From contig NZ_CP009286.1 in NCBI RefSeq assembly GCF_000758685.1, forward strand, positions 2,944,501-3,008,500: a DNA stretch of 64,000 bases, read 5' to 3'. The notes beneath the pieces are model-generated. The model was not told the origin of the DNA. It did not search any database and saw only the letters and a list, made by a program, of their open reading frames with translations. Of the stretch, positions 1-64,000 are shown piece after piece; position 1 is the first letter of the stretch, and each line of letters opens with the position of its first letter. Both the position numbers and the translations under genes were made by a program. This DNA comes from Paenibacillus stellifer (GTDB lineage: Bacteria > Bacillota > Bacilli > Paenibacillales > Paenibacillaceae).

Positions 1-950
1 TGCCGGCTATTGAAGCTTTCTATGATAAGGAGAAGGCTAGCCGTGTGGCATACTGGCATGAGCGGAACCGCTGCAGCTATATGAACAAATGGGCGGAGAA
101 GCGGGATGTGAAGCTGACACATGCCGATAGCTCGATCCGGATCGTCCGGAAGAGCGTCCATCAGGAATATGCGAAGATCTCTTTGGTGCAATCTGAACAA
201 ATCGGGTATACCTATATGAAGAAATTTTTGCCCGAACAATTTTTCGGAGTCGGCACCCGGCACTTTATTACTCTTAAGAAGACGGATGGGGTATGGAAAA
301 TCTACCGGGAATGGTATCTGGACCCTCTCGACGAAAACCCCGACAAAATCGCGGATGGCACACTGCCTTCCATTAACAAGGAAGCTGATGAATCGGAGCA
401 TAACGGCAGCACTTATAAGCGCAAACGCGCCGTGCAATATGCCAATAAGTATGCAGGGGCAGCCTGGGGAGCTGGAAACCATCATCACTATAATAAAAAA
501 TATCTCGATTACACCGGCAAAGGCGGAGATTGTACGAATTTCGCTTCTCAGGTCGTCGGAGACGAGAAAGAGGGGGGCGGCTTATCACATAAAGGCGGCT
601 GGCTATATTTCAAAGGAACCGGTGGAACGCGGACATGGGTTCATACCGATTCATTCAGCCATTTTTTGACGTATTCAGGCTATGGAAGACTCATTAAGCA
701 GGGTAGGTACGAAGAGGTCGTTGCACCATCGTCCAAGCATCCGAACGGAGCGGTCAGTGAACTGAAGCCTGGGGATCTGATCGCATATATACCGAGAAAT
801 AATGACATCGATCACTTTGCGGTTATCGTAGGCTTCAACGATTACGGATATCCGATGGTCAATTGCCACACGGCTGACCGTTACCATGTCCCTTTTGATC
901 TCGGATGGGACCGCAACACCCAATATCGGCTGATTCATATCAGAGATTAG
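1..950 (+). CDS. Amidase_6-domain protein (5' end outside window)
   Basis: The reading frame is open from the first bases of the window, so the GTG at 45 is probably internal and the N-terminus is missing. The C-terminal half carries the putative amidase domain (Amidase_6 type): an RKRAVQYANKYA helix, then a GGDCTNFASQ motif with the likely nucleophilic Cys, and later IDHFAVIVGF with the likely catalytic His. This Cys/His layout resembles CHAP and NlpC/P60 peptidases. The upstream part is a soluble domain with no recognised motif. The family is common in spore-forming Firmicutes and often extracellular, but no signal peptide can be seen because the start is absent. The substrate is unknown; a cell-wall peptide is an inference. 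Confidence 0.8.
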   Translation, partial: PAIEAFYDKEKASRVAYWHERNRCSYMNKWAEKRDVKLTHADSSIRIVRKSVHQEYAKISLVQSEQIGYTYMKKFLPEQFFGVGTRHFITLKKTDGVWKIYREWYLDPLDENPDKIADGTLPSINKEADESEHNGSTYKRKRAVQYANKYAGAAWGAGNHHHYNKKYLDYTGKGGDCTNFASQVVGDEKEGGGLSHKGGWLYFKGTGGTRTWVHTDSFSHFLTYSGYGRLIKQGRYEEVVAPSSKHPNGAVSELKPGDLIAYIPRNNDIDHFAVIVGFNDYGYPMVNCHTADRYHVPFDLGWDRNTQYRLIHIRD

Positions 951-1038
951 CCCAGGCTAATGCTGACAAGCCCGGTATAACGGAAGAGGTAGTCTCATAC
1001 AATGGACATCATGAGAATTCTGTTATGCTGGAGGCAAT

Positions 1039-2520
1039 ATGACAATACCCCGGCTTGTGCAGCAATCCGTAATCCGGGTCTGCGCGATACTTCTGGTGAA
1101 AGGAATCGGTCTCGCCGGCCGAGTCACTCTTACCCGTATGGTCGGACCCGAGGGGATCGGCCTGTATCAGATTGCCTACTCGTTCTATGGATTCGCTCTG
1201 ATGCTCGCAGGAGGTCTTCCGACCACGTTAGCCTTAGCGACCGCGAAGAGGCCGTCGCATGGCTGGACTTTTTTCATAATCTTATCGCTTCTGGTCGGTC
1301 CTGTGATTGGATTGGCCAGTTTAACCATGTTTCTTTTAGCTCCCGTAATAGCCGACCTGCTAGGGAACCGCAATCTGGAATTCGCCATTAGAAGCCTCGC
1401 GCCGGCACTGGCGGCTGTCACACTGTTAAGCCTGCTGCGAGGGTATTTGCAGGGATTAAAACAAGTAACCGTCATAGCCGTGTCCGAGGTTGTGGAACAA
1501 TCGGTCAGGTATGCCGTCTTGCTCCTGCTGGTCTGGCAGCTGCTGGATACGGGGATTGAACGAGCTGTCGGCTGGGGTATGTATGGTACTGTCTCCGGCG
1601 CTATCGCAGCTTTCGCTATGCTGACCCTGTTTCATGCCTTTTCGCAAAAACGTCTTCCGGCAGCAACCCATGAACGTTCGCTTCCGGCTTCCTGGTTCAT
1701 CAAGACTTCGCTTCTGATCTCCGCGACTCGCTTGCTCATTCCCGCCTCTGAGTTTATCGATGCGCTGCTCATACCGAACCGGCTGCTGTCGGCCGGGTAC
1801 AGCATCTCAACAGCTACAGCGATGTACGGCGTCATATATGGGATGGGGGTGATCGTGGTCTATACTCCGACTCTGTTGACCGGAGCGTTAAGCCATACGG
1901 TGTCCGCACAGCTTGCAGCCGCCTGGCAGCAGGGCAACCTGGTCCGGTACCGACGCCTCTCCCGAACCATTCTTCGCGCCGCCTGGCTCTGGGGGCTCAT
2001 TTCGGGCATCTTTTTGTATGAGTGTGCGGACGAGCTTTCCTTCTATATTTTCAATACGGCAGAAGCCGGAATCATCATTCGGTATTTGGCTCTCATTCCA
2101 ATGATTGTCGGTTTCCGGGAAGTCTCCACCTGTATCCTGTGGGCAAGAGATAGCCAGAAGCAGCCGCTTGTCGGTCTGCTCACGGGGATAGGCTGCTCTG
2201 TTGTGCTGCAATATATTCTGGTCGCCATACCCGGCTGGGGTTATCCTGGAGCCTGCATCGGCATAATGACGCTTGAGTTGGTCGCGTTAATGTCGAACAT
2301 GAGCTGGCAGAACCGTATACACAGCACACGAAAAAGAAACCTGATGCTGGCCCTCGTGGATTTAGTGATCATCGATACATTTTACTGGGGGGTATCCATG
2401 ACCTTCCATCCATCACCGGAAACGGCGGGCCTGCTTCGGTTCCTCTTCATGAGCCTGTTCTATTTCACAGGATCGGGTTTGTACATGTACCTCCGGTGCA
2501 TCCGAAAGTCCTTGCTTTAG
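1039..2520 (+). CDS. SpoVB/MATE-like oligosaccharide flippase
   Basis: A 493-aa polytopic membrane protein. GGAGG lies five bases before the ATG. It opens with QQSVIRVCAILLVKGIGLAGR followed by RMVGPEGIGLYQIAYS, typical of the SpoVB / MurJ-like branch of the MOP superfamily, and is rich in hydrophobic segments to the end (about 12-14 helices). Members move lipid-linked sugars or peptidoglycan precursors across the membrane, and SpoVB acts in spore cortex formation. The length is a little below canonical SpoVB (about 518 aa). Which lipid-linked substrate it handles cannot be read from the sequence. It stands alone between the amidase gene and convergent hmp. Confidence 0.75.
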   Translation: MTIPRLVQQSVIRVCAILLVKGIGLAGRVTLTRMVGPEGIGLYQIAYSFYGFALMLAGGLPTTLALATAKRPSHGWTFFIILSLLVGPVIGLASLTMFLLAPVIADLLGNRNLEFAIRSLAPALAAVTLLSLLRGYLQGLKQVTVIAVSEVVEQSVRYAVLLLLVWQLLDTGIERAVGWGMYGTVSGAIAAFAMLTLFHAFSQKRLPAATHERSLPASWFIKTSLLISATRLLIPASEFIDALLIPNRLLSAGYSISTATAMYGVIYGMGVIVVYTPTLLTGALSHTVSAQLAAAWQQGNLVRYRRLSRTILRAAWLWGLISGIFLYECADELSFYIFNTAEAGIIIRYLALIPMIVGFREVSTCILWARDSQKQPLVGLLTGIGCSVVLQYILVAIPGWGYPGACIGIMTLELVALMSNMSWQNRIHSTRKRNLMLALVDLVIIDTFYWGVSMTFHPSPETAGLLRFLFMSLFYFTGSGLYMYLRCIRKSLL

Positions 2521-2544
2521 GGGGAAATCATATTACTCGCTCCC

Positions 2545-3717
2545 CTATATGCGCATGGCAGGTCCAAAAAATTCATAATGCAGCCGGCTGTCCGGCATGC
2601 CCAGTAATTTGAGCTCCGAAATGACGGACTCCATGAACGAGACCGGCCCGCAGACGTAAACATCGCCGGAAAGATCCGCATAGGTGCTCAAAACATCCCG
2701 GTTGATTCGTCCATCCGGTTCTTCCGAGTAGAACACCTTCCACTTCGAATTGCTCATCCGTCCGGCGTATTCTTCGATATCCTTCCGAAAAGCTCCGAGC
2801 GCTTCGTTGCGGGCAGCATGCAGGAAGACGACAGGGCGGTTCGGGGTTAACGAGGATATGGTTTCGAACATGCCGATCATCGGGGTAATGCCGACTCCGG
2901 CAGAGATAAAGGCGACCGGTCCGGTCTTGCCCGTATCGAGAACGAACTCGCCGGCAGGCGGGCTGACCTCAAGGATATCTCCTTCCTGAATGTCGTCATG
3001 CAGATAGATCGAGACACGCCCGTTCGGATCGTTGTCGGCTTCCCGTTTGACCGAGATCCGGAATTCATCCGGCTTCGGTGCCTGGGACAGGCTGTATTGG
3101 CGAATCATGCTGTAACGTTCACCCGGAATAGATACACGGACTGAAATATATTGGCCTGGCTTGTAAGACGGAACGCCGCCTTCGTCAGCAGGCTTGAGAT
3201 GGAAGGAGACAATATTCCCGCTCTCCTGCACTCTGCGGCTAACAACAAAACGCTTGAAGAAGTTCCAGCCATGCTCCCGTTCTCTGGATTCCTTATACAT
3301 ACCTGCTTCAACACCGATGAAGGCATCGGCAATGACGCCATAGGCTTCTTGCCAGGCTCCCAGAATTTCATCCGTAGCCGCCTCTCCAAGCACCTCCTTG
3401 ATCGCCTTCAGCAAAAATTCGCCTACGATCGGATAGTGCTCGGGCTTGACGCCAAGACTTACGTGCTTATGCCCGATCTGGATGACGGCCGGGATAATCG
3501 CTTCCAGATTATCAATATGAACCGCTGCCGCGTATACGGTATTGGCGAGTGCGGTCTGCTGACGGCCTTTGGCCTGATTGGCATGGTTAAAAATATGAAG
3601 CAGCTCGGGATGCGCTTCGAATAATCTGCTATAGAATACCGTTGTAATGGCGGTACCGTGTTCGGCAAGCACCGGGGCCGTGGACTTCACAATATCTTTC
3701 GTATGTTGAGATAGCAT
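2545..3717 (-). CDS. hmp: flavohemoglobin (nitric oxide dioxygenase)
   Basis: A 390-aa protein with the three-domain Hmp layout. A globin domain covers about residues 1-140 (TAPVLAEHGTAITTVFYSRLF, then IQIGHKHVSLGVKPEHYPIVG containing the proximal His region). An FAD domain follows at about 150-255 (RQYSLSQAPKPDEFRISVKR). An NAD domain is at 265-390 (GPVAFISAGVGITPMIGM, YVCGPVSFM). Hmp oxidises NO to nitrate with O2 and NAD(P)H. The length matches bacterial Hmp (about 395-400 aa). AAGGAGG lies just before the ATG. Two FNR-type palindromes upstream suggest control by oxygen or NO. It is divergent from zwf. Confidence 0.95.
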   Translation of the reverse strand: MLSQHTKDIVKSTAPVLAEHGTAITTVFYSRLFEAHPELLHIFNHANQAKGRQQTALANTVYAAAVHIDNLEAIIPAVIQIGHKHVSLGVKPEHYPIVGEFLLKAIKEVLGEAATDEILGAWQEAYGVIADAFIGVEAGMYKESREREHGWNFFKRFVVSRRVQESGNIVSFHLKPADEGGVPSYKPGQYISVRVSIPGERYSMIRQYSLSQAPKPDEFRISVKREADNDPNGRVSIYLHDDIQEGDILEVSPPAGEFVLDTGKTGPVAFISAGVGITPMIGMFETISSLTPNRPVVFLHAARNEALGAFRKDIEEYAGRMSNSKWKVFYSEEPDGRINRDVLSTYADLSGDVYVCGPVSFMESVISELKLLGMPDSRLHYEFFGPAMRI

Positions 3718-3758
3718 TTAAGTTCCTCCTTGATATTTGGTCCATCAGTGACGGGTCT

Positions 3759-3764
3759 AGGATA
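3759..3764 (-). promoter_or_regulatory. putative -10 element of hmp
   Basis: On the minus strand this reads TATCCT, about 42 nt upstream of the hmp start codon. If used, transcription would begin near 3752. The proximal FNR-type palindrome would then be centred at about -42, the standard class II activator position. No good -35 hexamer is present, as expected of an activator-dependent promoter. Confidence 0.45.
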
Positions 3765-3786
3765 ACTCTGTGCGAGAACAAGGACG

Positions 3787-3802
3787 TGTGATCACGATCA
3801 CA
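3787..3802. promoter_or_regulatory. FNR/CRP-type palindrome, hmp-proximal
   Basis: The sequence is TGTGA-N6-TCACA, a perfect match to the Bacillus Fnr consensus. The arms extend to GTGTGATC / GATCACAC. It lies about 70 nt upstream of the hmp start codon and is centred near -42 of the proposed hmp promoter. Confidence 0.7.
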
Positions 3803-3816
3803 CTAATTTCGAAAAC

Positions 3817-3832
3817 TGTGATATATGTCACA
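3817..3832. promoter_or_regulatory. FNR/CRP-type palindrome, distal
   Basis: A second perfect TGTGA-N6-TCACA site lies exactly 30 bp from the first, so the two are on nearly the same helix face about three turns apart. It could assist the hmp site or act on divergent zwf, whose start lies about 180 bp away. Confidence 0.7.
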
Positions 3833-4009
3833 TTTTTTACATAAGGAAAATTTAGGGTTCAAGATTTGAGATAAGTGAAAAGAAGTACTTTTTGAAAATG
3901 TCATAATGATATTGACGAAGGGAAACTATAAGCGTATGATGAGGGAGTCTCGAATTGCACTGAATTTAAGTAACCACATAAATAAATGAAACTAACGGGA
4001 GGAATGGAA

Positions 4010-5551
4010 GTGGAGTCATCAACTTTTGTGTTATTCGGCGCTACCGGTGACCTGGCCAAGCGGAAGATTTACCCCGCTCTATACAATTTGTTCGTTGACG
4101 GGAAATTGCCTGAAGCCTTTGCTGTGTTCGGCTTGGGCAGACGCGAATGGAATGATGAGTCATTCCGTGTGCAGGTGGAACACTCGCTTCGTACGTTCTC
4201 CCGCCGTCCAATTTCGGATGAGAAGCAGCTTGAAGCTTTCCTCCGTGTATTCCGGTACAGTGTTCTCGATGTCGGACGGCTGGAGGACTTTACCCGGCTT
4301 CTGGACAGAGTCCAGTCGGTCGAAAGCGAGCAAGGGATTGCCGGGAACCGGATGTTTTATTTATCGGTAGGTCCCGAATTCTTCGGACCGATTGCCGCCA
4401 ATATTGAAGCAAGCGGCCTGGGCGCTGTAAAAGGCTGGAAGCGGCTCATTATCGAGAAGCCGTTCGGACGCGATCTGGAGTCGGCAAGAGAACTGAATGC
4501 TGCGTTAAATTCCGCTTTTTCCGAGGATGAAATATTCCGGATCGATCATTATCTTGGCAAACGGATGGTTCAGAACCTGGAAGTGCTGGAGTACTCCAAC
4601 CCTGTGCTGAAGGCGCTCTGGAGTAACCGCTATATCGCCAATGTGCAGATAACCGCCAGCGAGACCGTAGGCGTTGAAGAGAGAGCGGGCTATTATGACA
4701 AATCGGGCGCGCTGCGCGATATGTTCCAGAACCATATGCTGCAGCTTCTCATGATGACCGCCATGCAGCTTCCGAAAGGCAGCTCGCCTGTCCAGGTCAG
4801 AGACAAGAAGAGACATGTGATGAAATCGCTCCGTCCGCTGACAAAAGAGGAAACTGTCAACGAGATCGTTCTCGGGCAGTACACGGAAAGCATGGTGAAC
4901 GGAAAAATATCCGCAGGCTATAAGAACGAGCCCGGAATCCCGGTAGACTCCCGGACGGAGACGTTCATTGCGGCGCGCCTCTGGATCGAAGATCCGGTAT
5001 GGAGCGAGGTTCCTTTCTATATCCGTACCGGCAAGAAGTTGAAGGAGAAATCGACCCGGATTGTCATTGAATTCAGAGAGCCGCTGCGCAATCCGGCCGA
5101 GAAGAAGGAGACTTCGCCGAATCTGCTCATTGTGGAGATTAGTCCGAATGAGGGAATCACCCTCCAGGTCAACAGCCGCAACCCGCTGAAGAAGGGAGAG
5201 CTAGAGCCGATCCGGATCACCTACAAGGCGCCGGGCGGAGATGTTCCTGAAGCGTACGAGAATTTGCTGCATGATGCCTTCCGGGGCGACGCCACCTTCT
5301 TTGCCCATTGGGATGAGGTAGAACTCTCGTGGCAGTGGGTGAAGCCGATCCAGGAGGCGATGGAGGAAGGATTGATTCCGCTTCGTGCCTATACAGCTGG
5401 TTCGAACGGTCCTGAAGAGGCCCGCGCACTGCTCGGCAATGATACGTGGTGGCTGGATGGAGATATCCTGGAGACAGAGCCGGGTAGTGTTTCTGAACAG
5501 GATAATACAGAACAGGATGACACGGTGCAGAAGCTGAAAGAAGGAGCTTAA
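4010..5551 (+). CDS. zwf: glucose-6-phosphate 1-dehydrogenase
   Basis: Catalyses the first, NADP-dependent step of the oxidative pentose phosphate pathway. VLFGATGDLAKRKIYPALYN is the N-terminal Rossmann motif, and FRIDHYLGKRMVQNL holds the substrate-binding and catalytic His/Lys motif. An upstream ATG at 3986 has no ribosome-binding site. GGGAGGA at 3997-4003 lies six bases before the GTG at 4010, so I choose VESSTFVLF as the N-terminus (about 513 aa). Relative to the usual length of about 490 aa there is an acidic C-terminal tail of about 25 residues (SVSEQDNTEQDD). gnd follows 46 bp downstream, probably in the same operon. Confidence 0.93.
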   Translation: MESSTFVLFGATGDLAKRKIYPALYNLFVDGKLPEAFAVFGLGRREWNDESFRVQVEHSLRTFSRRPISDEKQLEAFLRVFRYSVLDVGRLEDFTRLLDRVQSVESEQGIAGNRMFYLSVGPEFFGPIAANIEASGLGAVKGWKRLIIEKPFGRDLESARELNAALNSAFSEDEIFRIDHYLGKRMVQNLEVLEYSNPVLKALWSNRYIANVQITASETVGVEERAGYYDKSGALRDMFQNHMLQLLMMTAMQLPKGSSPVQVRDKKRHVMKSLRPLTKEETVNEIVLGQYTESMVNGKISAGYKNEPGIPVDSRTETFIAARLWIEDPVWSEVPFYIRTGKKLKEKSTRIVIEFREPLRNPAEKKETSPNLLIVEISPNEGITLQVNSRNPLKKGELEPIRITYKAPGGDVPEAYENLLHDAFRGDATFFAHWDEVELSWQWVKPIQEAMEEGLIPLRAYTAGSNGPEEARALLGNDTWWLDGDILETEPGSVSEQDNTEQDDTVQKLKEGA

Positions 5552-5597
5552 ACGCTATATTAATCGCGATAGAAGTTTCATTTATGGAGGGATTGAT

Positions 5598-6491
5598 ATG
5601 AAAGTCGGTTTGATCGGTTTGGGTAAAATGGGACTGAATCTTGGCAAAAATATGTTGGAGCACGGCCATGAACTGGTCGCTTATGACCTGAACTCCGCAG
5701 CGGTGGAGGAGATCCGGCAAGCCGGAGCAGTCGGAAGCACCAGTCTGGCTGAGCTTGTCTTGCGGCTGCCGGCTCCCCGTGTGCTGTGGATTATGGTTCC
5801 GCATCAGGTAGTGGATGCGGTGCTGGATGAGCTGCAGCCTCTGCTGACAGCTGGCGATATTGTGATCGAGGCCGGCAACTCCCATTACAAGCAGTCCATC
5901 GCCCGCTACGAGCGGCTGAAGGAATCCGGCATCCGGTTCATGGATGCCGGAACATCCGGCGGGATGGAAGGCGCCAGATATGGAGCCTGCTACATGGTCG
6001 GCGGTGATGATGACGCATGGGAGACGGTTATGCCGATCTTCCGCGATACGGCAACGCCGAACGGCTATCTGCATGCCGGTAAAGCCGGGAGCGGACATTT
6101 TCTGAAGATGGTCCATAACGGTATCGAATACGGCATGATGGCCGCGATCGGTGAAGGCTTCGAGGTGCTGGAGAAGAGCGGCTTCGATTTCGACTTCGAG
6201 CAGGTGGCCCGCGTCTGGAACAACGGCTCCGTTATCCGCTCCTGGCTGATGGAGCTGATGGAGCGCGCGTTCTCCAAAGATGCCAAGCTGGATGAGATTA
6301 AAGGGATCATGCATTCCTCCGGCGAAGGCAAATGGACGCTGGAGACAGCGTTTGATCTGCAGACGGCCACGCCGGTTATCGCGATGTCGCTCTTGATGCG
6401 CTACCGCTCGCTTGAGAGCGATACGTTCACAGGCAAGGTCGTCGCCGCGCTCCGCAACGAGTTCGGCGGACATGCTGTGGAGGCAAAGTAA
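5598..6491 (+). CDS. gnd: 6-phosphogluconate dehydrogenase, decarboxylating (short YqeC type)
   Basis: Oxidises 6-phosphogluconate to ribulose-5-phosphate plus CO2. MKVGLIGLGKMGLNLGKNML is the Rossmann motif, DAGTSGGMEGARYGACYMVGG the substrate-binding signature, and KMVHNGIEYGMMAAIGEG holds the catalytic Lys region. At 297 aa it is the short GndA/YqeC class rather than the 470-aa GntZ class; members of the short class are often NAD-dependent. TGGAGGG precedes the ATG. It directly follows zwf, giving an oxidative pentose phosphate pair. Confidence 0.92.
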   Translation: MKVGLIGLGKMGLNLGKNMLEHGHELVAYDLNSAAVEEIRQAGAVGSTSLAELVLRLPAPRVLWIMVPHQVVDAVLDELQPLLTAGDIVIEAGNSHYKQSIARYERLKESGIRFMDAGTSGGMEGARYGACYMVGGDDDAWETVMPIFRDTATPNGYLHAGKAGSGHFLKMVHNGIEYGMMAAIGEGFEVLEKSGFDFDFEQVARVWNNGSVIRSWLMELMERAFSKDAKLDEIKGIMHSSGEGKWTLETAFDLQTATPVIAMSLLMRYRSLESDTFTGKVVAALRNEFGGHAVEAK

Positions 6492-6542
6492 CGGTCAGCA
6501 TTGGCTGTTTTGAATTGAAAATAAGTCATGAAAGCTTATTGG

Positions 6543-6574
6543 CGGCCCGGAATTATCCGGGCTGTCTTTCTTTT
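6543..6574 (+). terminator. Rho-independent terminator after gnd
   Basis: GCCCGGA and TCCGGGC pair around a four-base loop (6545-6562), followed by TGTCTTTCTTTT. It ends the zwf-gnd unit. Confidence 0.7.
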
Positions 6575-6716
6575 AGGTACAGAGACTGGCAGCATGTAAG
6601 CAGGGAAGTATGGGGCGGGCATTTCCAGGGCGTGGACATGAAGCATTATGGTACACTAGTGGAACCAGCATCACTCCACGGGCAGCGCGCCCGCCGAAAG
6701 ACAGAGGAGAATGGAA

Positions 6717-9700
6717 ATGACTGAAACAACCCACAGCTCTCGGATTACCGAGCCGCTCATTAAGTCGTTATGCGGCATAAGCTCCTATCGAAAAGGCGAA
6801 TCCATGCGGCGTGCCGGGAAGGTGACCCTGTCCTTGTTGGAAGCAGGAGTCGACGGACTTCGCTATGAGGCCGCCATCAAAGACAATGGCGTCTGCCGGG
6901 CCGCCGTTCATATCGAGCCGGGCGGTCAGGTGACTGCCGAATGCGCCTGCTCCATCGGCTTCGCATTTGATCAATACTGCAAGCATGTGGCTGCGGCGCT
7001 GCTGCAGATCATGGTGCTTCAGCGTTTTGAAGAGGAAGAGACGGAGGAGCGTCTGCCGCAGGAGTCACCGAATAACGGAAGCATGCCGTCTGAAGGAAAT
7101 CCGCAGCTTGTGAACCGGGTTCTGGAGCTGTTCGGCAGACAAGCATCGTCCCGCACAGGCCCCAGAGCCTTGTTCGAATCCAGGGAACTCCTGACGGCTG
7201 AAGTTACGATTACTCCTTTTCCGCTTGGCGTAAGGAGGAATTTGCTCGGCGCCGAACTGAGAATCGGCCCGGACAGACGATATGCCGTGAATGATATCCG
7301 GGAGTTTCTGACCCGGTATGAACAGGGACAGGCGTATGCCTGTTCCAGACATTTTGCGTATGAACCGGATTTGCACTGCTTCTCTCCCGAAGTCGATGCT
7401 TTCCTGCGACGGCTTATTGAGGTAAGACGAAGCGAGAAACTGCAGCGCGAAGCGGCGGGCGCTTTCTACACGGGGGAAATCAACGAACCGCGAAGACTGA
7501 CGATCCCTCCATACGCCTGGCCGGCTGTCAGCACAGCGCTCGGGCAGCTTCCGTTCGTTCAGGTGCAGCATGATGAGTTAAGCTTCGATGGATTTGATTG
7601 CTCCGAAGATGTGCTGCCGCTCCGGTTCCAGTTTGATCAGGAGGAGAATGAAGGCATTTCGCTTGCCGTGCATGGGCTTCAGACGTTAAGAATGCTGGAG
7701 GAATACGGCATGGCACTAGTGGAGGGCCGTTTCTACAGGTTAAAACCGGAGGATTGCGCAAGACTTGCAGGGCTGCAGCGTATTTTCACCGGAGATGCGT
7801 ATGGAACTGGAAATCTCAACATAGCCCCGCGCGAGGCCGAGCCCTTTATGGAACGGGTCGTACCCGGCCTGATGAAGCTCGGAGAGGTCCGGATTGCCAA
7901 GAGTGTCTCCGACCGGATGGTTCAATCCCCGCTTAACGCGAGAATTTATCTGGACCGGGTTAGCGAAAGGCTGCTTGCCGGTCTGGAGTTTCAATACGGC
8001 GATATTGTAATCAATCCATTGGAGCAGGAAGGTTCGCGCGGCGCAGACACGCGCATTCTGATCCGGGAAGGGGAGAAGGAGGCGCGCATCCTGGAGCTGA
8101 TGGAGACTGCCGGATTTGCCCGGACCGAGAGCGGATTTTTCATGCAGGATGAGGAACTGGAGTATGATTTTCTGAAATCAGTTATGCCCCGGCTGGAACA
8201 GCTGGCGAAGATATACGCCACTTCGGCTGTCAAAACCCGCCTGTTCTCCGGCTACTCCCCACCCAAACTTTCGGCTAATCTGGACGGACGCACGAACTGG
8301 CTTGAATTCCGGTTTCAGATGGATGGGATTCCGGAATCGGAAATCCGCGGCATCATCGAATCGCTCAGCGAGAAGCGCAGATACCATAAATTGTCGAACG
8401 GGGCCTTGCTCCCGATGGAGGATGAGGAGTATCAGGAGATTATCCGGTTTCTGAACGAGGTTGCCCTGCCGAAGGGTGAAATCATCGGTTCGCGGTTTCG
8501 CCTGCCTGTGGCTCGTGCCCTGCATCTGATCGAAGATAGCGGCCGGGAGCGGGGAGGCTCCATCAGCCTCGGCAAGCCGCTGCGCCTGCTGCTGGAACGG
8601 CTCCGCAATCCCGACCTTCTCGATCATCCGGTTCCGGAGACTCTTGCCCCGGTTCTGCGCGATTACCAGCATTTCGGCTTCCAATGGCTGAAGACTTTGG
8701 CGCAGTACGGCTTCGGCGGCATTCTTGCCGACGACATGGGACTTGGCAAGACAGTTCAGAGCATTGCCTTTCTGGTCTCCGTGCTGCCCGAAATCCGGGC
8801 GAGAAAGCAGCCGGCGCTCATCGTATCGCCGGCATCGCTTATGTACAACTGGCTCAGCGAGCTGCGCCGGTTCGCGCCGGACATCCGTACGGCGGTTGCG
8901 GACGGCACGCCGGCCGAGCGGAGCGCCGTACTCAAGGAGGCCGGCAGCGTTGACGCCATCATCGTCTCCTATCCGCTGCTGAGACGGGATATCGCCCGCT
9001 ATTCGAAGCTGACTTTTCATACGCTGATCCTGGACGAGGCCCAGGCGTTCAAGAACTACACGACTCAGACAGCGAAGGCGGTAAAGTCGCTTCGGGCCGA
9101 ATGCCGGTTCGCGCTGACCGGAACACCGGTCGAGAATTCGCTGGAAGAGCTGTGGTCGATCTATGATGCCGTATTTCCCGGCCTGTTCCCCGACCGCCGT
9201 GCATTCGGGGAGTTCAAGCGAGATGAAGTATCCAGGCGGGCCCGTCCGTTCTTGCTGCGCCGGATGAAGCGTGACGTGCTCCAGGAACTGCCGGAGAAGA
9301 TCGATTCGGTGCAGGTGTCCGAGCTGCTGCCGGAGCAGAAGAAGCTGTACACAGCCTATCTGGCCAAGCTCCGGCAGGAGACGTTGAAGCATCTGGACAG
9401 CAATGATTACCATCAGAGCCGTATCAAGATTCTGGCCGGTCTGACCCGGCTTCGGCAGATCTGCTGTCATCCGGGCTTATTCATCGAGGACTACAGCGGA
9501 CACTCTGCCAAGCTCGAGCAGCTCCTGCAGATTGTAGAGGATTGCCGAAACGCGGGCAGACGTCCGCTGATCTTCTCCCAGTTCACGGAGATGCTGGGCC
9601 TGATCAGCCGTGAGCTGGTAACCCGGGGTATTCCGTTCTTCTACCTGGACGGCAATACCCCGGCTCGGGAGCGGACGGAGTTGTGCAGCCGATTCAACGA

Positions 9701-10016
9701 TGGGGAGCGCGAGCTCTTCCTCATTTCCCTTAAAGCTGGAGGTACTGGCCTAAACCTGACGGGAGCCGACACGGTCATTCTGTATGATTTATGGTGGAAT
9801 CCCGCAGTGGAGCAGCAGGCCGAGGACCGCGCGCACCGCATTGGCCAGAAGAAAGTCGTGCAAGTCATCCGCCTGGTCGCGCAGGGAACCGTTGAAGAGA
9901 AGATGTTCGAGCTTCAGCAGAAGAAAAAGACGCTGATTGACGAGGTCGTCAAATCCGGCGGAGAATCGCTAACCTCCTTGACGGAGCAGGAGATCCGAGA
10001 ACTGCTGTCCGTATAA
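6717..10016 (+). CDS. SWIM zinc-finger SNF2-family helicase
   Basis: A DNA-dependent ATPase/translocase of about 1,100 aa. Near residues 80-97 is a SWIM finger (CACS...CKHVAAAL). A long bacterial SNF2-associated region follows to about residue 620. The helicase core then shows DDMGLGKTVQSIAF (motif I), DEAQAFKNY (motif II), LTGTPVENSLEELWSI (motif III), LISLKAGGTGLNLTGAD (motif V) and EDRAHRIGQKK (motif VI). Two ATGs compete: GAGGAG at 6704-6709 is one base from the ATG at 6711 but seven from the ATG at 6717, so 6717 is preferred. It is transcribed alone. Function is presumed DNA remodelling or repair; partners are unknown. Confidence 0.9.
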   Translation: MTETTHSSRITEPLIKSLCGISSYRKGESMRRAGKVTLSLLEAGVDGLRYEAAIKDNGVCRAAVHIEPGGQVTAECACSIGFAFDQYCKHVAAALLQIMVLQRFEEEETEERLPQESPNNGSMPSEGNPQLVNRVLELFGRQASSRTGPRALFESRELLTAEVTITPFPLGVRRNLLGAELRIGPDRRYAVNDIREFLTRYEQGQAYACSRHFAYEPDLHCFSPEVDAFLRRLIEVRRSEKLQREAAGAFYTGEINEPRRLTIPPYAWPAVSTALGQLPFVQVQHDELSFDGFDCSEDVLPLRFQFDQEENEGISLAVHGLQTLRMLEEYGMALVEGRFYRLKPEDCARLAGLQRIFTGDAYGTGNLNIAPREAEPFMERVVPGLMKLGEVRIAKSVSDRMVQSPLNARIYLDRVSERLLAGLEFQYGDIVINPLEQEGSRGADTRILIREGEKEARILELMETAGFARTESGFFMQDEELEYDFLKSVMPRLEQLAKIYATSAVKTRLFSGYSPPKLSANLDGRTNWLEFRFQMDGIPESEIRGIIESLSEKRRYHKLSNGALLPMEDEEYQEIIRFLNEVALPKGEIIGSRFRLPVARALHLIEDSGRERGGSISLGKPLRLLLERLRNPDLLDHPVPETLAPVLRDYQHFGFQWLKTLAQYGFGGILADDMGLGKTVQSIAFLVSVLPEIRARKQPALIVSPASLMYNWLSELRRFAPDIRTAVADGTPAERSAVLKEAGSVDAIIVSYPLLRRDIARYSKLTFHTLILDEAQAFKNYTTQTAKAVKSLRAECRFALTGTPVENSLEELWSIYDAVFPGLFPDRRAFGEFKRDEVSRRARPFLLRRMKRDVLQELPEKIDSVQVSELLPEQKKLYTAYLAKLRQETLKHLDSNDYHQSRIKILAGLTRLRQICCHPGLFIEDYSGHSAKLEQLLQIVEDCRNAGRRPLIFSQFTEMLGLISRELVTRGIPFFYLDGNTPARERTELCSRFNDGERELFLISLKAGGTGLNLTGADTVILYDLWWNPAVEQQAEDRAHRIGQKKVVQVIRLVAQGTVEEKMFELQQKKKTLIDEVVKSGGESLTSLTEQEIRELLSV

Positions 10017-10057
10017 ACGCATCAGGACTGACGCTTTCTGCTTGCTGATCTGCGCTT

Positions 10058-10390
10058 TTAGGTGGACAGAAGGGTGATGACCAGCAGTTCGTAGAGAACG
10101 AGGGTCAGGATCAGCTCATCGTTGCTGTAGGGCATGCCGAAAAATGCGCGATGGCCGCTTGGGTTGCGGACAGCCAGGTGAAGCAGCCCTCTCTCGCAGC
10201 TTACGATTCTGCCCACAAAGATCTGGCCGTCAATCGTTTCGATTCGGACAATCCGGTTGGAGTATTGGCGGCATAATTGGTGAAGATTGCTGCGTATGGC
10301 CTTGACGTTCTGGACGGAGGGGCCGTCCGCCTGATACAGAACCTTGCCCATTTGTGTTGATTGCACAGGCTGATAACTCATATCCTTCAC
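10058..10390 (-). CDS. conserved hypothetical small protein
   Basis: A 110-aa protein of a family I do not recognise. The start is GTG at 10390 or ATG at 10381 (MSYQPVQS). Its middle, SNRIVRIETIDGQIFVGRIV, looks like the strand pattern of a small beta-barrel (Sm-like or SH3-like), followed by RGLLHLAVRNPS. The C-terminus is strongly hydrophobic (ELILTLVLYELLVITLL), perhaps one membrane helix. It is convergent with the SNF2 gene. A strong hairpin with a T-run lies in its upstream region on the same strand. Confidence 0.6.
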   Translation of the reverse strand: MKDMSYQPVQSTQMGKVLYQADGPSVQNVKAIRSNLHQLCRQYSNRIVRIETIDGQIFVGRIVSCERGLLHLAVRNPSGHRAFFGMPYSNDELILTLVLYELLVITLLST

Positions 10391-10475
10391 TGCCTTTCTC
10401 GCGCTTATGATGAATCTGTACTACGGTACGTAGGTCGATGACCCGATGATTGTGCTTATGCCTAGACATAGGATG

Positions 10476-10508
10476 AAAAAAGCAGCTTGCGGCGAGACGC
10501 AAGCTGCT
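10476..10508 (-). terminator. strong minus-strand hairpin with T-run
   Basis: AGCAGCTTGCG and CGCAAGCTGCT form a perfect 11-bp stem around a six-base loop. On the minus strand it is followed by six T residues. No coding gene lies just upstream on that strand, so it ends either an unannotated small RNA or a leader transcript of the 110-aa gene at 10058-10390. On the plus strand only CTTT follows. Confidence 0.65.
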
Positions 10509-10601
10509 CTTTGGCTTGATAAGCGGTATGGATTCTGGATAAGAGGTATGGACCCGAATATAAGCTCAGCTCGTGCAAGCAGACAGGCAGATGTTCACTT
10601 G

Positions 10602-10630
10602 TTGACATCCCACAGCTCCGGTGATAGGAT
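10602..10630 (+). promoter_or_regulatory. sigma-A promoter for the flavoprotein-ferredoxin pair
   Basis: A perfect TTGACA (10602-10607), a 17-bp spacer and TAGGAT (10625-10630). Predicted start is near 10637, leaving a leader of about 215 nt before the flavoprotein start codon. Confidence 0.7.
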
Positions 10631-10728
10631 AAAAATCAATCATTTTAAATTATAACTAAATTTGTTGGTTTTGTCGGTAATTCAACTGGCCATTGACCAT
10701 TCCCATGGAGATGTGTGCTTGATTTCCC

Positions 10729-10781
10729 ACGCAAGTCCGTACTTGTACGGTATGCGGGAGAGAGAGCATGCGTCTTTTTTT
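10729..10781 (+). promoter_or_regulatory. structured leader with internal terminator-like element
   Basis: An inner hairpin CCGTAC-TT-GTACGG (10737-10750) sits inside an outer ACGCA/TGCGT pairing (10729-10733 with 10769-10773), followed by seven T residues at 10775-10781. The motif ATGCGGGAGAG occurs at 10752-10762 and again at 10787-10797. This looks like an attenuator before the flavoprotein gene. I do not match it to a known riboswitch class. The rest of 10391-10853 holds the minus-strand hairpin and this promoter but no credible gene. Confidence 0.4.
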
Positions 10782-10853
10782 ATTTGATGCGGGAGAGTTG
10801 GGGGCAAATCCGGTGAGCCGGCAGAACGGGGAGAGGAAGAAGGAGGGGCTGTC

Positions 10854-12506
10854 ATGACGAAGAGCTTGAATCTCACACTGAACGCGGATGTGCTTGTCAT
10901 TGGGGGCGGACCCGCCGGAGCCTGGGCTGCGCGCAGCGCGGCCGAAAGGGGAGCTAAGGTGGTGCTGGTCGACAAAGGTTATTTAGGCTCAAGCGGCGCT
11001 ACTGCGCCCGGAGGAACGAATCTGCTGTACCTGCCTCCGGATCAGGAGCTTCGGGAGCAGGCCGTACAGCACCGGCTGAAGATTGGAGGAGGACTGGCGG
11101 AAGCGGGATGGATTCATCGTGTGCTTGATCAGGTCTACATCAATCTTGAACTCGTCGAGAAATGGGAATACCCGTTCGTGCGTGACGAGAACGGTGTTCC
11201 GCAGCGTGACCATCTGCAGGGACCGGAATATATGCGGCTCATGCGGAAGATGGTCAAGAGAGCAGGCGTTAAGGTTCTGGATCAGGCTCCGGCTCTGGAA
11301 CTGCTGCTTGATGGATACGGTGTAGGCGGAGCCAGAGGCGTTCTTCGTCAGGAGAACCGGGACTGGGAGGTCCGCGCGAATGCGGTCATTATCGCTACAG
11401 GGGGCTGCGCTTTTCTCAGCAAAGGACTTGGCTGCAATGTATTGACCAGAGATGGTTATCTCATGGGCGGAGAGGCGGGAGCCGAGCTGTCCGGCATGGA
11501 ATTCTCCAGAAGATACGCTCCCAGCCCCGCCTTCGGCTCCAATACCCGGTCAAGATTACTGGGGTGGGCAACGTATTACGACCAGCATGGGAATGAGCTA
11601 GGCGGCCGGCGCGGCGAGGATTTTCTGGCGGAGCAAATGCTGAAGGGGCCGGTATACGCCATTATGAACAAGGCAGATACGCCGGAGAAGCAGGCGATTC
11701 TGCGTTCCTCCCATGCGATATTCTTCCTTCCATATGACCGGGCGGGGATCGATGTCTTCAAGGAGCCGTTCCCTCTGACGCTCCGATATGAGGGAACGGT
11801 AAGAGGAACCGGAGGCCTGCGGATCGTCACGGACGATTGCGGCACCACCGTTCCTGGGCTGTATGCAGCCGGCGATGCGGCAACCCGTGAGCGAGTGACG
11901 GGTGCCGCTTCGGGCGGCGGCGCATTTAACGCCTCCTGGGCGATCTGCTCCGGAACCTGGGCCGGTGAAGGGGCGGCTGCTTACGCCGCGTCAGGCAGAT
12001 TCAACGCTTCGATCCGCAATCTGCGCCCGGCAGGCCGATACGGCTTGTCCCCGGGAGAGGGAGCCTCTTCGGACGAAGTCCGCAAGAGCGGTGCAACGCC
12101 GACTCGTGAACTGGTGAAGCGAATACAGGATCAGGTATTCCCGCTCAAGATCAACTACTTCCGCTCGGAGCGCGGGTTGACGCAAGCGCTGGCGAAGCTG
12201 AACGAGCTGTGGCCCGAGGTCAATCATCAGATCGTGTCCAATGTGCATGACCGTCTTCACGCGCGAGAAGCCGCTTCTATGGCGGCGACAGCCAGATGGA
12301 TGTACACGGCGGCTCTCGCCCGGAAGGAGAGAAGGGGAGAGGGACTTCATGTCCTGCAGGAGTATCCGGATGCGGACCCTGAACAACAGCATCGGCTGCT
12401 GGTATCCGGTCTGGAGGAAATCCGTGTTGGAACAGATCGTTCCTTTCTGGCACCTGCCAGCTTCAATTCAAAATCGGTTCATAGTCAGGAGGCGGCGGTA
12501 AAATGA
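10854..12506 (+). CDS. FAD-dependent oxidoreductase, FrdA/AprA-like
   Basis: A 550-aa flavoprotein of the fumarate reductase / adenylylsulfate reductase alpha fold. VLVIGGGPAGAWAARSAAER is the dinucleotide-binding motif, NAVIIATGGCAFLSKG the second FAD motif, and TVPGLYAAGDAATRERVTGA the C-terminal FAD motif. AAGGAGG precedes the ATG. The stop overlaps the ferredoxin start (ATGA), so the two are translationally coupled and probably form a complex in which electrons pass between flavin and iron-sulfur clusters. Such pairs occur near sulfur-compound genes in some bacteria, but nothing here fixes the substrate. Confidence 0.75.
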   Translation: MTKSLNLTLNADVLVIGGGPAGAWAARSAAERGAKVVLVDKGYLGSSGATAPGGTNLLYLPPDQELREQAVQHRLKIGGGLAEAGWIHRVLDQVYINLELVEKWEYPFVRDENGVPQRDHLQGPEYMRLMRKMVKRAGVKVLDQAPALELLLDGYGVGGARGVLRQENRDWEVRANAVIIATGGCAFLSKGLGCNVLTRDGYLMGGEAGAELSGMEFSRRYAPSPAFGSNTRSRLLGWATYYDQHGNELGGRRGEDFLAEQMLKGPVYAIMNKADTPEKQAILRSSHAIFFLPYDRAGIDVFKEPFPLTLRYEGTVRGTGGLRIVTDDCGTTVPGLYAAGDAATRERVTGAASGGGAFNASWAICSGTWAGEGAAAYAASGRFNASIRNLRPAGRYGLSPGEGASSDEVRKSGATPTRELVKRIQDQVFPLKINYFRSERGLTQALAKLNELWPEVNHQIVSNVHDRLHAREAASMAATARWMYTAALARKERRGEGLHVLQEYPDADPEQQHRLLVSGLEEIRVGTDRSFLAPASFNSKSVHSQEAAVK

Positions 12507-12883
12507 TTGAACTGGTCAGCTCGGAACGCTGCATTGGCTGCAATTTATGTGTAAAGGTGTGCCCTACCAACGTCTTTGACCGGACGGATCAAGAGCCGGT
12601 AATCGCCCTGCAGGAGGATTGCCAGACCTGCTTCATCTGCGAAGCGTACTGTCCTGCCGATGCGCTGTACGTTACACCGTATACAGACGAGGTGATCGGC
12701 GTACAAGAAGAGGATTTGGCCGAGCGTCAGCTGCTTGGGAGCTGGAGAGCAACGATTGGTTGGGCTCCCGGCCAGATCAAGCTGGCGGCCCGCGACCAGA
12801 CGGCCTTCATCGACCGGATTCTGCCCCCTCGGACAGAGAAGCCGGCGGGCGTGTCGGATGTCAGGGGGATCAGAGGGAGATAG
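12503..12883 (+). CDS. 4Fe-4S dicluster ferredoxin-like subunit
   Basis: A 126-aa protein with two cluster-binding motifs: CIGCNLCVKVCP at residues 11-22 and CQTCFICEAYCP at about 40-51. The C-terminal 60 residues (LGSWRATIGWAPGQIKLAARD) lack further Cys. The start overlaps the flavoprotein stop by four bases. It probably transfers electrons to or from that flavoprotein. The 210 bp after the stop, before the terminator at 13094, show no gene. Confidence 0.8.
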   Translation: MIELVSSERCIGCNLCVKVCPTNVFDRTDQEPVIALQEDCQTCFICEAYCPADALYVTPYTDEVIGVQEEDLAERQLLGSWRATIGWAPGQIKLAARDQTAFIDRILPPRTEKPAGVSDVRGIRGR

Positions 12884-13093
12884 TAGTCGCTGCCTCGAAG
12901 CAACGCACACAGACTGAGGCAGCGCCATCAGTCGTATTCGCTCACACAGCGCGGATGTATCAAATTGTACAAAAGCAATCAAGGAACAGCGTAGTTCGGC
13001 AGGCTGCCGGTTATCTGTTCCGTGACGTTATGTGAGCTTACTGCACCGCTGGACCAGCGACGGGGTTGGCTTGCGCTGCCGGTCTGCTCTAAT

Positions 13094-13125
13094 GAAAATG
13101 CCGCCTCGGCCGAGGCGGCATTTTC
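13094..13125. terminator. bidirectional terminator (perfect 32-bp palindrome)
   Basis: A perfect palindrome runs from GAAAATGCCGCC to its mirror, with A4 on one side and T4 on the other, so it can stop transcription from both the ferredoxin gene (plus) and the efflux remnant (minus). The remaining sequence of 12884-13207 shows no gene. Confidence 0.8.
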
Positions 13126-13207
13126 TTGTACGAATTGGGATTGAGAATATCATTATTCGAAGCTTAAGCAGCATTGATGATGCGGCTGAAGTCTTCGCAA
13201 GCGAACT

Positions 13208-14540
13208 TTACGCTTCCTGTACGACCGCCTTCTTCAAGGCCACCGGTTTCTTGCTCTGCTTGATGAAGAAGCTCAGCAGCAGGCCGATCAACCCGATGCC
13301 GATGATAACCAGGTAGGCATTGTTGATGCCCTGAATCGAGGCTTCCATAACCATATGTTCCTGCGAAGCGCCCTTTCCGCTGCCGGATGTCATCATTTCC
13401 ATGAAATGCGTTTTGGTCCGGCTTGTCATGACGGTGACTAACAGGGAAGTGCCGACCGCACCCGCCACCTGCCGGATCGTATTGGAGATCGCGGTTCCGT
13501 GGGCGTTAAGCTTCGAAGGGAGCTGGTTGAGACCTGCTGTCTGAATCGGCATCATCAGGAGAGCCATGCCGATCCGGCGGCCCGTCGACATCAGCACCAG
13601 ATAGGTGTAACTGGTTGAGTCGGTCAAATTAATGAAGCCGAGAGTGGTGGTGATCGTAATGATCATACCGATGACCGCCAGCCACTTGGCTCCGAAGCGG
13701 TCAAACAGCCTGCCGGTAACCGGCATCAGCACACCCATCACAAGCGCGCCGGGAAGCAGCAGAAGTCCGGATTCCAGGGCCGTGTAACCTCTGGCATTCT
13801 GGAGATAGAGCGGCAGCAGCATCATATCTGCGTACATGACCATCGTAACCGCGACATTGATCAGCGTTGTCAGGGAGAACATGTTGTACTTGAATGCCCG
13901 AACCGATCGTGGAGAGGATAACGCTCAGGATATCGATCCTGGTCGCAACTTTCTCGGATACGTTTCTAAGGTAGACAAACCCGCATACAATAACCAGAAG
14001 GGCAAGCGGAATCATCCCGTAGAACATCGTCTCCCAGGCATAATTCTCCAGAATGTAGCCTGCAAGCGTCGGTCCGATTGCCGGTGCGAAAATAATAGCC
14101 AAACCGACCATCCCCATGGCGGCGCCTCTTTTTTCAGGAGGGAAGAGGGTCAGAATAACATTCGTCAGCAGCGGCATGATGATGCCTGCTCCGGCCGCTT
14201 GAATCATCCGGCCCGTAAGCAGCGCCGGGAAGCTGGATGCGAAGGCGGATACTAGAGTACCCGCCAGAAAGATCAGCATGGAAGCCTGGAACAGCTGCCT
14301 TGTCGTAAAACGCTGCATGAAATAAGCGGTGATCGGAATCAATACACCGTTAACCAGCATATAGCCTGTGGTCAGCCACTGGGCGGTTGTTGCTGAAATG
14401 TCGAAATCAACCATCAGCTTGGGAACGGCAACGCTCATAATCGTTTGGTTCAGCGTTGCAAGAAAAGCGCCCAAAATCATAATGAATAGAATTGGCCCTT
14501 TCTTGATGCCGTCAGTTGTTTTTTCTCTTTGTCCACTCAA
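13208..14540 (-). pseudogene. DHA2 (EmrB/QacA-type) multidrug efflux MFS, internal out-of-frame deletion
   Basis: The N-terminal reading frame (14540 down to about 13905) encodes a normal DHA2 N-half: LATLNQTIMSVAVPKLM, TGYMLVNGVLIPITAYF, GRMIQAAGAGIIMPLL, FAPAIGPTLAGYILE. After LSVILSTIG at about 13910 the frame breaks. The family C-half resumes in another frame at RAFKYNMFSLTTLINVAV (about 13900 down to 13208). The family normally has about 60 residues (one or two helices plus a loop) between these points, so the junction is an out-of-frame deletion, not a point frameshift. The joined length would be about 450 aa against about 480-510. A divergent TetR gene is the likely former regulator. 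Confidence 0.8.
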
Positions 14541-14754
14541 ACCGCTCCATCCTTTCGTATCTCTCTCTTGTTTAATTTACACTGTGTTGTATAATAAACG
14601 TGGCATAAACTAGAGTACTCCGGTGGCCTTAATCTGACAAGCGACAGTTTCGCCGGAAATGTTGAGTAGACGACAGAGTTATCCAATGTGTAAAAGAAGC
14701 GGCACATATCCTACAAAAATCAAAAGATTGTAGTCCGTAAAAAGGAGAATAAGA

Positions 14755-15348
14755 ATGGAGTCCCCCAAAAATTCAACAGATCCCCGGATTTTACGAACTC
14801 GCCAGCTGATTCGCGAAGCTTTCATCGAGCTTCTGCAAGAAATGGATATCGAGAAAATCACCATCAACCGTATCGCTGAGCGGGCGACGATCAACCGGGT
14901 CACCTTTTATCTGCATTACAAAGATATTGTGGACTTAATGGACAAGATGGCGGATGAGATGATCTGTCATCTTGAGGGAATTCTGAAGCAGGAGCGGCAA
15001 TCGCTTGATGCAGCCTCGTCAGACGACTGGACGGCATTGGTTCGACTGCTTGAGCATATCGCGAAACACAGCAAGTTCTACAAGGTCGTGTTGGCGTCCA
15101 GACGAACGCCGGTCTTTACAGAGCGTCTCTTGCGGCTTCTGTCGGAATTGGTTACTGAGAGAATGGAACAGAGCGGAGCCGAAGAGTCGTTACAAAATGC
15201 CGGCATTCAGAGGGATATCGCCATTTGGTACCATTCATCAGCCTTGATCGGATTAATTGTTTCTTGGCTCCGTAAAGATACGCCATATTCAGCGCATTTT
15301 CTGGCCGACCAATACAACCGGCTTCGTTCCCAAATCAAAAGCAAATAA
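14755..15348 (+). CDS. TetR/AcrR family regulator
   Basis: 197 aa. The N-terminal helix-turn-helix reads RILRTRQLIREAFIELL ... ITINRIAERATINRVTFYLH, followed by YKDIVDLMDKMADEMI. The C-terminal ligand domain resembles TetR_C types found in Bacillus YxaF/LmrA-like relatives. It is divergent from the broken DHA2 efflux gene, the usual layout for a drug-responsive repressor, so it may have lost its main target. GGAG lies nine bases before the ATG. The shared 214-bp intergenic region contains an ACACTGTGT palindrome at about 14579-14587 and a TATAAT at about 14590-14595. Confidence 0.88.
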   Translation: MESPKNSTDPRILRTRQLIREAFIELLQEMDIEKITINRIAERATINRVTFYLHYKDIVDLMDKMADEMICHLEGILKQERQSLDAASSDDWTALVRLLEHIAKHSKFYKVVLASRRTPVFTERLLRLLSELVTERMEQSGAEESLQNAGIQRDIAIWYHSSALIGLIVSWLRKDTPYSAHFLADQYNRLRSQIKSK

Positions 15349-15394
15349 ACGGCAAAATGAAATAATTAAATTTTTGACTTGATTATCTGTTAAA

Positions 15395-15423
15395 TATACT
15401 GTAACTTAAATAACGTAAGTACA
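15395..15423 (+). promoter_or_regulatory. azoR promoter and candidate repressor operator
   Basis: The -10 element TATACT is at 15395-15400, with TTTTGA 17 bp upstream. Overlapping the predicted start is ACTTA-N7-TAAGT (15404-15420), flanked by GTA on the left and AC on the right. This resembles the ACTTAC/GTAAGT palindromes bound by YodB-type (DUF24) quinone-sensing repressors, which control azoreductases in Bacillus. The regulator is not encoded nearby. Confidence 0.5.
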
Positions 15424-15451
15424 TGCAGAAACATAAGAGGGAGAGAGAATC

Positions 15452-16078
15452 ATGTCCAAAGTATTATTTCTGAAAGCTAACAACCGCTCCATCGAGCAGT
15501 CGGTTACCGTAAAAATGTACGACGCATTCGTAAATGCATACAGAGCTTCCCATCCAGACGATCAAATCACAGAGCTGAATTTGTTCGACGCGAACCTGCC
15601 TTATTATGACGAGCAAATGATGACCGGCCTGTATAAGCTTGCCAATGGTTATGAAGCAACTGCTGACGAGCAGCGTCTGGCGGATCTGGCCAATACTTAC
15701 CTGGATCAATTCCTCGGAGCCGATAAGGTCGTTATCGCATTCCCGCTCTGGAACTTCACCATTCCGGCGCAGCTGCTGACTTATTTCTTCTATCTGAACC
15801 AGGCAGGCAAAACATTCAAGTACACGGAACAAGGTCCGGTCGGACTTGTCGGTGACAAGAAGGTTGCTCTGCTGCAAGCCCGCGGCGGTGTATACTCCGT
15901 TGCTCCAATGGATGGACTTGAAATGTCCCTGAACTATGTGAAGAACACACTGGGCTTCTGGGGCATCCAAAATCCGGAGGTCGTCGTGATCGAAGGACAC
16001 AACCAGTTCCCTGACCGTTCGCAGAGCATCATCAGCGAAGGCCTTGCCGAAGTTACGGCTCTGGCCAACCGTTTCTAA
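15452..16078 (+). CDS. azoR: FMN-dependent NADH-azoreductase
   Basis: A 208-aa flavodoxin-fold enzyme. MSKVLFLKANNRSIEQSVTVK is the FMN phosphate loop region, VIAFPLWNFTIPAQLLTYF the isoalloxazine-binding and dimer motif, and LLQARGGVYS the third FMN-contact segment. It reduces azo bonds and quinones with NADH and protects against electrophile stress. The length equals that of B. subtilis AzoR1/AzoR2. GGGAGAGAG precedes the ATG. It is monocistronic, with its own promoter and terminator. Confidence 0.93.
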   Translation: MSKVLFLKANNRSIEQSVTVKMYDAFVNAYRASHPDDQITELNLFDANLPYYDEQMMTGLYKLANGYEATADEQRLADLANTYLDQFLGADKVVIAFPLWNFTIPAQLLTYFFYLNQAGKTFKYTEQGPVGLVGDKKVALLQARGGVYSVAPMDGLEMSLNYVKNTLGFWGIQNPEVVVIEGHNQFPDRSQSIISEGLAEVTALANRF

Positions 16079-16097
16079 TCGTCCCGATCTTTCTAAG

Positions 16098-16123
16098 GAG
16101 GAACCATTGCGGTTCCTCTTTTT
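16098..16123 (+). terminator. terminator after azoR
   Basis: GAGGAACC and GGTTCCTC pair around a five-base loop, followed by five T residues. Confidence 0.85.
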
Positions 16124-16310
16124 AGTTTCTGTGGAGCATAGGCTCGAGAAGATCACCAACGGAGCTTATTGCATTTGAATGGTAAAAAAACATATACTAT
16201 CATTGACCGTGCGAGGCGCGGTTATTTTTGTTCCGGCGCAGCTTTCGGAGCCCGGCATCACTGGTATGAACAGGCTCCAATTGAACTGGATGACCATCGC
16301 GGGAGGACTT

Positions 16311-17264
16311 ATGAACAAGACAGGTAGATCTGCGGGCGAACAAGCCATCTGGATCAGTCTTATAAGCAATATGTTTTTAACGGGCATAAAAATTGCAGTC
16401 GGCGCTCTGGCGGGAAGCCAAGTCTTGGTCGCCGACGGCGTACATAATGCGGGCGATGTGATCGCAACGATTGCGGCGCTTGCGTCCACCAAAGTTGCGA
16501 ACAGGCCCAAGGACGAGAGCCATATGTACGGACATGGCAAGGCTGAAGTCATCGGCTCTGCCATCGTAGCCGTGATCATGATTATCGCGGCGTTCTTCAT
16601 CGCCTATCATGCCGTGCTTTCAATCTCCCACCCGGCCTCGAAGCCCAGTCTGATCGCCCTTATCGCTGCGGCTGTATCCCTGATCTGGAAGCAGTGGCTG
16701 TATATATATTGCAATCGCCTTGGACGCTCCATTAAGAGCAAAAGCCTTATGGCAACAGCCCATGATCATCTTGCCGACGTGTATGCGTCAATCGCGGCGG
16801 TTGCCGGAATCGGGCTGGCTCTGATCGGCAGTTGGCTCGACATCGCCGTTCTGAGCTATGGCGATCCCGTTGCCGGCATTATCGTTTCCTATTTTGTTAT
16901 CCGCCTGGCTTATCATATGGGCAAGGATGCCATCGACATTCTGATGGAGAAGTCGGTTTCGGTTGAACAAATCCGGGACTATGAGGCGCTCATCCTTACT
17001 GTCCCCGAGGTGAAGCGTATCGACCGACTCCGGGCCAGAGAATTCGGACAATATATCATGCTGGATGTGCGCGTCGGAATACCGGCCCAGTTGACGATCC
17101 AGGAAGGGCATGACATTATCCGCAAAATCAAGGCAGCTATCATGCATGAGAACGCCGATGTTGAGGAAGTGCTGGTACATTTGAATCCCTGGTATGAGAA
17201 TGAACAACCGGAGGGCACTAAGCATGAAGGAGCGAAGCCGGATGGCATGAATCCGGAGGCTTAA
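16311..17264 (+). CDS. cation diffusion facilitator family transporter
   Basis: A metal (Zn/Fe/Mn/Co):H+ antiporter of about 317 aa with six helices. VLVADGVHNAGDVIATIAAL carries the D...HxxxD site of helix II, ATAHDHLADVYAS the HDxxxD site of helix V, followed by a cytoplasmic ferredoxin-like domain (YIMLDVRVGIPAQLTIQEGH). The open frame runs back to 16179, but GGGAGG precedes the ATG at 16311 and the family N-terminus (GEQAIWISLISN) begins there. The hydrophilic tail NEQPEGTKHEGAKPDGMNPE is repetitive and unusual. The metal is not predictable from sequence. Confidence 0.88.
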   Translation: MNKTGRSAGEQAIWISLISNMFLTGIKIAVGALAGSQVLVADGVHNAGDVIATIAALASTKVANRPKDESHMYGHGKAEVIGSAIVAVIMIIAAFFIAYHAVLSISHPASKPSLIALIAAAVSLIWKQWLYIYCNRLGRSIKSKSLMATAHDHLADVYASIAAVAGIGLALIGSWLDIAVLSYGDPVAGIIVSYFVIRLAYHMGKDAIDILMEKSVSVEQIRDYEALILTVPEVKRIDRLRAREFGQYIMLDVRVGIPAQLTIQEGHDIIRKIKAAIMHENADVEEVLVHLNPWYENEQPEGTKHEGAKPDGMNPEA

Positions 17265-17320
17265 ATGAAGGATCAGATATCCATCACCAATATCGTCGTT
17301 CGGATGGGCAAAATACCAAA

Positions 17321-17372
17321 CACCAACAAACCGTTAAGCCAAATTGTGGCCTAACGGTTTGTTGGTGTTTAT
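17321..17372. terminator. long hairpin terminator between CDF gene and ecfT remnant
   Basis: A 20-bp stem (17321-17340 with 17348-17367) has a single mismatch and a seven-base loop. It is followed by GTTTA on the plus strand and has an A-rich flank on the other side. It probably works in both directions between the convergent units. Confidence 0.7.
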
Positions 17373-17395
17373 AGGTTGTTGAAGTTCTTCATTAA

Positions 17396-17698
17396 TTAAT
17401 ACGCAGCAACAAGAAGGAGAGCGAGCAGGGATACGGCAAACACCGTGTAATCCGCCGCTCTGAAACGATACAGGCGGATGGGAGTGCGTCCTGATTCTCC
17501 CTGGTAGCAGCGTGATTCCATCGCCACAGCCAGATCCTTCCACGCAGAATCGACATGACGAACAGCGGCATCAGCATCGGAAGGACGCCGCCAAACCTCG
17601 TGATGACCACTCCGCGTTGAAATCCGCCGCCCCGGGCCAGCTGGGATTTGCGAATTTTATCAAATTCCTCTACGAGAATGGGAAGAAACTGACCCAGA
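17396..17698 (-). pseudogene. ecfT remnant (ECF transporter transmembrane subunit, C-terminal third, frameshifted)
   Basis: On the minus strand one frame reads SLGQFLPILVEEFDKIRKSQ, then GVLPMLMPLFVMSILR. A second frame continues with AWKDLAVAMESRCYQGESGR and a final hydrophobic segment to a TAA at 17396-17398. These are the C-terminal coupling-helix motifs of EcfT (PLF-S-RA-ELA-AMESR-Y). The first half to two-thirds of the gene is missing, and the remaining part has a one-base-type frameshift near 17547. It is joined directly to the shortened ecfA2 gene. Not functional as it stands. Confidence 0.8.
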
Positions 17699-18299
17699 GA
17701 ACGGTAATTCCCTGTTCCCGGTTCATCTTGTGAAGGAGATCAAATAGGGAGCGGCGGGACTGGAGATCCAGGCCGGCCGTCGGCTCGTCTAGAATCAGCA
17801 CCCCGGGCTCCAGCACCACAACTCCTGCAATGGCCGCCCGCCGCTTCTCACCGCCGCTGAGCTCGAAAGGACTGCGGTCCTTAAACTCGTCATAATCGAG
17901 CCGGACAGCCTCCATCGCCCGCCGCACCTTGGCTTCAACCTCGCCCGAGGCCAGCTTCGCTGCCCGAAGTCCGAAAGCGATATCTTCATATACCGTGTTC
18001 GCAAACAGCTGATGCTCGGGATATTGAAAAATAAACCCGACCTTGTCGAACAGCTCGGCACTTTTTGTGAGATGAGGATTTCTTCCGTCAAGCTCAACAC
18101 TTCCAAGCGAAGGGGCGATAAAGCCCTTTACGAGCTGAAGAAAAGTGGATTTGCCGGAGCCGGATCGCCCGGCCAGAGCAAGCATCTCGCCTTTGTTAAT
18201 GGTCACCCCGATATCGGTCAGGACGAATGGAGGGGCTGCCGGTTTTCTTCTTCGCGCTTTGCTGTATGAGAAACTGATGTCGTTTAATTCGATTTGCAT
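17670..18299 (-). pseudogene. ecfA2: ecfA2 ATPase, 3'-truncated and fused to ecfT
   Basis: 209 aa of an ECF energizing ATPase: ALAGRSGSGKSTFLQLVKGF (Walker A), FQYPEHQLFANTVYEDIAFG (the Q-loop typical of EcfA), ELSGGEKRRAAIAGV (signature), PGVLILDEPTAGLD (Walker B). EcfA2 is normally about 285 aa. Here it breaks off at ITVLWVS, exactly where the H-loop (SHxxEE) should follow, and runs into FFPFS and a stop in ecfT sequence. The switch His and the C-terminal domain are lost. The start overlaps the end of ecfA1 by 16 bases, as in an intact operon. Confidence 0.82.
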
Positions 18300-19123
18300 A
18301 GCAGTCTCCTTAATTCCTGAATGTCCGGAGCCGAAGATACCTTGACGCCCTGAAGGCGCAGCCGCTCACCCAATAGGCGGGAATAAGGCAGTTCAAGACC
18401 GCAATCCGATAAACGCTCTGGGTCTGTGGCGAGCTCATCGGGAGTGCCGGAAGCGGCAATTTCGCCTTCGCGGAAAATGACCCAACGGTCGGCATCCATG
18501 ACCTCATCCATATGATGCGTGATGTAGATCAAGGTGAAGGGGTGTTTACTTCTGACCTCATGCAGCGTCTCCACAAATTGTCTTCGGGCTGCCGGGTCCA
18601 GCATGGAGGTGGCTTCATCCAGGATCAGATAACTAGGCGCCAATGCAAGAACAGCCGCCAGCGCCAGCTTCTGCTTCTCGCCACCCGACAGGCCGCTGAC
18701 CGGCCGGTCTTCGGGAGCCTTTAGCCCGACAAGACGGATCGCCCAGGCGATTCGGTCTGACATCTCCTCATGCGGCCAGCCGATGTTGGACAGTCCGAAC
18801 GCGATATCCTCGAAGGCAGTCAAACCGACCTGCTGGTTCTCAGGATTCTGGAACACAATTTGCACCAATCGGCGGATAGAAGGGATGGCTGCCGGATCTT
18901 CTGTTGAGAGGCCGTCGACGATCACCTCTCCCGCAGATGGTGTCTCGATGCCGTTAAGCAGGCGGGTAAGGGACGATTTGCCGGAACCATTGCGCCCGAG
19001 CAGGGCGATAAATTCACCGGAGTCGATATCCAGCGACACATTGGATAATGCCGGCTTGCGGCCGGCATTATCATCCTCGCTGAATATCTGATAATCAAAG
19101 CTGACCTCATGAATACGAATCAT
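18284..19123 (-). CDS. ecfA1: ECF transporter energizing ATPase EcfA1
   Basis: 279 aa, full length. ALLGRNGSGKSSLTRLLNGI (Walker A), IVFQNPENQQVGLTAFEDIA (Q-loop), VSGLSGGEKQKLALAAVLAL (signature), SYLILDEATSMLD (Walker B), YITHHMDEV (H-loop). It powers import of a small molecule captured by the S-component. Its ATG overlaps the stop of the TudS-like gene (ATGA). Because EcfA2 and EcfT are broken here, this ATPase either works with subunits encoded elsewhere or is a relic. Confidence 0.88.
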   Translation of the reverse strand: MIRIHEVSFDYQIFSEDDNAGRKPALSNVSLDIDSGEFIALLGRNGSGKSSLTRLLNGIETPSAGEVIVDGLSTEDPAAIPSIRRLVQIVFQNPENQQVGLTAFEDIAFGLSNIGWPHEEMSDRIAWAIRLVGLKAPEDRPVSGLSGGEKQKLALAAVLALAPSYLILDEATSMLDPAARRQFVETLHEVRSKHPFTLIYITHHMDEVMDADRWVIFREGEIAASGTPDELATDPERLSDCGLELPYSRLLGERLRLQGVKVSSAPDIQELRRLLCKSN

Positions 19124-19524
19124 GAGCGATCGCCTTCTTTCGGAGATTTGTCCGTATGGACGGGACCGAATACACTCCCCGGATCTTCGGGATCGCAGGA
19201 GGGGCTGCCGGAGATGCCAAGACCTCCGACTATGGTGTAACCATGATCCTGATAAGTCTTCAACTGCTCCACGACCGGAAGCAGGATATTACGGTTGTGG
19301 CTGCGGAACTCGGGCGTGTCGTATTCCTCCACTGTCATAGGCGGACGCTCCGGTCCGAGAAAGGTGAATTCAGGGCAGGGCAGCTGATAGATCCCGTACC
19401 CCTGCTCGTAAGTCCAGTCGACTGCCGCTTTCATTATGCCGGGACTGCGAGCTTCGCCCTCCACGACTGCGTTCTGGTTAACGACGCAGTGTGAGGCGAC
19501 GATGATTTTTTTACTACGCTGCAT
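19120..19524 (-). CDS. TudS/DUF523-related putative desulfidase (CD3072 type)
   Basis: A 134-aa protein with exactly three Cys: C13 (ASHCVVNQNAVVEG), C50 (LPCPEFTFLGPERPP) and C110 (SPSCDPEDPG). Characterised TudS thiouracil desulfidases use three Cys to hold a catalytic [4Fe-4S] cluster that removes sulfur from thiolated substrates, so this pattern supports a related reaction. It lies between the S-component gene (11-bp overlap) and ecfA1 (4-bp overlap). That placement matches the CD3072/CD3073 arrangement known from clostridia: import of a thiolated compound followed by desulfuration. The exact substrate is not shown. Confidence 0.75.
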   Translation of the reverse strand: MQRSKKIIVASHCVVNQNAVVEGEARSPGIMKAAVDWTYEQGYGIYQLPCPEFTFLGPERPPMTVEEYDTPEFRSHNRNILLPVVEQLKTYQDHGYTIVGGLGISGSPSCDPEDPGSVFGPVHTDKSPKEGDRS

Positions 19525-20092
19525 TGGAGCTGCGCTTCTTCGAGTTGGTTCTTCTGATGATGGATTGCGGCAGATTCTTCACAACATAATAGACAAGCAG
19601 GGCGGACAGGATTTTGTCGATCAGATTCTCACCAAGACGCGGAAGGAATGCCGCTGCGAACAGACTGGTTCCGGCCTGCTTCAACCACAGAACCGCGACG
19701 TCCTGGACGCCTCCCGTCAATCCGCCGAACAATCCGATCGCGATAACAGAACCGACAGCAGGGCATAGAACGCCGAGAATAATGCCGGAGATCAGCGCAG
19801 AAGAGAAGCGATATCCGTTCTTACGCGAAGCGTATCCGACGACGAGACCGACGATGATATTGACAAGTGCAAAGGGAATGGCGGTATAACCGGAGGTTAC
19901 ACCGAGAACGAGGTTGGTCAGAAGGCCAACGACCGCACCCCACAGCGGACCGAAGATCGCGGCGATAAAGATCGTGCCGACCGTGTCCAGAAACAAAAAG
20001 GGGATTTTCAGATTGCTTACGAGAGTGCTTGCTATCACGTTGATCGCGACGGCCAGCGCACCGAGAGTAATGACTTGAGTTCTTGGGTTCAT
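19514..20092 (-). CDS. ECF transporter S component (CD3073 type)
   Basis: A 192-aa integral membrane protein with about six helices and the SDxxxF-like features of ECF substrate-binding subunits: LGALAVAINVIASTLVSNL, FLFLDTVGTIFIAAIFGPLW, GAVVGLLTNLVLGVTSGYTA. It sets substrate specificity for the operon S-TudS-A1-A2-T. AGGAGGAG precedes the ATG. Linkage to a TudS-like desulfidase suggests a thiolated nucleobase or similar sulfur compound; that is inferred from context only. Confidence 0.78.
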   Translation of the reverse strand: MNPRTQVITLGALAVAINVIASTLVSNLKIPFLFLDTVGTIFIAAIFGPLWGAVVGLLTNLVLGVTSGYTAIPFALVNIIVGLVVGYASRKNGYRFSSALISGIILGVLCPAVGSVIAIGLFGGLTGGVQDVAVLWLKQAGTSLFAAAFLPRLGENLIDKILSALLVYYVVKNLPQSIIRRTNSKKRSSNAA

Positions 20093-20238
20093 TTTTTTCT
20101 CCTCCTGAATGTTGAATCCTGATTTTCAAAACTACACCAAGTTGTTAACTCAAGCCCCCCTTTGTACATAACGAGCGCCGGACTTCATATGTCTCACGCT
20201 TCAGACGAATCAATTACCGAGTTTGTTAATTGGTATAG

Positions 20239-20260
20239 TTGTATTTAATTTTAAATACAA
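20239..20260. promoter_or_regulatory. perfect AT-rich palindrome, candidate operator
   Basis: TTGTATTTAA and TTAAATACAA form 10-bp arms around TT. The palindrome lies midway between the start of the S-component gene (minus) and the methionine-rich gene (plus), in a 308-bp intergenic region (20093-20400) that otherwise shows no gene. It fits a dimeric repressor site (MarR-, GntR- or Rrf2-sized). There is no T-run suggesting a terminator. Confidence 0.5.
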
Positions 20261-20400
20261 ACTTCTCACTGTTAATGTCAGATATTTCTAAATTGAAAAA
20301 AAATTTCAATGATTTTTCCTAACAATGAATTGATTTTCATAGAGGGATATAGTAGCTTTAAAGAGAAGTAAAAAATTCCATTTGAAGAGGAGAGATTGGT

Positions 20401-20610
20401 ATGGAACAAATGTGTATGCAGATGATGGGGGCAATGTGTATGGAGGATATGATGAGCAAGATGAAATGCATGAAAATGTGCATGGAAAAGATGTCCGAGA
20501 TGGACATGCCCATGGACACAGAAATGATGATGTCTAAAATGCAGGAATGCGACGAAATGATGACAATGATGATGAAAATGATGCGCGACATGATGCAGAC
20601 TTCAAAATAA
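20401..20610 (+). CDS. methionine/cysteine-rich miniprotein
   Basis: A 69-aa protein with 30 Met (43%) and 5 Cys, plus many Glu/Asp/Lys and no long hydrophobic stretch. Met residues recur every two to four positions with M-C-M and M-K-M-C-M patterns (MEQMCMQMMGAMCMEDMM, MKCMKMCMEKM). GAGGAG lies eight bases before the ATG, so translation is credible. Such Met/Cys spacing is typical of soft-metal (Cu(I), Ag(I)) ligation or of sacrificial oxidation targets. I know no named family that fits. A TtgA-T-run type terminator is not evident after it. Function is unknown; metal binding is an inference. Confidence 0.72.
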   Translation: MEQMCMQMMGAMCMEDMMSKMKCMKMCMEKMSEMDMPMDTEMMMSKMQECDEMMTMMMKMMRDMMQTSK

Positions 20611-20730
20611 GAAGCATCGTACTAAATACGCAGCAAGTCATACGCCTAACAAGATACGAGTATGTAAATTGCTTGTGATTCTTGGGCTGAGCAGACAACT
20701 GCATGCCTGTCTTATAAGTGATACCTCAGC

Positions 20731-21075
20731 TTACCCTTCCTTATAGAACCCCTGGATTTTCTTCGATGCAGCAATACGCGCCAGTTTCAATTCCCAAATT
20801 TCTTCAATCCATTTACTCTTCATTCCGGCATTCGGGACTTCCCGAAGATTCGAGAACAACGCAAGCAACTGATCATTGATCCGGTCAAAATCCTTCCACA
20901 GTTCCTGCAGTTCTTCATTTCTATCGTAGCCTTCGCCAGCAACAGTTAATTCCGACAAAATCTCAAGAATATCGGACTGCCACTGAACATCGCCAATCTG
21001 CTTCGCATAATTCAACAAGTCCAGATAATCGTCAACCCGGCGGGCGGGAAAGATGGTTTGATTGCTGTATCCCAT
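20731..21075 (-). CDS. conserved hypothetical protein
   Basis: 114 aa, soluble, mostly helical: PARRVDDYLDLLNYAKQIGD, then ILEILSELTVAGEG, then a second helical half ending ARIAASKKIQGFYKEG. AAGGAG precedes the ATG. It has no recognised motif and is flanked by unrelated genes. Codon use and the ribosome-binding site support it as a real gene. Confidence 0.65.
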   Translation of the reverse strand: MGYSNQTIFPARRVDDYLDLLNYAKQIGDVQWQSDILEILSELTVAGEGYDRNEELQELWKDFDRINDQLLALFSNLREVPNAGMKSKWIEEIWELKLARIAASKKIQGFYKEG

Positions 21076-21164
21076 AACTGTTTCTCCTTAAGTGCTCTTT
21101 ACCTAGTATTATACTCGGCTTTATTGGAAAAACAATAGGTTTTTTTGAAATTCACAAAAACGGC

Positions 21165-22070
21165 TTACGCCGTTCTTGCTTTTTTTCTGCGTGATGCTAT
21201 CCACTTATCCAAATAGTATGTGATACCGGAAAATACAGCCATTATTCCTGTATAGGTGAACAGAACCATATACCAGCTTTCGCCGCCGGATTCACGACCG
21301 CCAAACCCGCCTCCTCCTTCACGTTTCCTAAATTCGCCTTTGTCTCCCATTCCATTGCCTTCGGTTGAACCGTTTACCGTCCCTTGGAAGGAATTGGCCG
21401 CTGAATCCGGCGCCTTCCGGAATTGTGACCGGTCCATGCCTCCATGTTCCATAGCGCCTTTGCCAGATGCGGCCGAAACCGTGAACAGGCCCTGAACCAT
21501 CTGCAGCTTGGAGAGATAATTCGTCTGATAAGCTTGAAAGGCGCCAAACACAAGCACCAGCACCGCTGTACCTGTCATTAATGCTCTGGAGAGCGGTTGG
21601 GGCATTTTCATATGCAGCAGCTTCTGTGTAACCTTGATCACCCAATGCCAGTGGATACCGATGTGTACGCCGATCAATCCAAGCGCCAGATAGGCGACGG
21701 CCATGTGGGCGATCTTGAACCAATTCTCATTCATAAATTGAAAATTCGGCAGCACTACTCTGGATATGACCAGTCCGCTAAAGATGACGAGTGACATGGA
21801 GAGCAGCAGCAGCACGTTCAGCAAGTAGCTGAATCTTGTCCGGGCTGGAAGGGACTTGTCAAAGAGGCGGACCGTAATTTTCTGAACAAACTTCCAATTG
21901 AGCGCAATATGGACCACAAAAGCAAATCCGATCGCAATTCCGGCAATTTCGTGAAAGGCCAGTCCGCCGAGCACTCTCGTGTTGTAAAGGAGGGCAAACG
22001 TGATCCCCATCAGAAGGTCCAGCGCCAGTTTTACATACGACTTCTTATTCTTCTTCATCTTCGTCTCCAC
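21165..22070 (-). CDS. DUF4405-type cytochrome-b-like membrane protein
   Basis: 301 aa with about five or six helices. The first domain (residues 10-165) has conserved His in helices: GLAFHEIAGIAIGFAFVVHI, WFKIAHMAVAYLALGLIGVHIGIHWHWV. This matches the DUF4405 / ferric-reductase-like heme-binding fold. Between residues 200 and 260 is a Gly-rich low-complexity loop (GGMDRSQFRK, KREGGGGFGGRESGG), then a final helix with a basic C-terminus (ASRRKKARTA). Probable role: membrane electron transfer. The Gly/Met/His-rich loop on the outer side is unusual. Confidence 0.7.
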   Translation of the reverse strand: METKMKKNKKSYVKLALDLLMGITFALLYNTRVLGGLAFHEIAGIAIGFAFVVHIALNWKFVQKITVRLFDKSLPARTRFSYLLNVLLLLSMSLVIFSGLVISRVVLPNFQFMNENWFKIAHMAVAYLALGLIGVHIGIHWHWVIKVTQKLLHMKMPQPLSRALMTGTAVLVLVFGAFQAYQTNYLSKLQMVQGLFTVSAASGKGAMEHGGMDRSQFRKAPDSAANSFQGTVNGSTEGNGMGDKGEFRKREGGGGFGGRESGGESWYMVLFTYTGIMAVFSGITYYLDKWIASRRKKARTA

Positions 22071-22191
22071 CTAAAAGTATGTATTTGTTGAGAAACCGTC
22101 CCAATCAAAGTCGATTACCCTCAACGAAGCCATCTTAATGTCGTTTGGTGAAAATTCGGTGAATTGGCGCAGCCGAAATGCTGCTTATACG

Positions 22192-23037
22192 TCATGTCTT
22201 GTGTATGCTTCGAAATTCGATAGGCGTCATCCCCTCCTGGCTGCGAAAGCACTTGCTGAAGTAGCTGGTCTGGGAGAAGCCGGTCTCCAGCGCGATCTGC
22301 TTGACCGGAAGACCGGTGGAAGCAAGCAGCTGCTTCGCCTTCAGCATCCGGCATTCCAGCAGAAAGTCCGAAAACGACATGCCGAAGATCACATTGAACA
22401 TCCGGCTGAAGTAGTGGGTGCTGTAACCGGCGATGGACGCCGCTTGCTGCAGACTGACCGGTTCATTACAGTGGGCGCGGATAAAGTTCGCTGCCGCCCG
22501 TATTTTATCAGCGGCTATGTTGACCGGCTCATTCAAACGGGCTGCCCCGGATTGCAGCCGGGTCAAGAGCCCGTATAACGTCGAAGCAACTGCGAATTCG
22601 TTATCCACTTCAAAGTTCCTGCCCAATTGCAGCATCGTCTCCACCAAAGTCTCGAACGGGGAAATGTCCGCTACACCGAACAGCCAAGGCTCGTCAAGCC
22701 CTTTGCCATCCAGAAGCTCCTCCAGATGAATTCCGTAGAAATGCACCCAGCGGATGTCCCACGGATCATGGTGATCCGAACGGTAAATTTGCCGCATTCC
22801 TGGACCGTACAAAAAGCCCTGTCCCCGGGTTAATTCATAAGTCCTGTTGTCGGTGTCCAGATAGCCTTTGCCAGATAGCACAAGATGCAGATTATAACGT
22901 TGGTCCAGATTGTTTTCTGTTGTACGGTACATCCGGTTAACGCTGTGTTCGGGATATTCGTTGTACCCTCCGACAAAGTCGGGATAGCATACATGTCTTG
23001 GGAATACAGGTTTGGGAAAAAAGATATGCTCTCTCAT
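22192..23037 (-). CDS. AraC family regulator of the adjacent beta-galactosidase
   Basis: 281 aa. The N-terminal cupin domain has GYNEYPEHSVNRM, LVLSGKGYLDTDNRTYEL and WVHFYGIHLEELL. The C-terminal double helix-turn-helix reads VSLQQAASIAGYSTHYFSRMFN and LPVKQIALETGFSQTSYFSKCFR. It is divergent from the GH42 gene with a 177-bp shared intergenic region, so it very likely controls that gene in response to a galactoside. Confidence 0.88.
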   Translation of the reverse strand: MREHIFFPKPVFPRHVCYPDFVGGYNEYPEHSVNRMYRTTENNLDQRYNLHLVLSGKGYLDTDNRTYELTRGQGFLYGPGMRQIYRSDHHDPWDIRWVHFYGIHLEELLDGKGLDEPWLFGVADISPFETLVETMLQLGRNFEVDNEFAVASTLYGLLTRLQSGAARLNEPVNIAADKIRAAANFIRAHCNEPVSLQQAASIAGYSTHYFSRMFNVIFGMSFSDFLLECRMLKAKQLLASTGLPVKQIALETGFSQTSYFSKCFRSQEGMTPIEFRSIHKT

Positions 23038-23214
23038 CTGGCACCTCGCATCAACACAATATTATTACAATGGCTTTTAATAAAATCTTGAATGCATTAC
23101 ATTATGAATTTCTTCGATGACAATATATTAATACATATCGCATCTTTTTGCCGTTCCTTTATAGTCCTCTGTCCACTAGAATGAAGTCGAGAATATGACA
23201 GGAGGCAGAACTGG

Positions 23215-25278
23215 ATGTCCAAATCGATACAGCTAAACGAATTAACGCTTGGCGTTTGTTATTATCCGGAGCATTGGCCGGAGGCATTCTGGGAGGACGA
23301 TTTCCGGAGAATGCGGGAGATGAATATCTCGGTGATCCGGATGGCGGAATTTGCCTGGGCGATGCTGGAACCGGAGGAGGGACGGTTTGATTTCAGTTTT
23401 TTTCAAAAAGTCCTGGATTTGGCGCATAACTATGGATTAACAGTCATTATGGGGACTCCGACCGCTACGCCGCCCGCTTGGTTGACACATAAGTATCCTG
23501 AAGTTCTGAATGCCAACGTGGAAGGTGTGTTGTACAGACACGGCATGCGGCGTCATTACAATTACAGCAGTCCGGTATACATAGAGTTGTGCAGCCGGAT
23601 CGTGCGAAATATGGCCTACGCCTACAAGGATCATCCCGCCGTCATCGGCTGGCAGATTGATAACGAGCTGAACTGCGAGATGAATGTCTTCTACGCAGAA
23701 GCGGATCATACCGCGTTCCGGGAATGGCTGAAGCAGCGTTACGGTTCGCTGGACCGCTTGAATCAGGCGTGGGGAACCGTGTTCTGGAGCCAGACCTATA
23801 CCGATTGGGAGCAGATTTATCTTACCCGTCCTCTGGTCAGCAGTTCGCCGAATCCGCATCTGGCGCTGGATGAGAAGCGCTTCATATCCGCGAATACGAT
23901 TTCGTTCGCCAAGCTCCAGGCCGATATTATCCGCGAGTTGGCGCCGCAGCATTGGATTACGACAAACGGGATGTTCGGACATCTGGACAGCCATGAACTG
24001 ACCGACCAGGCGCTGGATTTCTTCTCATACGATTCGTATCCCCAGTTCTCGACGATCTTTCCCGGTGATGACGAGCAGCCGCTGAAAGACCGATCCTGGA
24101 GCATGAATCTCTCCATCGTCCGGTCAGTCTCGCCGAATTTCTGCGTCATGGAGCAGCAGTCCGGTCCGGGCGGCTGGGTGGACCGCATCGGGATGGGATC
24201 ACCGAGACCCGGACAAATCCGGCTCTGGACCTATCAATCAGTTCTGCACGGAGCCGATCTGCTGCTGTATTTCCGCTGGCGTACGGCTACGTTCGGCACT
24301 GAAATCTACTGGCATGGCATCAACGACTATCACAACCGGCCCAACCGGAGGGTGAAGGAAGTCGCGCAGGTAGGCGGTGAGTTCGCCAAAATCGGCGCAG
24401 CGATAGCCGGAACGAAATACAAGGCGGAAGTCGCCATTTTGCAGGACTATGATAATATTTGGGATGGAGAACTGGATTCATGGCATGGAGCGCTGAATTG
24501 GCAGAGCAAGCTCTCATGGTTCAAGCAGCTTCAGTATCGCCATATTCCGGTGGATCTCGTTACGCTGCGGCCCGGGACATCGCTTGACGACTTGACTCCT
24601 TACAAAGTGATCGTCTATCCGCATGCGGCAATCATGACCGACGAAACGGCAGACCTTCTAAGCCGGTATGTGGAGCAGGGCGGACAGCTCTTCTTCGGAG
24701 CGCGCACCGGTTACAAAAATCTGGACGGCCACTGCAAGATGGACCCGTTCCCGGGACCGGTTGCCGGATTATGCGGGATCACGGTCGAGGATTTCACCTT
24801 AATCAAGGGCAGCGTAGCTCCTGCAGAGCTGAAATCGGAAGTTCTGTCCCTTCCGGCAGGCGCAACTGCAGCAGGCTTCAACGAGGTGCTGGCCATTTCG
24901 GATGAAGCGACAGAAGTGATCGCCGAATATGCGTCCGAATACTACGCGGGCAGCCCCGCATTTACACGCCGTGCGTATGGTCAAGGCCATGCCTGGTACT
25001 TCGGCGCTGCATTCAGCGAACAGGTGGCCGGTGCTCTGATCGAGAAGCTGGGTCTGACCTCTCCCGCCGCAGACCTCGTGACCTCACCCGCTGAGGTTGA
25101 GCTGGGAATCCGGGCGGCTGACGGGAAGCAGTATCTTTTTGCGCTGAATTATTCGGACAAGCCAGTTCTCGTGCAGCTTAATCAAGCAGCCAAGGATCTG
25201 TTAAGCGAAGCCCTCATGGAGCATGAGGTTGAGATGCCGCCGTATGGCGTACTGGTCCTGGAAATACTGAACTCATAA
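23215..25278 (+). CDS. beta-galactosidase, glycoside hydrolase family 42
   Basis: 687 aa, the usual GH42 length. LGVCYYPEHWPE opens the TIM barrel, GWQIDNELNCE contains the acid/base Glu (E151) and FCVMEQQSGPGGW the nucleophile Glu (E313). A trimerisation domain and a C-terminal beta domain follow. It hydrolyses terminal beta-galactosides, in many Bacillales from galactan-derived oligosaccharides. It has no signal peptide, so acts in the cytoplasm. AGGAGG lies just upstream of the ATG. No sugar transporter is linked here. Confidence 0.93.
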   Translation: MSKSIQLNELTLGVCYYPEHWPEAFWEDDFRRMREMNISVIRMAEFAWAMLEPEEGRFDFSFFQKVLDLAHNYGLTVIMGTPTATPPAWLTHKYPEVLNANVEGVLYRHGMRRHYNYSSPVYIELCSRIVRNMAYAYKDHPAVIGWQIDNELNCEMNVFYAEADHTAFREWLKQRYGSLDRLNQAWGTVFWSQTYTDWEQIYLTRPLVSSSPNPHLALDEKRFISANTISFAKLQADIIRELAPQHWITTNGMFGHLDSHELTDQALDFFSYDSYPQFSTIFPGDDEQPLKDRSWSMNLSIVRSVSPNFCVMEQQSGPGGWVDRIGMGSPRPGQIRLWTYQSVLHGADLLLYFRWRTATFGTEIYWHGINDYHNRPNRRVKEVAQVGGEFAKIGAAIAGTKYKAEVAILQDYDNIWDGELDSWHGALNWQSKLSWFKQLQYRHIPVDLVTLRPGTSLDDLTPYKVIVYPHAAIMTDETADLLSRYVEQGGQLFFGARTGYKNLDGHCKMDPFPGPVAGLCGITVEDFTLIKGSVAPAELKSEVLSLPAGATAAGFNEVLAISDEATEVIAEYASEYYAGSPAFTRRAYGQGHAWYFGAAFSEQVAGALIEKLGLTSPAADLVTSPAEVELGIRAADGKQYLFALNYSDKPVLVQLNQAAKDLLSEALMEHEVEMPPYGVLVLEILNS

Positions 25279-25316
25279 CGGCATCTGAACATTTTATTAA
25301 TATCATCAAAAGACGT

Positions 25317-25345
25317 AAGCCCTTGGATATCCAGGGGCTTTGTTC
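25317..25345 (+). terminator. terminator after GH42 gene
   Basis: AAGCCCTTGG and CCAGGGGCTT pair around ATAT with one wobble. The following TGTTCTGTT is a weak T-run. Confidence 0.6.
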
Positions 25346-25377
25346 TGTTCTGCCGAGGCAGCACATCAGCAATCGCG

Positions 25378-25443
25378 TCTTAATGCAATCTTAATGTCAG
25401 GCCGAAACTTGTAATACGATGCTGATTTTGCACATGCTATACT
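25378..25443 (+). promoter_or_regulatory. KdpE-type operator/promoter A, upstream of kdpD
   Basis: TCTTAAT at 25378-25384 and again at 25389-25395, a direct repeat with an 11-bp period. A weaker TAAT element occurs 22 bp later, and a TATACT -10 lies 49 bp after the second repeat start. No -35 hexamer is present. The same layout recurs at 29020 and 29461, so this is the probable binding site of the response regulator KdpE. Confidence 0.7.
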
Positions 25444-25462
25444 AACACTTATTAGAAGTGTA

Positions 25463-28192
25463 ATGAGGATAGCGGAAAGCGGGCTTAAGATGACAGCGAA
25501 AAAAAAGTACGGCGGTGTCCAGCCCGTGCGGCTGGATGATCAGCCCGCAGCAGCCAAAGGGCGGGGGAAGCTGAGTATATTTATCGGCTATGCGCCGGGC
25601 GTCGGCAAAACCAGCGCCATGCTGAGCGCAGCCCAGGAGGAACATAAAGACGGAATCGATGTCGTTGCAGGCTTCGTTGACGCTCACTCAAGGCCCGATA
25701 CGACCGCTCTTGTTGAAGGTCTGGAGCAGCTGACGCCAAGGATACTCTCCGGGCAGGGAAGCCCCGTCCATGAATTTGACCTGGATCGCGCGCTAAGCCG
25801 AGGGCCCGAGATTCTGCTGCTGGATGATCTGGCTCACAGCAACGCGGCGGGATGCCGTCACAAGAAGCGGTATCTGGACGTGGAGGAGCTGCTCCGGGCA
25901 GGCATCGATGTCTATACGACACTCAATGTACAGCAGATCGAGAGCCTGGCTGATATTGTAGCCGCAATAACCGGATTCCCTGTTCAGGAACGTATACCGG
26001 ACAGCGTATTTGACAGCGCGGATCAGGTGAAATTGGTCGATATCGAACCGGATGATTTGATCGACAGGCTGAATAAAGGCAAGATATATCCCGATATTGA
26101 AGCGCAGCGGGCCGCAGAGGTGCTGTTCACCAGGGAAAAACTGACTGCTCTGCGCGAAATCGCGCTTCGCAGCACCGCAAGCCAACTGAACCGGATCGCG
26201 ATCCAAATTAGCGAGCAGGCTTCCAGAAATGAATACGATACTAAGGATCATATCTTGGTCTGCCTCTCTTCGGCGGAGTCCAATAAGAAAGTAATCCGTA
26301 CGGCGGCGAGAATGGCAGAAGCCTTTCACGGACGCTTCACCGCATTATTCGTAGAGACGCCGGAGACGATGGCGCTGAGCGCCAAGAACAAAGAAGAGCT
26401 GAGAAGCAATCTGAGACTGGCGGAACAGTTGGGCGCCCAGATTGCAACCGTATATGGCGAAGACATTCCCGCCCAGATTGCGGAATACGTCAAGACCAGC
26501 CAGGTATCCAAAATTGTATTGGGCCGCTCGCCTAATAAAAAGAGAGGGTTCGCAAAAGCAAGCGTGGTCGATAAATTGACGGCGCTCGTGCCGGGTGTCG
26601 AGACGTACATCATTCCGTACCAGCAGCCTGCCGGTTCAGGAAAGCTATCGAGGCACTCCAAGCCGCTCCGTCTGTCTCCGGCCGACCTAGGCAAGACAGC
26701 GGTCATCATCGCTGGCTGTACCCTGATCGGACTTGACTTTCAATACCTGGAAGTAAAAGAAGCGAATATCATTACGGTGTATATACTCGGCGTCCTGCTC
26801 AATGCGATGATCACGAAAGGACGGCTGTACAGCGTAGTGTCTTCGTTACTGAGCGTGCTGGTGTTCAATTACTTTTTTACGAAGCCCTATTATTCGCTGA
26901 GAGTGTACGATTCCGGCTATCCGGTGACTTTCCTTGTCATGCTGGCGGCTTCCTTTCTGACGAGCACGCTGACGATGCGGGTGCGGGATCAAGCGCGCCA
27001 ATCCGCGCAGAAGGCTTACCGCACAGAGGTTCTGCTTGAGACAAGCCGGAATTTGCAGCAGGCCCAGGACTTTCAGGCGATTGTCGGCGAAACAGCGCGG
27101 CAGATGGTGAAGCTGTTGGACCGGACGGTTATTTTCTATACCGCTTCGGATGTTGGGCTTTCCAAGCCGATGATCTATCTCAAGAACGATTTGTCCAGCC
27201 TTCCGGACATCTATATCGATGAGAATGAACGGGCGGTCGCCGATTGGGTCTATACCAATAACAAACGCGCCGGTGCGACTACGGATACCTTCTTCGGCGC
27301 CCGCTGCCTGTATCATGCCGTGCGCGGCGGAGAAACGGTCTTTGCGGTTGCCGGAGTCGTAATGGAGCAGGAAGAGCCGCTGGACGTTTTTGAGAAAAGT
27401 CTATTGATTGCGATGCTCGGGGAATGCGCACTGGCTCTTGAGAAAGACAGGCTTAACGAGAAGCAGCAGGAGATCTCGATGCAGATTCGGCAGGAACAGC
27501 TGCGAGCCAACCTGCTCCGGGGCATTTCCCATGATCTGCGCACTCCGCTTACGAGCATCACCGGAAATGCGGGAATCCTTATCGGAAATTCCGGCGTGCT
27601 GAGCGACGAGCAGAAGACAAGCCTCTATACAGATATTTACGACGATTCGATGTGGCTGATCAATCTGGTGGAGAACCTGCTCTCCATCAGCCGGATCGAG
27701 AACGATTCGATCCACTTGAATTTGCAGGCGGAATTGGTCGATGAAGTCATTTCCGAAGCTCTGCTTCATTTGAACCGTAACCGAGAGAAGCATATCATTG
27801 AGACGGATGTGGAAGATGAACTGCTCATGGCCCGGATGGACCCCCGCCTCATTATTCAAGTGCTGATCAATCTGGTGGACAATGCCATAACCTACACCCA
27901 GGTTGGTTCCCGCATCAGGATTTCGGCAAGGCGTGAGGGGCGATGGGTGAATATTGAAGTGGCTGACGACGGGCCCGGTATTACGGATGATACGAAAACC
28001 CGTCTGTTCGAGATGTTCTATACGGCGAACAATATTCGCGGGGACGGGCGCCGGGGCCTCGGCCTTGGTCTTTCTCTGTGCAAATCTATTGTCAACGCTC
28101 ATGGCGGTACGATAAATGTCAGAGATCAGGTTCCAAGAGGAGCCGTGTTTTATTTTACCCTACAGGCGGCAGAGGTGAATGTGTATGAATAA
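25463..28192 (+). CDS. kdpD: sensor histidine kinase for potassium, KdpD
   Basis: 909 aa, full length. The N-terminal KdpD domain has a Walker A-like IGYAPGVGKTSAML and LLDDLAHSNAAG. A universal-stress domain follows at about 255-390 (ILVCLSSAESNKKVIRTAA ... GRFTALFV), resembling the region by which S. aureus KdpD binds c-di-AMP. Four helices lie at about 410-510, then a GAF-like region, HisKA with ISHDLRTPLTSITGN (His near residue 690), and HATPase with NLVDNAITY and GLGLGLSLCKSIV. It senses low K+ and phosphorylates KdpE. An alternative ATG lies at 25490. Its 3' end overlaps kdpE by 14 bases. Confidence 0.93.
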   Translation: MRIAESGLKMTAKKKYGGVQPVRLDDQPAAAKGRGKLSIFIGYAPGVGKTSAMLSAAQEEHKDGIDVVAGFVDAHSRPDTTALVEGLEQLTPRILSGQGSPVHEFDLDRALSRGPEILLLDDLAHSNAAGCRHKKRYLDVEELLRAGIDVYTTLNVQQIESLADIVAAITGFPVQERIPDSVFDSADQVKLVDIEPDDLIDRLNKGKIYPDIEAQRAAEVLFTREKLTALREIALRSTASQLNRIAIQISEQASRNEYDTKDHILVCLSSAESNKKVIRTAARMAEAFHGRFTALFVETPETMALSAKNKEELRSNLRLAEQLGAQIATVYGEDIPAQIAEYVKTSQVSKIVLGRSPNKKRGFAKASVVDKLTALVPGVETYIIPYQQPAGSGKLSRHSKPLRLSPADLGKTAVIIAGCTLIGLDFQYLEVKEANIITVYILGVLLNAMITKGRLYSVVSSLLSVLVFNYFFTKPYYSLRVYDSGYPVTFLVMLAASFLTSTLTMRVRDQARQSAQKAYRTEVLLETSRNLQQAQDFQAIVGETARQMVKLLDRTVIFYTASDVGLSKPMIYLKNDLSSLPDIYIDENERAVADWVYTNNKRAGATTDTFFGARCLYHAVRGGETVFAVAGVVMEQEEPLDVFEKSLLIAMLGECALALEKDRLNEKQQEISMQIRQEQLRANLLRGISHDLRTPLTSITGNAGILIGNSGVLSDEQKTSLYTDIYDDSMWLINLVENLLSISRIENDSIHLNLQAELVDEVISEALLHLNRNREKHIIETDVEDELLMARMDPRLIIQVLINLVDNAITYTQVGSRIRISARREGRWVNIEVADDGPGITDDTKTRLFEMFYTANNIRGDGRRGLGLGLSLCKSIVNAHGGTINVRDQVPRGAVFYFTLQAAEVNVYE

Positions 28193-28886
28193 ACCCTTTA
28201 TACTGGTCGTGGAGGACGACAGACCGATCCGCAAGCTGATCACGACTACACTGGAAACCCAGGGCTATCGGTATCATACGGCGGAGACGGGCGAAGCCTC
28301 GATCATCGAGGCGGTATCCCGGCAGCCGGATTTGATGATCCTGGATTTGGGTCTGCCCGACATGGATGGAGTGGATATCATCCGGAAAGTGCGGGCCTGG
28401 TCGAACCTGCCCATTATCGTAGTCAGCGCCCGCAGCGAGGACCGCGACAAGATCGAGGCGCTGGATGCAGGCGCGGACGATTACCTGACCAAGCCGTTCA
28501 GCGTGGAAGAATTGCTGGCAAGACTTCGCGTCAGTCTGCGGCGAATCCGCTATGACAGCGAGAAGCTGATGAAGGATGCATCCACCTTCGTGAACGGTCC
28601 CCTTAAGATCGACTATTCGGCGGGATGCGTCTGGCTGGACGATGAGGAAATTCATTTGACGCCAAGTGAATACAAGCTTCTATGCTTATTGGCCAAAAAT
28701 GTGGGCAAAGTGCTGACGCATAATTATATCCTGCATGCCATCTGGGGCAATCATCCTTACGATGTCCCGGCGCTTCGCGTATTTATGGCGACGCTGCGCA
28801 AAAAAATTGAAGTCACGCCTGCGCATCCGAAGCTGATTCAGACCCATATCGGAATCGGATACCGTATGATTCAGGTCGGCGACTAA
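28179..28886 (+). CDS. kdpE: OmpR-family response regulator KdpE
   Basis: 235 aa. The receiver domain has ILVVEDDRPIRKLI, phospho-acceptor Asp in LMILDLGLPDMDGV, and DYLTKPFSVEELLARL. The C-terminal winged helix has HLTPSEYKLLCLLAKNVGKVLTH and YIGIGYRM-type ends (QTHIGIGYRMIQ). The start overlaps kdpD, so the two are coupled. It activates kdp transcription under K+ limitation. The three TCTTAAT operator copies in this region suit its tandem-repeat binding mode. Confidence 0.94.
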   Translation: MCMNKPFILVVEDDRPIRKLITTTLETQGYRYHTAETGEASIIEAVSRQPDLMILDLGLPDMDGVDIIRKVRAWSNLPIIVVSARSEDRDKIEALDAGADDYLTKPFSVEELLARLRVSLRRIRYDSEKLMKDASTFVNGPLKIDYSAGCVWLDDEEIHLTPSEYKLLCLLAKNVGKVLTHNYILHAIWGNHPYDVPALRVFMATLRKKIEVTPAHPKLIQTHIGIGYRMIQVGD

Positions 28887-28962
28887 GGCGAATAAGGCCG
28901 ATTAGTCATAAGCTATTATTACATTTATATCGAATCTCTTGAGGTTACATCGAATCTTACTA

Positions 28963-28995
28963 AGAGGCCATGCTCATCTAGAGCCTGGTCTTTTT
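28963..28995 (+). terminator. terminator after kdpE
   Basis: An imperfect stem, AGGCCATGCTC with GAGCCTGGTC, is followed by five T residues. It separates kdpDE from the structural kdp units. Confidence 0.5.
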
Positions 28996-29019
28996 GGCAT
29001 GGAGTTTGAGCTGCTTCGA

Positions 29020-29086
29020 TCTTAAGGCGATCTTAATTCCATTCATCCAGACTCTAATCCTAAACTAACGGCCGGAGTGTTACGCT
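29020..29086 (+). promoter_or_regulatory. KdpE-type operator/promoter B, upstream of the 110-aa gene
   Basis: TCTTAAG at 29020-29026 and TCTTAAT at 29031-29037 (11-bp period), TCTAAT at 29053 (22 bp further), and TACGCT as -10 at 29081-29086, exactly 50 bp after the second repeat start. The same spacing is found in copy C. No consensus -35 is present. Confidence 0.72.
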
Positions 29087-29125
29087 GAATGCCGTAATCA
29101 TGTAGATAACAGGGGAGAGAGGAAG

Positions 29126-29458
29126 ATGAATGGATTTTTTAAGCTGACGGGTATAATTGCGCTGATTGTGGTGTTTCTGTATCTGGTCAAAAAATTCTGG
29201 GATAAACGGTACTTCGATAAGCTGACCGAAGGCGGAATCTATGAAGATCGTATCGTCTATCAGGCGGCCGAGCAGTTTGCCAAAGGTGTGCCTGCGGAAC
29301 GGATTATGGAATTGCTGCTTACCAGTTACGAATTCAACGAAGCGATGGCCCAGGATACACTGCGAATGGCGCTGCCACACCGCAAAGACGGTGACGGAGG
29401 TTATCAGGGCTTTATTCAGGCTGCCAATCAGGTGCTGGGGGACGAAGTGTATTTTTGA
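29126..29458 (+). CDS. small membrane-anchored protein in the kdp regulon
   Basis: A 110-aa protein of a family I do not recognise. An N-terminal membrane helix (FKLTGIIALIVVFLYLVKKFW) is followed by a soluble helical part (YQAAEQFAKGVPAERIMELLLTSYEFNEAMAQDTL) that resembles the small helix-turn units of DUF2674- or SHOCT-like domains without a clear match. GGGAGAGAGG precedes the ATG. It has its own KdpE-type promoter, and the next KdpE-type operator begins two bases after its stop, so it is probably induced with kdpFABC. It may be a regulator or stabiliser of the Kdp complex; this is inferred from location. Confidence 0.7.
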   Translation: MNGFFKLTGIIALIVVFLYLVKKFWDKRYFDKLTEGGIYEDRIVYQAAEQFAKGVPAERIMELLLTSYEFNEAMAQDTLRMALPHRKDGDGGYQGFIQAANQVLGDEVYF

Positions 29459-29460
29459 AA

Positions 29461-29527
29461 TCTTAATGCGATCTTAATCTCTTGCCGCTAGATTCTAATC
29501 CTGAATTAATGACGGAAATGCTACGCT
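29461..29527 (+). promoter_or_regulatory. KdpE-type operator/promoter C, upstream of kdpFABC
   Basis: TCTTAAT at 29461-29467 and 29472-29478 (11-bp period), TCTAAT at 29494 (22 bp further), and TACGCT at 29522-29527, 50 bp after the second repeat start. It aligns with copy B nearly base for base over about 65 bp, so one is a duplication of the other. Confidence 0.75.
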
Positions 29528-29576
29528 TAATCCCATAAAGAAACCATACGCAAGAATAACAAGGAGGAAGAATTCC

Positions 29577-29681
29577 ATGCTGGATGTCTACATGGTTGCC
29601 GCGCTGCTCGTGCTCGTCCTGCTCATGATCGGACTTGAACGATGGGCAGTCCGCACGGGTGAAGAGGGGAGCGAACGCTGA
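29577..29681 (+). CDS. 34-aa single-helix membrane peptide, first gene of the kdp structural operon
   Basis: It begins MLDVYMVAALLVLVLLMIGL and ends with a charged tail (ERWAVRTGEEGSER). AAGGAGGAA lies seven bases before the ATG. The stop codon overlaps the kdpF start (TGATG), so the two are translationally coupled. It consists of one membrane helix plus a short hydrophilic C-terminus, slightly larger than KdpF. I do not recognise a family. Location suggests a second small accessory subunit or assembly factor of the Kdp pump. Confidence 0.75.
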   Translation: MLDVYMVAALLVLVLLMIGLERWAVRTGEEGSER

Positions 29682-29761
29682 TGATTTGGGGATTGTTCGT
29701 CGTCATCGCCGCACTTCTGCTCTATTTGACCTACGCGCTTATTAATCCGGAACGTTTTTAG
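29681..29761 (+). CDS. kdpF: potassium-transporting ATPase small subunit KdpF
   Basis: 26 aa: a single hydrophobic helix (MIWGLFVVIAALLLYLTYAL) ending INPERF, which matches the classic KdpF pattern (hydrophobic helix, then NPE-F). It stabilises the KdpABC complex. The start overlaps the preceding small gene, and kdpA begins 23 bp downstream. Confidence 0.88.
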   Translation: MIWGLFVVIAALLLYLTYALINPERF

Positions 29762-29784
29762 GGTAACTCCAGGAGGGATTTCCA

Positions 29785-31461
29785 GTGACCATGATTTCTT
29801 ATCTCGCAATCGCAGTAACTCTATTAATAGCCTTTCTGCTGGCGCGTCCTGCGGGGCTGTATATGGCGAAGGTGTTCGATTATGAAGCAACGGGGCTTGA
29901 CCGGTGGTTCGGATGGATCGAGAAGCCGCTCTACAAGATAGGGGGCATTCGGCAGGAGAACCAGACGTGGAAGCAATATGCGATAGCGCTCGTTCTCAGC
30001 AACACCGTTATGATTTTGCTCGTCTATCTGATCTTCCGTCTGCAGGGCGTGCTGCCGCTTAATCCAAGCGGAATTCAGTCGATGGAACCGACGCTTGCCT
30101 TCAATACGGCGATCAGCTTCATGACGAATACGAATCTGCAGCATTACAGCGGCGAGAGCGGCCTGTCATACTTATCCCAAATGATTGCCATCGTCTTCAT
30201 GATGTTTGCCGCTCCGGCATCCGCACTCGCTGGCGCCATCGCCTTCATTCGCGGGCTTTCGGGCAAGCCGCTGGGCAACTTCTTCGCCGATATGATCCGC
30301 TGCATTACCCGCATCCTGCTGCCGATATCCTTCGTGCTTGCCCTGGTCTTCGTCGCGATGGGCGTCCCGCAGACGCTGCATGGAACGGCAATGGCAACCA
30401 CGCTAGAGGGAGCAGCGCAGGAAATTGCCAGAGGGCCTGTGGCCTCGTTCCTGTCGATCAAGGAGCTCGGGAATAACGGCGGCGGATTCTTCGGCGTCAA
30501 CTCGGCGCATCCCTTTGAGAATCCAAGCGGGCTGAGCAACTTTATTCAGATTATCCTGATGCTGCTGCTGCCAGCTTCACTGCCTTTCACCTATGGCAAA
30601 ATGGTGGGCAACAAGAAGCAGGGCCGCGTTCTCTTCGTATCCATGATCGTGATGCTGATCGTTCTGCTGAGCACATCTCTGGCGAGCGAAAACGCAGGCA
30701 ACCCGGTGATCAACGCGATGGGCGTTCAGCATAATCAAGGCTCCATGGAGGGAAAAGAGGTGCGTTTCGGTGTAGCCGAATCCGCTCTGTATTCGGTCGT
30801 AACGACAGCCTCAGAGACGGGCGCGGTCAATACGATGCATGATTCACTGACGCCTCTCGGCGGCCTGGTTACGCTTGGCAATATGATGCTCAACACGGTG
30901 TTCGGCGGGGTGGGCGCCGGATTTATCAACGTGCTGATGTACGCTATGATCGCTGTCTTCCTCTCCGGTCTAATGGTCGGACGGACGCCGGAGTTTCTCG
31001 GCAAGAAGATTGAGGGCAAGGAGATGAAGCTGATTGCCGTTACGCTGATCATTAACCCGCTGCTGATCCTGCTGCCTACCGCCCTGGCGCTGTACGCTCA
31101 TCCAGATACGATCTCGAATCCCGGTTATCACGGATTATCTCAGGCTCTGTATGAATATACATCCGCTGCTGCTAACAACGGATCAGGATTCGAAGGGCTT
31201 GGAGACGCCAATCCGTTCTGGAACATATCCACTGGCATCGTAATGTTCCTGGGACGTTACTTCTCCGTCATAACAATGCTGGCAGTTGCTGGCTCTCTGG
31301 CGTCCAAGAAGAGTGTACCGGAGACAGCGGGGACGTTCCGGACGGACAACGCCTTGTTCGGAACCGTGTTTATCGGAGCGGTCCTCATTGTAGGAGCGCT
31401 GACATTCTTCCCGGCCGTTGCACTCGGACCGATTGCCGAATATTTGACGCTGAAACCATAG
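29785..31461 (+). CDS. kdpA: potassium-transporting ATPase subunit KdpA
   Basis: 558 aa. The K+-binding, channel-like subunit, with four selectivity-filter repeats: TNTNLQHYSGESGL, GNNGGGFFGVNSAHPFENP, SETGAVNTMHDSLTPLGG and AAANNGSGFEGLGDANPFWN. About ten helices. AGGAGGG precedes the start codon. Full length, with all filter glycines present. Confidence 0.96.
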   Translation: MTMISYLAIAVTLLIAFLLARPAGLYMAKVFDYEATGLDRWFGWIEKPLYKIGGIRQENQTWKQYAIALVLSNTVMILLVYLIFRLQGVLPLNPSGIQSMEPTLAFNTAISFMTNTNLQHYSGESGLSYLSQMIAIVFMMFAAPASALAGAIAFIRGLSGKPLGNFFADMIRCITRILLPISFVLALVFVAMGVPQTLHGTAMATTLEGAAQEIARGPVASFLSIKELGNNGGGFFGVNSAHPFENPSGLSNFIQIILMLLLPASLPFTYGKMVGNKKQGRVLFVSMIVMLIVLLSTSLASENAGNPVINAMGVQHNQGSMEGKEVRFGVAESALYSVVTTASETGAVNTMHDSLTPLGGLVTLGNMMLNTVFGGVGAGFINVLMYAMIAVFLSGLMVGRTPEFLGKKIEGKEMKLIAVTLIINPLLILLPTALALYAHPDTISNPGYHGLSQALYEYTSAAANNGSGFEGLGDANPFWNISTGIVMFLGRYFSVITMLAVAGSLASKKSVPETAGTFRTDNALFGTVFIGAVLIVGALTFFPAVALGPIAEYLTLKP

Positions 31462-31488
31462 AGCTACCCGGATGGAGGAAACAATCGT

Positions 31489-33516
31489 ATGAGCAAACGT
31501 AAAAGCGTGTTAACGCGTGATATTGTGAGTCAGGCGGTCAAACAGTCATTTATTAAACTTGATCCTAGGATTATGCTGCGGAACCCCGTTATGTTCGTCG
31601 TGGAAGCCGGATTTCTAATCACGGTGTTCCTGCTGTTCGTGCCGGATGCCTTCGGCGTGAGCGTATCAACGGGCTTCAATATTTCCGTCGCTCTCATTCT
31701 TCTCTTTACGCTGCTGTTCGCCAACTTTGCGGAGGCACTGGCCGAGGGAAGAGGGAAGGCGCAGGCGGATTCGCTTAAGAAGACCAAGAAAGAGATTATG
31801 GCTAACAAAATAACCGGACAGGGCGTCAAGCAGGTGCCTTCCACCGAGCTGCGCAAAGGCGACGTGGTCGTTGTCATCCAGGGCGAGATGATTCCCGGCG
31901 ACGGCGAAGTTATTGAGGGCTTGGCTTCGGTTGACGAATCGGCTATTACCGGCGAGTCTGCACCAGTTATTAAGGAAGCGGGAGGCGACTTCAGCTCGGT
32001 TACCGGTGGAACCAAGGTGATCAGCGACCGGATCAAGGTGCGGATCACCAGCGATCCCGGCGAGTCCTTTCTGGACCGGATGATTTCGCTGGTTGAGGGT
32101 GCCAAACGGCAAAAGACGCCCAATGAAATCGCCTTGAACACCGTTTTGGTGAGTTTGACCATCATTTTTCTGCTTGTGGTGATCACTCTGCCGTTCTATG
32201 CCGATTATCTGGGTATTCAGCTTCAGGTTCCCGTCCTGATCGCACTTCTCGTATGTCTGATCCCGACGACGATCGGCGGACTGCTGTCCGCAATCGGGAT
32301 TGCGGGGATGGACCGCGTCACCCAGTTCAATGTGCTGGCGATGTCCGGCAAGGCTGTCGAAGCGTCGGGCGATATCAACACCATTATTCTTGATAAAACG
32401 GGCACGATTACTTACGGCAACCGCATGGCCAGCGAGTTCGTTCCGGTCGGCAATTACAGCGCTCAGGAAGTGGGCGTATGGGCCGCAGTCAGCTCGGTTC
32501 AGGACGAGACGCCGGAGGGCCGCTCCGTGCTGGAGCTGCTGAACAAGCAGGGCTTGTCGTTCCCCCAGAGTGTGGCGGAAGGCGCTGACTTTATCGAATT
32601 CAAGGCGGAGACCCGTATGAGCGGCGTTGATCTGAAGGATGGCCGGAAGGTCAGAAAAGGTGCGGTCGATGCCGTCAAGATGTGGGTAGCGGATCAGGGA
32701 GGCGTCATTCCCTCCGGGCTGCAGGAGAACAGCAACGCTATCGCCACCGCTGGAGGCACACCCTTGGCGGTGGCCGTGGATCAGACGATATACGGGCTGA
32801 TTTATTTGAAGGATACCGTCAAGCCGGGGATGAGAGAACGCTTCGATCAGATGCGGAAGATGGGCATCAAGACGATCATGTGTACGGGCGACAACCCGCT
32901 GACGGCTGCGACGATCGCCGCGGAGGCGGGTGTGGACGCTTTTATCGCCGAGAGCAAGCCGGAGGATAAAATCGCGGTTATCCGCCGCGAGCAGGCGGAA
33001 GGGAAGCTGGTCGCCATGACAGGCGATGGAACGAATGATGCTCCGGCACTGGCGCAGGCGGATGTCGGGATCGCCATGAACAGCGGGACGGTTGCGGCCA
33101 AGGAGGCGGCCAACATGGTCGATCTGGATTCCGACCCCTCGAAGATCATTGAGGTTGTGTCGATCGGGAAGCAGCTGCTGATGACGCGCGGAGCGCTAAC
33201 GACATTCAGCATTGCGAACGATATCGCCAAGTATTTCGCCATCATTCCCGCAATGTTCATGGTGGCGATTCCCGAGATGAAGGTGCTGAACATTATGGGG
33301 CTGCATTCGCCGATGTCGGCCATCCTGTCGGCTCTTATCTTTAATGCCATCATAATCCCTCTGCTGATCCCTCTGGCGATGAAGGGAGTCGCCTACAAGC
33401 CGATGAGTTCATCCCGGCTGCTGAGCCGCAACCTGCTGGTCTACGGCCTGGGCGGAATTATCGCACCGTTTATCGGCATCAAGCTGATCGACCTGCTCGT
33501 TCAATTTATGGTTTAG
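31489..33516 (+). CDS. kdpB: potassium-transporting P-type ATPase subunit KdpB
   Basis: 675 aa. [14 protein letters not shown] is the actuator motif, [13 protein letters not shown] the phosphorylation site (Asp near residue 302), and [18 protein letters not shown] the hinge motif. Full length. It hydrolyses ATP to drive K+ uptake with KdpA. TGGAGGAA lies just upstream. kdpC starts 14 bp after the stop. Confidence 0.97.
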
Positions 33517-33530
33517 GAGATGACCAATAG

Positions 33531-34118
33531 ATGAAGACTACAGCCATGAAGACGATTATCATAACAGTCAGAACGAGCATCCTGCTCATGGTTCTTATAC
33601 TCGTGTATCAATTGGCGGTAACGGGCATTGCGCAAGCAGCAATGCCGCATAAGGCGAACGGAAGCCTGATCTACGACGGAAAGAAGCTGATCGGCTCCGA
33701 GCTGATCGGACAATCATTCACCTCGCCGAGATATTTTCAAGGAAGAGTCTCCAGCATTGACTACAACGCTGCGTCTTCAGGTACACCGAACTACGCTCCT
33801 TCCAATCCCGATATGCTGAAACGGGTTCAGGATTCCATTACGCAGTGGAAAGCCAATAACCCGGATGTGCCTCTCCGGCAGCTGCCTATCGATCTCATTT
33901 CGAATTCAGGCTCCGGCCTGGACCCGGATATTTCACCCGCTTCGGCCCGCGCCCAGATTCCGAGAATCAGCAGCCTGACCGGAATTCCGGCGGAACAACT
34001 GGAGCAATTGGTGAAGGAGCATACGGCCGGACGCGATCTTGGGCTCTTTGGCGAAGAACATGTTAATGTGCTGAAGCTGAACATCGCGTTGTCGAAATTG
34101 CCGGCGAACAAGCATTAA
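33531..34118 (+). CDS. kdpC: potassium-transporting ATPase subunit KdpC
   Basis: 195 aa. One N-terminal helix ([20 protein letters not shown]), then the periplasm-type domain with [41 protein letters not shown] and LPANKH at the end; all are KdpC hallmarks. It assembles with KdpA and KdpB. GGAGATGACC precedes the ATG. Confidence 0.95.
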
Positions 34119-34130
34119 TGAAGTGCATAA

Positions 34131-34160
34131 GCCCTGTCTGCCTACATGAGCAGACAGGGC
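34131..34160 (+). other. perfect 11-bp intercistronic stem-loop without T-run
   Basis: GCCCTGTCTGC and GCAGACAGGGC pair around an eight-base loop between kdpC and the KdpD-like gene. With no T-run it is more likely an mRNA-stabilising or processing hairpin that sets relative expression than a full terminator. Confidence 0.55.
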
Positions 34161-34198
34161 CGATTGCCGTTCGGATATGAATAAGGGGGAAGAGTCGA

Positions 34199-36532
34199 AT
34201 GGCGCCGTATAAACGCAAGACGCCAGATGAAATTCTGGAATCGATCTCCCGGCTGCAGCGAGGCAGGCTGAAGATCATAATCGGCTCTGTCAGCGGATCG
34301 GGCAAAACGTATCATATGCTCCAGGAGGGCAGGCAACTGAAGCAGCAAGGCATCGATGTTGTATACAGTGCCGTATCGACAATGAAGCGGGCGGAGACCG
34401 TCCAGCAGCTTCAAGACCTGGAGAGTGTGCCGAGTATTCATTGGTGGAGGGATGGCATCGAGCAAAAGGATCTCCCGGTAGAAGTCCTGCTTGAACGGAA
34501 TCCGGAGGTGCTGCTGGTCGACGGTCTCGCCCATCGCAACCGGAAGGGTGCACGCTTTCGCACAAGGCTCGAGGACATCCGCTTCTTGATGAATAACGGC
34601 ATCAGTGTCATTACAACCGTCAATGTCTACGAGCTGGAAGGAGCAGGTGAAGCCATTTTTCAGAAGACGGGTATCAGGTCAGAGGTTACAGTCCCGCTGG
34701 ATACGCTGGAGCTCGCGGATGAAGTGCGCCTGATCGACGTCTCGCCGGAGACGATCCTGACGCGGATTGAAGAAGGAGTGCTCGGCCAATCAGCTCATCC
34801 CGCCCTGTCGCGCAGAGGAAATCTGGCTGTGCTTCGCGAAGCGGCCTTGCGTCTCGTGGCAGAGGGCGTCAACGAATCTCTGGAGAAGCACCGGGATGAG
34901 AATGGATTAATCGGACCTTCCGGGGCCATCGAGCGTATCCTGGTCTCCGCCCAGTATCATTGGAACGGCTCTTTATATGTAAGAAGAGGGCAGCAAATCG
35001 CCAAACGGCTGAACGGAGAGTTAATGGTCGTAACCTTTGTGAAGCCGGGCAAGCCGCTCAGCAAAGAGCAGATAACCTTCAAGCAGTCAATCACGAAGCT
35101 GGTCAAACGTGTGGATGCGAGATTCGAAGAGCTGCCTTTGATCAATATTCGCCAGATGCCGACACTGCTCGTGCGCTACGCGATCCGCAATAAGGTGACA
35201 AGAATCGTGATGGGCCACTCCAATAAAAGCCGCTGGCAGGAAAAATGGCAGGGCTCTATCGCCAACCGCGTGCTGCGCAAGACGAGGAACATCGATGTGT
35301 TCCTGATGGCAGACCGTGCGGAGCGGGAAGGGGAGCGCATTCTTCCTATCAAACCCGGGGCCAAAAGCCCTGAAGAACCCTTTCACCGTCTGACCCGCCA
35401 AGAGATGCAGAAGAAGATTGAGAAGATCCGCCACGGCACGCTCAAGGTGTATATCGGCGCGTCTCCCGGAGTGGGCAAAACCTATAAGATGCTGCAGGAA
35501 GGAAACCTGCTTCTGAATAAAGGCATCGATGTGATGATTGGCCTCTTGGAAACACACGGGCGGAAGGAGACACAGGAACAGATCGGGCGATTGCCGGTTA
35601 TCCCACGGGCCAAGATCGCTTATACATCCGCCGTACTGGAGGAAATGGACACCGAAGCGATCATTGCGCGGCATCCGGAGGTTGTGCTTGTCGATGAGCT
35701 TGCGCATACCAATGTCCCAGGCAGCCGAAACCGGAAGCGGTATGAAGATGTGATCAACCTGCTGGAGAACGGGATTTCCGTCATTACAACAGTGAATGTG
35801 CAGCATCTGGAGAGCTTGAACGATGCGGTCGCCCAGTTGACGGGCGTACGGGTCAGGGAGACGGTGCCGGATGCCATACTGAAAATGGCGAATGAAGTGG
35901 AGCTGATCGACGTTACTCCGCAAATGCTCCAGGAACGGATGCGGGAGGGGAAAATTTACGCGGCGGATAAAGTGAATCAGGCGCTGGAATCCTTTTTCAA
36001 AATCGGCAATCTGATCGCCCTTCGGGAGCTGGCACTAAGAGAAATCGCCGATGATGTGGATGAGCGGCTGGAAGCATGGGACCGGGACTCCGCCTTTCGG
36101 GGGGCATGGAGCAGGCAGGAGGTTATCTTCGTCTGCGTGGATATGGACGCCCGCGCGGAGCGGCTCATTCGCCGCGGATTTCGGATCGCTCATCGCCTCA
36201 AGGCGGAATGGTACGTGCATTATGTGCACTGCGGAGCGGAATTGACGCAAGAGAAGCGGAAGCGCCTCGATGCCCTTCGCCTGCTAACCGAGCGGCTTGG
36301 AGGCAATATGGAGATCACCGAAGTCAAGGGCAGAGTAGATATCAACCGTCAACTGCTGGGCCGGATGAACGCTCTCCATACAACCCAGCTTATTATCGGA
36401 CAGTCACGCAAGCCTCTGTGGCTCTCCTGGTTCAAAGAAAGTCTAGTTCACTATCTGCTCCGGAATGCGCGGCATATGGACATGTTGATCGTTGCTGATT
36501 TCGACCCGAACGTCACAGAGCCGGCAAGGTAG
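34199..36532 (+). CDS. tandem KdpD-sensor/USP protein lacking a kinase
   Basis: 777 aa made of two copies of the KdpD N-terminal domain plus a universal-stress domain, with no membrane helices and no HisKA/HATPase. Copy 1 (about residues 15-385) is divergent: IIGSVSGSGKTYHML and VDGLAHRNRKG. Copy 2 (about 400-777) is canonical: IGASPGVGKTYKMLQ, LVDELAHTNVPGSRNRKRY, ISVITTVNVQHLESLND. Kinase-less KdpD N-terminal proteins exist in some Firmicutes kdp operons, but a fused tandem pair is unusual. It may modulate full-length KdpD or respond to nucleotides. It lies 80 bp after kdpC, with GGGGGAAG before the ATG, so probably co-transcribed. Confidence 0.85.
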   Translation: MAPYKRKTPDEILESISRLQRGRLKIIIGSVSGSGKTYHMLQEGRQLKQQGIDVVYSAVSTMKRAETVQQLQDLESVPSIHWWRDGIEQKDLPVEVLLERNPEVLLVDGLAHRNRKGARFRTRLEDIRFLMNNGISVITTVNVYELEGAGEAIFQKTGIRSEVTVPLDTLELADEVRLIDVSPETILTRIEEGVLGQSAHPALSRRGNLAVLREAALRLVAEGVNESLEKHRDENGLIGPSGAIERILVSAQYHWNGSLYVRRGQQIAKRLNGELMVVTFVKPGKPLSKEQITFKQSITKLVKRVDARFEELPLINIRQMPTLLVRYAIRNKVTRIVMGHSNKSRWQEKWQGSIANRVLRKTRNIDVFLMADRAEREGERILPIKPGAKSPEEPFHRLTRQEMQKKIEKIRHGTLKVYIGASPGVGKTYKMLQEGNLLLNKGIDVMIGLLETHGRKETQEQIGRLPVIPRAKIAYTSAVLEEMDTEAIIARHPEVVLVDELAHTNVPGSRNRKRYEDVINLLENGISVITTVNVQHLESLNDAVAQLTGVRVRETVPDAILKMANEVELIDVTPQMLQERMREGKIYAADKVNQALESFFKIGNLIALRELALREIADDVDERLEAWDRDSAFRGAWSRQEVIFVCVDMDARAERLIRRGFRIAHRLKAEWYVHYVHCGAELTQEKRKRLDALRLLTERLGGNMEITEVKGRVDINRQLLGRMNALHTTQLIIGQSRKPLWLSWFKESLVHYLLRNARHMDMLIVADFDPNVTEPAR

Positions 36533-36626
36533 AATGGATGCTCGGATAGAAGCCGGTTTTCGATAGTTTGTAAAAAACATATGATTTTTCCACTAATTAT
36601 TGGGACTCAAGAAACGGAGGATTATT

Positions 36627-37155
36627 ATGCAGACCAAAATCAATCTGGAAGGCGACTCAACTGCTGCGATCCTCCGGTCAGCGCCGGAATTTTGAGTTGA
36701 AAGGGCTCAAAGGCGCCATCTTCGGAAAAATATCCGGCGGAACCACGAACCCGCTAATGATCATTCTGGTGGGAGCCCTCTTTGCGCTGGCAGCCGAAAC
36801 GATCAGCCAAACTTCGGTGTGGGCACTTGCGGCAAGCACTCAGTCCACCTATTTGCCGATTGTGCTGGGAGTCGTCTTCATGCTTGGCATGATGATCACC
36901 GACACCCTTGGAGGTCTGATTACATTCCGTATGATCCGCCACACGGAGAGAGCAGGCGAATCCTCGCTGCGCGCCATCGGCTGGCTGATTGTCCTGCTCG
37001 CTTACGGCGTGTCGTTCTATCAAGCCTACACCTTCTTTAATCCGGAAGTGGAAATGAATGCAGAAGCGGCTGGCATCGCCATATTCGCAACAGTGTTGAT
37101 ATGCTCGCTGTTCCTCATTCTCCGCTCCAGACGCCGGACGCGCTCCTTGATGTAA
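36627..37155 (+). pseudogene. NicO/NiCoT-like permease, N-terminal half missing
   Basis: A good ribosome-binding site (CGGAGG) and ATG at 36627 lead only 22 codons to a TGA at 36693. In another frame the sequence continues as RRNFELKGLKGAIFGKISGG, then NPLMIILVGALFALAAETIS and GVVFMLGMMITDTLGGLITF to the stop at 37155. This resembles the C-terminal half of NiCoT/UreH-type metal permeases. The N-terminal helices with the metal-binding HxxxxDH motif are absent. The start and the body are therefore out of frame, and the gene is probably a deletion remnant. The family call is moderate. Confidence 0.5.
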
Positions 37156-37239
37156 ATCTTCTTAAGAACCTGGTGACCGTGTAAAGACAGTCTGCCGGGT
37201 TCTTTTTGCAAATCAATTGAACAGCTTCTCCAGTTCTCT

Positions 37240-37701
37240 CTACAATCCGCATTCATCTTTGATAGGGCGGCAGCAGCGGCCCGTTTTGGCCATAGCCTCA
37301 TTCATGAGCTGAATCGAACGCAAGACCATGTCTTTCTCAAAATCGCTCATATACGAGAAGACCTCATCCAGATAGTCATTCATCTGCCGGTCGATCGCAG
37401 CTGCCGCATATTTCCCCTGATCGGTTAAACTAAGCGTATACACCCGCCGGTCGGACGGGTCCGGGGTTTTATTGACGAGGCCCATTTTTACAAGCGACTG
37501 AACTTGCCGGCTAAACGTAGTGATGTCTGTCCCGAGCGTCTCGGCAATTCGCTGCATCGAAGGACTTTGTTGACGATCGACCTCGTACAGGATGTGACTT
37601 TGAACGGGAGAGATGTCACTGCCGCCGATTGTACAGCATTTCTTATTCAGCAGCCCAAAGCGTCTTGTCATGATTTGAAAAAGCTCGCGGGCATTTTCCA
37701 T
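37240..37701 (-). CDS. MarR family regulator with Cys pairs
   Basis: About 153 aa starting MENARELFQIM (AAGGAGAGG upstream; the longer start at 37734 is less likely). The winged helix reads SPSMQRIAETLGTDITTFSRQVQSLVKMGLV, then DPSDRRVYTLSLTDQGK, the standard MarR wing. Cys residues cluster at both ends (NKKCCTIGG near the start and TGRCCRPIKDEC at the end), which suggests metal or thiol sensing. It is convergent with the permease remnant and divergent from the WYL gene. Confidence 0.82.
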   Translation of the reverse strand: MENARELFQIMTRRFGLLNKKCCTIGGSDISPVQSHILYEVDRQQSPSMQRIAETLGTDITTFSRQVQSLVKMGLVNKTPDPSDRRVYTLSLTDQGKYAAAAIDRQMNDYLDEVFSYMSDFEKDMVLRSIQLMNEAMAKTGRCCRPIKDECGL

Positions 37702-37785
37702 TGTGAATTCACCTCTCCTTATTTTATAATCCAATTAATTGCATAATGCAATTATAGCAAGCAAGACAGCGCGGAGGATACGATA

Positions 37786-38733
37786 ATGAACAAAACCGAA
37801 CGGCAGCTTGCCATAACGCTTGAGCTGCAGCGCAGCAGGATGGTTCGGGCGGAGGATTTGGCTGCTCAATTCGAGACGAGCGTGCGGACGATCTACCGCG
37901 ATATTCAAGCATTGAGCGAAGCGGGGGTTCCCATTATCGGGGCTCCCGGACAGGGATACTCGTTAATGGAAGGATACTTCCTGCCGCCGGTCGGCTTTAC
38001 TGCAGAAGAAGCCGTAGCCCTGCTGCTGGGGACGGATTTCATCGGGCAGAAGCTGGATGCCGAATATGGCAATGTGGCCAAGGCAGCCCGGCGCAAAATC
38101 GAAGCGATTCTGCCTGAGCCGGTGCGCGCCGAGTCGCAGCGCGTTCGGGAAACGATGCGGCTGCTTCAAGCCCGTGAGCCGGCGACTGGCGAGAAGGAGA
38201 AGGACTATCTCGGACAGGTCAGGCGCGCGATTCTGGAACGGCGCAAATTAAGCTTTACGTATTTGAAGCATTCGCCGGATTCGGGTGGCAATCGGTTGAA
38301 CAAACGGGAGGTCGCACCATATGGTCTGACGCTCGTTCAAGGGAACTGGATGCTGGTCGCACGCTGCGACCTGCGTCAGGATATCCGCCATTTTCGATTG
38401 TCGCGGATGACAGAGCTTGCCGTGCTGGAAGGGCGCTTTGCCATGCCGCCCGGCTTTAATCTGAGCCGTTACAGCCCGCCGGATGATCGCCATATTCGGG
38501 TGCAGATTCGGGTAAGCCCCGAAATTGCGGATAAAGTCGCCGAGACATGCCATTTTTATTGGGAAGAAACCGAGGTGATGGAAGATGGTCATCTGGTTAC
38601 GTTTCGCGTCAGGCGGCCGGAGGAGCTGCTGCCGTACATCCTGGGATGGGGCGGGGATGCCGAGGTGCTGGAGCCGGAGTCTTTTCGCAGCCGGATTCGG
38701 GAAGAGGCCATAAAAATTGTGAACCGCTACTGA
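37786..38733 (+). CDS. HTH-WYL domain transcriptional regulator (YafY-like)
   Basis: 315 aa. N-terminal DeoR-type winged helix (VRAEDLAAQFETSVRTIYRDIQAL), followed by GVPIIGAPGQGYSLMEGYFL. The WYL ligand domain has KLSFTYLK, REVAPYGLTLVQGNWMLVA and DIRHFRLSRM, and a C-terminal WCX region (VTFRVRRPEELLPYILGWG) completes it. GGAGGA precedes the ATG. WYL regulators sense small ligands or nucleic acid; the target is not clear. The DinB gene lies 66 bp downstream. Confidence 0.86.
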   Translation: MNKTERQLAITLELQRSRMVRAEDLAAQFETSVRTIYRDIQALSEAGVPIIGAPGQGYSLMEGYFLPPVGFTAEEAVALLLGTDFIGQKLDAEYGNVAKAARRKIEAILPEPVRAESQRVRETMRLLQAREPATGEKEKDYLGQVRRAILERRKLSFTYLKHSPDSGGNRLNKREVAPYGLTLVQGNWMLVARCDLRQDIRHFRLSRMTELAVLEGRFAMPPGFNLSRYSPPDDRHIRVQIRVSPEIADKVAETCHFYWEETEVMEDGHLVTFRVRRPEELLPYILGWGGDAEVLEPESFRSRIREEAIKIVNRY

Positions 38734-38799
38734 CACACAGTTGTCAGCAGCGGTTTTATATATTGGAATAAATCCCTTATAGATGGAGGAGTTGTGTGA

Positions 38800-39348
38800 A
38801 TGATGAGAAGTACAACGGAAGCGCTGCACGATTTTGAAGCGAGTGTAGAGCGGTATTTAACCGAACTGGATGACCTCAATATGAAGCAGCTGCTTGAAAA
38901 AAAGAGCGAAGAGGAGTGGTCCATCGGGCAAATGTATATGCATCTGATTCAATCGGCGCAGTTCATGCATTTGCACAATGTCGACCAATGTTTGACCGGA
39001 AGCGATGCGAGCTTGTTCTCAACAGCAGATAAAACGGAGAATGGGAGAGCGGCATTCGAATCGGGGAGCTTTCCGCCTGTACGGATTCGGGTCCCGGCTT
39101 CGCCGCAATACACCCCGCGTCAGCCGGAGAGCAAGGCACAGATTACGGAGGGGCTATGTGCTGTAGCGGAGCGGATGAAACGTATAGAGCCCGCCTTAGG
39201 CCAGGCATCCGAAAGCAATAAAGTTCTTCATCCAAGGCTCGGTGCGTTAACCGCAACAGAGTGGTTTTTGCTGATCGAAATGCATTACCGGCATCACTTC
39301 TTGCAATTGGACCGGCTTAAACAAGAGCTCATAGCTCAGAATAATTGA
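38800..39348 (+). CDS. DinB family protein
   Basis: 182 aa, four-helix-bundle DinB/YfiT type. EEWSIGQMYMHLIQSAQFM holds the first metal His region, and LIEMHYRHHFLQLDRL the second (HxxxH). Members bind a divalent metal and include thiol transferases that use bacillithiol or similar. The substrate is unknown. ATGGAGGAG lies upstream. It may be co-transcribed with the WYL regulator. Confidence 0.8.
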   Translation: MMRSTTEALHDFEASVERYLTELDDLNMKQLLEKKSEEEWSIGQMYMHLIQSAQFMHLHNVDQCLTGSDASLFSTADKTENGRAAFESGSFPPVRIRVPASPQYTPRQPESKAQITEGLCAVAERMKRIEPALGQASESNKVLHPRLGALTATEWFLLIEMHYRHHFLQLDRLKQELIAQNN

Positions 39349-39352
39349 TTTA

Positions 39353-39724
39353 TCATTTCCGCCAAAAGGTTGAACACTCCGCCTTATCACGAATATTAAA
39401 CTCGATTATTCTCTCAAGCAATGCGAAATCAACCGGATGTTCCCACCGGATACGGATCAGCTCCTTGGTGTGATCATAGCCCGACTGCACAATTTCATCA
39501 GAGAAACGGGCTATACCCGCTTTTTCAGGGGCAACAGCCATATGCTGCTTGGATACGCTAAAGCCAATAATAAAGGTGTCGTGATCGGTAAACATGGGCT
39601 GTTTCCACGCGATTTTGGGAACTAAATGGGGAAATTTCTCGGATACCCAAGTCAATACGTCTTCCGTTCTCGCCCGATGCTCCGGATGCTCAATCTGTGC
39701 TAAATACGATGCAAAAACTTCCAT
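39353..39724 (-). CDS. DUF1801 (YdhG/frataxin-like) protein
   Basis: 123 aa. [20 protein letters not shown], then [34 protein letters not shown], typical of the YdhG/DUF1801 iron-chaperone-like family (Fra in B. subtilis). The proposed role is delivering iron for iron-sulfur or heme assembly. AGGAGG precedes the ATG. Convergent with the DinB gene, four bases apart. Confidence 0.82.
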
Positions 39725-39901
39725 GTTGTTACCTCCTCAATTCGTACAAAGATGCAGACTTAGTATATCAATGAAATGCCCGGCTTACCACGGCAGCCAC
39801 AACTCTCAATAACTCGACTGCAACTGGGTGAATGAAGAGGGCACAGGAATGACAACATAACGAAGTAGTATACATCTCAACATCCAGAGGAGGATTCTTA
39901 G

Positions 39902-40030
39902 ATGGCTCACCAGAAGAGAAGGAATGAAGCTGCCTGGAAGTCACGGAAGCAAGACCAGCATCCCCATGGTAAAATCAAATCGCTTAAGGAATTGTCCGGC
40001 GAATATGAGGAGAAGCATACTACGGTATAA
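39902..40030 (+). CDS. 42-aa DUF6254-like protein
   Basis: It starts MAHQKRRNEAAWKSRKQDQH and contains PHGKIKSLKELSGEYEEKH. The short basic N-half, the central PHGK and the KSLKEL segment match a family of about 40-residue Bacillales proteins that I recall as DUF6254. AGAGGAGG lies eight bases before the ATG and a terminator follows. Function unknown. Confidence 0.72.
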   Translation: MAHQKRRNEAAWKSRKQDQHPHGKIKSLKELSGEYEEKHTTV

Positions 40031-40037
40031 GCAAGCG

Positions 40038-40069
40038 AAAGACTGTCGGCGAAATGCCGGCAGTCTTTT
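40038..40069 (+). terminator. terminator after the 42-aa gene
   Basis: AAAGACTGTCGGC and GCCGGCAGTCTTT pair around GAAAT, with TTTTG after. Confidence 0.8.
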
Positions 40070-40112
40070 GTATGGTGCTTGAATATTCCAGCAGAGCATG
40101 ATACGATCTATT

Positions 40113-40131
40113 CATCAAAATAAATTGATTA
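40113..40131. promoter_or_regulatory. ArsR-type operator 1, upstream of arsR
   Basis: ATCAA-N6-TTGAT at 40114-40129, an inverted repeat of the size bound by ArsR/SmtB repressors. It is flanked by TC and TA, and the downstream copy differs by one base in the outer arm. It lies about 57 nt before the arsR start, as expected for autoregulation. Confidence 0.68.
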
Positions 40132-40186
40132 TGCACAGTGATGTTCAGAATCACAAACAAATTGCTAGGGAACAGGGGGTGTCAAG

Positions 40187-40537
40187 ATGGCTAAAGAGCT
40201 TGCGGTGGTTTCACAATCTCCAGAGTCTGTTGATTTTGCCGGCTATGAAGCCACATTCAAAGCGTTAGCCGATCAAAAACGGCTGCAAATTATGTATGAG
40301 CTAACTCAGAGGGGGAACGTCTGTGTATGCGAGCTGGTGAGCATTGTGAATATGCCGCAGTCCAAGCTGTCTTATCACTTGAAAATACTGCTGGATGCCG
40401 GTCTAATCATCAAGGAAACGAAAGGAACATGGAGCTTTTACGAGCTGAATCACGCAGAACTAAACCGGACGCTGTCACCCGAGCTATGCTGTATGTTCCG
40501 GAAGGCAGACGACCTCAGCAACGGTTGCTGCTCATAA
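40187..40537 (+). CDS. arsR: ArsR family metalloid-responsive repressor
   Basis: 116 aa. Winged helix with FKALADQKRLQIMYELTQRG, then NVCVCELVSIVNMPQSKLSYHLKILLDAGLI. The CVCEL motif in the recognition-helix region is the type 1 ArsR As(III)/Sb(III) site (consensus ELCVCDL). Additional Cys occur at the C-terminus (PELCCMFRK, NGCCS). It probably represses itself and gshF through the two ATCAA-N6-TTGAT sites. Confidence 0.88.
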   Translation: MAKELAVVSQSPESVDFAGYEATFKALADQKRLQIMYELTQRGNVCVCELVSIVNMPQSKLSYHLKILLDAGLIIKETKGTWSFYELNHAELNRTLSPELCCMFRKADDLSNGCCS

Positions 40538-40560
40538 GCCCACAACGTGGGTTTTTATTT
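40536..40560 (+). terminator. terminator after arsR
   Basis: CCCAC-AAC-GTGGG followed by TTTTTATTT. gshF therefore needs its own promoter, which overlaps operator 2. Confidence 0.72.
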
Positions 40561-40567
40561 GCCCAAT

Positions 40568-40587
40568 TAATCAAAAAAAGTTGATTA
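40568..40587. promoter_or_regulatory. ArsR-type operator 2, upstream of gshF
   Basis: TAATCAA-N6-TTGATTA, perfect 7-bp arms, matching operator 1 in the core ATCAA-N6-TTGAT. A TATAAG -10-like element begins at its right edge, so a bound repressor would block the gshF promoter. Confidence 0.7.
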
Positions 40588-40618
40588 TAAGGAAAAAGAA
40601 GCGAAGGAAGGGATCAAC

Positions 40619-42982
40619 ATGGAGTCTTTGGAGCTGGATTTATTAAAGACCGTTATCGACAATCACTTGAACGAAGAGCTTTTCATGGGTCGATTCGGCC
40701 TTGAGAAAGAAAGTGCACGGGTCGATAAAGAAGGTAAGCTTGCGCTAACCCCACATAAGGCAGCGTTTGGCAGCAAAATGGAGAACCCGTACATCCAGAC
40801 GGATTTTTCGGAGAGCCAGGTGGAAATGATCACGCCCGTCTTCGATTCCATCGAAGAGACCTACCGTTTCCTTGAAGCCCTGCAGGATATCGTGATGCAA
40901 GAATTGAGCCTTACCGGAGAGTATTTATGGACCAGCAGCAATCCCCCCGTCCTTCCGCGCGAAGAGGATATTCCCATAGCCAACATGGAGGATCTTTCAG
41001 AGAATACGTATCGGAGCAATCTGGCACATAAATATGGACGAAAAAAGCAGCTGCTCAGCGGCATCCATTACAATTTTTCGTTTAGTGAGAGCTTATTGAG
41101 GAAGCTATATGAAGCATCAGGCAGCAATGACGGGTACAAGAAATTCAAGGACGGCATCTATTTGAAGGTTGCACGGCATGTGTTGAAATACCGCTGGTTG
41201 CTTATATACCTGACAGGAGCCAGTCCTGTTTTTAATAAAACTTATATAGAGCCATGCGTTTCCCTAAGCCATTCACTGGATCATGACAGCCGCTTCTTTC
41301 CCAACATGAACTCGCTTCGCAATAGCATTTGCGGATATCGCAATCCAAAGCCTGTCTACGTTTCTCATCAGTCCATTGAAGAATATGTGCGGGATTTAAG
41401 AGGTTTAGTCGTTTCGAAGGAATTACTGAGCGCAAAAGAGTTCTATAGCCCGGTCCGGTTAAAACCGGCAAAAGGCGGCGATCCGCTTCAAGCGCTTGTT
41501 GAACAAGGGGCGTCATATCTGGAACTGCGCATGTTTGATATTAACCCGCTCTATAAGAACGGGATCAGCATTGAGATGATGCGGTTCATCCATTTATTTC
41601 TGGTGTACTGTCTGGTGAGACCGGATGAAGCCTTCGATACGATCGCGCAGCAGCAAGCGGACATGGCTGTAGATACGCTAATGCTGGAAGGTCTTCAAGG
41701 ACGACTGAACGATCAGAACAACCTCGTAAGCATGGAAGACAAAGCCCTAGCCATTCTCGATGAAATGCAAGACATGATACGCATCTTAAAACCGGATGAT
41801 CAGACGCTCTTTGACCTGCTTGAGCATATCCGGCAAATGATCGTTAACCCGGATCTCAGCTACGCTTCAATCATCAGATCGGAAATTGAGCAGTCATCTT
41901 ACCTGGACTATCATTTGGATAGAGCCAAGCGGTATTCAGAACATAGTCTCGAATCGGGATACACATTTGCCGGTTATGAGGATTTGGAATTATCGACCCA
42001 GCTCTTGTTAAAAGCCGCGGTTAAGCGCGGGATTCGCATTGAACTCATCGATCGTGAGGATCATTTTGTGGCTCTGACGAAAGGCGATCATACGGAGTAT
42101 GTCAAGCAGGCCACCAAAACCTCGTTGGATTCATACAGTACAGTGTTGATTATGGAGAACAAAATCGTCACAAAAGAAGTACTGGAGCGGCACGGCATTC
42201 GGGTTCCAGGCGGAAAAGCTTATCGGAGCCTACAGGAGGCCATGCAGGAGTATGAAGAATATCGGCAGCGGAAAATTGTCATTAAGCCGAAGTCCACGAA
42301 TTTCGGGCTTGGCATCACGATATTCACCAACAGTTTTACTAAAGAGGAGTATCAGCATGCGCTGGAAATGGCATTCAAATATGATCGGACGGTCCTGCTT
42401 GAAGAATTTATTAAAGGCAAAGAATACCGGTTCCTTGTCATGGGGGATGAGGTTGTCGGGATTCTTCATCGGGTGCCTGCCAATATAGCCGGGGACGGGT
42501 GTCATACGATTGAGCAGCTTATCCATGAGAAAAATAAAGATCCATTAAGGGGAAAAGGCTATAAAACCCCGCTCGAGCAAATTCAATTAGGCGAGGCAGA
42601 GAAAATGTTCCTGAGCAATCAATCCAAAAGTCCGTTTGATGTTCCGGCATTAGGTGAAATTGTCTACTTGCGAGAGAACTCCAACATTAGCACGGGCGGA
42701 GATAGTATTGATTATACAGATCAAATCCCGGACAGCTACAAGCAGATCGCGTTGAAATCGGCTAAAGCTGCCGGAGCCGCGATCTGCGGAGTTGACATGA
42801 TGATCGAAGATGTCACCAAAGAGGCAGCGCATAATAACTACAGTGTTATTGAAATCAACTTCAATCCTGCCATTCATATTCATTGCTACCCTTATCAGGG
42901 CAAGAACCGGAGAGCGGACGAGAAGATTCTTGATTTGCTGTTCGGAACCACAGGCACAATAAGTGGAGAAGCCATCCTATGA
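40619..42982 (+). CDS. gshF: bifunctional glutamate-cysteine ligase/glutathione synthetase
   Basis: 787 aa, the usual GshF (GshAB) length. The N-terminal half is gamma-glutamylcysteine ligase (GRFGLEKESARVDKEGKL, QTDFSESQVEMITPV, SGIHYNFSFSE, YLELRMFDINP). The C-terminal half is an ATP-grasp synthetase (KIVIKPKSTNFGLGITIF, LLEEFIKGKEYRFLVMGDEV, GVDMMIEDV, VIEINFNPAIHIHCYPYQGK). It makes glutathione in two steps. Placement beside arsR with a matching operator suggests arsenite-induced glutathione synthesis. Confidence 0.94.
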   Translation: MESLELDLLKTVIDNHLNEELFMGRFGLEKESARVDKEGKLALTPHKAAFGSKMENPYIQTDFSESQVEMITPVFDSIEETYRFLEALQDIVMQELSLTGEYLWTSSNPPVLPREEDIPIANMEDLSENTYRSNLAHKYGRKKQLLSGIHYNFSFSESLLRKLYEASGSNDGYKKFKDGIYLKVARHVLKYRWLLIYLTGASPVFNKTYIEPCVSLSHSLDHDSRFFPNMNSLRNSICGYRNPKPVYVSHQSIEEYVRDLRGLVVSKELLSAKEFYSPVRLKPAKGGDPLQALVEQGASYLELRMFDINPLYKNGISIEMMRFIHLFLVYCLVRPDEAFDTIAQQQADMAVDTLMLEGLQGRLNDQNNLVSMEDKALAILDEMQDMIRILKPDDQTLFDLLEHIRQMIVNPDLSYASIIRSEIEQSSYLDYHLDRAKRYSEHSLESGYTFAGYEDLELSTQLLLKAAVKRGIRIELIDREDHFVALTKGDHTEYVKQATKTSLDSYSTVLIMENKIVTKEVLERHGIRVPGGKAYRSLQEAMQEYEEYRQRKIVIKPKSTNFGLGITIFTNSFTKEEYQHALEMAFKYDRTVLLEEFIKGKEYRFLVMGDEVVGILHRVPANIAGDGCHTIEQLIHEKNKDPLRGKGYKTPLEQIQLGEAEKMFLSNQSKSPFDVPALGEIVYLRENSNISTGGDSIDYTDQIPDSYKQIALKSAKAAGAAICGVDMMIEDVTKEAAHNNYSVIEINFNPAIHIHCYPYQGKNRRADEKILDLLFGTTGTISGEAIL

Positions 42983-43022
42983 TATAATAATTTCAATATA
43001 TTACTAGGTGGAGATGGTGCAG

Positions 43023-43559
43023 ATGTTGGAGGGACGTGTATATTTCCGGTATCCGGAGGAAGCAGACGCTGAAGAATTGACGGCCATGTACAAGCGCAAT
43101 CGGGAGTTTTTTGAGAAGTTCTCGCCAAGCATACCAGATGATTTCTATACCGTGGAGCACCAGCTGCAAATCATTAATCAGACCAGGGCCGACAGAGACG
43201 AGGACCGGAAATATAACTTCATCGTCTGTCACAAGGAGGATGACCGGATTATTGGCAGCATCGGGCTGTCCTTTGTGGTGCGGGGACCGCTGCAGAGCTG
43301 CATGGTCGGATACAGCCTGGACCGTGATTATAACGGCAAGGGGTATATGACGGAAGCGGTGAAGCAGGTGGTAAGCTATGCCTTCGAGGAGCTGAAGTTC
43401 CACCGGATCACTGGCGAAGCCTCTCCCCGGAATCCCGGCTCAATCCGCGTGCTGGAGAATGCCGGATTCCACAAGGAAGGCATCGCCCGAAGCAATGTTA
43501 AGATTAACGGGGTGTGGGAGGATCATCAGGTGCTGGCGATTATCAACCCTAATGAGTGA
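43023..43559 (+). CDS. GNAT family acetyltransferase (RimJ/RimL-like)
   Basis: About 178 aa. VYFRYPEEADAEELTAMY opens the fold. SIGLSFVVRG, VGYSLDRDYNGKGYMTEAV (acetyl-CoA loop, consensus QxxGxG/A) and HRITGEASPRNPGSIRVLENAGF are RimJ/RimL-type protein N-acetyltransferase motifs, similar to Bacillus YdaF and YjcK. The open frame starts at GTG 43008, but GGTGGAG at 43007-43013 suits the ATG at 43023 better. The substrate is unknown. It follows gshF by 40 bp. Confidence 0.86.
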   Translation: MLEGRVYFRYPEEADAEELTAMYKRNREFFEKFSPSIPDDFYTVEHQLQIINQTRADRDEDRKYNFIVCHKEDDRIIGSIGLSFVVRGPLQSCMVGYSLDRDYNGKGYMTEAVKQVVSYAFEELKFHRITGEASPRNPGSIRVLENAGFHKEGIARSNVKINGVWEDHQVLAIINPNE

Positions 43560-43563
43560 ACAG

Positions 43564-43612
43564 ACAGCCTGCTAAGCCGGATTCATCTGGGCTTGCAGGC
43601 TGTTTGCTGTTT
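43564..43612 (+). terminator. terminator after the GNAT gene
   Basis: ACAGCCTGC-TAAGCC pairs with GGCTTGCAGGCTGT, followed by TTGCTGTTTCT. Confidence 0.65.
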
Positions 43613-43694
43613 CTCCTCCCGGAATCTGCGGCGTTTATCCACCGCTGATAATCGGTTGTTACAATAGCAGGAAACCGATACGGGAGGTTAGACG

Positions 43695-44273
43695 ATGAAG
43701 AACGGACTCTTCGCGGGAAGCGAAGGACGTACGATTATCCCCGCCGTGCGCAAGCCTGAAGATTTGGCTGCAGCCTGCCGCAGCGACTGGCCGATACTGT
43801 TTCTGCTGACCGGCGATCTGTTCACGGTGGAGGATTATGTAGGACAAGCGCTACGGAGCGGCAAAAAGGTGTTCCTGCATGTCGACTTCATTGCCGGGCT
43901 CGGCAACGATGCAGTCGCTATGGAATATATCGCGGGCAAAGTGAACCCGACCGGTATCATTTCCACCAAGAGCCATATGGTCAAGCAGGCCAAAAAATGC
44001 GGTCTGCAGGCGATTCAGCGACTCTTCCTGATCGATACTTCCGCACTGGAGCATGGAATTCACACCGTACAGCAAAACCGTCCGGATGCCCTTGAAGTGA
44101 TGCCGGGACTGATCCCCAGAGTGATCAGCGAGCTTAGCACGGGCACTTCGCTTCCGATCATTGCCGGCGGCCTGATCAAGGATCATGAAGAGATTGAAAC
44201 GGCGCTGCGCGCAGGGGCTTCAGCCGTCTCAATGGGGAACAAAAATTTATGGCATACGTTTGCAAATGCTTAA
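43695..44273 (+). CDS. glpP: glycerol-3-phosphate-responsive antiterminator GlpP
   Basis: 192 aa with the full GlpP pattern: RTIIPAVRKPEDLAAAC, ILFLLTGDLFTVEDYV, KKVFLHVDFIAGLGND, PTGIISTKSHMVKQAKK, VMPGLIPRVISEL, PIIAGGLIKDHEEIETAL. GlpP binds glycerol-3-phosphate and then leader RNAs of glp genes to prevent termination. GGGAGG precedes the ATG. The next downstream unit has a terminator-bearing leader, which may be its target. Confidence 0.92.
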   Translation: MKNGLFAGSEGRTIIPAVRKPEDLAAACRSDWPILFLLTGDLFTVEDYVGQALRSGKKVFLHVDFIAGLGNDAVAMEYIAGKVNPTGIISTKSHMVKQAKKCGLQAIQRLFLIDTSALEHGIHTVQQNRPDALEVMPGLIPRVISELSTGTSLPIIAGGLIKDHEEIETALRAGASAVSMGNKNLWHTFANA

Positions 44274-44368
44274 CACGGCCTTAATATCGTGTTGACACGG
44301 CCCGGCTATAGTTAGGAAGTCAGATGAAATCTCTATCAATTTCATATTATAGGGTCGGAGACGAGGAG

Positions 44369-44447
44369 AAAGCCCTTATGCAGTACCGAGAACGGTCGGC
44401 GCGATGCGCCGTGTCCGCTTCTTAATGCTGGATAATGGGCTTTTTTT
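44369..44447 (+). promoter_or_regulatory. leader RNA with long intrinsic terminator, candidate GlpP target
   Basis: AAAGCCCTTAT (44369-44379) pairs with ATAATGGGCTTT (44432-44443, one bulged T), followed by T7 (44441-44447). A domain of about 50 nt sits inside the stem and contains GGCGC-GAT-GCGCC (44398-44410). This is a conditional terminator between glpP and the phosphatase/ugp-like genes. A TTGACA lies at 44292 but its -10 is unclear. I find no match to a known riboswitch class. Control by GlpP is inferred from neighbourhood. Confidence 0.55.
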
Positions 44448-44478
44448 GTCGCCGTCGCCAAAGGAGGCTGCTCATTCA

Positions 44479-45288
44479 TTGCCGGACATGCTATCTTACG
44501 AGACTTATTTTTTCGACCTGGACGGAACCGTCTTTATCGGTGACGCCCTGCTGCCCGGCGTGCAGACAACGCTGTTTCACTTACGAAGGCTGAATAAGCA
44601 GCTGCGATTTCTCAGCAACACGGCGATCCGTACACGGGCTGAATGCCTTGGCAGGCTGAGGTTGCTCGGACTCACTGCGGATATCAACGAGGTTGTGACG
44701 GCTGGATACGTATCGGCCGTGTATTTTAAGGAGCTGGATGGCCCTGTCCGGGTGCTGGTCTCGGGTGAACGCGCGCTTCGGTTCGAGCTGGAGAGCGAGG
44801 GTGTCGCCGTAACGGATGATCCGCTGGATGCGACGCATGTGCTGGTCGGCATGGACCGGGAGTTCACTTATGACAAGCTTCACCGGGCAATGCGGGCGGT
44901 CCGTGCCGGCGCTAGCCTGATTGCAGCCAATCCCGATCCGTGCTGTCCGGTTGAAGGCGATCTCCTTCCCGATACCTGGTCTATGGTGAAGGCGATCGAA
45001 TCGGCGGGAAGCGTTCAGGTGCAGGAGGTCATCGGCAAGCCGTCGGCTTATTATGCCGAGAAAGTACTGGAATGGAGTGGAGCACGAAGCGAGCGCTGCC
45101 TGATGATCGGGGACCGGTTGGATACCGATATTCAGTTCGGCGCCAGTCACGGGATGCATACCGCGCTTGTGCTCAGCGGAGTCACCTCTCTCGATGACTT
45201 GGCTGCGTACCCGGTCCAGCCCGATTATGTCTGGAAGTCGCTGGACGAGCTGCTATCGACGGCCGCCGGGACAGACTCGATAATTTAA
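44479..45288 (+). CDS. HAD-IIA family phosphatase (NagD / glycerol-3-phosphate phosphatase-like)
   Basis: About 269 aa. YFFDLDGTVFIGDALLPGV carries the DxD nucleophile motif, RFLSNTAIRTRAE motif II, EVIGKPSAYYAEKVLEW the Lys of motif III, and CLMIGDRLDTDIQFGASHGM motif IV. AAGGAGG at 44461-44467 supports a start at TTG 44479 or ATG 44488 rather than the longer frame from 44404, which would lie inside the leader hairpin. Some HAD-IIA enzymes dephosphorylate glycerol-3-phosphate, which would suit the GlpP/Ugp-like neighbours; the substrate is otherwise unproven. Confidence 0.83.
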   Translation: MPDMLSYETYFFDLDGTVFIGDALLPGVQTTLFHLRRLNKQLRFLSNTAIRTRAECLGRLRLLGLTADINEVVTAGYVSAVYFKELDGPVRVLVSGERALRFELESEGVAVTDDPLDATHVLVGMDREFTYDKLHRAMRAVRAGASLIAANPDPCCPVEGDLLPDTWSMVKAIESAGSVQVQEVIGKPSAYYAEKVLEWSGARSERCLMIGDRLDTDIQFGASHGMHTALVLSGVTSLDDLAAYPVQPDYVWKSLDELLSTAAGTDSII

Positions 45289-45399
45289 CAGGAGCTTTAC
45301 TTTGGACTAACGATTGGAACAAACAGGTTTGGTAAAGTGGAAGGCGTAGTCCAGAGGACGAACTCTTCCGCTCATTATACGCTAATGGAGGAGATTAGG

Positions 45400-46758
45400 A
45401 TGATGAGGAAATGGAACACAGTAATGCTGACAACCGTAGTGGGGATGTCCCTGCTGGCAGGCTGTGGAGGCAACAATGGCGGAACGGAAGGGGCAAGCGG
45501 TGCTGCCGATGCGGGTCAAACCGCAAGCGACAATAAGCAGACTTCTGCGCCGGACGGGAAGAAGACCGAGCTTACCTTCTATTATCCGATTGCCGTTGGT
45601 GGACCGCTGACCGCGACGATTGAAGCGATGACGCAAGAGTTCGAAGCTGCGCATCCTGATATCAAAGTCACTCCAGTCTATACGGGCAGCTACGCGGATA
45701 CGGCCGTCAAGACACAAGCCGGTGTGCAGGCCAAACAGCCGCCTGATGTGGCGGTTCTGCAGTCAACCGAGCTGTTCAGCCTGCTGGATATGAACGCAAT
45801 CATTCCGTTGGATGATTTCGTCCAGAAAGAAGGCGGCGAGCAGTATTTGTCGGATTTCTATCCGGCCTTTCTCGCCAATTCTCAGACGGAGGGGCATACA
45901 TACAGTATTCCGTTCCAGCGCAGCACCATCGTGCTCTACTATAACAAGGATATGTTCAAGGAAGCGGGGCTGGACCCGGAGAAAGGCCCGGAGAACTGGG
46001 AACAATTGCAGGAATATGCAGTTAAGCTGAATAAGGATGGACGCTTCGGATTGGAAATTCCGGTTACCGGCTTCGCCTATTGGATGATGCAGACCTTCGC
46101 GCTGCAAAATGGGGATAATCTGATGACTTCCGACGGTAAAAAAGTGATGTTCGATACGCCGGAGAACGTGGAGGGTCTGCAATATTGGGTCGATCTGGCA
46201 GCCAAATACAAGGCCATTCCGGAAGGCGCAACGGACTGGAGCACCGTGCCGTCAGACTTCCTGGAGGGCAAGACGGCCATGATGTACCACACGACAGGCA
46301 ATCTGACGAATGTGAAGAAGAACGCCACCTTCGACTTCGGAGTCAGCTTCCTGCCGGCGAAGAAACAGTACGGCAGCCCTACTGGCGGCGGCAACTTCTA
46401 TATCTTCAAAGATATTTCGGCAGAGAAGCAGCAGGCGGCATGGGAATTCGTCAAGTTCATGACGGAATGCGAGCGCGCGGCACAGTGGAGCATCGATACC
46501 GGTTATATTGCTGTCCGCAAGTCGGCTTATGAGACGGACCAGATGAAGAAGTACGCCGAGGAGTTCCCGGCGGCGCTTGTAGCCCGCGATCAGCTGCAAT
46601 ATGCGGCGGCCGAGCTGTCTACTCATAACAACGGTAAAGTCATGAAAATTCTGAGCGACAGCATTCAGGCTGCCCTGACCGGTGATCTGACTCCAACTGA
46701 AGCGCTCAAGAAAGCCCAGGGCGAAGCCGATCAGGCGCTGGCGTCCTTCAATAAATAA
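45400..46758 (+). CDS. ABC transporter substrate-binding lipoprotein, UgpB-like
   Basis: About 452 aa. The lipoprotein signal ends in LLAGC. The body follows UgpB closely in its motif order: LTFYYPIAVGGPLTATIEAM, YTGSYADTAVKTQAGV, IPFQRSTIVLYYNKDMFKEA, YHTTGNLTNVKKNATFDFGV, TGYIAVRKSAYE. That supports glycerol-3-phosphate or a phosphodiester as ligand. GGAGGAG lies six bases before the ATG at 45400. The open frame to 45337 lacks such a site. The stop overlaps the permease start. Confidence 0.82.
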   Translation: MMRKWNTVMLTTVVGMSLLAGCGGNNGGTEGASGAADAGQTASDNKQTSAPDGKKTELTFYYPIAVGGPLTATIEAMTQEFEAAHPDIKVTPVYTGSYADTAVKTQAGVQAKQPPDVAVLQSTELFSLLDMNAIIPLDDFVQKEGGEQYLSDFYPAFLANSQTEGHTYSIPFQRSTIVLYYNKDMFKEAGLDPEKGPENWEQLQEYAVKLNKDGRFGLEIPVTGFAYWMMQTFALQNGDNLMTSDGKKVMFDTPENVEGLQYWVDLAAKYKAIPEGATDWSTVPSDFLEGKTAMMYHTTGNLTNVKKNATFDFGVSFLPAKKQYGSPTGGGNFYIFKDISAEKQQAAWEFVKFMTECERAAQWSIDTGYIAVRKSAYETDQMKKYAEEFPAALVARDQLQYAAAELSTHNNGKVMKILSDSIQAALTGDLTPTEALKKAQGEADQALASFNK

Positions 46759-47639
46759 TGTCCGGTAACAGGTGGAGAACGAACGGGTTTGCCTGGCTGC
46801 TGCTGCTGCCTTCGCTGGTCATTCTCGTTATGTTCACCTTTTATCCGATCTTTCTTACACTGCGCCTAAGTCTGTACCAGGCCGATCTGGCTGTACCGGA
46901 GCCCATATTCACCGGTCTGGACAATTTCCGCAGGCTTGCGGCTGATGAAGTGTTCTGGAAAGTCATGTCCAATAACATCTGGTTTGCGCTGGGGACGGTT
47001 CCTGCGGGAATCGCCCTCGCGCTCCTGATGGCGGTGTCTGCCAACAAGGCTCTGCGGGGCAAATGGCTGCTGCGGACCGCCTTTTTCTATCCAACCCTGA
47101 TTCCGATGATTGCGGTGGCGAATATTTGGCTGTTCATTTACACACCGGAATACGGATTATTCAGCCGTCTTCTGCACGCAGCCGGTCTTTCGGACCTGAA
47201 TTGGCTCGGTTCTCCGGGGCTGGTTCAGTGGGCGATGATCATTATGATCATCTGGAAGGAAGCGGGGTACTTCATGATTTTTTATTTGGCGGGCCTGCAG
47301 AACATCCCGAAGGATCTGTACGAGGCGGCCCAGATGGACGGCGTGGGAAGAGTCACGGTTTTTCGAAAAATCACCTTCCCGCTGCTGATGCCAACCACGC
47401 TGTTCGTCAGTATTGTCGCATTAACCAACGCCTTCAAGCTTGTCGATCACCTTATGATTATGACCCGGGGCGGCCCCAATAACGCCAGCAATTTGCTGCT
47501 CTACTATATTTATGAGACGGCCTTCAGCTTCTGGGATCAGGGAATGGCGTCGGCGCTGACCGTGGTGATGATCGGCCTGTTGCTCCTCTTTGCGGCGTTT
47601 CAGTTCTTCGGACTAGACAAGAGAATTCACTACAACTGA
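46758..47639 (+). CDS. ABC transporter permease, UgpA-like (CUT1)
   Basis: 293 aa with six helices: WLLLLPSLVILVMFTFYPIF, FALGTVPAGIALALLMAV and FYPTLIPMIAVANIWLFIY. The EAA loop is EAAQMDGVGRVTVFRKITFPLL. It begins directly at the end of the binding-protein gene. With UgpE it forms the channel for the same substrate. Confidence 0.88.
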   Translation: MSGNRWRTNGFAWLLLLPSLVILVMFTFYPIFLTLRLSLYQADLAVPEPIFTGLDNFRRLAADEVFWKVMSNNIWFALGTVPAGIALALLMAVSANKALRGKWLLRTAFFYPTLIPMIAVANIWLFIYTPEYGLFSRLLHAAGLSDLNWLGSPGLVQWAMIIMIIWKEAGYFMIFYLAGLQNIPKDLYEAAQMDGVGRVTVFRKITFPLLMPTTLFVSIVALTNAFKLVDHLMIMTRGGPNNASNLLLYYIYETAFSFWDQGMASALTVVMIGLLLLFAAFQFFGLDKRIHYN

Positions 47640-47674
47640 ATCTCGGCCCTAAACTCGGGAAGAAAGGAGGAACC

Positions 47675-48490
47675 ATGACGCTGAAATGGGGGACAAAAAT
47701 CGGAAACTGGATGATGCTGCTAATGGCTGCGGTCTGGCTGGTTCCGCTCGTATGGATGTCGGTAACGGCGTTCCGCCCGAGAAAGGCGGCCTTGTCAGGA
47801 TTCTGGTCGCTCGACTTTACGCTGGGGAATTTCTCCACCGTCTGGTCTGCGGCCCCGTTTGCCGTATATTACCTGAATACGCTGCTGATCGTTGTCTGTG
47901 TGTTTGCTGTGCAGATGCTCAGCTCGACCATGGCGGCTTATGCGTTCGCCCGTGTGCCGTTCGCCGGCAGCGGCATTATGTTCTTGCTGTTTCTGATCCA
48001 GATTATGATCCCGGCGGATGTGCTGATTTTCCCCAACTATAACATTTTGAAAGATCTGTCGCTCCTTGATACGAAGTTAGGCATCATGCTTCCTTATCTG
48101 GCATCGGCTTTCGGCATTTTTCTGCTAAGACAGATGTTCAAGACAATCCCATTCGAGCTGGAAGAAGCCGCTCTGATGGAAGGATGCAGTAAGTGGCAGG
48201 TGTTATGGAAAGTATATTTTCCGCTTTCACGCCCTACATATGTGGCGTTTGCACTCGTCTCGATCAGCTACCAGTGGAATAATTTCCTCTGGCCGCTGAT
48301 TGTCACCAATTCGGTGGAGAATCGTCCGCTCACAGTAGGCTTGTCCATCTTCGCCCAGTCATTTGAGGTAGGGGTGCAGTGGACCGAGGTCAGCGCGGCT
48401 ACTCTGCTGGTTATTACACCGCTGCTGGCCATTTTTCTGCTGTTCCAGCGCCAATTCATCGACAGCTTCATTCATTCGGGCATCAAATAA
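47675..48490 (+). CDS. ABC transporter permease, UgpE-like (CUT1)
   Basis: 271 aa with six helices: WMMLLMAAVWLVPLVWMSVT, FLLFLIQIMIPADVLIFPNY. The EAA loop is EEAALMEGCSKWQVLWKVYF. AAAGGAGGAA precedes the ATG. No ATPase is encoded in the operon, so a shared MsmX/UgpC-type ATPase from elsewhere is likely, as is common for CUT1 importers in Firmicutes. Confidence 0.88.
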   Translation: MTLKWGTKIGNWMMLLMAAVWLVPLVWMSVTAFRPRKAALSGFWSLDFTLGNFSTVWSAAPFAVYYLNTLLIVVCVFAVQMLSSTMAAYAFARVPFAGSGIMFLLFLIQIMIPADVLIFPNYNILKDLSLLDTKLGIMLPYLASAFGIFLLRQMFKTIPFELEEAALMEGCSKWQVLWKVYFPLSRPTYVAFALVSISYQWNNFLWPLIVTNSVENRPLTVGLSIFAQSFEVGVQWTEVSAATLLVITPLLAIFLLFQRQFIDSFIHSGIK

Positions 48491-48519
48491 ACGACATTCA
48501 AACTCAGGGAGGGATTGCA

Positions 48520-49410
48520 ATGACGGGAGATCGGGACTTCGCTGTTTCGACTTATGCTTATATCGACGTCGCACTGGAAGAAGCGGTTGAGAAATTGGCG
48601 GCCGAAGGCTGGCGGCGGATTGAGATCATGTGTGAGGGAAGCCATGGGGATTTGCTGGGCTGGTCCGATGACAGGGTGGAGGAGCTGAAGCGTACGGGTG
48701 AACGCTACGGAATCAGTTGGAGCCTGCATTCGCCGATCGCCGGTTGCAACCCTGCTGCCGTGGACGGAACCGAAACGGCGCTTTCGGAAGCGGTGCTGCT
48801 GGAGACGCTGCGGCTGGCGGACCGGCTCGGATGCTCATATGTCGTTCTGCATCCTGGAGCTTCGGACAGCAGCGACACGCATGAGGGTAGCGGATTCGGC
48901 CGGGGCAGCAGGGAAACCCGGATGCGCATTGCCGGATTCCTTGCCCGCATCTTGGAACTTACCGCAGGCTCCCGGACTGTGATTGCTCTTGAGAATGTTC
49001 CGCCTTATCCCGGCATGTTCGGCGTGGAACCGGATTTTCTGCTCGATATCATCCGTGAAGTTGGCTCTTCCAGAATCGGCATTGTATTTGATGCCGGCCA
49101 CGCGCATATGACAGGGAACGGCCAATGTCTGATTAAGCTGCTGCAAGCCCTCCCCCACATGGTGGCGCTTCATCTCAGTGACAACAGAGGTGAAGCGGAT
49201 GAGCATTTGGGTCTCGGCGGTGGGACGGTTCCGCTTGAAGCGATGATCGCCCAGCTTTCGGCATGCGGGTACGCAGGTGAGTGGGTACTCGAGCTGCGGA
49301 AGGCGGAAGACCTCGAATCCTCTGCAGCCAGGCTGGCCAGTCTGCGGCGTCAGTTTCCAGCTGCTGCACAGTTGAAGTCGGCGACCAGCGGCACCAGAGC
49401 CTCCCTGTAG
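48520..49410 (+). CDS. sugar phosphate isomerase/epimerase-like TIM-barrel protein
   Basis: About 296 aa, AP-endonuclease-2 / xylose-isomerase-like fold. AAEGWRRIEIMCEGSHGDLL, SWSLHSPIAGCNPAAV, SYVVLHPGASDSS, VIALENVPPYPGMFGVEPDF, IGIVFDAGHAHMTGNG and HLSDNRGEADEHLGLGGGTV supply the metal-binding Glu/Asp/His set. GGGAGGG at 48507-48513 fixes the ATG at 48520; the longer frame from 48379 overlaps ugpE. It is co-transcribed with the importer. The substrate is unknown; processing of an imported glycerol-phosphate-containing compound is an inference. Confidence 0.82.
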   Translation: MTGDRDFAVSTYAYIDVALEEAVEKLAAEGWRRIEIMCEGSHGDLLGWSDDRVEELKRTGERYGISWSLHSPIAGCNPAAVDGTETALSEAVLLETLRLADRLGCSYVVLHPGASDSSDTHEGSGFGRGSRETRMRIAGFLARILELTAGSRTVIALENVPPYPGMFGVEPDFLLDIIREVGSSRIGIVFDAGHAHMTGNGQCLIKLLQALPHMVALHLSDNRGEADEHLGLGGGTVPLEAMIAQLSACGYAGEWVLELRKAEDLESSAARLASLRRQFPAAAQLKSATSGTRASL

Positions 49411-49442
49411 CAATCCTGAGTTATATGATAGTCATTTCATTT

Positions 49443-49488
49443 GCGGCAGTCCAGGACGATTCTCCAACGTCCCTGGCTGCCGCTTTTT
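49443..49488 (+). terminator. terminator after the ugp-like operon
   Basis: GCGGCAGTCCAGGACG pairs with CGTCCCTGGCTGCCGC (one bulge), followed by T5. Confidence 0.78.
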
Positions 49489-49636
49489 CAATTGTCAGGC
49501 CATTCCAGAACTCCATCCGGGACTTCCACTCAGTCTTCCTTACCTCTCCAAAAATTGAAGACTTGTGGCAAGGATGATAGACTTTGAGATAAGATGATTC
49601 TTCCAATTTAAGCTAAGGATCAACAGGAGTCGTTAA

Positions 49637-49921
49637 TTTGAGAAGACCCTGTTCATCCTTATCTCGGATCTATATGAAGGCGGAAGCCAGGCCGGATTAA
49701 TCCGCCGCATGCGGGAATCGGGAGTGCTGACCCTGTGCCTGCGGGCGCTGTCGGACGGAGGCAAGCCTTTTTACGACGAACAGGTAGCGACCCAGCTCAC
49801 AAGGAATGGGACCCCGTGCTTCGCCTGTACGCCTGGCATGTTGCCCGCTCTGGTGGAAGGCGCCCTCAAGGGCAAGGATTTAACGGAACTGGTCAAATCA
49901 TTGGGAGTTGAGCAGGTGTAA
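49637..49921 (+). pseudogene. VWA (CoxE-like) domain protein, C-terminal fragment
   Basis: A frame opens right after a TAA at 49634 and reads FEKTLFILISDLYEGGSQAG, then IRRMRESGVLTLCLRALSDG, then GTPCFACTPGMLPALVEGAL to the stop. This is the end of a von Willebrand factor A domain protein of the type encoded in MoxR-SWIM-DUF5682-VWA clusters, which is normally about 400 aa. There is no credible start codon and no upstream sequence of the family, so it is a remnant of a deleted gene or cluster. Confidence 0.75.
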
Positions 49922-50005
49922 ACGACGGAGCAACCCGCTATCTGCATATCGATGGCACAGTAAGAGGACATAGTAAAGGCCAAAACGAGAGGAGCAGCGA
50001 ATACG

Positions 50006-51424
50006 ATGGAGCAGGAGTTGCTGGCGCGCTTGAATCAGCTGCATGAGGACGACGAGTTCGCCGAGATTGTGAAGACGATCATGGGGATTCCAGCCTCTGA
50101 GCGGGATTATGAGCTGCTGGGCCAACTGGCCAGAGCTTATAATAACTTGGGCCGCTACGACGAAGCAATGGAGCAGCTGCTTGTCCTGGCGGAGCAGGGC
50201 AAAGACGATTCCGCATGGCATTACCGGATTGGCTATTCCTATTATTTCTTGCAGCAGTATAAGCAGGCGGTGGGAGCGTTCACCAGAGCATATGAGCTGA
50301 ACCCAAGCGAGGATCTGGAGGAGTGGCTGGAAGCCGCCCGGGAGAAGGTGGAGCGCTCGGAACGCCAAGAACGGCGGGCGGCTGCCGCTCGGGCAGAGCG
50401 GGAGCAAAGAGTGAAGGAAGGCGGGAATCAGGAGCCTTTTGCCGGAATGGATGTGTCGCAGTTCTGGGAGAACAGCCGCTATGCAATCGATACGTATGTC
50501 TGTGATCCACCCACAGAGAAGATGATTGCTTTGGTGGAGGAAGAGTTGGGCGGTTATAAGCTGCCGGCGTCCTATATCGCTCTGATGAAGGTGCAGAACG
50601 GCGGGATTCCGCGCAATACCTGCTTCGGGACGGAAGAACCAACCTCCTGGTCGGAGGATCATATCGCCATTACGTCGATCATGGGAATTGGCCTGGAGAA
50701 GGCGGAAGCGCTCGGCGGAAGCTCAGGGAGCCGTTTCATGATCGAAGAGTGGGGATATCCGGATATCGGAGTCGTCATCTGCGATTGCCCTTCCGCCGGC
50801 CATGATGTGGTGATGCTGGATTACCGATCCTGCGGCAAGGACGGGGAACCGTCCGTTATTCATGTAGACCAGGAGTCGGATTACGAGATTACGTATCTGG
50901 CTCCCGATTTCGAGAGCTTTATCCGGGGCCTGCGGCCGGACGAGGATTACGAGATTCCCGCCGAGGTGACTCTGGAGGAGGATCTCCGCAAGGTGAACGA
51001 GGCGCCGTTCTCTCCACTGTTGGCCGAGCTGTGCGGCGCGGTCACGGAGGTGGAGCGTGTCGATCTGCTGATCCGAAGCGTTGCCGCAAGGATTGTACGG
51101 GAGAAGGGGTATTTCGCGCTGCATGCGGACGAGTTCTCCACTTTGATGTACGATGTCCAATTCTGGCTGTATAGCCGCGTGCATCCGGTTCCGGCCACTG
51201 AAGATTATCTGAAGCAATACCGCGAGATGATCGCTTTTGCTTCAGGCTTTGGCACCGGCGGCTATGCGGAGGCTTTTGTCACAGACTGGCTGAAGGACCG
51301 CATCAATAATGGAATGATACGAAAGGATCACGGCAAGCTCCAGCTTGTGGAGGGAGCCGAAGCTGATATTGTCGCTCGTCTGAAGGAAACGGCCGGAGAT
51401 GAAGAGGACAGGACATGGCCATAA
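50006..51424 (+). CDS. TPR and SMI1/KNR4 (SUKH) domain protein
   Basis: 472 aa. An N-terminal pair of TPR repeats covers about residues 30-100 (LLGQLARAYNNLGRYDEAM, WHYRIGYSYYFLQQYKQAVG). A charged linker follows, with ERQERRAAAARAEREQR. A SUKH/SMI1-KNR4 domain lies at about 165-320 (LGGYKLPASYIALMKVQNGG, GYPDIGVVICDCPSAGHD, VIHVDQESDYEITYLAPDF). A further C-terminal helical part follows. SUKH domains occur in toxin-immunity proteins and in scaffolds. The adjacent VWA remnant suggests it once belonged to a larger MoxR/VWA-type cluster. Confidence 0.8.
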   Translation: MEQELLARLNQLHEDDEFAEIVKTIMGIPASERDYELLGQLARAYNNLGRYDEAMEQLLVLAEQGKDDSAWHYRIGYSYYFLQQYKQAVGAFTRAYELNPSEDLEEWLEAAREKVERSERQERRAAAARAEREQRVKEGGNQEPFAGMDVSQFWENSRYAIDTYVCDPPTEKMIALVEEELGGYKLPASYIALMKVQNGGIPRNTCFGTEEPTSWSEDHIAITSIMGIGLEKAEALGGSSGSRFMIEEWGYPDIGVVICDCPSAGHDVVMLDYRSCGKDGEPSVIHVDQESDYEITYLAPDFESFIRGLRPDEDYEIPAEVTLEEDLRKVNEAPFSPLLAELCGAVTEVERVDLLIRSVAARIVREKGYFALHADEFSTLMYDVQFWLYSRVHPVPATEDYLKQYREMIAFASGFGTGGYAEAFVTDWLKDRINNGMIRKDHGKLQLVEGAEADIVARLKETAGDEEDRTWP

Positions 51425-51467
51425 TCAAGAAATCTGAGTTTGAAACACGGGAGTTGTTAACGATAAG

Positions 51468-52427
51468 ATGAAGATCCTTGACGAACATTCGCCCGTAACG
51501 GAAGCCGTGAGCGCGGTAGGAGTGATTGAAGCGGAGACGGCCCGGCTGACAAGTCTCATCGGAGCTCTTACACCTCATGACGGTGTCTTCAGCCAGCGCG
51601 TGCCTGGTCTGCATGTCAGCCGTTATTCCCGAACGAATATGGACTATGTGAAAACCTTCTATACACCCTCGTTGTTAGTCGTTTCACAGGGAGCTAAGAC
51701 CATCACGGTGGGACAGAATGTCTATCCGTTCGGCAGATCGCAGATGCTGATGTTCCCTGTCGCTCTGCCGGTATCAATGAAAGCCACGGACGCCAGCCCT
51801 TCCGAACCGTTCTTCGGGATCAGGCTGGAACTCGACCCGCAGCGGATTACCGAGCTGGCCTTGAAGGTATATCCCAAGGGCCTGCCTCCGGTGCGTAAGC
51901 GCAGCACAGGCTACATCACCGACATGGATCACAGCCTGGTGAACGCGGTAACGAGACTGATGGAGTGTCTGCACAGCCCCGGCGATGCCGAACTGCTTGC
52001 TCCGCTTGTAATTGATGAGATTATGATACGCGTCCTGCGAAGCCCCATCGGCGTTCACGCCGCTGAATTCGGCTTTGCCGATTCGGGTGTGCAGCGCGTC
52101 GTGAAGGCCATCTCCTGGATACGCGACAACTACGCCCAACAGATGAAAGTGACGGACTTGGCCGAGCTGGTCAACATGAGCGAATCCTCGTTTCACGAGC
52201 ATTTCAGGACCGTTACCTCAATGAGTCCTCTTCAGTATCAAAAGGCGCTTCGCCTTCATGAAGCGAGACGCCTCATGATTTCCGGCTCAATGGATGTTAC
52301 AACGGCCTGCCAGATGGCAGGGTATGTGAGCATCTCCCAATTCAGCCGGGATTACAGCCGCTTCTTCGGAAGTCCGCCCAAAAGAGATATTGCCCGATTG
52401 CGTCAACCTGCACAAATGCCGGACTGA
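51468..52427 (+). CDS. AraC family regulator (AraC_N type)
   Basis: 319 aa. The N-terminal AraC_N cupin domain has VYPFGRSQMLMFPVALPVSM and FFGIRLELDPQRITEL. The C-terminal double HTH has MKVTDLAELVNMSESSFHEHFR, VTSMSPLQYQKALRLHEARRL and VSISQFSRDYSRFFGSPPK. The family often controls nearby dehydrogenases, and the SDR gene follows. Confidence 0.88.
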   Translation: MKILDEHSPVTEAVSAVGVIEAETARLTSLIGALTPHDGVFSQRVPGLHVSRYSRTNMDYVKTFYTPSLLVVSQGAKTITVGQNVYPFGRSQMLMFPVALPVSMKATDASPSEPFFGIRLELDPQRITELALKVYPKGLPPVRKRSTGYITDMDHSLVNAVTRLMECLHSPGDAELLAPLVIDEIMIRVLRSPIGVHAAEFGFADSGVQRVVKAISWIRDNYAQQMKVTDLAELVNMSESSFHEHFRTVTSMSPLQYQKALRLHEARRLMISGSMDVTTACQMAGYVSISQFSRDYSRFFGSPPKRDIARLRQPAQMPD

Positions 52428-52445
52428 TCAACCGCCTATTCTATT

Positions 52446-52474
52446 ACCCGCAGCCATCTGGCTTGGCGGGTTTT
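52446..52474 (+). terminator. terminator after the araC gene
   Basis: CCCGCAGCC pairs with GGCTTGGCGGG (small bulge), followed by TTTTC. The rest of 52428-52675 shows only weak ORFs. Confidence 0.65.
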
Positions 52475-52675
52475 CATTTTGTTATCGGAGTCGAGGAGAG
52501 GACAGCCCATGCTTCCGGAGGATTGGGCAAAAAATGACGCGAAACAGGCAAGCCGCGTACCGGCACGCCCTCTATAATGAGTTTAGCCCAAGGGCTGGTA
52601 CGAACGAACAGCTGAATCAAGCTAAAGGTCTCGATCCACACACCGGCTATTACTCAAACGTTTAAGGAGGACTAA

Positions 52676-53581
52676 ATGATGCGTGTTTTTGTTACAGGAG
52701 CAACAGGGTTTGTCGGCACTGCGATTGTGCGCGAACTGATCGAAGCAGGACATGAAGTGCTTGGACTTGCCCGGTCGAATGAGGCTGCCGCCGCTCTCGC
52801 AGCGGAAGGAGCGTCTGTACACAGAGGATCGCTGGAAGATCCGGACAGCCTGAAGCGCGGTGCGGAGGCAGCAGATGGCGTCATCCATACCGCCTTTTCC
52901 CACAATTTTTCGGACCTTACGACTGTAGGCGAACAAGACAGGCTTGCAATTGAGACACTGGGCGCCGCTCTTGCCGGAACGGACCGGCCGCTTGTTGTCA
53001 CCTCTGTGATGGGGCATCTCGCTCAGGGCCGTCTCGCTATGGAAGAAGATGCGCCTGATCGCGGTTCCGCCGCGGCGCATCGCATCGCTTCGGAAGAGGC
53101 TGCGCTATCGCTGGCATCGCGAGGCGTGCGTGTGTCGGTAATGCGGCTCCCCCTATCGGTGCATGGTGAAGGCGATCGCGGTTTCTTGCCTGCGCTGATT
53201 CAAATCGCACGCAGCAAGGGAGCGGCCGCCTATATAGGCGAAGGTGCTAACCGCTGGCCTGCTGTACATCGTCTTGACGCCGCCCGGCTGTATCGGCTGG
53301 CGCTGGAGGCGGCTCCTGCGGGAACAATACTGCATGCGGCCGCAGAAGAAGGAGTGCCGATCCGGGACATTGCATCGGTAATCGGCGCCCGCCTGGGCGT
53401 ACCGGTAGTCAGCAAAACTCCCGAGGAGGCCGCCGGGCATTTTGGCTGGCTGGCGCATTTTGTTACCGCAGATATTACAGCATCGAGCGCTCTGACCCGG
53501 AGTCGGCTCGGCTGGAATCCTGATCAGCCAGGACTCATTTCCGATCTTGATCGGGAGCATTATTTTTCAATCAACAAATGA
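52676..53581 (+). CDS. NAD-dependent epimerase/dehydratase family (atypical SDR)
   Basis: 301 aa. MRVFVTGATGFVGTAIVREL is the Rossmann motif (TGATGFVG). ADGVIHTAFSHNFSDL and LVVTSVMGHLAQGRL follow, with a substrate domain ending in SRLGWNPDQPGLISDL. AAGGAGG lies five bases before the ATG. This SDR type is common beside AraC regulators and MFS genes. The substrate is unknown. The downstream MFS remnant was probably in the same operon. Confidence 0.85.
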   Translation: MMRVFVTGATGFVGTAIVRELIEAGHEVLGLARSNEAAAALAAEGASVHRGSLEDPDSLKRGAEAADGVIHTAFSHNFSDLTTVGEQDRLAIETLGAALAGTDRPLVVTSVMGHLAQGRLAMEEDAPDRGSAAAHRIASEEAALSLASRGVRVSVMRLPLSVHGEGDRGFLPALIQIARSKGAAAYIGEGANRWPAVHRLDAARLYRLALEAAPAGTILHAAAEEGVPIRDIASVIGARLGVPVVSKTPEEAAGHFGWLAHFVTADITASSALTRSRLGWNPDQPGLISDLDREHYFSINK

Positions 53582-53603
53582 GGAATTGGAATGGAGGGGT
53601 GTC

Positions 53604-53914
53604 ATGTCAGAACGCGTACAACACTTGAACAGCGCGTCGCCAGCAAAATATTCCTTTATTACTGCGGTACTGGTCATCACAATCCCGACGCTGATCTCCA
53701 TCGTAGGCACGCTTGCGGGCGACAAACGCGGCCCAGCCGTCACACCGTATATTCGCTCGTACTCTTCATCGGGGCGTCTTTAGGACCCTTGCTGGCTTTG
53801 AATCTTCTGAAGACAGGCAGCAGTTTGGCGGCATTCGAAGCGCTGGCTGCGAGTTTGCTGATTGCATCCGGGTTATCCGGGTTCATTAAGATGCCTAATT
53901 TTTCACAACATTAA
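53604..53914 (+). pseudogene. MFS transporter remnant, frameshifted
   Basis: A good site (GGAGGGG) and ATG give SPAKYSFITAVLVITIPTLI and VGTLAGDKRGPAV, then the frame fails near 53750. A different frame continues with SLVLFIGASLGPLLALNLLK, then AASLLIASGLSGFIKM to the stop at 53914. Only about 100 residues of a 12-helix MFS protein of about 400 aa remain, so most of it is deleted and the junction is out of frame. Confidence 0.65.
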
Positions 53915-54011
53915 TTATAAAGCCTGTGAATGATATGGGGCGCTGCAATAGAGACCTGCATGTTCTCCGTCGGGATCTTAAAGTGGATCGATGTGAATCA
54001 GAAATTTAGTC

Positions 54012-54866
54012 TTATTGGACAGTGGCAAACTCGCGGGATGTGTTCCGATATACGGTCGGAGACATCCCTTTTTTAGCTGTAAACTGCTTGATGAAATACG
54101 TGTCATACTCAAATCCGGTAGAACGCGCAATTTCATTCAAGCTCATCCCTGTATGTGTCAGAAGATCCTCCGCAACCTTCAGTCGGTGTGACAGTAAGTA
54201 GCCAATTGCTGTGCAGCCGCATCTTTCCTGAAACATCTTATTAAGCGACACACGGTTCAGATGCGCGCAATTCGTTAAGTCCTCCAGGCTGATTTTATCC
54301 GAATAGTGCGTGTGTATATATTCCAAAACTAAATCGACAGGAGACTGTTCGCTATGCCGGTTCAAATCCTCAAGCAGCCCCAAAATTTGAATCAGGTATT
54401 TTTTTATTCGGCATACCCAGCGATCATCGCTCTGCGCATACACTTCTGTTCCCATCACAAAGAACCACTCAAATAGCTGCGAAAATGCTTTGCCGGTTAC
54501 ACGAGGCACCCTTGTACGCATATCGTCACCTTGAAAAAGGGAGAGCCCTGTTTGGATCTTCAGATTTTTGGGAAAATAGTCTTCCGTTTCTGTTAGGGGA
54601 ATGGTGTTAAGAAAATCGGCATGATAGCTAAAGGATTGCGCGAAGGCGTCCTGCTTATCTGTAATATGCAGCGTATCTTCTTCGGACAAACATAGAATAC
54701 CTGGGGCGGAAACGGTTATTGGACGATCGTTCAACCGTCCGCTTATCATTCCACTCGTAACAAAAACCAGTGTAAACCGCTCCGGGTAGGGAAGCGAATC
54801 CAAAGCCTCCGCAGCAACAAACTCGATATTTACCGTTCTGTTCTTATGTCGGTCCATTTGTGGCAT
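54012..54866 (-). CDS. AraC family regulator, divergent from gap
   Basis: 284 aa starting MPQMDRHKNRTVNIEF. The N-terminal cupin-like domain has GRLNDRPITVSAPGILCLSE. The C-terminal HTH pair reads KISLEDLTNCAHLNRVSLNKMF and MSLNEIARSTGFEYDTYFIKQF. The frame stays open far upstream through the antisense of gap, but that is a shadow. It is divergent from gap with a 114-bp shared region, so may control that stand-alone gene. Confidence 0.86.
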   Translation of the reverse strand: MPQMDRHKNRTVNIEFVAAEALDSLPYPERFTLVFVTSGMISGRLNDRPITVSAPGILCLSEEDTLHITDKQDAFAQSFSYHADFLNTIPLTETEDYFPKNLKIQTGLSLFQGDDMRTRVPRVTGKAFSQLFEWFFVMGTEVYAQSDDRWVCRIKKYLIQILGLLEDLNRHSEQSPVDLVLEYIHTHYSDKISLEDLTNCAHLNRVSLNKMFQERCGCTAIGYLLSHRLKVAEDLLTHTGMSLNEIARSTGFEYDTYFIKQFTAKKGMSPTVYRNTSREFATVQ

Positions 54867-54980
54867 TGTTCTCACCTGACAGATAGTATAGTCGAATACT
54901 TCACTTATAACAGTGTACCACAAGAATGTGGAGGATATAATAGCGTTGGAACCTGAACAAAGAAAGGATTGGTGGTTGTT

Positions 54981-55982
54981 ATGGGAATTAATATCGCCAT
55001 TAATGGGTTTGGCAGAATCGGGCGGCTTGCATTTCGGCAGCTCTTTGGTACGGAAGGATACAGCATTGCAGCGATCAATGATCTGACAAGCCCGAAGATG
55101 CTCGCGCATTTGCTTAAGTACGACACATCGCAAGGACGGTATGACGGAGAGATCGGGTATAGTGAGAACCGTTTGACCGTAAACGGCGTGGATATTCCAA
55201 TCTATGCTGAAAAAGACCCCGGCAAGCTCCCATGGAATCAATTGCAGATCGATGTTGTTTTGGAGTGTACAGGCTTCTTCGCATCCAAAAAAGGGGCAGC
55301 AGCGCATATCAATGCTGGCGCAAGAACAGTTCTTATATCCACAACAGCCGGAAAAGATGTTCCCACGATTGTTTATGGTGTCAATGAGCATACACTGACC
55401 AAAGAGGATCGCATTGTTTCGGCAGCGTCCTGCACCACGAACTGCCTTGCTCCAATGGTGTATTACCTGAACGAGCTTGCACCGATCCAAAAGGGCTTCA
55501 TGACAACGATACATGCTTATACCAACGACCAGAATACGCTGGATGCCCCTCATGCCAAAGGCGACTTGCGCCGGGCGCGCACGGCGGCTGCCAACATCAT
55601 TCCAACCTCCACCGGGGCAGCCAAGGCAATAGGCCTCGTGATCCCGGAATTGGACGGCAAGCTGGACGGCACATCTCAACGGGTGCCAGTTGTCGCAGGC
55701 TCGTTAACCGAGTTGACCGCAGTTGTTGCCGGCTGTGTCACAGCGGAGCAGGTCAACAAGAAGATGGAGCAATCCAAATCCGAGCAGTACGGATATTCAG
55801 ATGAGGAGCTTGTCTCGTCCGATATTATCGGGATCACTTACGGCAGCTTGTTTGACGCAACGCAGACGAAGGTATCTCCTTTAGGAACAGATACGCTGGT
55901 GAAAATCGCTGCCTGGTACGATAACGAAAACTCTTTTACCAGTCAAATGATCCGTACAGCCAAACATCTTGCCAAATTATGA
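54981..55982 (+). CDS. gap: glyceraldehyde-3-phosphate dehydrogenase
   Basis: About 333 aa. INIAINGFGRIGRLAFRQLF is the NAD-binding motif, AAINDLTSPKMLAHLLKYD carries the Asp that selects NAD, and SAASCTTNCLAPM the catalytic Cys. WYDNENSFTSQMIRTAKHL ends the protein. Start options upstream of ATG 54981 are GTG 54972 and TTG 54969. It lacks the usual cggR-pgk-tpi neighbours and has a divergent AraC gene, so it is probably a second, specially regulated isozyme, resembling the GapA/GapC type rather than GapB. Confidence 0.93.
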   Translation: MGINIAINGFGRIGRLAFRQLFGTEGYSIAAINDLTSPKMLAHLLKYDTSQGRYDGEIGYSENRLTVNGVDIPIYAEKDPGKLPWNQLQIDVVLECTGFFASKKGAAAHINAGARTVLISTTAGKDVPTIVYGVNEHTLTKEDRIVSAASCTTNCLAPMVYYLNELAPIQKGFMTTIHAYTNDQNTLDAPHAKGDLRRARTAAANIIPTSTGAAKAIGLVIPELDGKLDGTSQRVPVVAGSLTELTAVVAGCVTAEQVNKKMEQSKSEQYGYSDEELVSSDIIGITYGSLFDATQTKVSPLGTDTLVKIAAWYDNENSFTSQMIRTAKHLAKL

Positions 55983-56038
55983 GGCTTAGTATACAATGAA
56001 CGTCCGCCAATCAGAATTGACTTCTTCACATGATTACA

Positions 56039-56064
56039 AGAGCTGGCCAATGCCGGCTCTTTTT
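56039..56064 (+). terminator. terminator after gap
   Basis: AGAGCTGGC-CAAT-GCCGGCTCT with one wobble, followed by T4-T5. Confidence 0.78.
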
Positions 56065-56157
56065 GGGTTGATCTGGTTCGCGTTTCCTAATTTGCTGCTG
56101 ATGAATGGTACAAGATGAGTATGAACAGAAACTATTACTAGTGGAGGGATGTCAGGC

Positions 56158-58413
56158 ATGAACAAACCCAATCAGGAGTATATCGTAATCTCGGGTGCGA
56201 GGGAGAATAATCTCAAGAACGTATCCTTGCGCATTCCCAAACGAAAGATCACGATCTTCACCGGGGTATCCGGATCCGGCAAATCATCGATCGTCTTCGA
56301 TACGATTGCCGCAGAATCCACGCGGTTGCTGAATGAGAACTTCAGTATGTTTGTGCGTAATTTCCTGCCCCGCGTTCCGCAGCCGGATACAGACGCGATC
56401 GAGAATCTGAGCATGGCTGTTATTGTTGATCAAAAGCGCCTGGGCGGCGGGTCCCATTCCACGATGGGTACGATTACCGACATTTCTCCCATTCTGCGTC
56501 TTCTCTTCTCCCGGGTAGGTCAGCCCCATATTGGAGAAGCGCATATGTTCTCGTTCAACGACCCGCAGGGCATGTGTCCGGAATGCAGTGGAATCGGCCG
56601 CAGGCTGGGCGTCGACATGAGCAAGGCGCTGGACATGTCAAAGTCGTTGAATGAGGGTGCGATCATGCTGCCGGACTATGCGTTAAGCAGCTTTGATTGG
56701 AATATGATCGTGCAATCGAGGCCATTCGATCCCGATAAAAAGCTGAGCGATTATTCGGAAGAGGAGCTTGCGCAGTTACTGTATGGCAAGGCGAGGAAAA
56801 TAGAAGTGCAGTTCGGCGGGAAAGCCGTGAATATTACAGTGGAAGGCATCATCGAGAAGTTCACTAACAAGTATATCAGGCGGGATCTGAAGACGATGTC
56901 CGAACGCACACAGCGAGCAGTTGCACCATTCATCACCGAGTGGCCTTGCTCGAGCTGCCATGGTGCTAGACTCAGTCAGGCTGCACTCAGCTGCAAGATC
57001 AATGGCCTCAACATTGCGGAGCTGTCCTCCATTGAAGTCGGACAACTTATCCGCGTCATTCGGGAGATAGACGACGCGATCGCCGCGCCTGTCGTCAAGC
57101 TGCTGTTGGAACGGCTGCAGCATCTGGTGGATATCGGACTCGATTATTTGACGCTGGATCGTGAGACGGATACATTATCCGGCGGCGAGTCGCAGCGGGT
57201 CAAGATGGTGAAACACCTTAGCGGCAGCCTGGTGGATGTCACTTACATCTTCGATGAGCCAAGCGTTGGCCTGCATCCCCGTGACGTACACCGATTAAAT
57301 GAGCTGCTTCTGAAGCTGCGCGACAAAGGCAATACCGTCATTGTCGTCGAACATGATCCCGATGTGATCAAGGTGGCGGATCATATCGTGGATGTCGGTC
57401 CTCACGCCGGCAGCCACGGAGGTACCATCGTGTATGAAGGAGACTTCCAAGGCCTGCTGGAGGCGGGGACATTAACAGGCACCCATATGAAACGGCCTCT
57501 CCATCTGAAGAGCGATTGCAGGCAGCCATCCGGCAAGCTGCCCATCAGGAACGCCGAGCTGCATAACCTGCAGAACGTGAATGTTGATATTCCAACAGGA
57601 GTGCTGACGGTAGTTACAGGTGTCGCCGGCTCTGGCAAAAGTACGCTGATTAATGATGTATTCCTCAGTCAGCATCCGGATGCGATCGTCATCGACCAAT
57701 CGGCGGTAGGCGTGTCAACGCGCTCGAATCCCGCGACCTACACAGGCATAATGGATGATGTGCGCAAGGCGTTTGCATCCGCGAACAAAGTGAGCCCAGG
57801 CTTGTTCAGCTTCAACTCCAAAGGGGCGTGCGAGAACTGCCAAGGTCTCGGCGTTGTGTATACAGAACTTGCATTCCTCGAGAGTGTGAAGCTGCCATGC
57901 GAGGTATGCGGAGGCAGACGGTTCAAGGAAGAGGTGCTCTCGTACAAGCTGAACGGCAAGTCAATTGCCGATGTATTGGAGATGACTGTGGAACAGGCAT
58001 TGGATTTTTTCCAGCTAAAAGAGGTTGTGCGCAAGCTCCAGGCAATGAGCGATGTGGGGCTTAACTATATTACGCTCGGCCAGCCGCTTAGTACGCTCTC
58101 GGGCGGGGAATGTCAGCGGATCAAGCTGGCAAGCGAGCTGCATAAGAAGGGAAGCATCTATGTTATGGATGAGCCGACAACCGGGCTGCATATGTCGGAT
58201 ATCGGTCACCTTCTGGAAATCATGAACCGCCTGGTGGATACCGGCAACACGGTAATCGTCATCGAGCACAACCTCGATGTGATCGGCCAAGCGGATTGGA
58301 TCATCGATATGGGACCGGACGGAGGCAGCAAAGGTGGCCAGGTAGTGTTCGAGGGTACACCTTCGCAGATTATTCAGGTTGAGCAATCGATCACGGGAAG
58401 ATATTTGATCTAA
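56158..58413 (+). CDS. short UvrA-like ABC-type ATPase (UvrA2 group)
   Basis: About 751 aa. Two ABC modules: FTGVSGSGKSSIVFDTIAAE and VTGVAGSGKSTLINDV as Walker A; TLSGGESQRVKM and TLSGGECQRIKLA as signatures; IFDEPSVGLHPRD and YVMDEPTTGLHM as Walker B. Zinc-finger Cys pairs are CPECSGIG, CSSCHGA and CENCQGLG ... CEVCGGRRF. Canonical UvrA is about 950 aa; the shorter form lacking part of the UvrB-interaction/insertion region is typical of UvrA2 proteins linked to drug and DNA-damage resistance. GGAGGG suits the ATG at 56158 better than the one at 56149. Confidence 0.88.
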   Translation: MNKPNQEYIVISGARENNLKNVSLRIPKRKITIFTGVSGSGKSSIVFDTIAAESTRLLNENFSMFVRNFLPRVPQPDTDAIENLSMAVIVDQKRLGGGSHSTMGTITDISPILRLLFSRVGQPHIGEAHMFSFNDPQGMCPECSGIGRRLGVDMSKALDMSKSLNEGAIMLPDYALSSFDWNMIVQSRPFDPDKKLSDYSEEELAQLLYGKARKIEVQFGGKAVNITVEGIIEKFTNKYIRRDLKTMSERTQRAVAPFITEWPCSSCHGARLSQAALSCKINGLNIAELSSIEVGQLIRVIREIDDAIAAPVVKLLLERLQHLVDIGLDYLTLDRETDTLSGGESQRVKMVKHLSGSLVDVTYIFDEPSVGLHPRDVHRLNELLLKLRDKGNTVIVVEHDPDVIKVADHIVDVGPHAGSHGGTIVYEGDFQGLLEAGTLTGTHMKRPLHLKSDCRQPSGKLPIRNAELHNLQNVNVDIPTGVLTVVTGVAGSGKSTLINDVFLSQHPDAIVIDQSAVGVSTRSNPATYTGIMDDVRKAFASANKVSPGLFSFNSKGACENCQGLGVVYTELAFLESVKLPCEVCGGRRFKEEVLSYKLNGKSIADVLEMTVEQALDFFQLKEVVRKLQAMSDVGLNYITLGQPLSTLSGGECQRIKLASELHKKGSIYVMDEPTTGLHMSDIGHLLEIMNRLVDTGNTVIVIEHNLDVIGQADWIIDMGPDGGSKGGQVVFEGTPSQIIQVEQSITGRYLI

Positions 58414-58427
58414 TCATCATTAAATTC

Positions 58428-58458
58428 AAGGCCGCTCAAATGGAGTGGCCTTTTATTT
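58428..58458 (+). terminator. terminator after the uvrA-like gene
   Basis: AAGGCCGCTC pairs with GAGTGGCCTT (one mismatch), followed by TTATTT. Confidence 0.75.
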
Positions 58459-58551
58459 AGACTTTAGCCAGTTGAGCACGCGAAGCGTGGAAAACAAAAA
58501 CCTACCCGGACGGGTGGTTATGATTTGAACCTTTTTGGCAAAGTAAACTTC

Positions 58552-59110
58552 TTACTCACAAATCCTTTCCAATAGGGTTCCCAACTGTTCTGCCAGTACT
58601 TGATGGGGGACGGGTCTTTCGTTCGTAAACCACCATTCGACTACGCCCACATAGGAAGATGCCACAAAATGAACGACAAGATCTTTATTTAATCCTTCGT
58701 TTTTTCCCTTCGTGTTATCCACTTCATCTTGAAACTCTTCAATAATTAATTCAAGGAATCTATTGCGGAAGAAAGGCGCTCCTTTACTTGCCAGCATTGT
58801 GGAGAAAAAAGCGTAATTTTTGCTCAAAGTATTCCGTCCAAACTACAGACCCCGTTACAAAATCTAAATCCGCAACTGCCGCGCATCTTACCCGAAGTTC
58901 ATTAATATGGGTTTCGATAAGCTTATCCAGCAAATCATATTTATCCATGTAGTGAAGGTATATCGTACCACGGCTGACATTCGCTCTATCTGATAGATCC
59001 TGAATGGTTATATCGTCAAAACTTTTCTCAGTCATCAGTTCAATTACTGCTGTTTTTAATGCTTCTTGGGTTTTTAGGATTCTTCGATCGATTTTAGACA
59101 TACTGCTCAC
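58552..59110 (-). pseudogene. TetR family regulator with a one-base frameshift in an A5 tract
   Basis: The N-terminal frame (59110 down to 58784) holds the TetR helix-turn-helix: IDRRILKTQEALKTAVIEL, then FDDITIQDLSDRANVSRGTIYL. At FEQ the coding strand has five A residues (T5 at 58817-58821 on the plus strand). With four, the frame would run on into NYAFFSTMLASKGAPFFRNR and the rest of the ligand domain (58827 to 58552). The full product would be about 185 aa. This may be a sequencing error, a phase-variable tract or a true loss. Confidence 0.8.
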
Positions 59111-59338
59111 CGAACTTTCTTTGTTTTTATGATGTTCATTATTTCATCAATCCTTTTGATAATGAACAAATCCGATTACTTAATTCATTAATGTACAAAT
59201 CGATTCAAATTAACAATAGGATTCAATCTTAATTTCATTATAATAATAGACATCTGCACAATAAAGTAATCGTGCACATTAATTTGAACGGGATGAGACA
59301 CGAAACACATCCGAATCATTCAGACTAAAAAGGAAGGG

Positions 59339-59940
<602 letters not shown>

Positions 59941-59942
59941 AT

Positions 59943-60161
59943 ATGACCACATTAGGACTTATAAGGCATGGAGCAACGGATTGGAATGATCAATAAGGGC
60001 TCAAGGTCATACCAATATACCTTTATATGCTGAAGGACGCCAACAAGCTGAACGATTATCCAAGAGCAAAAAATATTGAAGTCATAACAGACGAACGATT
60101 AAGAGAAATGAACTGCGGCCTTATCGAAGGAACTACAGAACAAGATCGGGTTAATACGTGA
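59943..60161 (+). pseudogene. histidine phosphatase (phosphoglycerate mutase-like) remnant
   Basis: MTTLGLIRHGATDWND is the RHG catalytic motif, followed by an early TAA. Another frame continues with RAQGHTNIPLYAEGRQQAER to a stop, and then NIEVITDERLREMNCGLIEG (the ERLRE-GxxEG motif) to TGA at 60159. The family is normally about 190 aa. The scrap has at least one frameshift and one internal deletion. Confidence 0.75.
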
Positions 60162-60248
60162 TCTGTACAACTGTACGAAACACCTATATTGATTAAGCTG
60201 CGGGTATCCTAAGTACGGCCTGATTAAAGGTCTGACTTATAGATACCC

Positions 60249-61202
60249 TTATTTTTTTCTATACTCTCCAGGTGTCATACCCACTTTCTCTCTGAATACC
60301 TTAATGAAATAGCTGGAGGAGTTAAACCCGCATTCTAAGCAAATCTCCTGGATGCTTTGGGTCGTATCATATAGCAGACGTTGAGATGCTTCAATACGAG
60401 ATTGCAGCAAATATTCGATGGGAGAACAGTTCAGGTAGGATTGAAAACAGCGGGATGCTTCGCTTTTACTGATATTTGCCGACATTGAGATATCCTGAAG
60501 CGTTACTGGGTTCATATAATTTCGCTGTATAAATGAAATCATCTGCTGCACACGCACTTGGAATTGGATATCCCTTTGGTCTTGGGCAACCGCAGGAATT
60601 TGCTCCACATGATTGAAAATCGACTGCCATATTTGATTTAGGTGGCACTGTACCTCCATTTCGAAGCATGCTGCACTCAGATTTTCGATATTAAAGTCCA
60701 AAGTGGAGAAGGAACCGTAGGGACTCTGAAGACCAAACTCCTGCAATAACGCAAAGATGTAAGAAAGCTCATTAAGGATTTCTCTTTGCCAGGGAATATC
60801 AGAATGTAGTATAAAATAGGGCATGCTTCGGTTAATCAGAATAGGCCTGATATATTTCTGATAAAGAATACTGGTATGGGGTGCGATCAGCTCCGCGGAA
60901 AAGACGATATTGGGACACTTACATCTATCGTTGTCATATACCTGCTCAAAAGAATGCAATGCATTGCTGTTAATGAAAATGCCATCATTTGGGCATAATT
61001 CAATACAGTGATTACCGACTTGAACCTTTACGGTTCCGCCTCGCGCAACAAAGAACTCCGGTTCGAAGTGCCAGTGAAGCGGAACCTTTCTATTAAGGAA
61101 TTTATGCAGCTCATCCACATAGAATTGAATAGGGAAATCATTCTGGCCATGTTGAATGGTTTCATACAGAGTATGATCAAGAGGCATGGTGTCTGCGCGC
61201 AT
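60249..61202 (-). CDS. AraC family regulator
   Basis: 317 aa. The N-terminal cupin domain has VPLHWHFEPEFFVARGGTVK and IELCPNDGIFINSNALHSFE. The C-terminal HTH pair reads VTLQDISMSANISKSEASRCFQ and QSIQEICLECGFNSSSYFIKVFR. It is divergent from the sugar acetyltransferase gene with a 136-bp gap, a common pairing for sugar-responsive AraC proteins. Confidence 0.87.
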   Translation of the reverse strand: MRADTMPLDHTLYETIQHGQNDFPIQFYVDELHKFLNRKVPLHWHFEPEFFVARGGTVKVQVGNHCIELCPNDGIFINSNALHSFEQVYDNDRCKCPNIVFSAELIAPHTSILYQKYIRPILINRSMPYFILHSDIPWQREILNELSYIFALLQEFGLQSPYGSFSTLDFNIENLSAACFEMEVQCHLNQIWQSIFNHVEQIPAVAQDQRDIQFQVRVQQMISFIQRNYMNPVTLQDISMSANISKSEASRCFQSYLNCSPIEYLLQSRIEASQRLLYDTTQSIQEICLECGFNSSSYFIKVFREKVGMTPGEYRKK

Positions 61203-61338
61203 GATAAACTCCTTCTTGGGAATATAGTGTTATTAATCGAGAAAAAACTGTCTTCAATACAAAATACATGATGATATAATCATATCTTGAAAAGTGAAAT
61301 GATACCACTCACATCAATACTTTAAATAGGAGGACGCA

Positions 61339-61932
61339 ATGGATATCGAAAAAATCAAGCAAATAACGAATAGCGGGAACATGTATGATGACGCCGCTGA
61401 AGATGTAGCAGAGGTTAGAGCACATGCGTTAGCAAAGTGCCGTGAATACAATCACAAGGTAAATACCAATGCAGGATACGACATGTCCATTTTAAAAGCG
61501 TTATTCTCACGCGTAGGAGAAAATGTATATATCGAGTCCAATTTCCGATGCGAATTCGGATTTAATATTTCCATTGGTAACGATGTATATATTAATCATG
61601 ACATGATTATCCTCGATTGCAACGAAGTGAAAATCGGAAATGATGTGTATATAGGACCAAGGGCGGGACTGTATGCAGCAAATCATGCGGAAGATCCTTT
61701 TGAGCGTGCAGACAAAGGAGTTTACTCCGCCCCGATAACGCTGGAAGATCGAGTATGGCTGGGTGGCGATGTCAAAATAACGCAGGGCGTGACTATCGGA
61801 GAGAATAGTATTATCGGTGCGGGAAGCGTAGTTACGAAAGACATTCCTCCAAATGTCATCGCTGCAGGAAGTCCATGCAGAGTAATCCGGCCTATCCAAT
61901 TTTCCGACAATCGCTGGAAGAGACCGGAATGA
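61339..61932 (+). CDS. maltose/galactoside-type O-acetyltransferase
   Basis: 197 aa, left-handed beta-helix. ISIGNDVYINHDMIILDCNE, VKIGNDVYIGPRAGLYAANH (catalytic His), ITLEDRVWLGGDVKITQGVT and IGAGSVVTKDIPPNVIAAGS show the hexapeptide repeats. NSGNMYDDAAEDV is the N-terminal Mac domain. It transfers acetyl groups from acetyl-CoA to sugars. TAGGAGGA precedes the ATG. Confidence 0.9.
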   Translation: MDIEKIKQITNSGNMYDDAAEDVAEVRAHALAKCREYNHKVNTNAGYDMSILKALFSRVGENVYIESNFRCEFGFNISIGNDVYINHDMIILDCNEVKIGNDVYIGPRAGLYAANHAEDPFERADKGVYSAPITLEDRVWLGGDVKITQGVTIGENSIIGAGSVVTKDIPPNVIAAGSPCRVIRPIQFSDNRWKRPE

Positions 61933-61958
61933 AACAGTAACCCATCAATAGCAGCTCC

Positions 61959-62004
61959 AAAACCTCCCGAGGGTTATTACAGACCTCATTCGGGAGGTTT
62001 TATT
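61959..62004 (+). terminator. terminator after the acetyltransferase gene
   Basis: AAACCTCCCGA pairs with TCGGGAGGTTT across a 19-base loop, followed by TATTT. Confidence 0.72.
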
Positions 62005-62153
62005 TGTATAAAGACTGTACTCTGTTAAGAGATGCAGTGTGTTTACACCTATAAGGAGAGATGAATATAGGATAAGCTTGTCTAAGAAGCAGGACACATG
62101 AAAAACATACTGGCAAGTTATTCTAATAACAGCTGCGATAAAAGGAGTTAAGC

Positions 62154-63902
62154 ATGAGAAACAGGGGAATTACATTTAAACTCTTTATTCTGACCGTCAT
62201 TTTCTTTGCCAGTTTTTATATTCTGGTTTTATTATCGCAGGTTCTTTTTTTCAATCGGTTCTACCAGGACTATAAAGTGAAAAAAGTCGAACGAGATCTT
62301 TATAAATTTGCTCAACAATATTCACATCAAAATCGGGACAAGAATAAAGAGCTCGCCGTGAGCGTAGCCAAGTTTATGAATCGAAACCGGACACAGCTGG
62401 CTATTGTTGATTTCGAGGGCAATCTGGTCCTGGGTGATCCCTACCGTATGACGGTTGAACTCCCGAACCATAACAAAATCACGGTCCCGCTGTCGCTTTT
62501 TTTGAATGTGAACGATGAAGAGCTGCGGAAAGCCAATATACAGCAAGGAGACCCGATCACCATTTGGGGTGAGGAATATAGCAGAGGGAATCTAGATCCG
62601 ATCGTATATCCAGAAAAGATCTTAGTGCGTCATTCATTATCCATTGGAGAGACCTCTCCGGATAGCCTTTCCGTTTTCTCAGGCGTTGTAGAGGATATTA
62701 TCGCACCAACCCTAAAGACTCAACGCCAAGGTCTCCTGTATGTAGCTTTAAATGAGCTTTTTCCTTTGTCTGACGAAATGAAAAAAGAGCTTAATGGGAT
62801 GGAAGAAAAAGAGTTGCAGTGGGTAGAACCTTGGAGCGGAACCAACAATATTATCATTATGCAGCCATTGGTAGTAAGCGGCGGCAACAAACAAATCCTG
62901 TTCTCAGTCACCTCACTTCAAGAAATTAATGATGCCAATGAAGCGCTGCGTTGGTTCTATATCTATCTTAGCGGCGGGGGATTTATTTTCATTCTGATTT
63001 TGGCCCTTTATTATTCCAAGATGGTGACATCGCCTATTGTTTCATTGAATGAAGCCGCACAGAAAATGGTTGATTTTGATTTTTCATCTTTCAAACCCTT
63101 ACAGCAAAGCGACGAACTGGGGAGCCTTTCTCAAAACATGTATACGATGGCACAAAAACTGGACAAGGCGCTTGGTGAACTTCAAGATGCCAACCAGCAG
63201 CTTCAGAATGATATGGAGCAAAAAGAAAGAATCGAAATGACACAAAAGAGCTTCTTTACCAATGCCTCGCATGAGCTGAAGACGCCTATCAGCATCATAA
63301 AGAGCTTCGCCGAAGGCTTGCAGGATGGCATTAATATTGATAAGCAGGAACATTACATATCCGTCATTATTGAGGAAACAGAGCGAATGGAGATGTTGAT
63401 TAAAGACATGCTCGATCTGGCCCGGTTGGAGTCGGGAACGATACAGCTTCGAAAACGATCCATTTTACTGAGCGAGCTTATTGATAAAAGCGCAAACCGG
63501 CTGCTGTATCAGCTCAAAGCGAAGGGATTGGAAATTATCGTTATCCCTGTGAATGAGCTCCCCGTTCTCATTGATCCGGATTGGTTCGAGCAGGTTATCG
63601 TCAACTTGACGACTAATGCCATTAAACATGCGGATCATGGGAGTGACATCCTTTTTGAGATTCATAGTGATAGGCAGTCGAGCACGCTTTATGTCAAAAA
63701 TAAGGGCAAAACGATCCCTGAACCGCAAATAAATTTAATTTGGGAGAGATTTTACAGGGGAGAAGCCTCCCGAAGTCGTCAAACAGGTGGAACAGGATTA
63801 GGCTTATCCATTGTGCAGCAAATTTTGGATCTCCATCATTGTGAATACTCGGTAACGAATTTGGATGATGGTGTTCAGTTCATGGTTAAGATCAATCATT
63901 AA
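62154..63902 (+). CDS. membrane sensor histidine kinase
   Basis: 582 aa. The first helix is at residues 10-32 (FILTVIFFASFYILVLLSQV), an extracellular sensor domain spans about 35-260, the second helix is near 270-290 (WFYIYLSGGGFIFILILALYY), then HAMP (VTSPIVSLNEAAQKMVDFDF), a coiled-coil, HisKA with NASHELKTPISIIKSFAEGL (His near residue 372) and HATPase with NLTTNAIKHA and GTGLGLSIVQQI. AAAGGAG precedes the ATG. The response regulator gene follows 34 bp later. The signal is unknown; large-ectodomain kinases of this layout often monitor the cell envelope. Confidence 0.92.
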   Translation: MRNRGITFKLFILTVIFFASFYILVLLSQVLFFNRFYQDYKVKKVERDLYKFAQQYSHQNRDKNKELAVSVAKFMNRNRTQLAIVDFEGNLVLGDPYRMTVELPNHNKITVPLSLFLNVNDEELRKANIQQGDPITIWGEEYSRGNLDPIVYPEKILVRHSLSIGETSPDSLSVFSGVVEDIIAPTLKTQRQGLLYVALNELFPLSDEMKKELNGMEEKELQWVEPWSGTNNIIIMQPLVVSGGNKQILFSVTSLQEINDANEALRWFYIYLSGGGFIFILILALYYSKMVTSPIVSLNEAAQKMVDFDFSSFKPLQQSDELGSLSQNMYTMAQKLDKALGELQDANQQLQNDMEQKERIEMTQKSFFTNASHELKTPISIIKSFAEGLQDGINIDKQEHYISVIIEETERMEMLIKDMLDLARLESGTIQLRKRSILLSELIDKSANRLLYQLKAKGLEIIVIPVNELPVLIDPDWFEQVIVNLTTNAIKHADHGSDILFEIHSDRQSSTLYVKNKGKTIPEPQINLIWERFYRGEASRSRQTGGTGLGLSIVQQILDLHHCEYSVTNLDDGVQFMVKINH

Positions 63903-63936
63903 ATTCAAACGCTTGAAACGGGAAGAAGGATTTGGA

Positions 63937-64000
63937 ATGGGGAAGAGGGTTCTCATCGTTGAAGATCAATCAAGAATTCGCGAAGTGATTTCGGACTATT
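63937..64000 (+). CDS. response regulator (3' end outside window)
   Basis: Only 21 codons are visible: MGKRVLIVEDQSRIREVISD. The VLIVEDQ segment carries the acidic pocket of a receiver domain. It lies just after the sensor kinase, so it is its probable partner, most likely an OmpR-type regulator. GAAGAAGGA lies before the ATG. Confidence 0.85.
   Translation, partial: MGKRVLIVEDQSRIREVISDY

What the first reader, a model, noticed from the sequence alone, without database searches (positions are those of the whole stretch)
20401..20610. A 69-aa protein that is 43% methionine with five cysteines
30 of 69 residues are Met and 5 are Cys, in tight repeats such as M-C-M and M-K-M-C-M, with a good ribosome-binding site. 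I know no named family with this composition. Known Met-rich segments bind Cu(I) or Ag(I) or act as oxidant sinks, but those are usually parts of larger exported proteins. This one has no signal peptide or membrane helix. It could be a cytosolic copper buffer, a methionine/sulfur store or an oxidant scavenger. It sits beside the sulfur-linked ECF/TudS-like operon, and a perfect palindrome lies between the two.
Basis: partly seen in the sequence, partly recalled or inferred. Interest (0 to 1): 0.85.

Follow-up and report, generated by a model that had tools for sequence, protein, structure and literature searches.

The report
Conserved methionine-packed bacterial small protein
Many bacteria related to Paenibacillus carry a tiny protein that is almost half methionine, next to a conserved partner gene and an RNA hairpin of a type that also sits in front of sulfur-uptake genes, which hints at an undescribed way of banking or gauging methionine.

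Summary
Window 20401-20610 (+) encodes 69 aa with 30 Met and 5 Cys, and it is a real protein-coding gene: 111 of 392 sampled genomes of its order match (23 of 49 genera), with more relatives in other Bacilli. pN/pS is 0.24, and Met columns read ATG 2285 times and GTG once. No Pfam, NCBIfam or PHROG family matches. An uncharacterised gene (20731-21075, -) lies convergent in 83 of 84 loci and is linked again in 5 of 9 loci outside the order. The ECF neighbour is shared only with P. sinensis. Unexpected: in 67 of 80 loci the Met gene is followed by a covarying RNA hairpin with a GA/A internal loop, absent from Rfam. Hairpins of the same type overlap terminators before cysK, metK, sulfonate-type and nitrogenase-like operons, and a model built only from those leaders finds 23 Met-gene hairpins. 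I place the protein in sulfur/methionine homeostasis, most likely as a methionine reserve or gauge. Copper and oxidant roles stay open; nothing beyond composition supports them.

The parts
20330..20358 (+). Promoter-like element TTGATT-N12-TATAGTA; can also be read as -35 TTGATT, 17 bp, -10 TAGCTT
   Evidence: T[AG]TAGTA in the last 140 nt before the gene in 60 of 84 loci, TTG 18 nt upstream nearly invariant in the 56 unique sites used for the profile. The strict pattern TTG-N15-TATAGTANTTT hits 29 times in 61 genus genomes, 19 of them at the Met gene, against 36 control hits; the window itself misses the strict form and matches the looser one.
20386..20394 (+). Shine-Dalgarno-like AGAGGAGAG
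   Evidence: Read; purine-rich sites upstream of the start in the loci printed.
20401..20610 (+). Met/Cys-rich protein gene, 69 aa (30 Met, 5 Cys)
20685..20707 (+). RNA hairpin with GA/A internal loop, GGCT-GA-GCAG-ACAA-CTGC-A-TGCC; its fourth outer pair is a U-U mismatch and the T-run behind it is weak in the window
   Evidence: R1 hit, 35.1 bits; R2 hit, E 0.03; covariation across loci.
20731..21075 (-). Partner gene c0, 114 aa, with N-terminal DDYLDLLNYA..IGD..WQ motif
   Evidence: Convergent directly downstream of the Met gene in 83 of 84 loci. No NCBIfam match; weak sub-threshold Pfam and PHROG matches only.

Best explanation
The gene makes a cytosolic, acidic, methionine/cysteine-rich microprotein that belongs to sulfur/methionine homeostasis and most likely serves as a structured methionine (sulfur) reserve or buffer. 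SHOWN by sequence: it is translated under purifying selection; it is nearly always paired with partner gene c0; in most Paenibacillaceae-type loci its 3' end carries a covarying hairpin with a GA/A internal loop; and hairpins of the same type lie in attenuator position before sulfur and methionine operons. INFERRED: an unidentified RNA-binding factor (c0 is one candidate) or a ligand recognises these hairpins. In the leaders the 3' strand of the hairpin (AGGCY) is also the 5' arm of the terminator, so holding the hairpin would prevent termination and turn sulfur acquisition on; on the Met mRNA the hairpins would tie its end, stability or titrating capacity to the same signal. GUESSED: that the protein's purpose is storage rather than metal binding.
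For: Model R2, built from 10 leader hairpins and no Met-gene hairpin, gives 31 hits with E<=0.05 in 1.53 Mb of Met loci: 6 model members, 23 hairpins 3' of the Met gene (22 loci, the window included) and 2 others. Among 38 other loci it gives 11 hits with E<=0.01: 5 members and 6 new ones before cysK (3), metK (1) and sulfonate/taurine-type ABC genes (2). In 14 whole genomes all 12 R1 hits below E 0.0015 are at the Met gene. Met columns hardly ever become L, I, V or F (16 of 132 replacements; 52% expected from BLOSUM62), so sulfur rather than hydrophobicity is kept. Ectobacillus has a leader hairpin, a taurine-dioxygenase-like gene, c0 and the Met gene within 3 kb.
Against: Strict conservation of Met positions and of a QxCDEMMT core is more than a pure store needs. 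The hairpin is missing or weak at the Met gene in 13 of 80 loci, including Saccharibacillus, and was not found by R1 in 9 Met loci outside the order or in Ectobacillus. The Met hairpin lacks the competing terminator of the leaders. The leader regions were chosen after first hits near nifH-like genes, which favours finding more. One new R2 hit in Met loci precedes genes with no named sulfur role (L092) and one is antisense inside a coding frame (L058). No expression data.
Confidence: 0.42

Rival explanations
1. Cytosolic Cu(I)/Ag(I) buffer: thioether and thiol ligands bind soft metal, working like a methionine version of the cytosolic copper store Csp3.
For: Met and Cys interchange at two columns almost together (C-C 35, M-M 37, mixed 6 of 78), and 8 columns hold only Met or Cys. 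Many MxM, MxxM and MCM motifs.
Against: No copper gene was recognised next to it in the loci inspected (not a systematic annotation of all neighbours). In the cytosol Cu(I) is usually bound by Cys (recalled). The hairpin points to sulfur genes.
Confidence: 0.18
2. Sacrificial oxidant sink: Met residues are oxidised and repaired by MsrA/MsrB, working like MrpX/BcrX but in the cytosol.
For: Very high Met content; acidic, soluble composition.
Against: Not exported, no msrPQ-type neighbour recognised in the loci inspected, and positions rather than composition are conserved.
Confidence: 0.12
3. Methionine gauge or RNA decoy: translation of a 43%-Met frame reads methionyl-tRNA supply, and the 1-3 hairpins on the mRNA titrate the factor that controls the sulfur leaders. 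The protein is secondary.
For: Hairpin type shared with the leaders; up to three copies per mRNA end; one copy sits 5' of the gene in L070/G138. PMC3862929 (abstract start in a listing) reports serine codon usage in SinR as a sensor, a precedent for codon-based sensing.
Against: Non-Met residues are under selection with free third positions, so the protein itself matters.
Confidence: 0.16
4. Helical partner of c0: a Met-rich surface binds c0 or nascent hydrophobic segments, as Met bristles do in the SRP54 M domain (recalled).
For: Near-obligate pairing with c0. Indels lie mainly in one central stretch. S residues of the C-terminal half have helical periodicity (p=0.007 for residues 42-69).
Against: The N-terminal half has no significant periodicity (p=0.22). 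Met is hardly ever replaced by Leu, Ile, Val or Phe.
Confidence: 0.08

Closest known systems
MrpX / BcrX methionine-rich peptide with an MsrPQ system (Azospira, Brucella)
   Same: Small, very Met-rich bacterial protein.
   Different: MrpX is periplasmic and linked to a methionine sulfoxide reductase system; BcrX is an MXKDX-repeat protein controlled by an ECF sigma factor (passages of PMC8315932; Melnyk et al. 2015 only as cited there). Here there is no export signal in the composition, no MXKDX repeat, no msr neighbour recognised, and there is a c0 partner.
Csp3 cytosolic copper storage proteins
   Same: Cytosolic, sulfur-ligand-rich, probably partly helical.
   Different: Csp3 is a Cys-lined four-helix bundle (abstract start of PMC5171941 in a listing). 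Here Met dominates, the chain is about 70 aa, and no Pfam family matches any of 25 members.
Transcription attenuators with an antiterminator hairpin (RAT/LicT, ANTAR targets, riboswitches; recalled)
   Same: The leader hairpins compete with an overlapping terminator before the operon.
   Different: No Rfam family at these sites; a 23-nt hairpin with a GA/A internal loop, and the same element at the 3' end of the Met gene.
Flagellar protein FliT (automatic UniRef name of some c0 relatives)
   Same: Small protein; the name is on P0003, P0045 and P0067.
   Different: FliT is not among the 9 Pfam families matched by any of 40 c0 members at E<=0.01.

Membership tests
MrpX/BcrX Met-rich antioxidant peptides | Exported (signal peptide) | tested here: not met
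   No I, L, V or aromatic residue, hence no hydrophobic core; by composition only, no predictor was run.
MrpX/BcrX Met-rich antioxidant peptides | Linked to a methionine sulfoxide reductase system | tested here: inconclusive
   No such neighbour recognised among the neighbours looked at, but not every neighbour was run against a family library.
Csp copper storage proteins | Match to a known family model | tested here: not met
   0 Pfam families for 25 members; 0 NCBIfam families for the window protein.
Csp copper storage proteins | Binds many Cu(I) per monomer | not testable with these tools
   Needs purified protein.
Known Rfam RNA families (hairpin) | Score above a family's gathering threshold | tested here: not met
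   None at the Met locus; in 7 leader regions only tRNAs reached the threshold; nothing.
Attenuator leader RNA | Hairpin overlaps an intrinsic terminator before the gene | tested here: met
   For the leaders: 5 sites in 0.4 Mb of nifH-like regions and 7 in 1.5 Mb of Met loci, one of which (L033 8146) looks unlike the rest.
Attenuator leader RNA | Same geometry at the Met-gene hairpin | tested here: not met
   No window site, and none of the 7 sites in the Met loci is the Met-gene hairpin; it is instead followed by a T-run in 47 of 76 sites.
FliT | FliT family match for c0 | tested here: not met

The most novel reading that the evidence does not exclude
The gene is a single-molecule methionine gauge. 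Its 43%-Met reading frame converts methionine supply into protein, while the hairpins on its mRNA titrate an antiterminator, possibly partner protein c0, that controls an undescribed sulfur-starvation attenuation regulon (cysK, metK, ssu, taurine dioxygenase and nitrogenase-like sulfur-salvage operons).
Probability: 0.14. Interest if true: 0.95.

Novelty: categorically new. Interest (0 to 1): 0.85.

Why it matters
The searches made here found no known cytosolic protein family of this composition, and it comes with two further unknowns tied to it: a partner protein family and an RNA element. The RNA element seems to mark a sulfur-acquisition regulon that is absent from Rfam. That gives concrete, testable routes to how these soil bacteria, many with nitrogenase-like genes, sense sulfur, and to whether bacteria bank methionine in a dedicated protein.

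Tried and rejected
Antisense His-rich protein (ATG read backwards is CAT): rejected. ATG to GTG, silent for antisense His, occurs once against 2285 ATG.

Leader-peptide role for the Met ORF: not favoured, because c0 is usually on the other strand and non-Met residues are conserved.

ECF/TudS neighbourhood and palindrome as clues: not generally conserved.

Promoter element as a regulon marker: rejected. 10 of 29 hits lie elsewhere, against 36 control hits.

MrpX and Csp membership: see the table.

nifH association: 31 of 35 genus genomes with the Met gene carry a nifH-model hit, against 24 of 65 without it (Fisher p=6e-7). Phylogeny was not corrected for, and several genomes have multiple nifH-like copies, so it is only the lead that pointed to the leaders. 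Two R1 hits in those regions (L297, L306) overlap coding frames and are taken as chance.

Two-helix 'Met zipper': only half supported.

Plasmid and phage collections with a B. mycoides homolog: no match, but BLAST masks low complexity.

Solved structures for c0: best E 0.28.

Literature: searches listed no paper; the 3 listed look unrelated by title; among the titles listed I saw none on such a protein, and among the 7 none on such leaders. Only PMC8315932 was opened (passages).

Full report
WHAT IS THERE. The ORF at 20401-20610 (+) is as described: 69 aa, 30 Met, 5 Cys, with a ribosome-binding site. It is single-copy in its genome. In 100 genus genomes 38 match at E<=1: 33 with a full-length copy, 2 with shortened ones (G061, G093) and 3 only near E 1. 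With a profile, 111 of 392 genomes of the order match (23 of 49 genera), 21 of 398 in a class sample, 4 of them outside the order, and 7 of 397 in the order of G678. A database search gave 67 proteins at E<=10, among them ones from the Bacillus cereus group, Priestia, Aneurinibacillus, Cohnella and Saccharibacillus; those bearing a name are called hypothetical. Named contigs are four Paenibacillus species (sinensis, dauci, tengchongensis, caseinilyticus), Ectobacillus funiculus and three Saccharibacillus.

IT IS A PROTEIN UNDER SELECTION. Over 78 full-length sequences pN/pS is 0.24 (0.36 at non-Met columns). Cys50, Asp51, Glu52 and Thr55 are invariant in 78 of 78 while their third codon positions vary (Thr uses all four codons). 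Met columns show ATG 2285 times and GTG once. Where Met is lost at well-conserved columns it becomes L, I, V or F in 16 of 132 cells, against 52% expected from BLOSUM62; two columns switch between Cys and Met almost together, although related sequences are not independent. Length changes fall mainly in one central stretch. The protein is acidic and holds no I, L, V or aromatic residue in the window.

PARTNER GENE. A 114-aa gene (20731-21075, -) is convergent directly downstream in 83 of 84 loci, 79 of 80 without duplicates, with a median gap of 141 bp. In a clustering of neighbours its cluster spans 19 genera; the next spans 13 and is a broad grouping by eye. Outside the order it is convergent in L226 and L233 and lies upstream on the same strand in L223, L235 and L236; it was not found in L224, L225, L232 and L234, some of which end near the gene. 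A link kept in two arrangements argues for function. c0 also occurs alone: of the 30 best c0 loci, 8 have no Met-rich ORF of 30 aa or more; one of these (L173) keeps an 18-codon Met remnant with promoter and hairpin. A c0-like motif occurs in about 50-aa proteins and in about 135-aa zinc-finger-like proteins.

THE RNA HAIRPIN. Between the two genes lies N4-GA-N4-loop-N4-A-N4. Requiring only the inner stem and the GA/A loop, 65 of 79 distinct intergenics have it; the four outer pairs, not preselected, form in 53, 58, 58 and 53 of 58 unique sites with several pair types each, while most slid pairings are low (a few slid G-U columns reach 46-53 of 58). A T-run follows on the Met-gene strand in 47 of 76 sites and on the other strand in none. 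Model R1 finds 83 hits with E<=0.01 in 67 of 80 loci, by position all at the Met gene, 82 on its 3' side and one 5' of it in L070. The Met copy without c0 (L051) has it too, so it follows the Met gene, not c0. It is lacking in 13 of 80 loci, among them most Saccharibacillus-type ones, and R1 finds none in the 9 Met loci outside the order nor in Ectobacillus. In 14 whole genomes all 12 hits below E 0.0015 are at the Met gene; the tool scored only 150 candidates per genome. Rfam has no such family.

THE SAME TYPE OF HAIRPIN IN SULFUR LEADERS. Weaker R1 hits in G000, G051 and G008 lay near nifH-model genes, so I fetched 20 regions around such genes and found hairpins of this type before operons, with the 3' strand AGGCY doubling as the 5' arm of a terminator. 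NCBIfam names downstream genes as follows. Over cut-off: nifH and nifB (L308), cysK (L304), metK (L305). Below cut-off: OAH sulfhydrylase (492 of 495 bits) and SsuA type (L308), SsuA type (L033), taurine dioxygenase (L069, Ectobacillus), nitrogenase-like subunits (L304, L308). L298, in the window's own genome, shows a promoter-like sequence, hairpin and terminator with no same-strand gene for 1.7 kb. The attenuator geometry occurred 5 times in 0.4 Mb of these regions and 7 times in 1.5 Mb of Met loci: four orthologous sites before ssu-type permeases, one before the taurine dioxygenase, one (L051) before an alcohol-dehydrogenase-like gene beside nitrogenase-like genes, one (L033 8146) unlike the rest.

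RECIPROCAL TEST. R2, built from 10 leader hairpins only (pair counts), gave 31 hits with E<=0.05 in 1.53 Mb of Met loci: 6 members, 23 Met-gene 3' hairpins including the window's (E 0.03), and 2 others (L092, L058) without a sulfur gene. In 38 other loci it gave 11 hits with E<=0.01: 5 members and 6 new, before cysK (L304 and two in L299), metK (L300), an SsuA-like gene that no NCBIfam model names (L303) and an ABC ATPase with below-cut-off taurine/nitrate matches (L300). L299 and L300 are the window's own genome. A weaker hit (E 0.12, L099) precedes ssuE, ssuA and ssuD over cut-off and ssuC and ssuB below it. E-values of these short models are rough. I read this as one RNA element. The nifH-nifB-OAH sulfhydrylase clusters resemble methylthio-alkane reductase-type sulfur salvage; that is an inference from recalled work and the abstract start of PMC12552129 (listing).

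MECHANISM. The evidence places the gene in sulfur/methionine homeostasis. Storage is my first choice for the protein; a gauge or decoy role for the mRNA is the boldest reading not excluded. Cu(I) buffering fits the ligand set but has no contextual support, and an MrpX-like oxidant sink lacks export. None was tested biochemically, and structure prediction was off.

Noticed in passing
L308:10982-11004 (-), L304:4645-4667 (+), L305:11792-11814 (-), L299:4560-4708 (+), L300:11934-11956 (-), L033:18772-18794 (-), L069:8330-8352 (-), L099:18159-18181 (-): Hairpins with a GA/A internal loop, most of them overlapping terminators, before cysK, metK, sulfonate, taurine-dioxygenase-like and nitrogenase-like operons: apparently an undescribed sulfur attenuator RNA.
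   Followed up: partly
L298:13637-13659 (-), i.e. G000:C1:4385637-4385659: In the window's own genome, a promoter-like sequence followed by the hairpin and a terminator with no same-strand gene for 1.7 kb: perhaps a stand-alone small RNA.
   Followed up: no
window 20239-20260: Inverted repeat TTGTATTTAA-TT-TTAAATACAA upstream of the ECF gene; found only in the 5 loci from the window's own genome out of 236 loci.
   Followed up: partly
100 genomes of the genus: Met gene and nifH-model hits co-occur (31 of 35 against 24 of 65, p=6e-7), not corrected for phylogeny.
   Followed up: partly
L065, L064, L173, L176: Shortened or lost copies of the Met gene: 41 codons, 44 codons, an 18-codon remnant with promoter and hairpin, and no ORF.
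   Followed up: partly
L196, L189, L200, L198, L191, L187: The c0 N-terminal motif recurs at the C-terminus of about 135-150-aa zinc-finger-like proteins, in about 50-aa proteins, and in a c0 paralog beside an amino-acid ABC transporter gene set.
   Followed up: no
L223:8631-9707 (+), L226:10317-10715 (-): Outside the order, neighbours of the Met gene look by eye like a nitric-oxide-synthase oxygenase and an Spx/ArsC-like protein.
   Followed up: no
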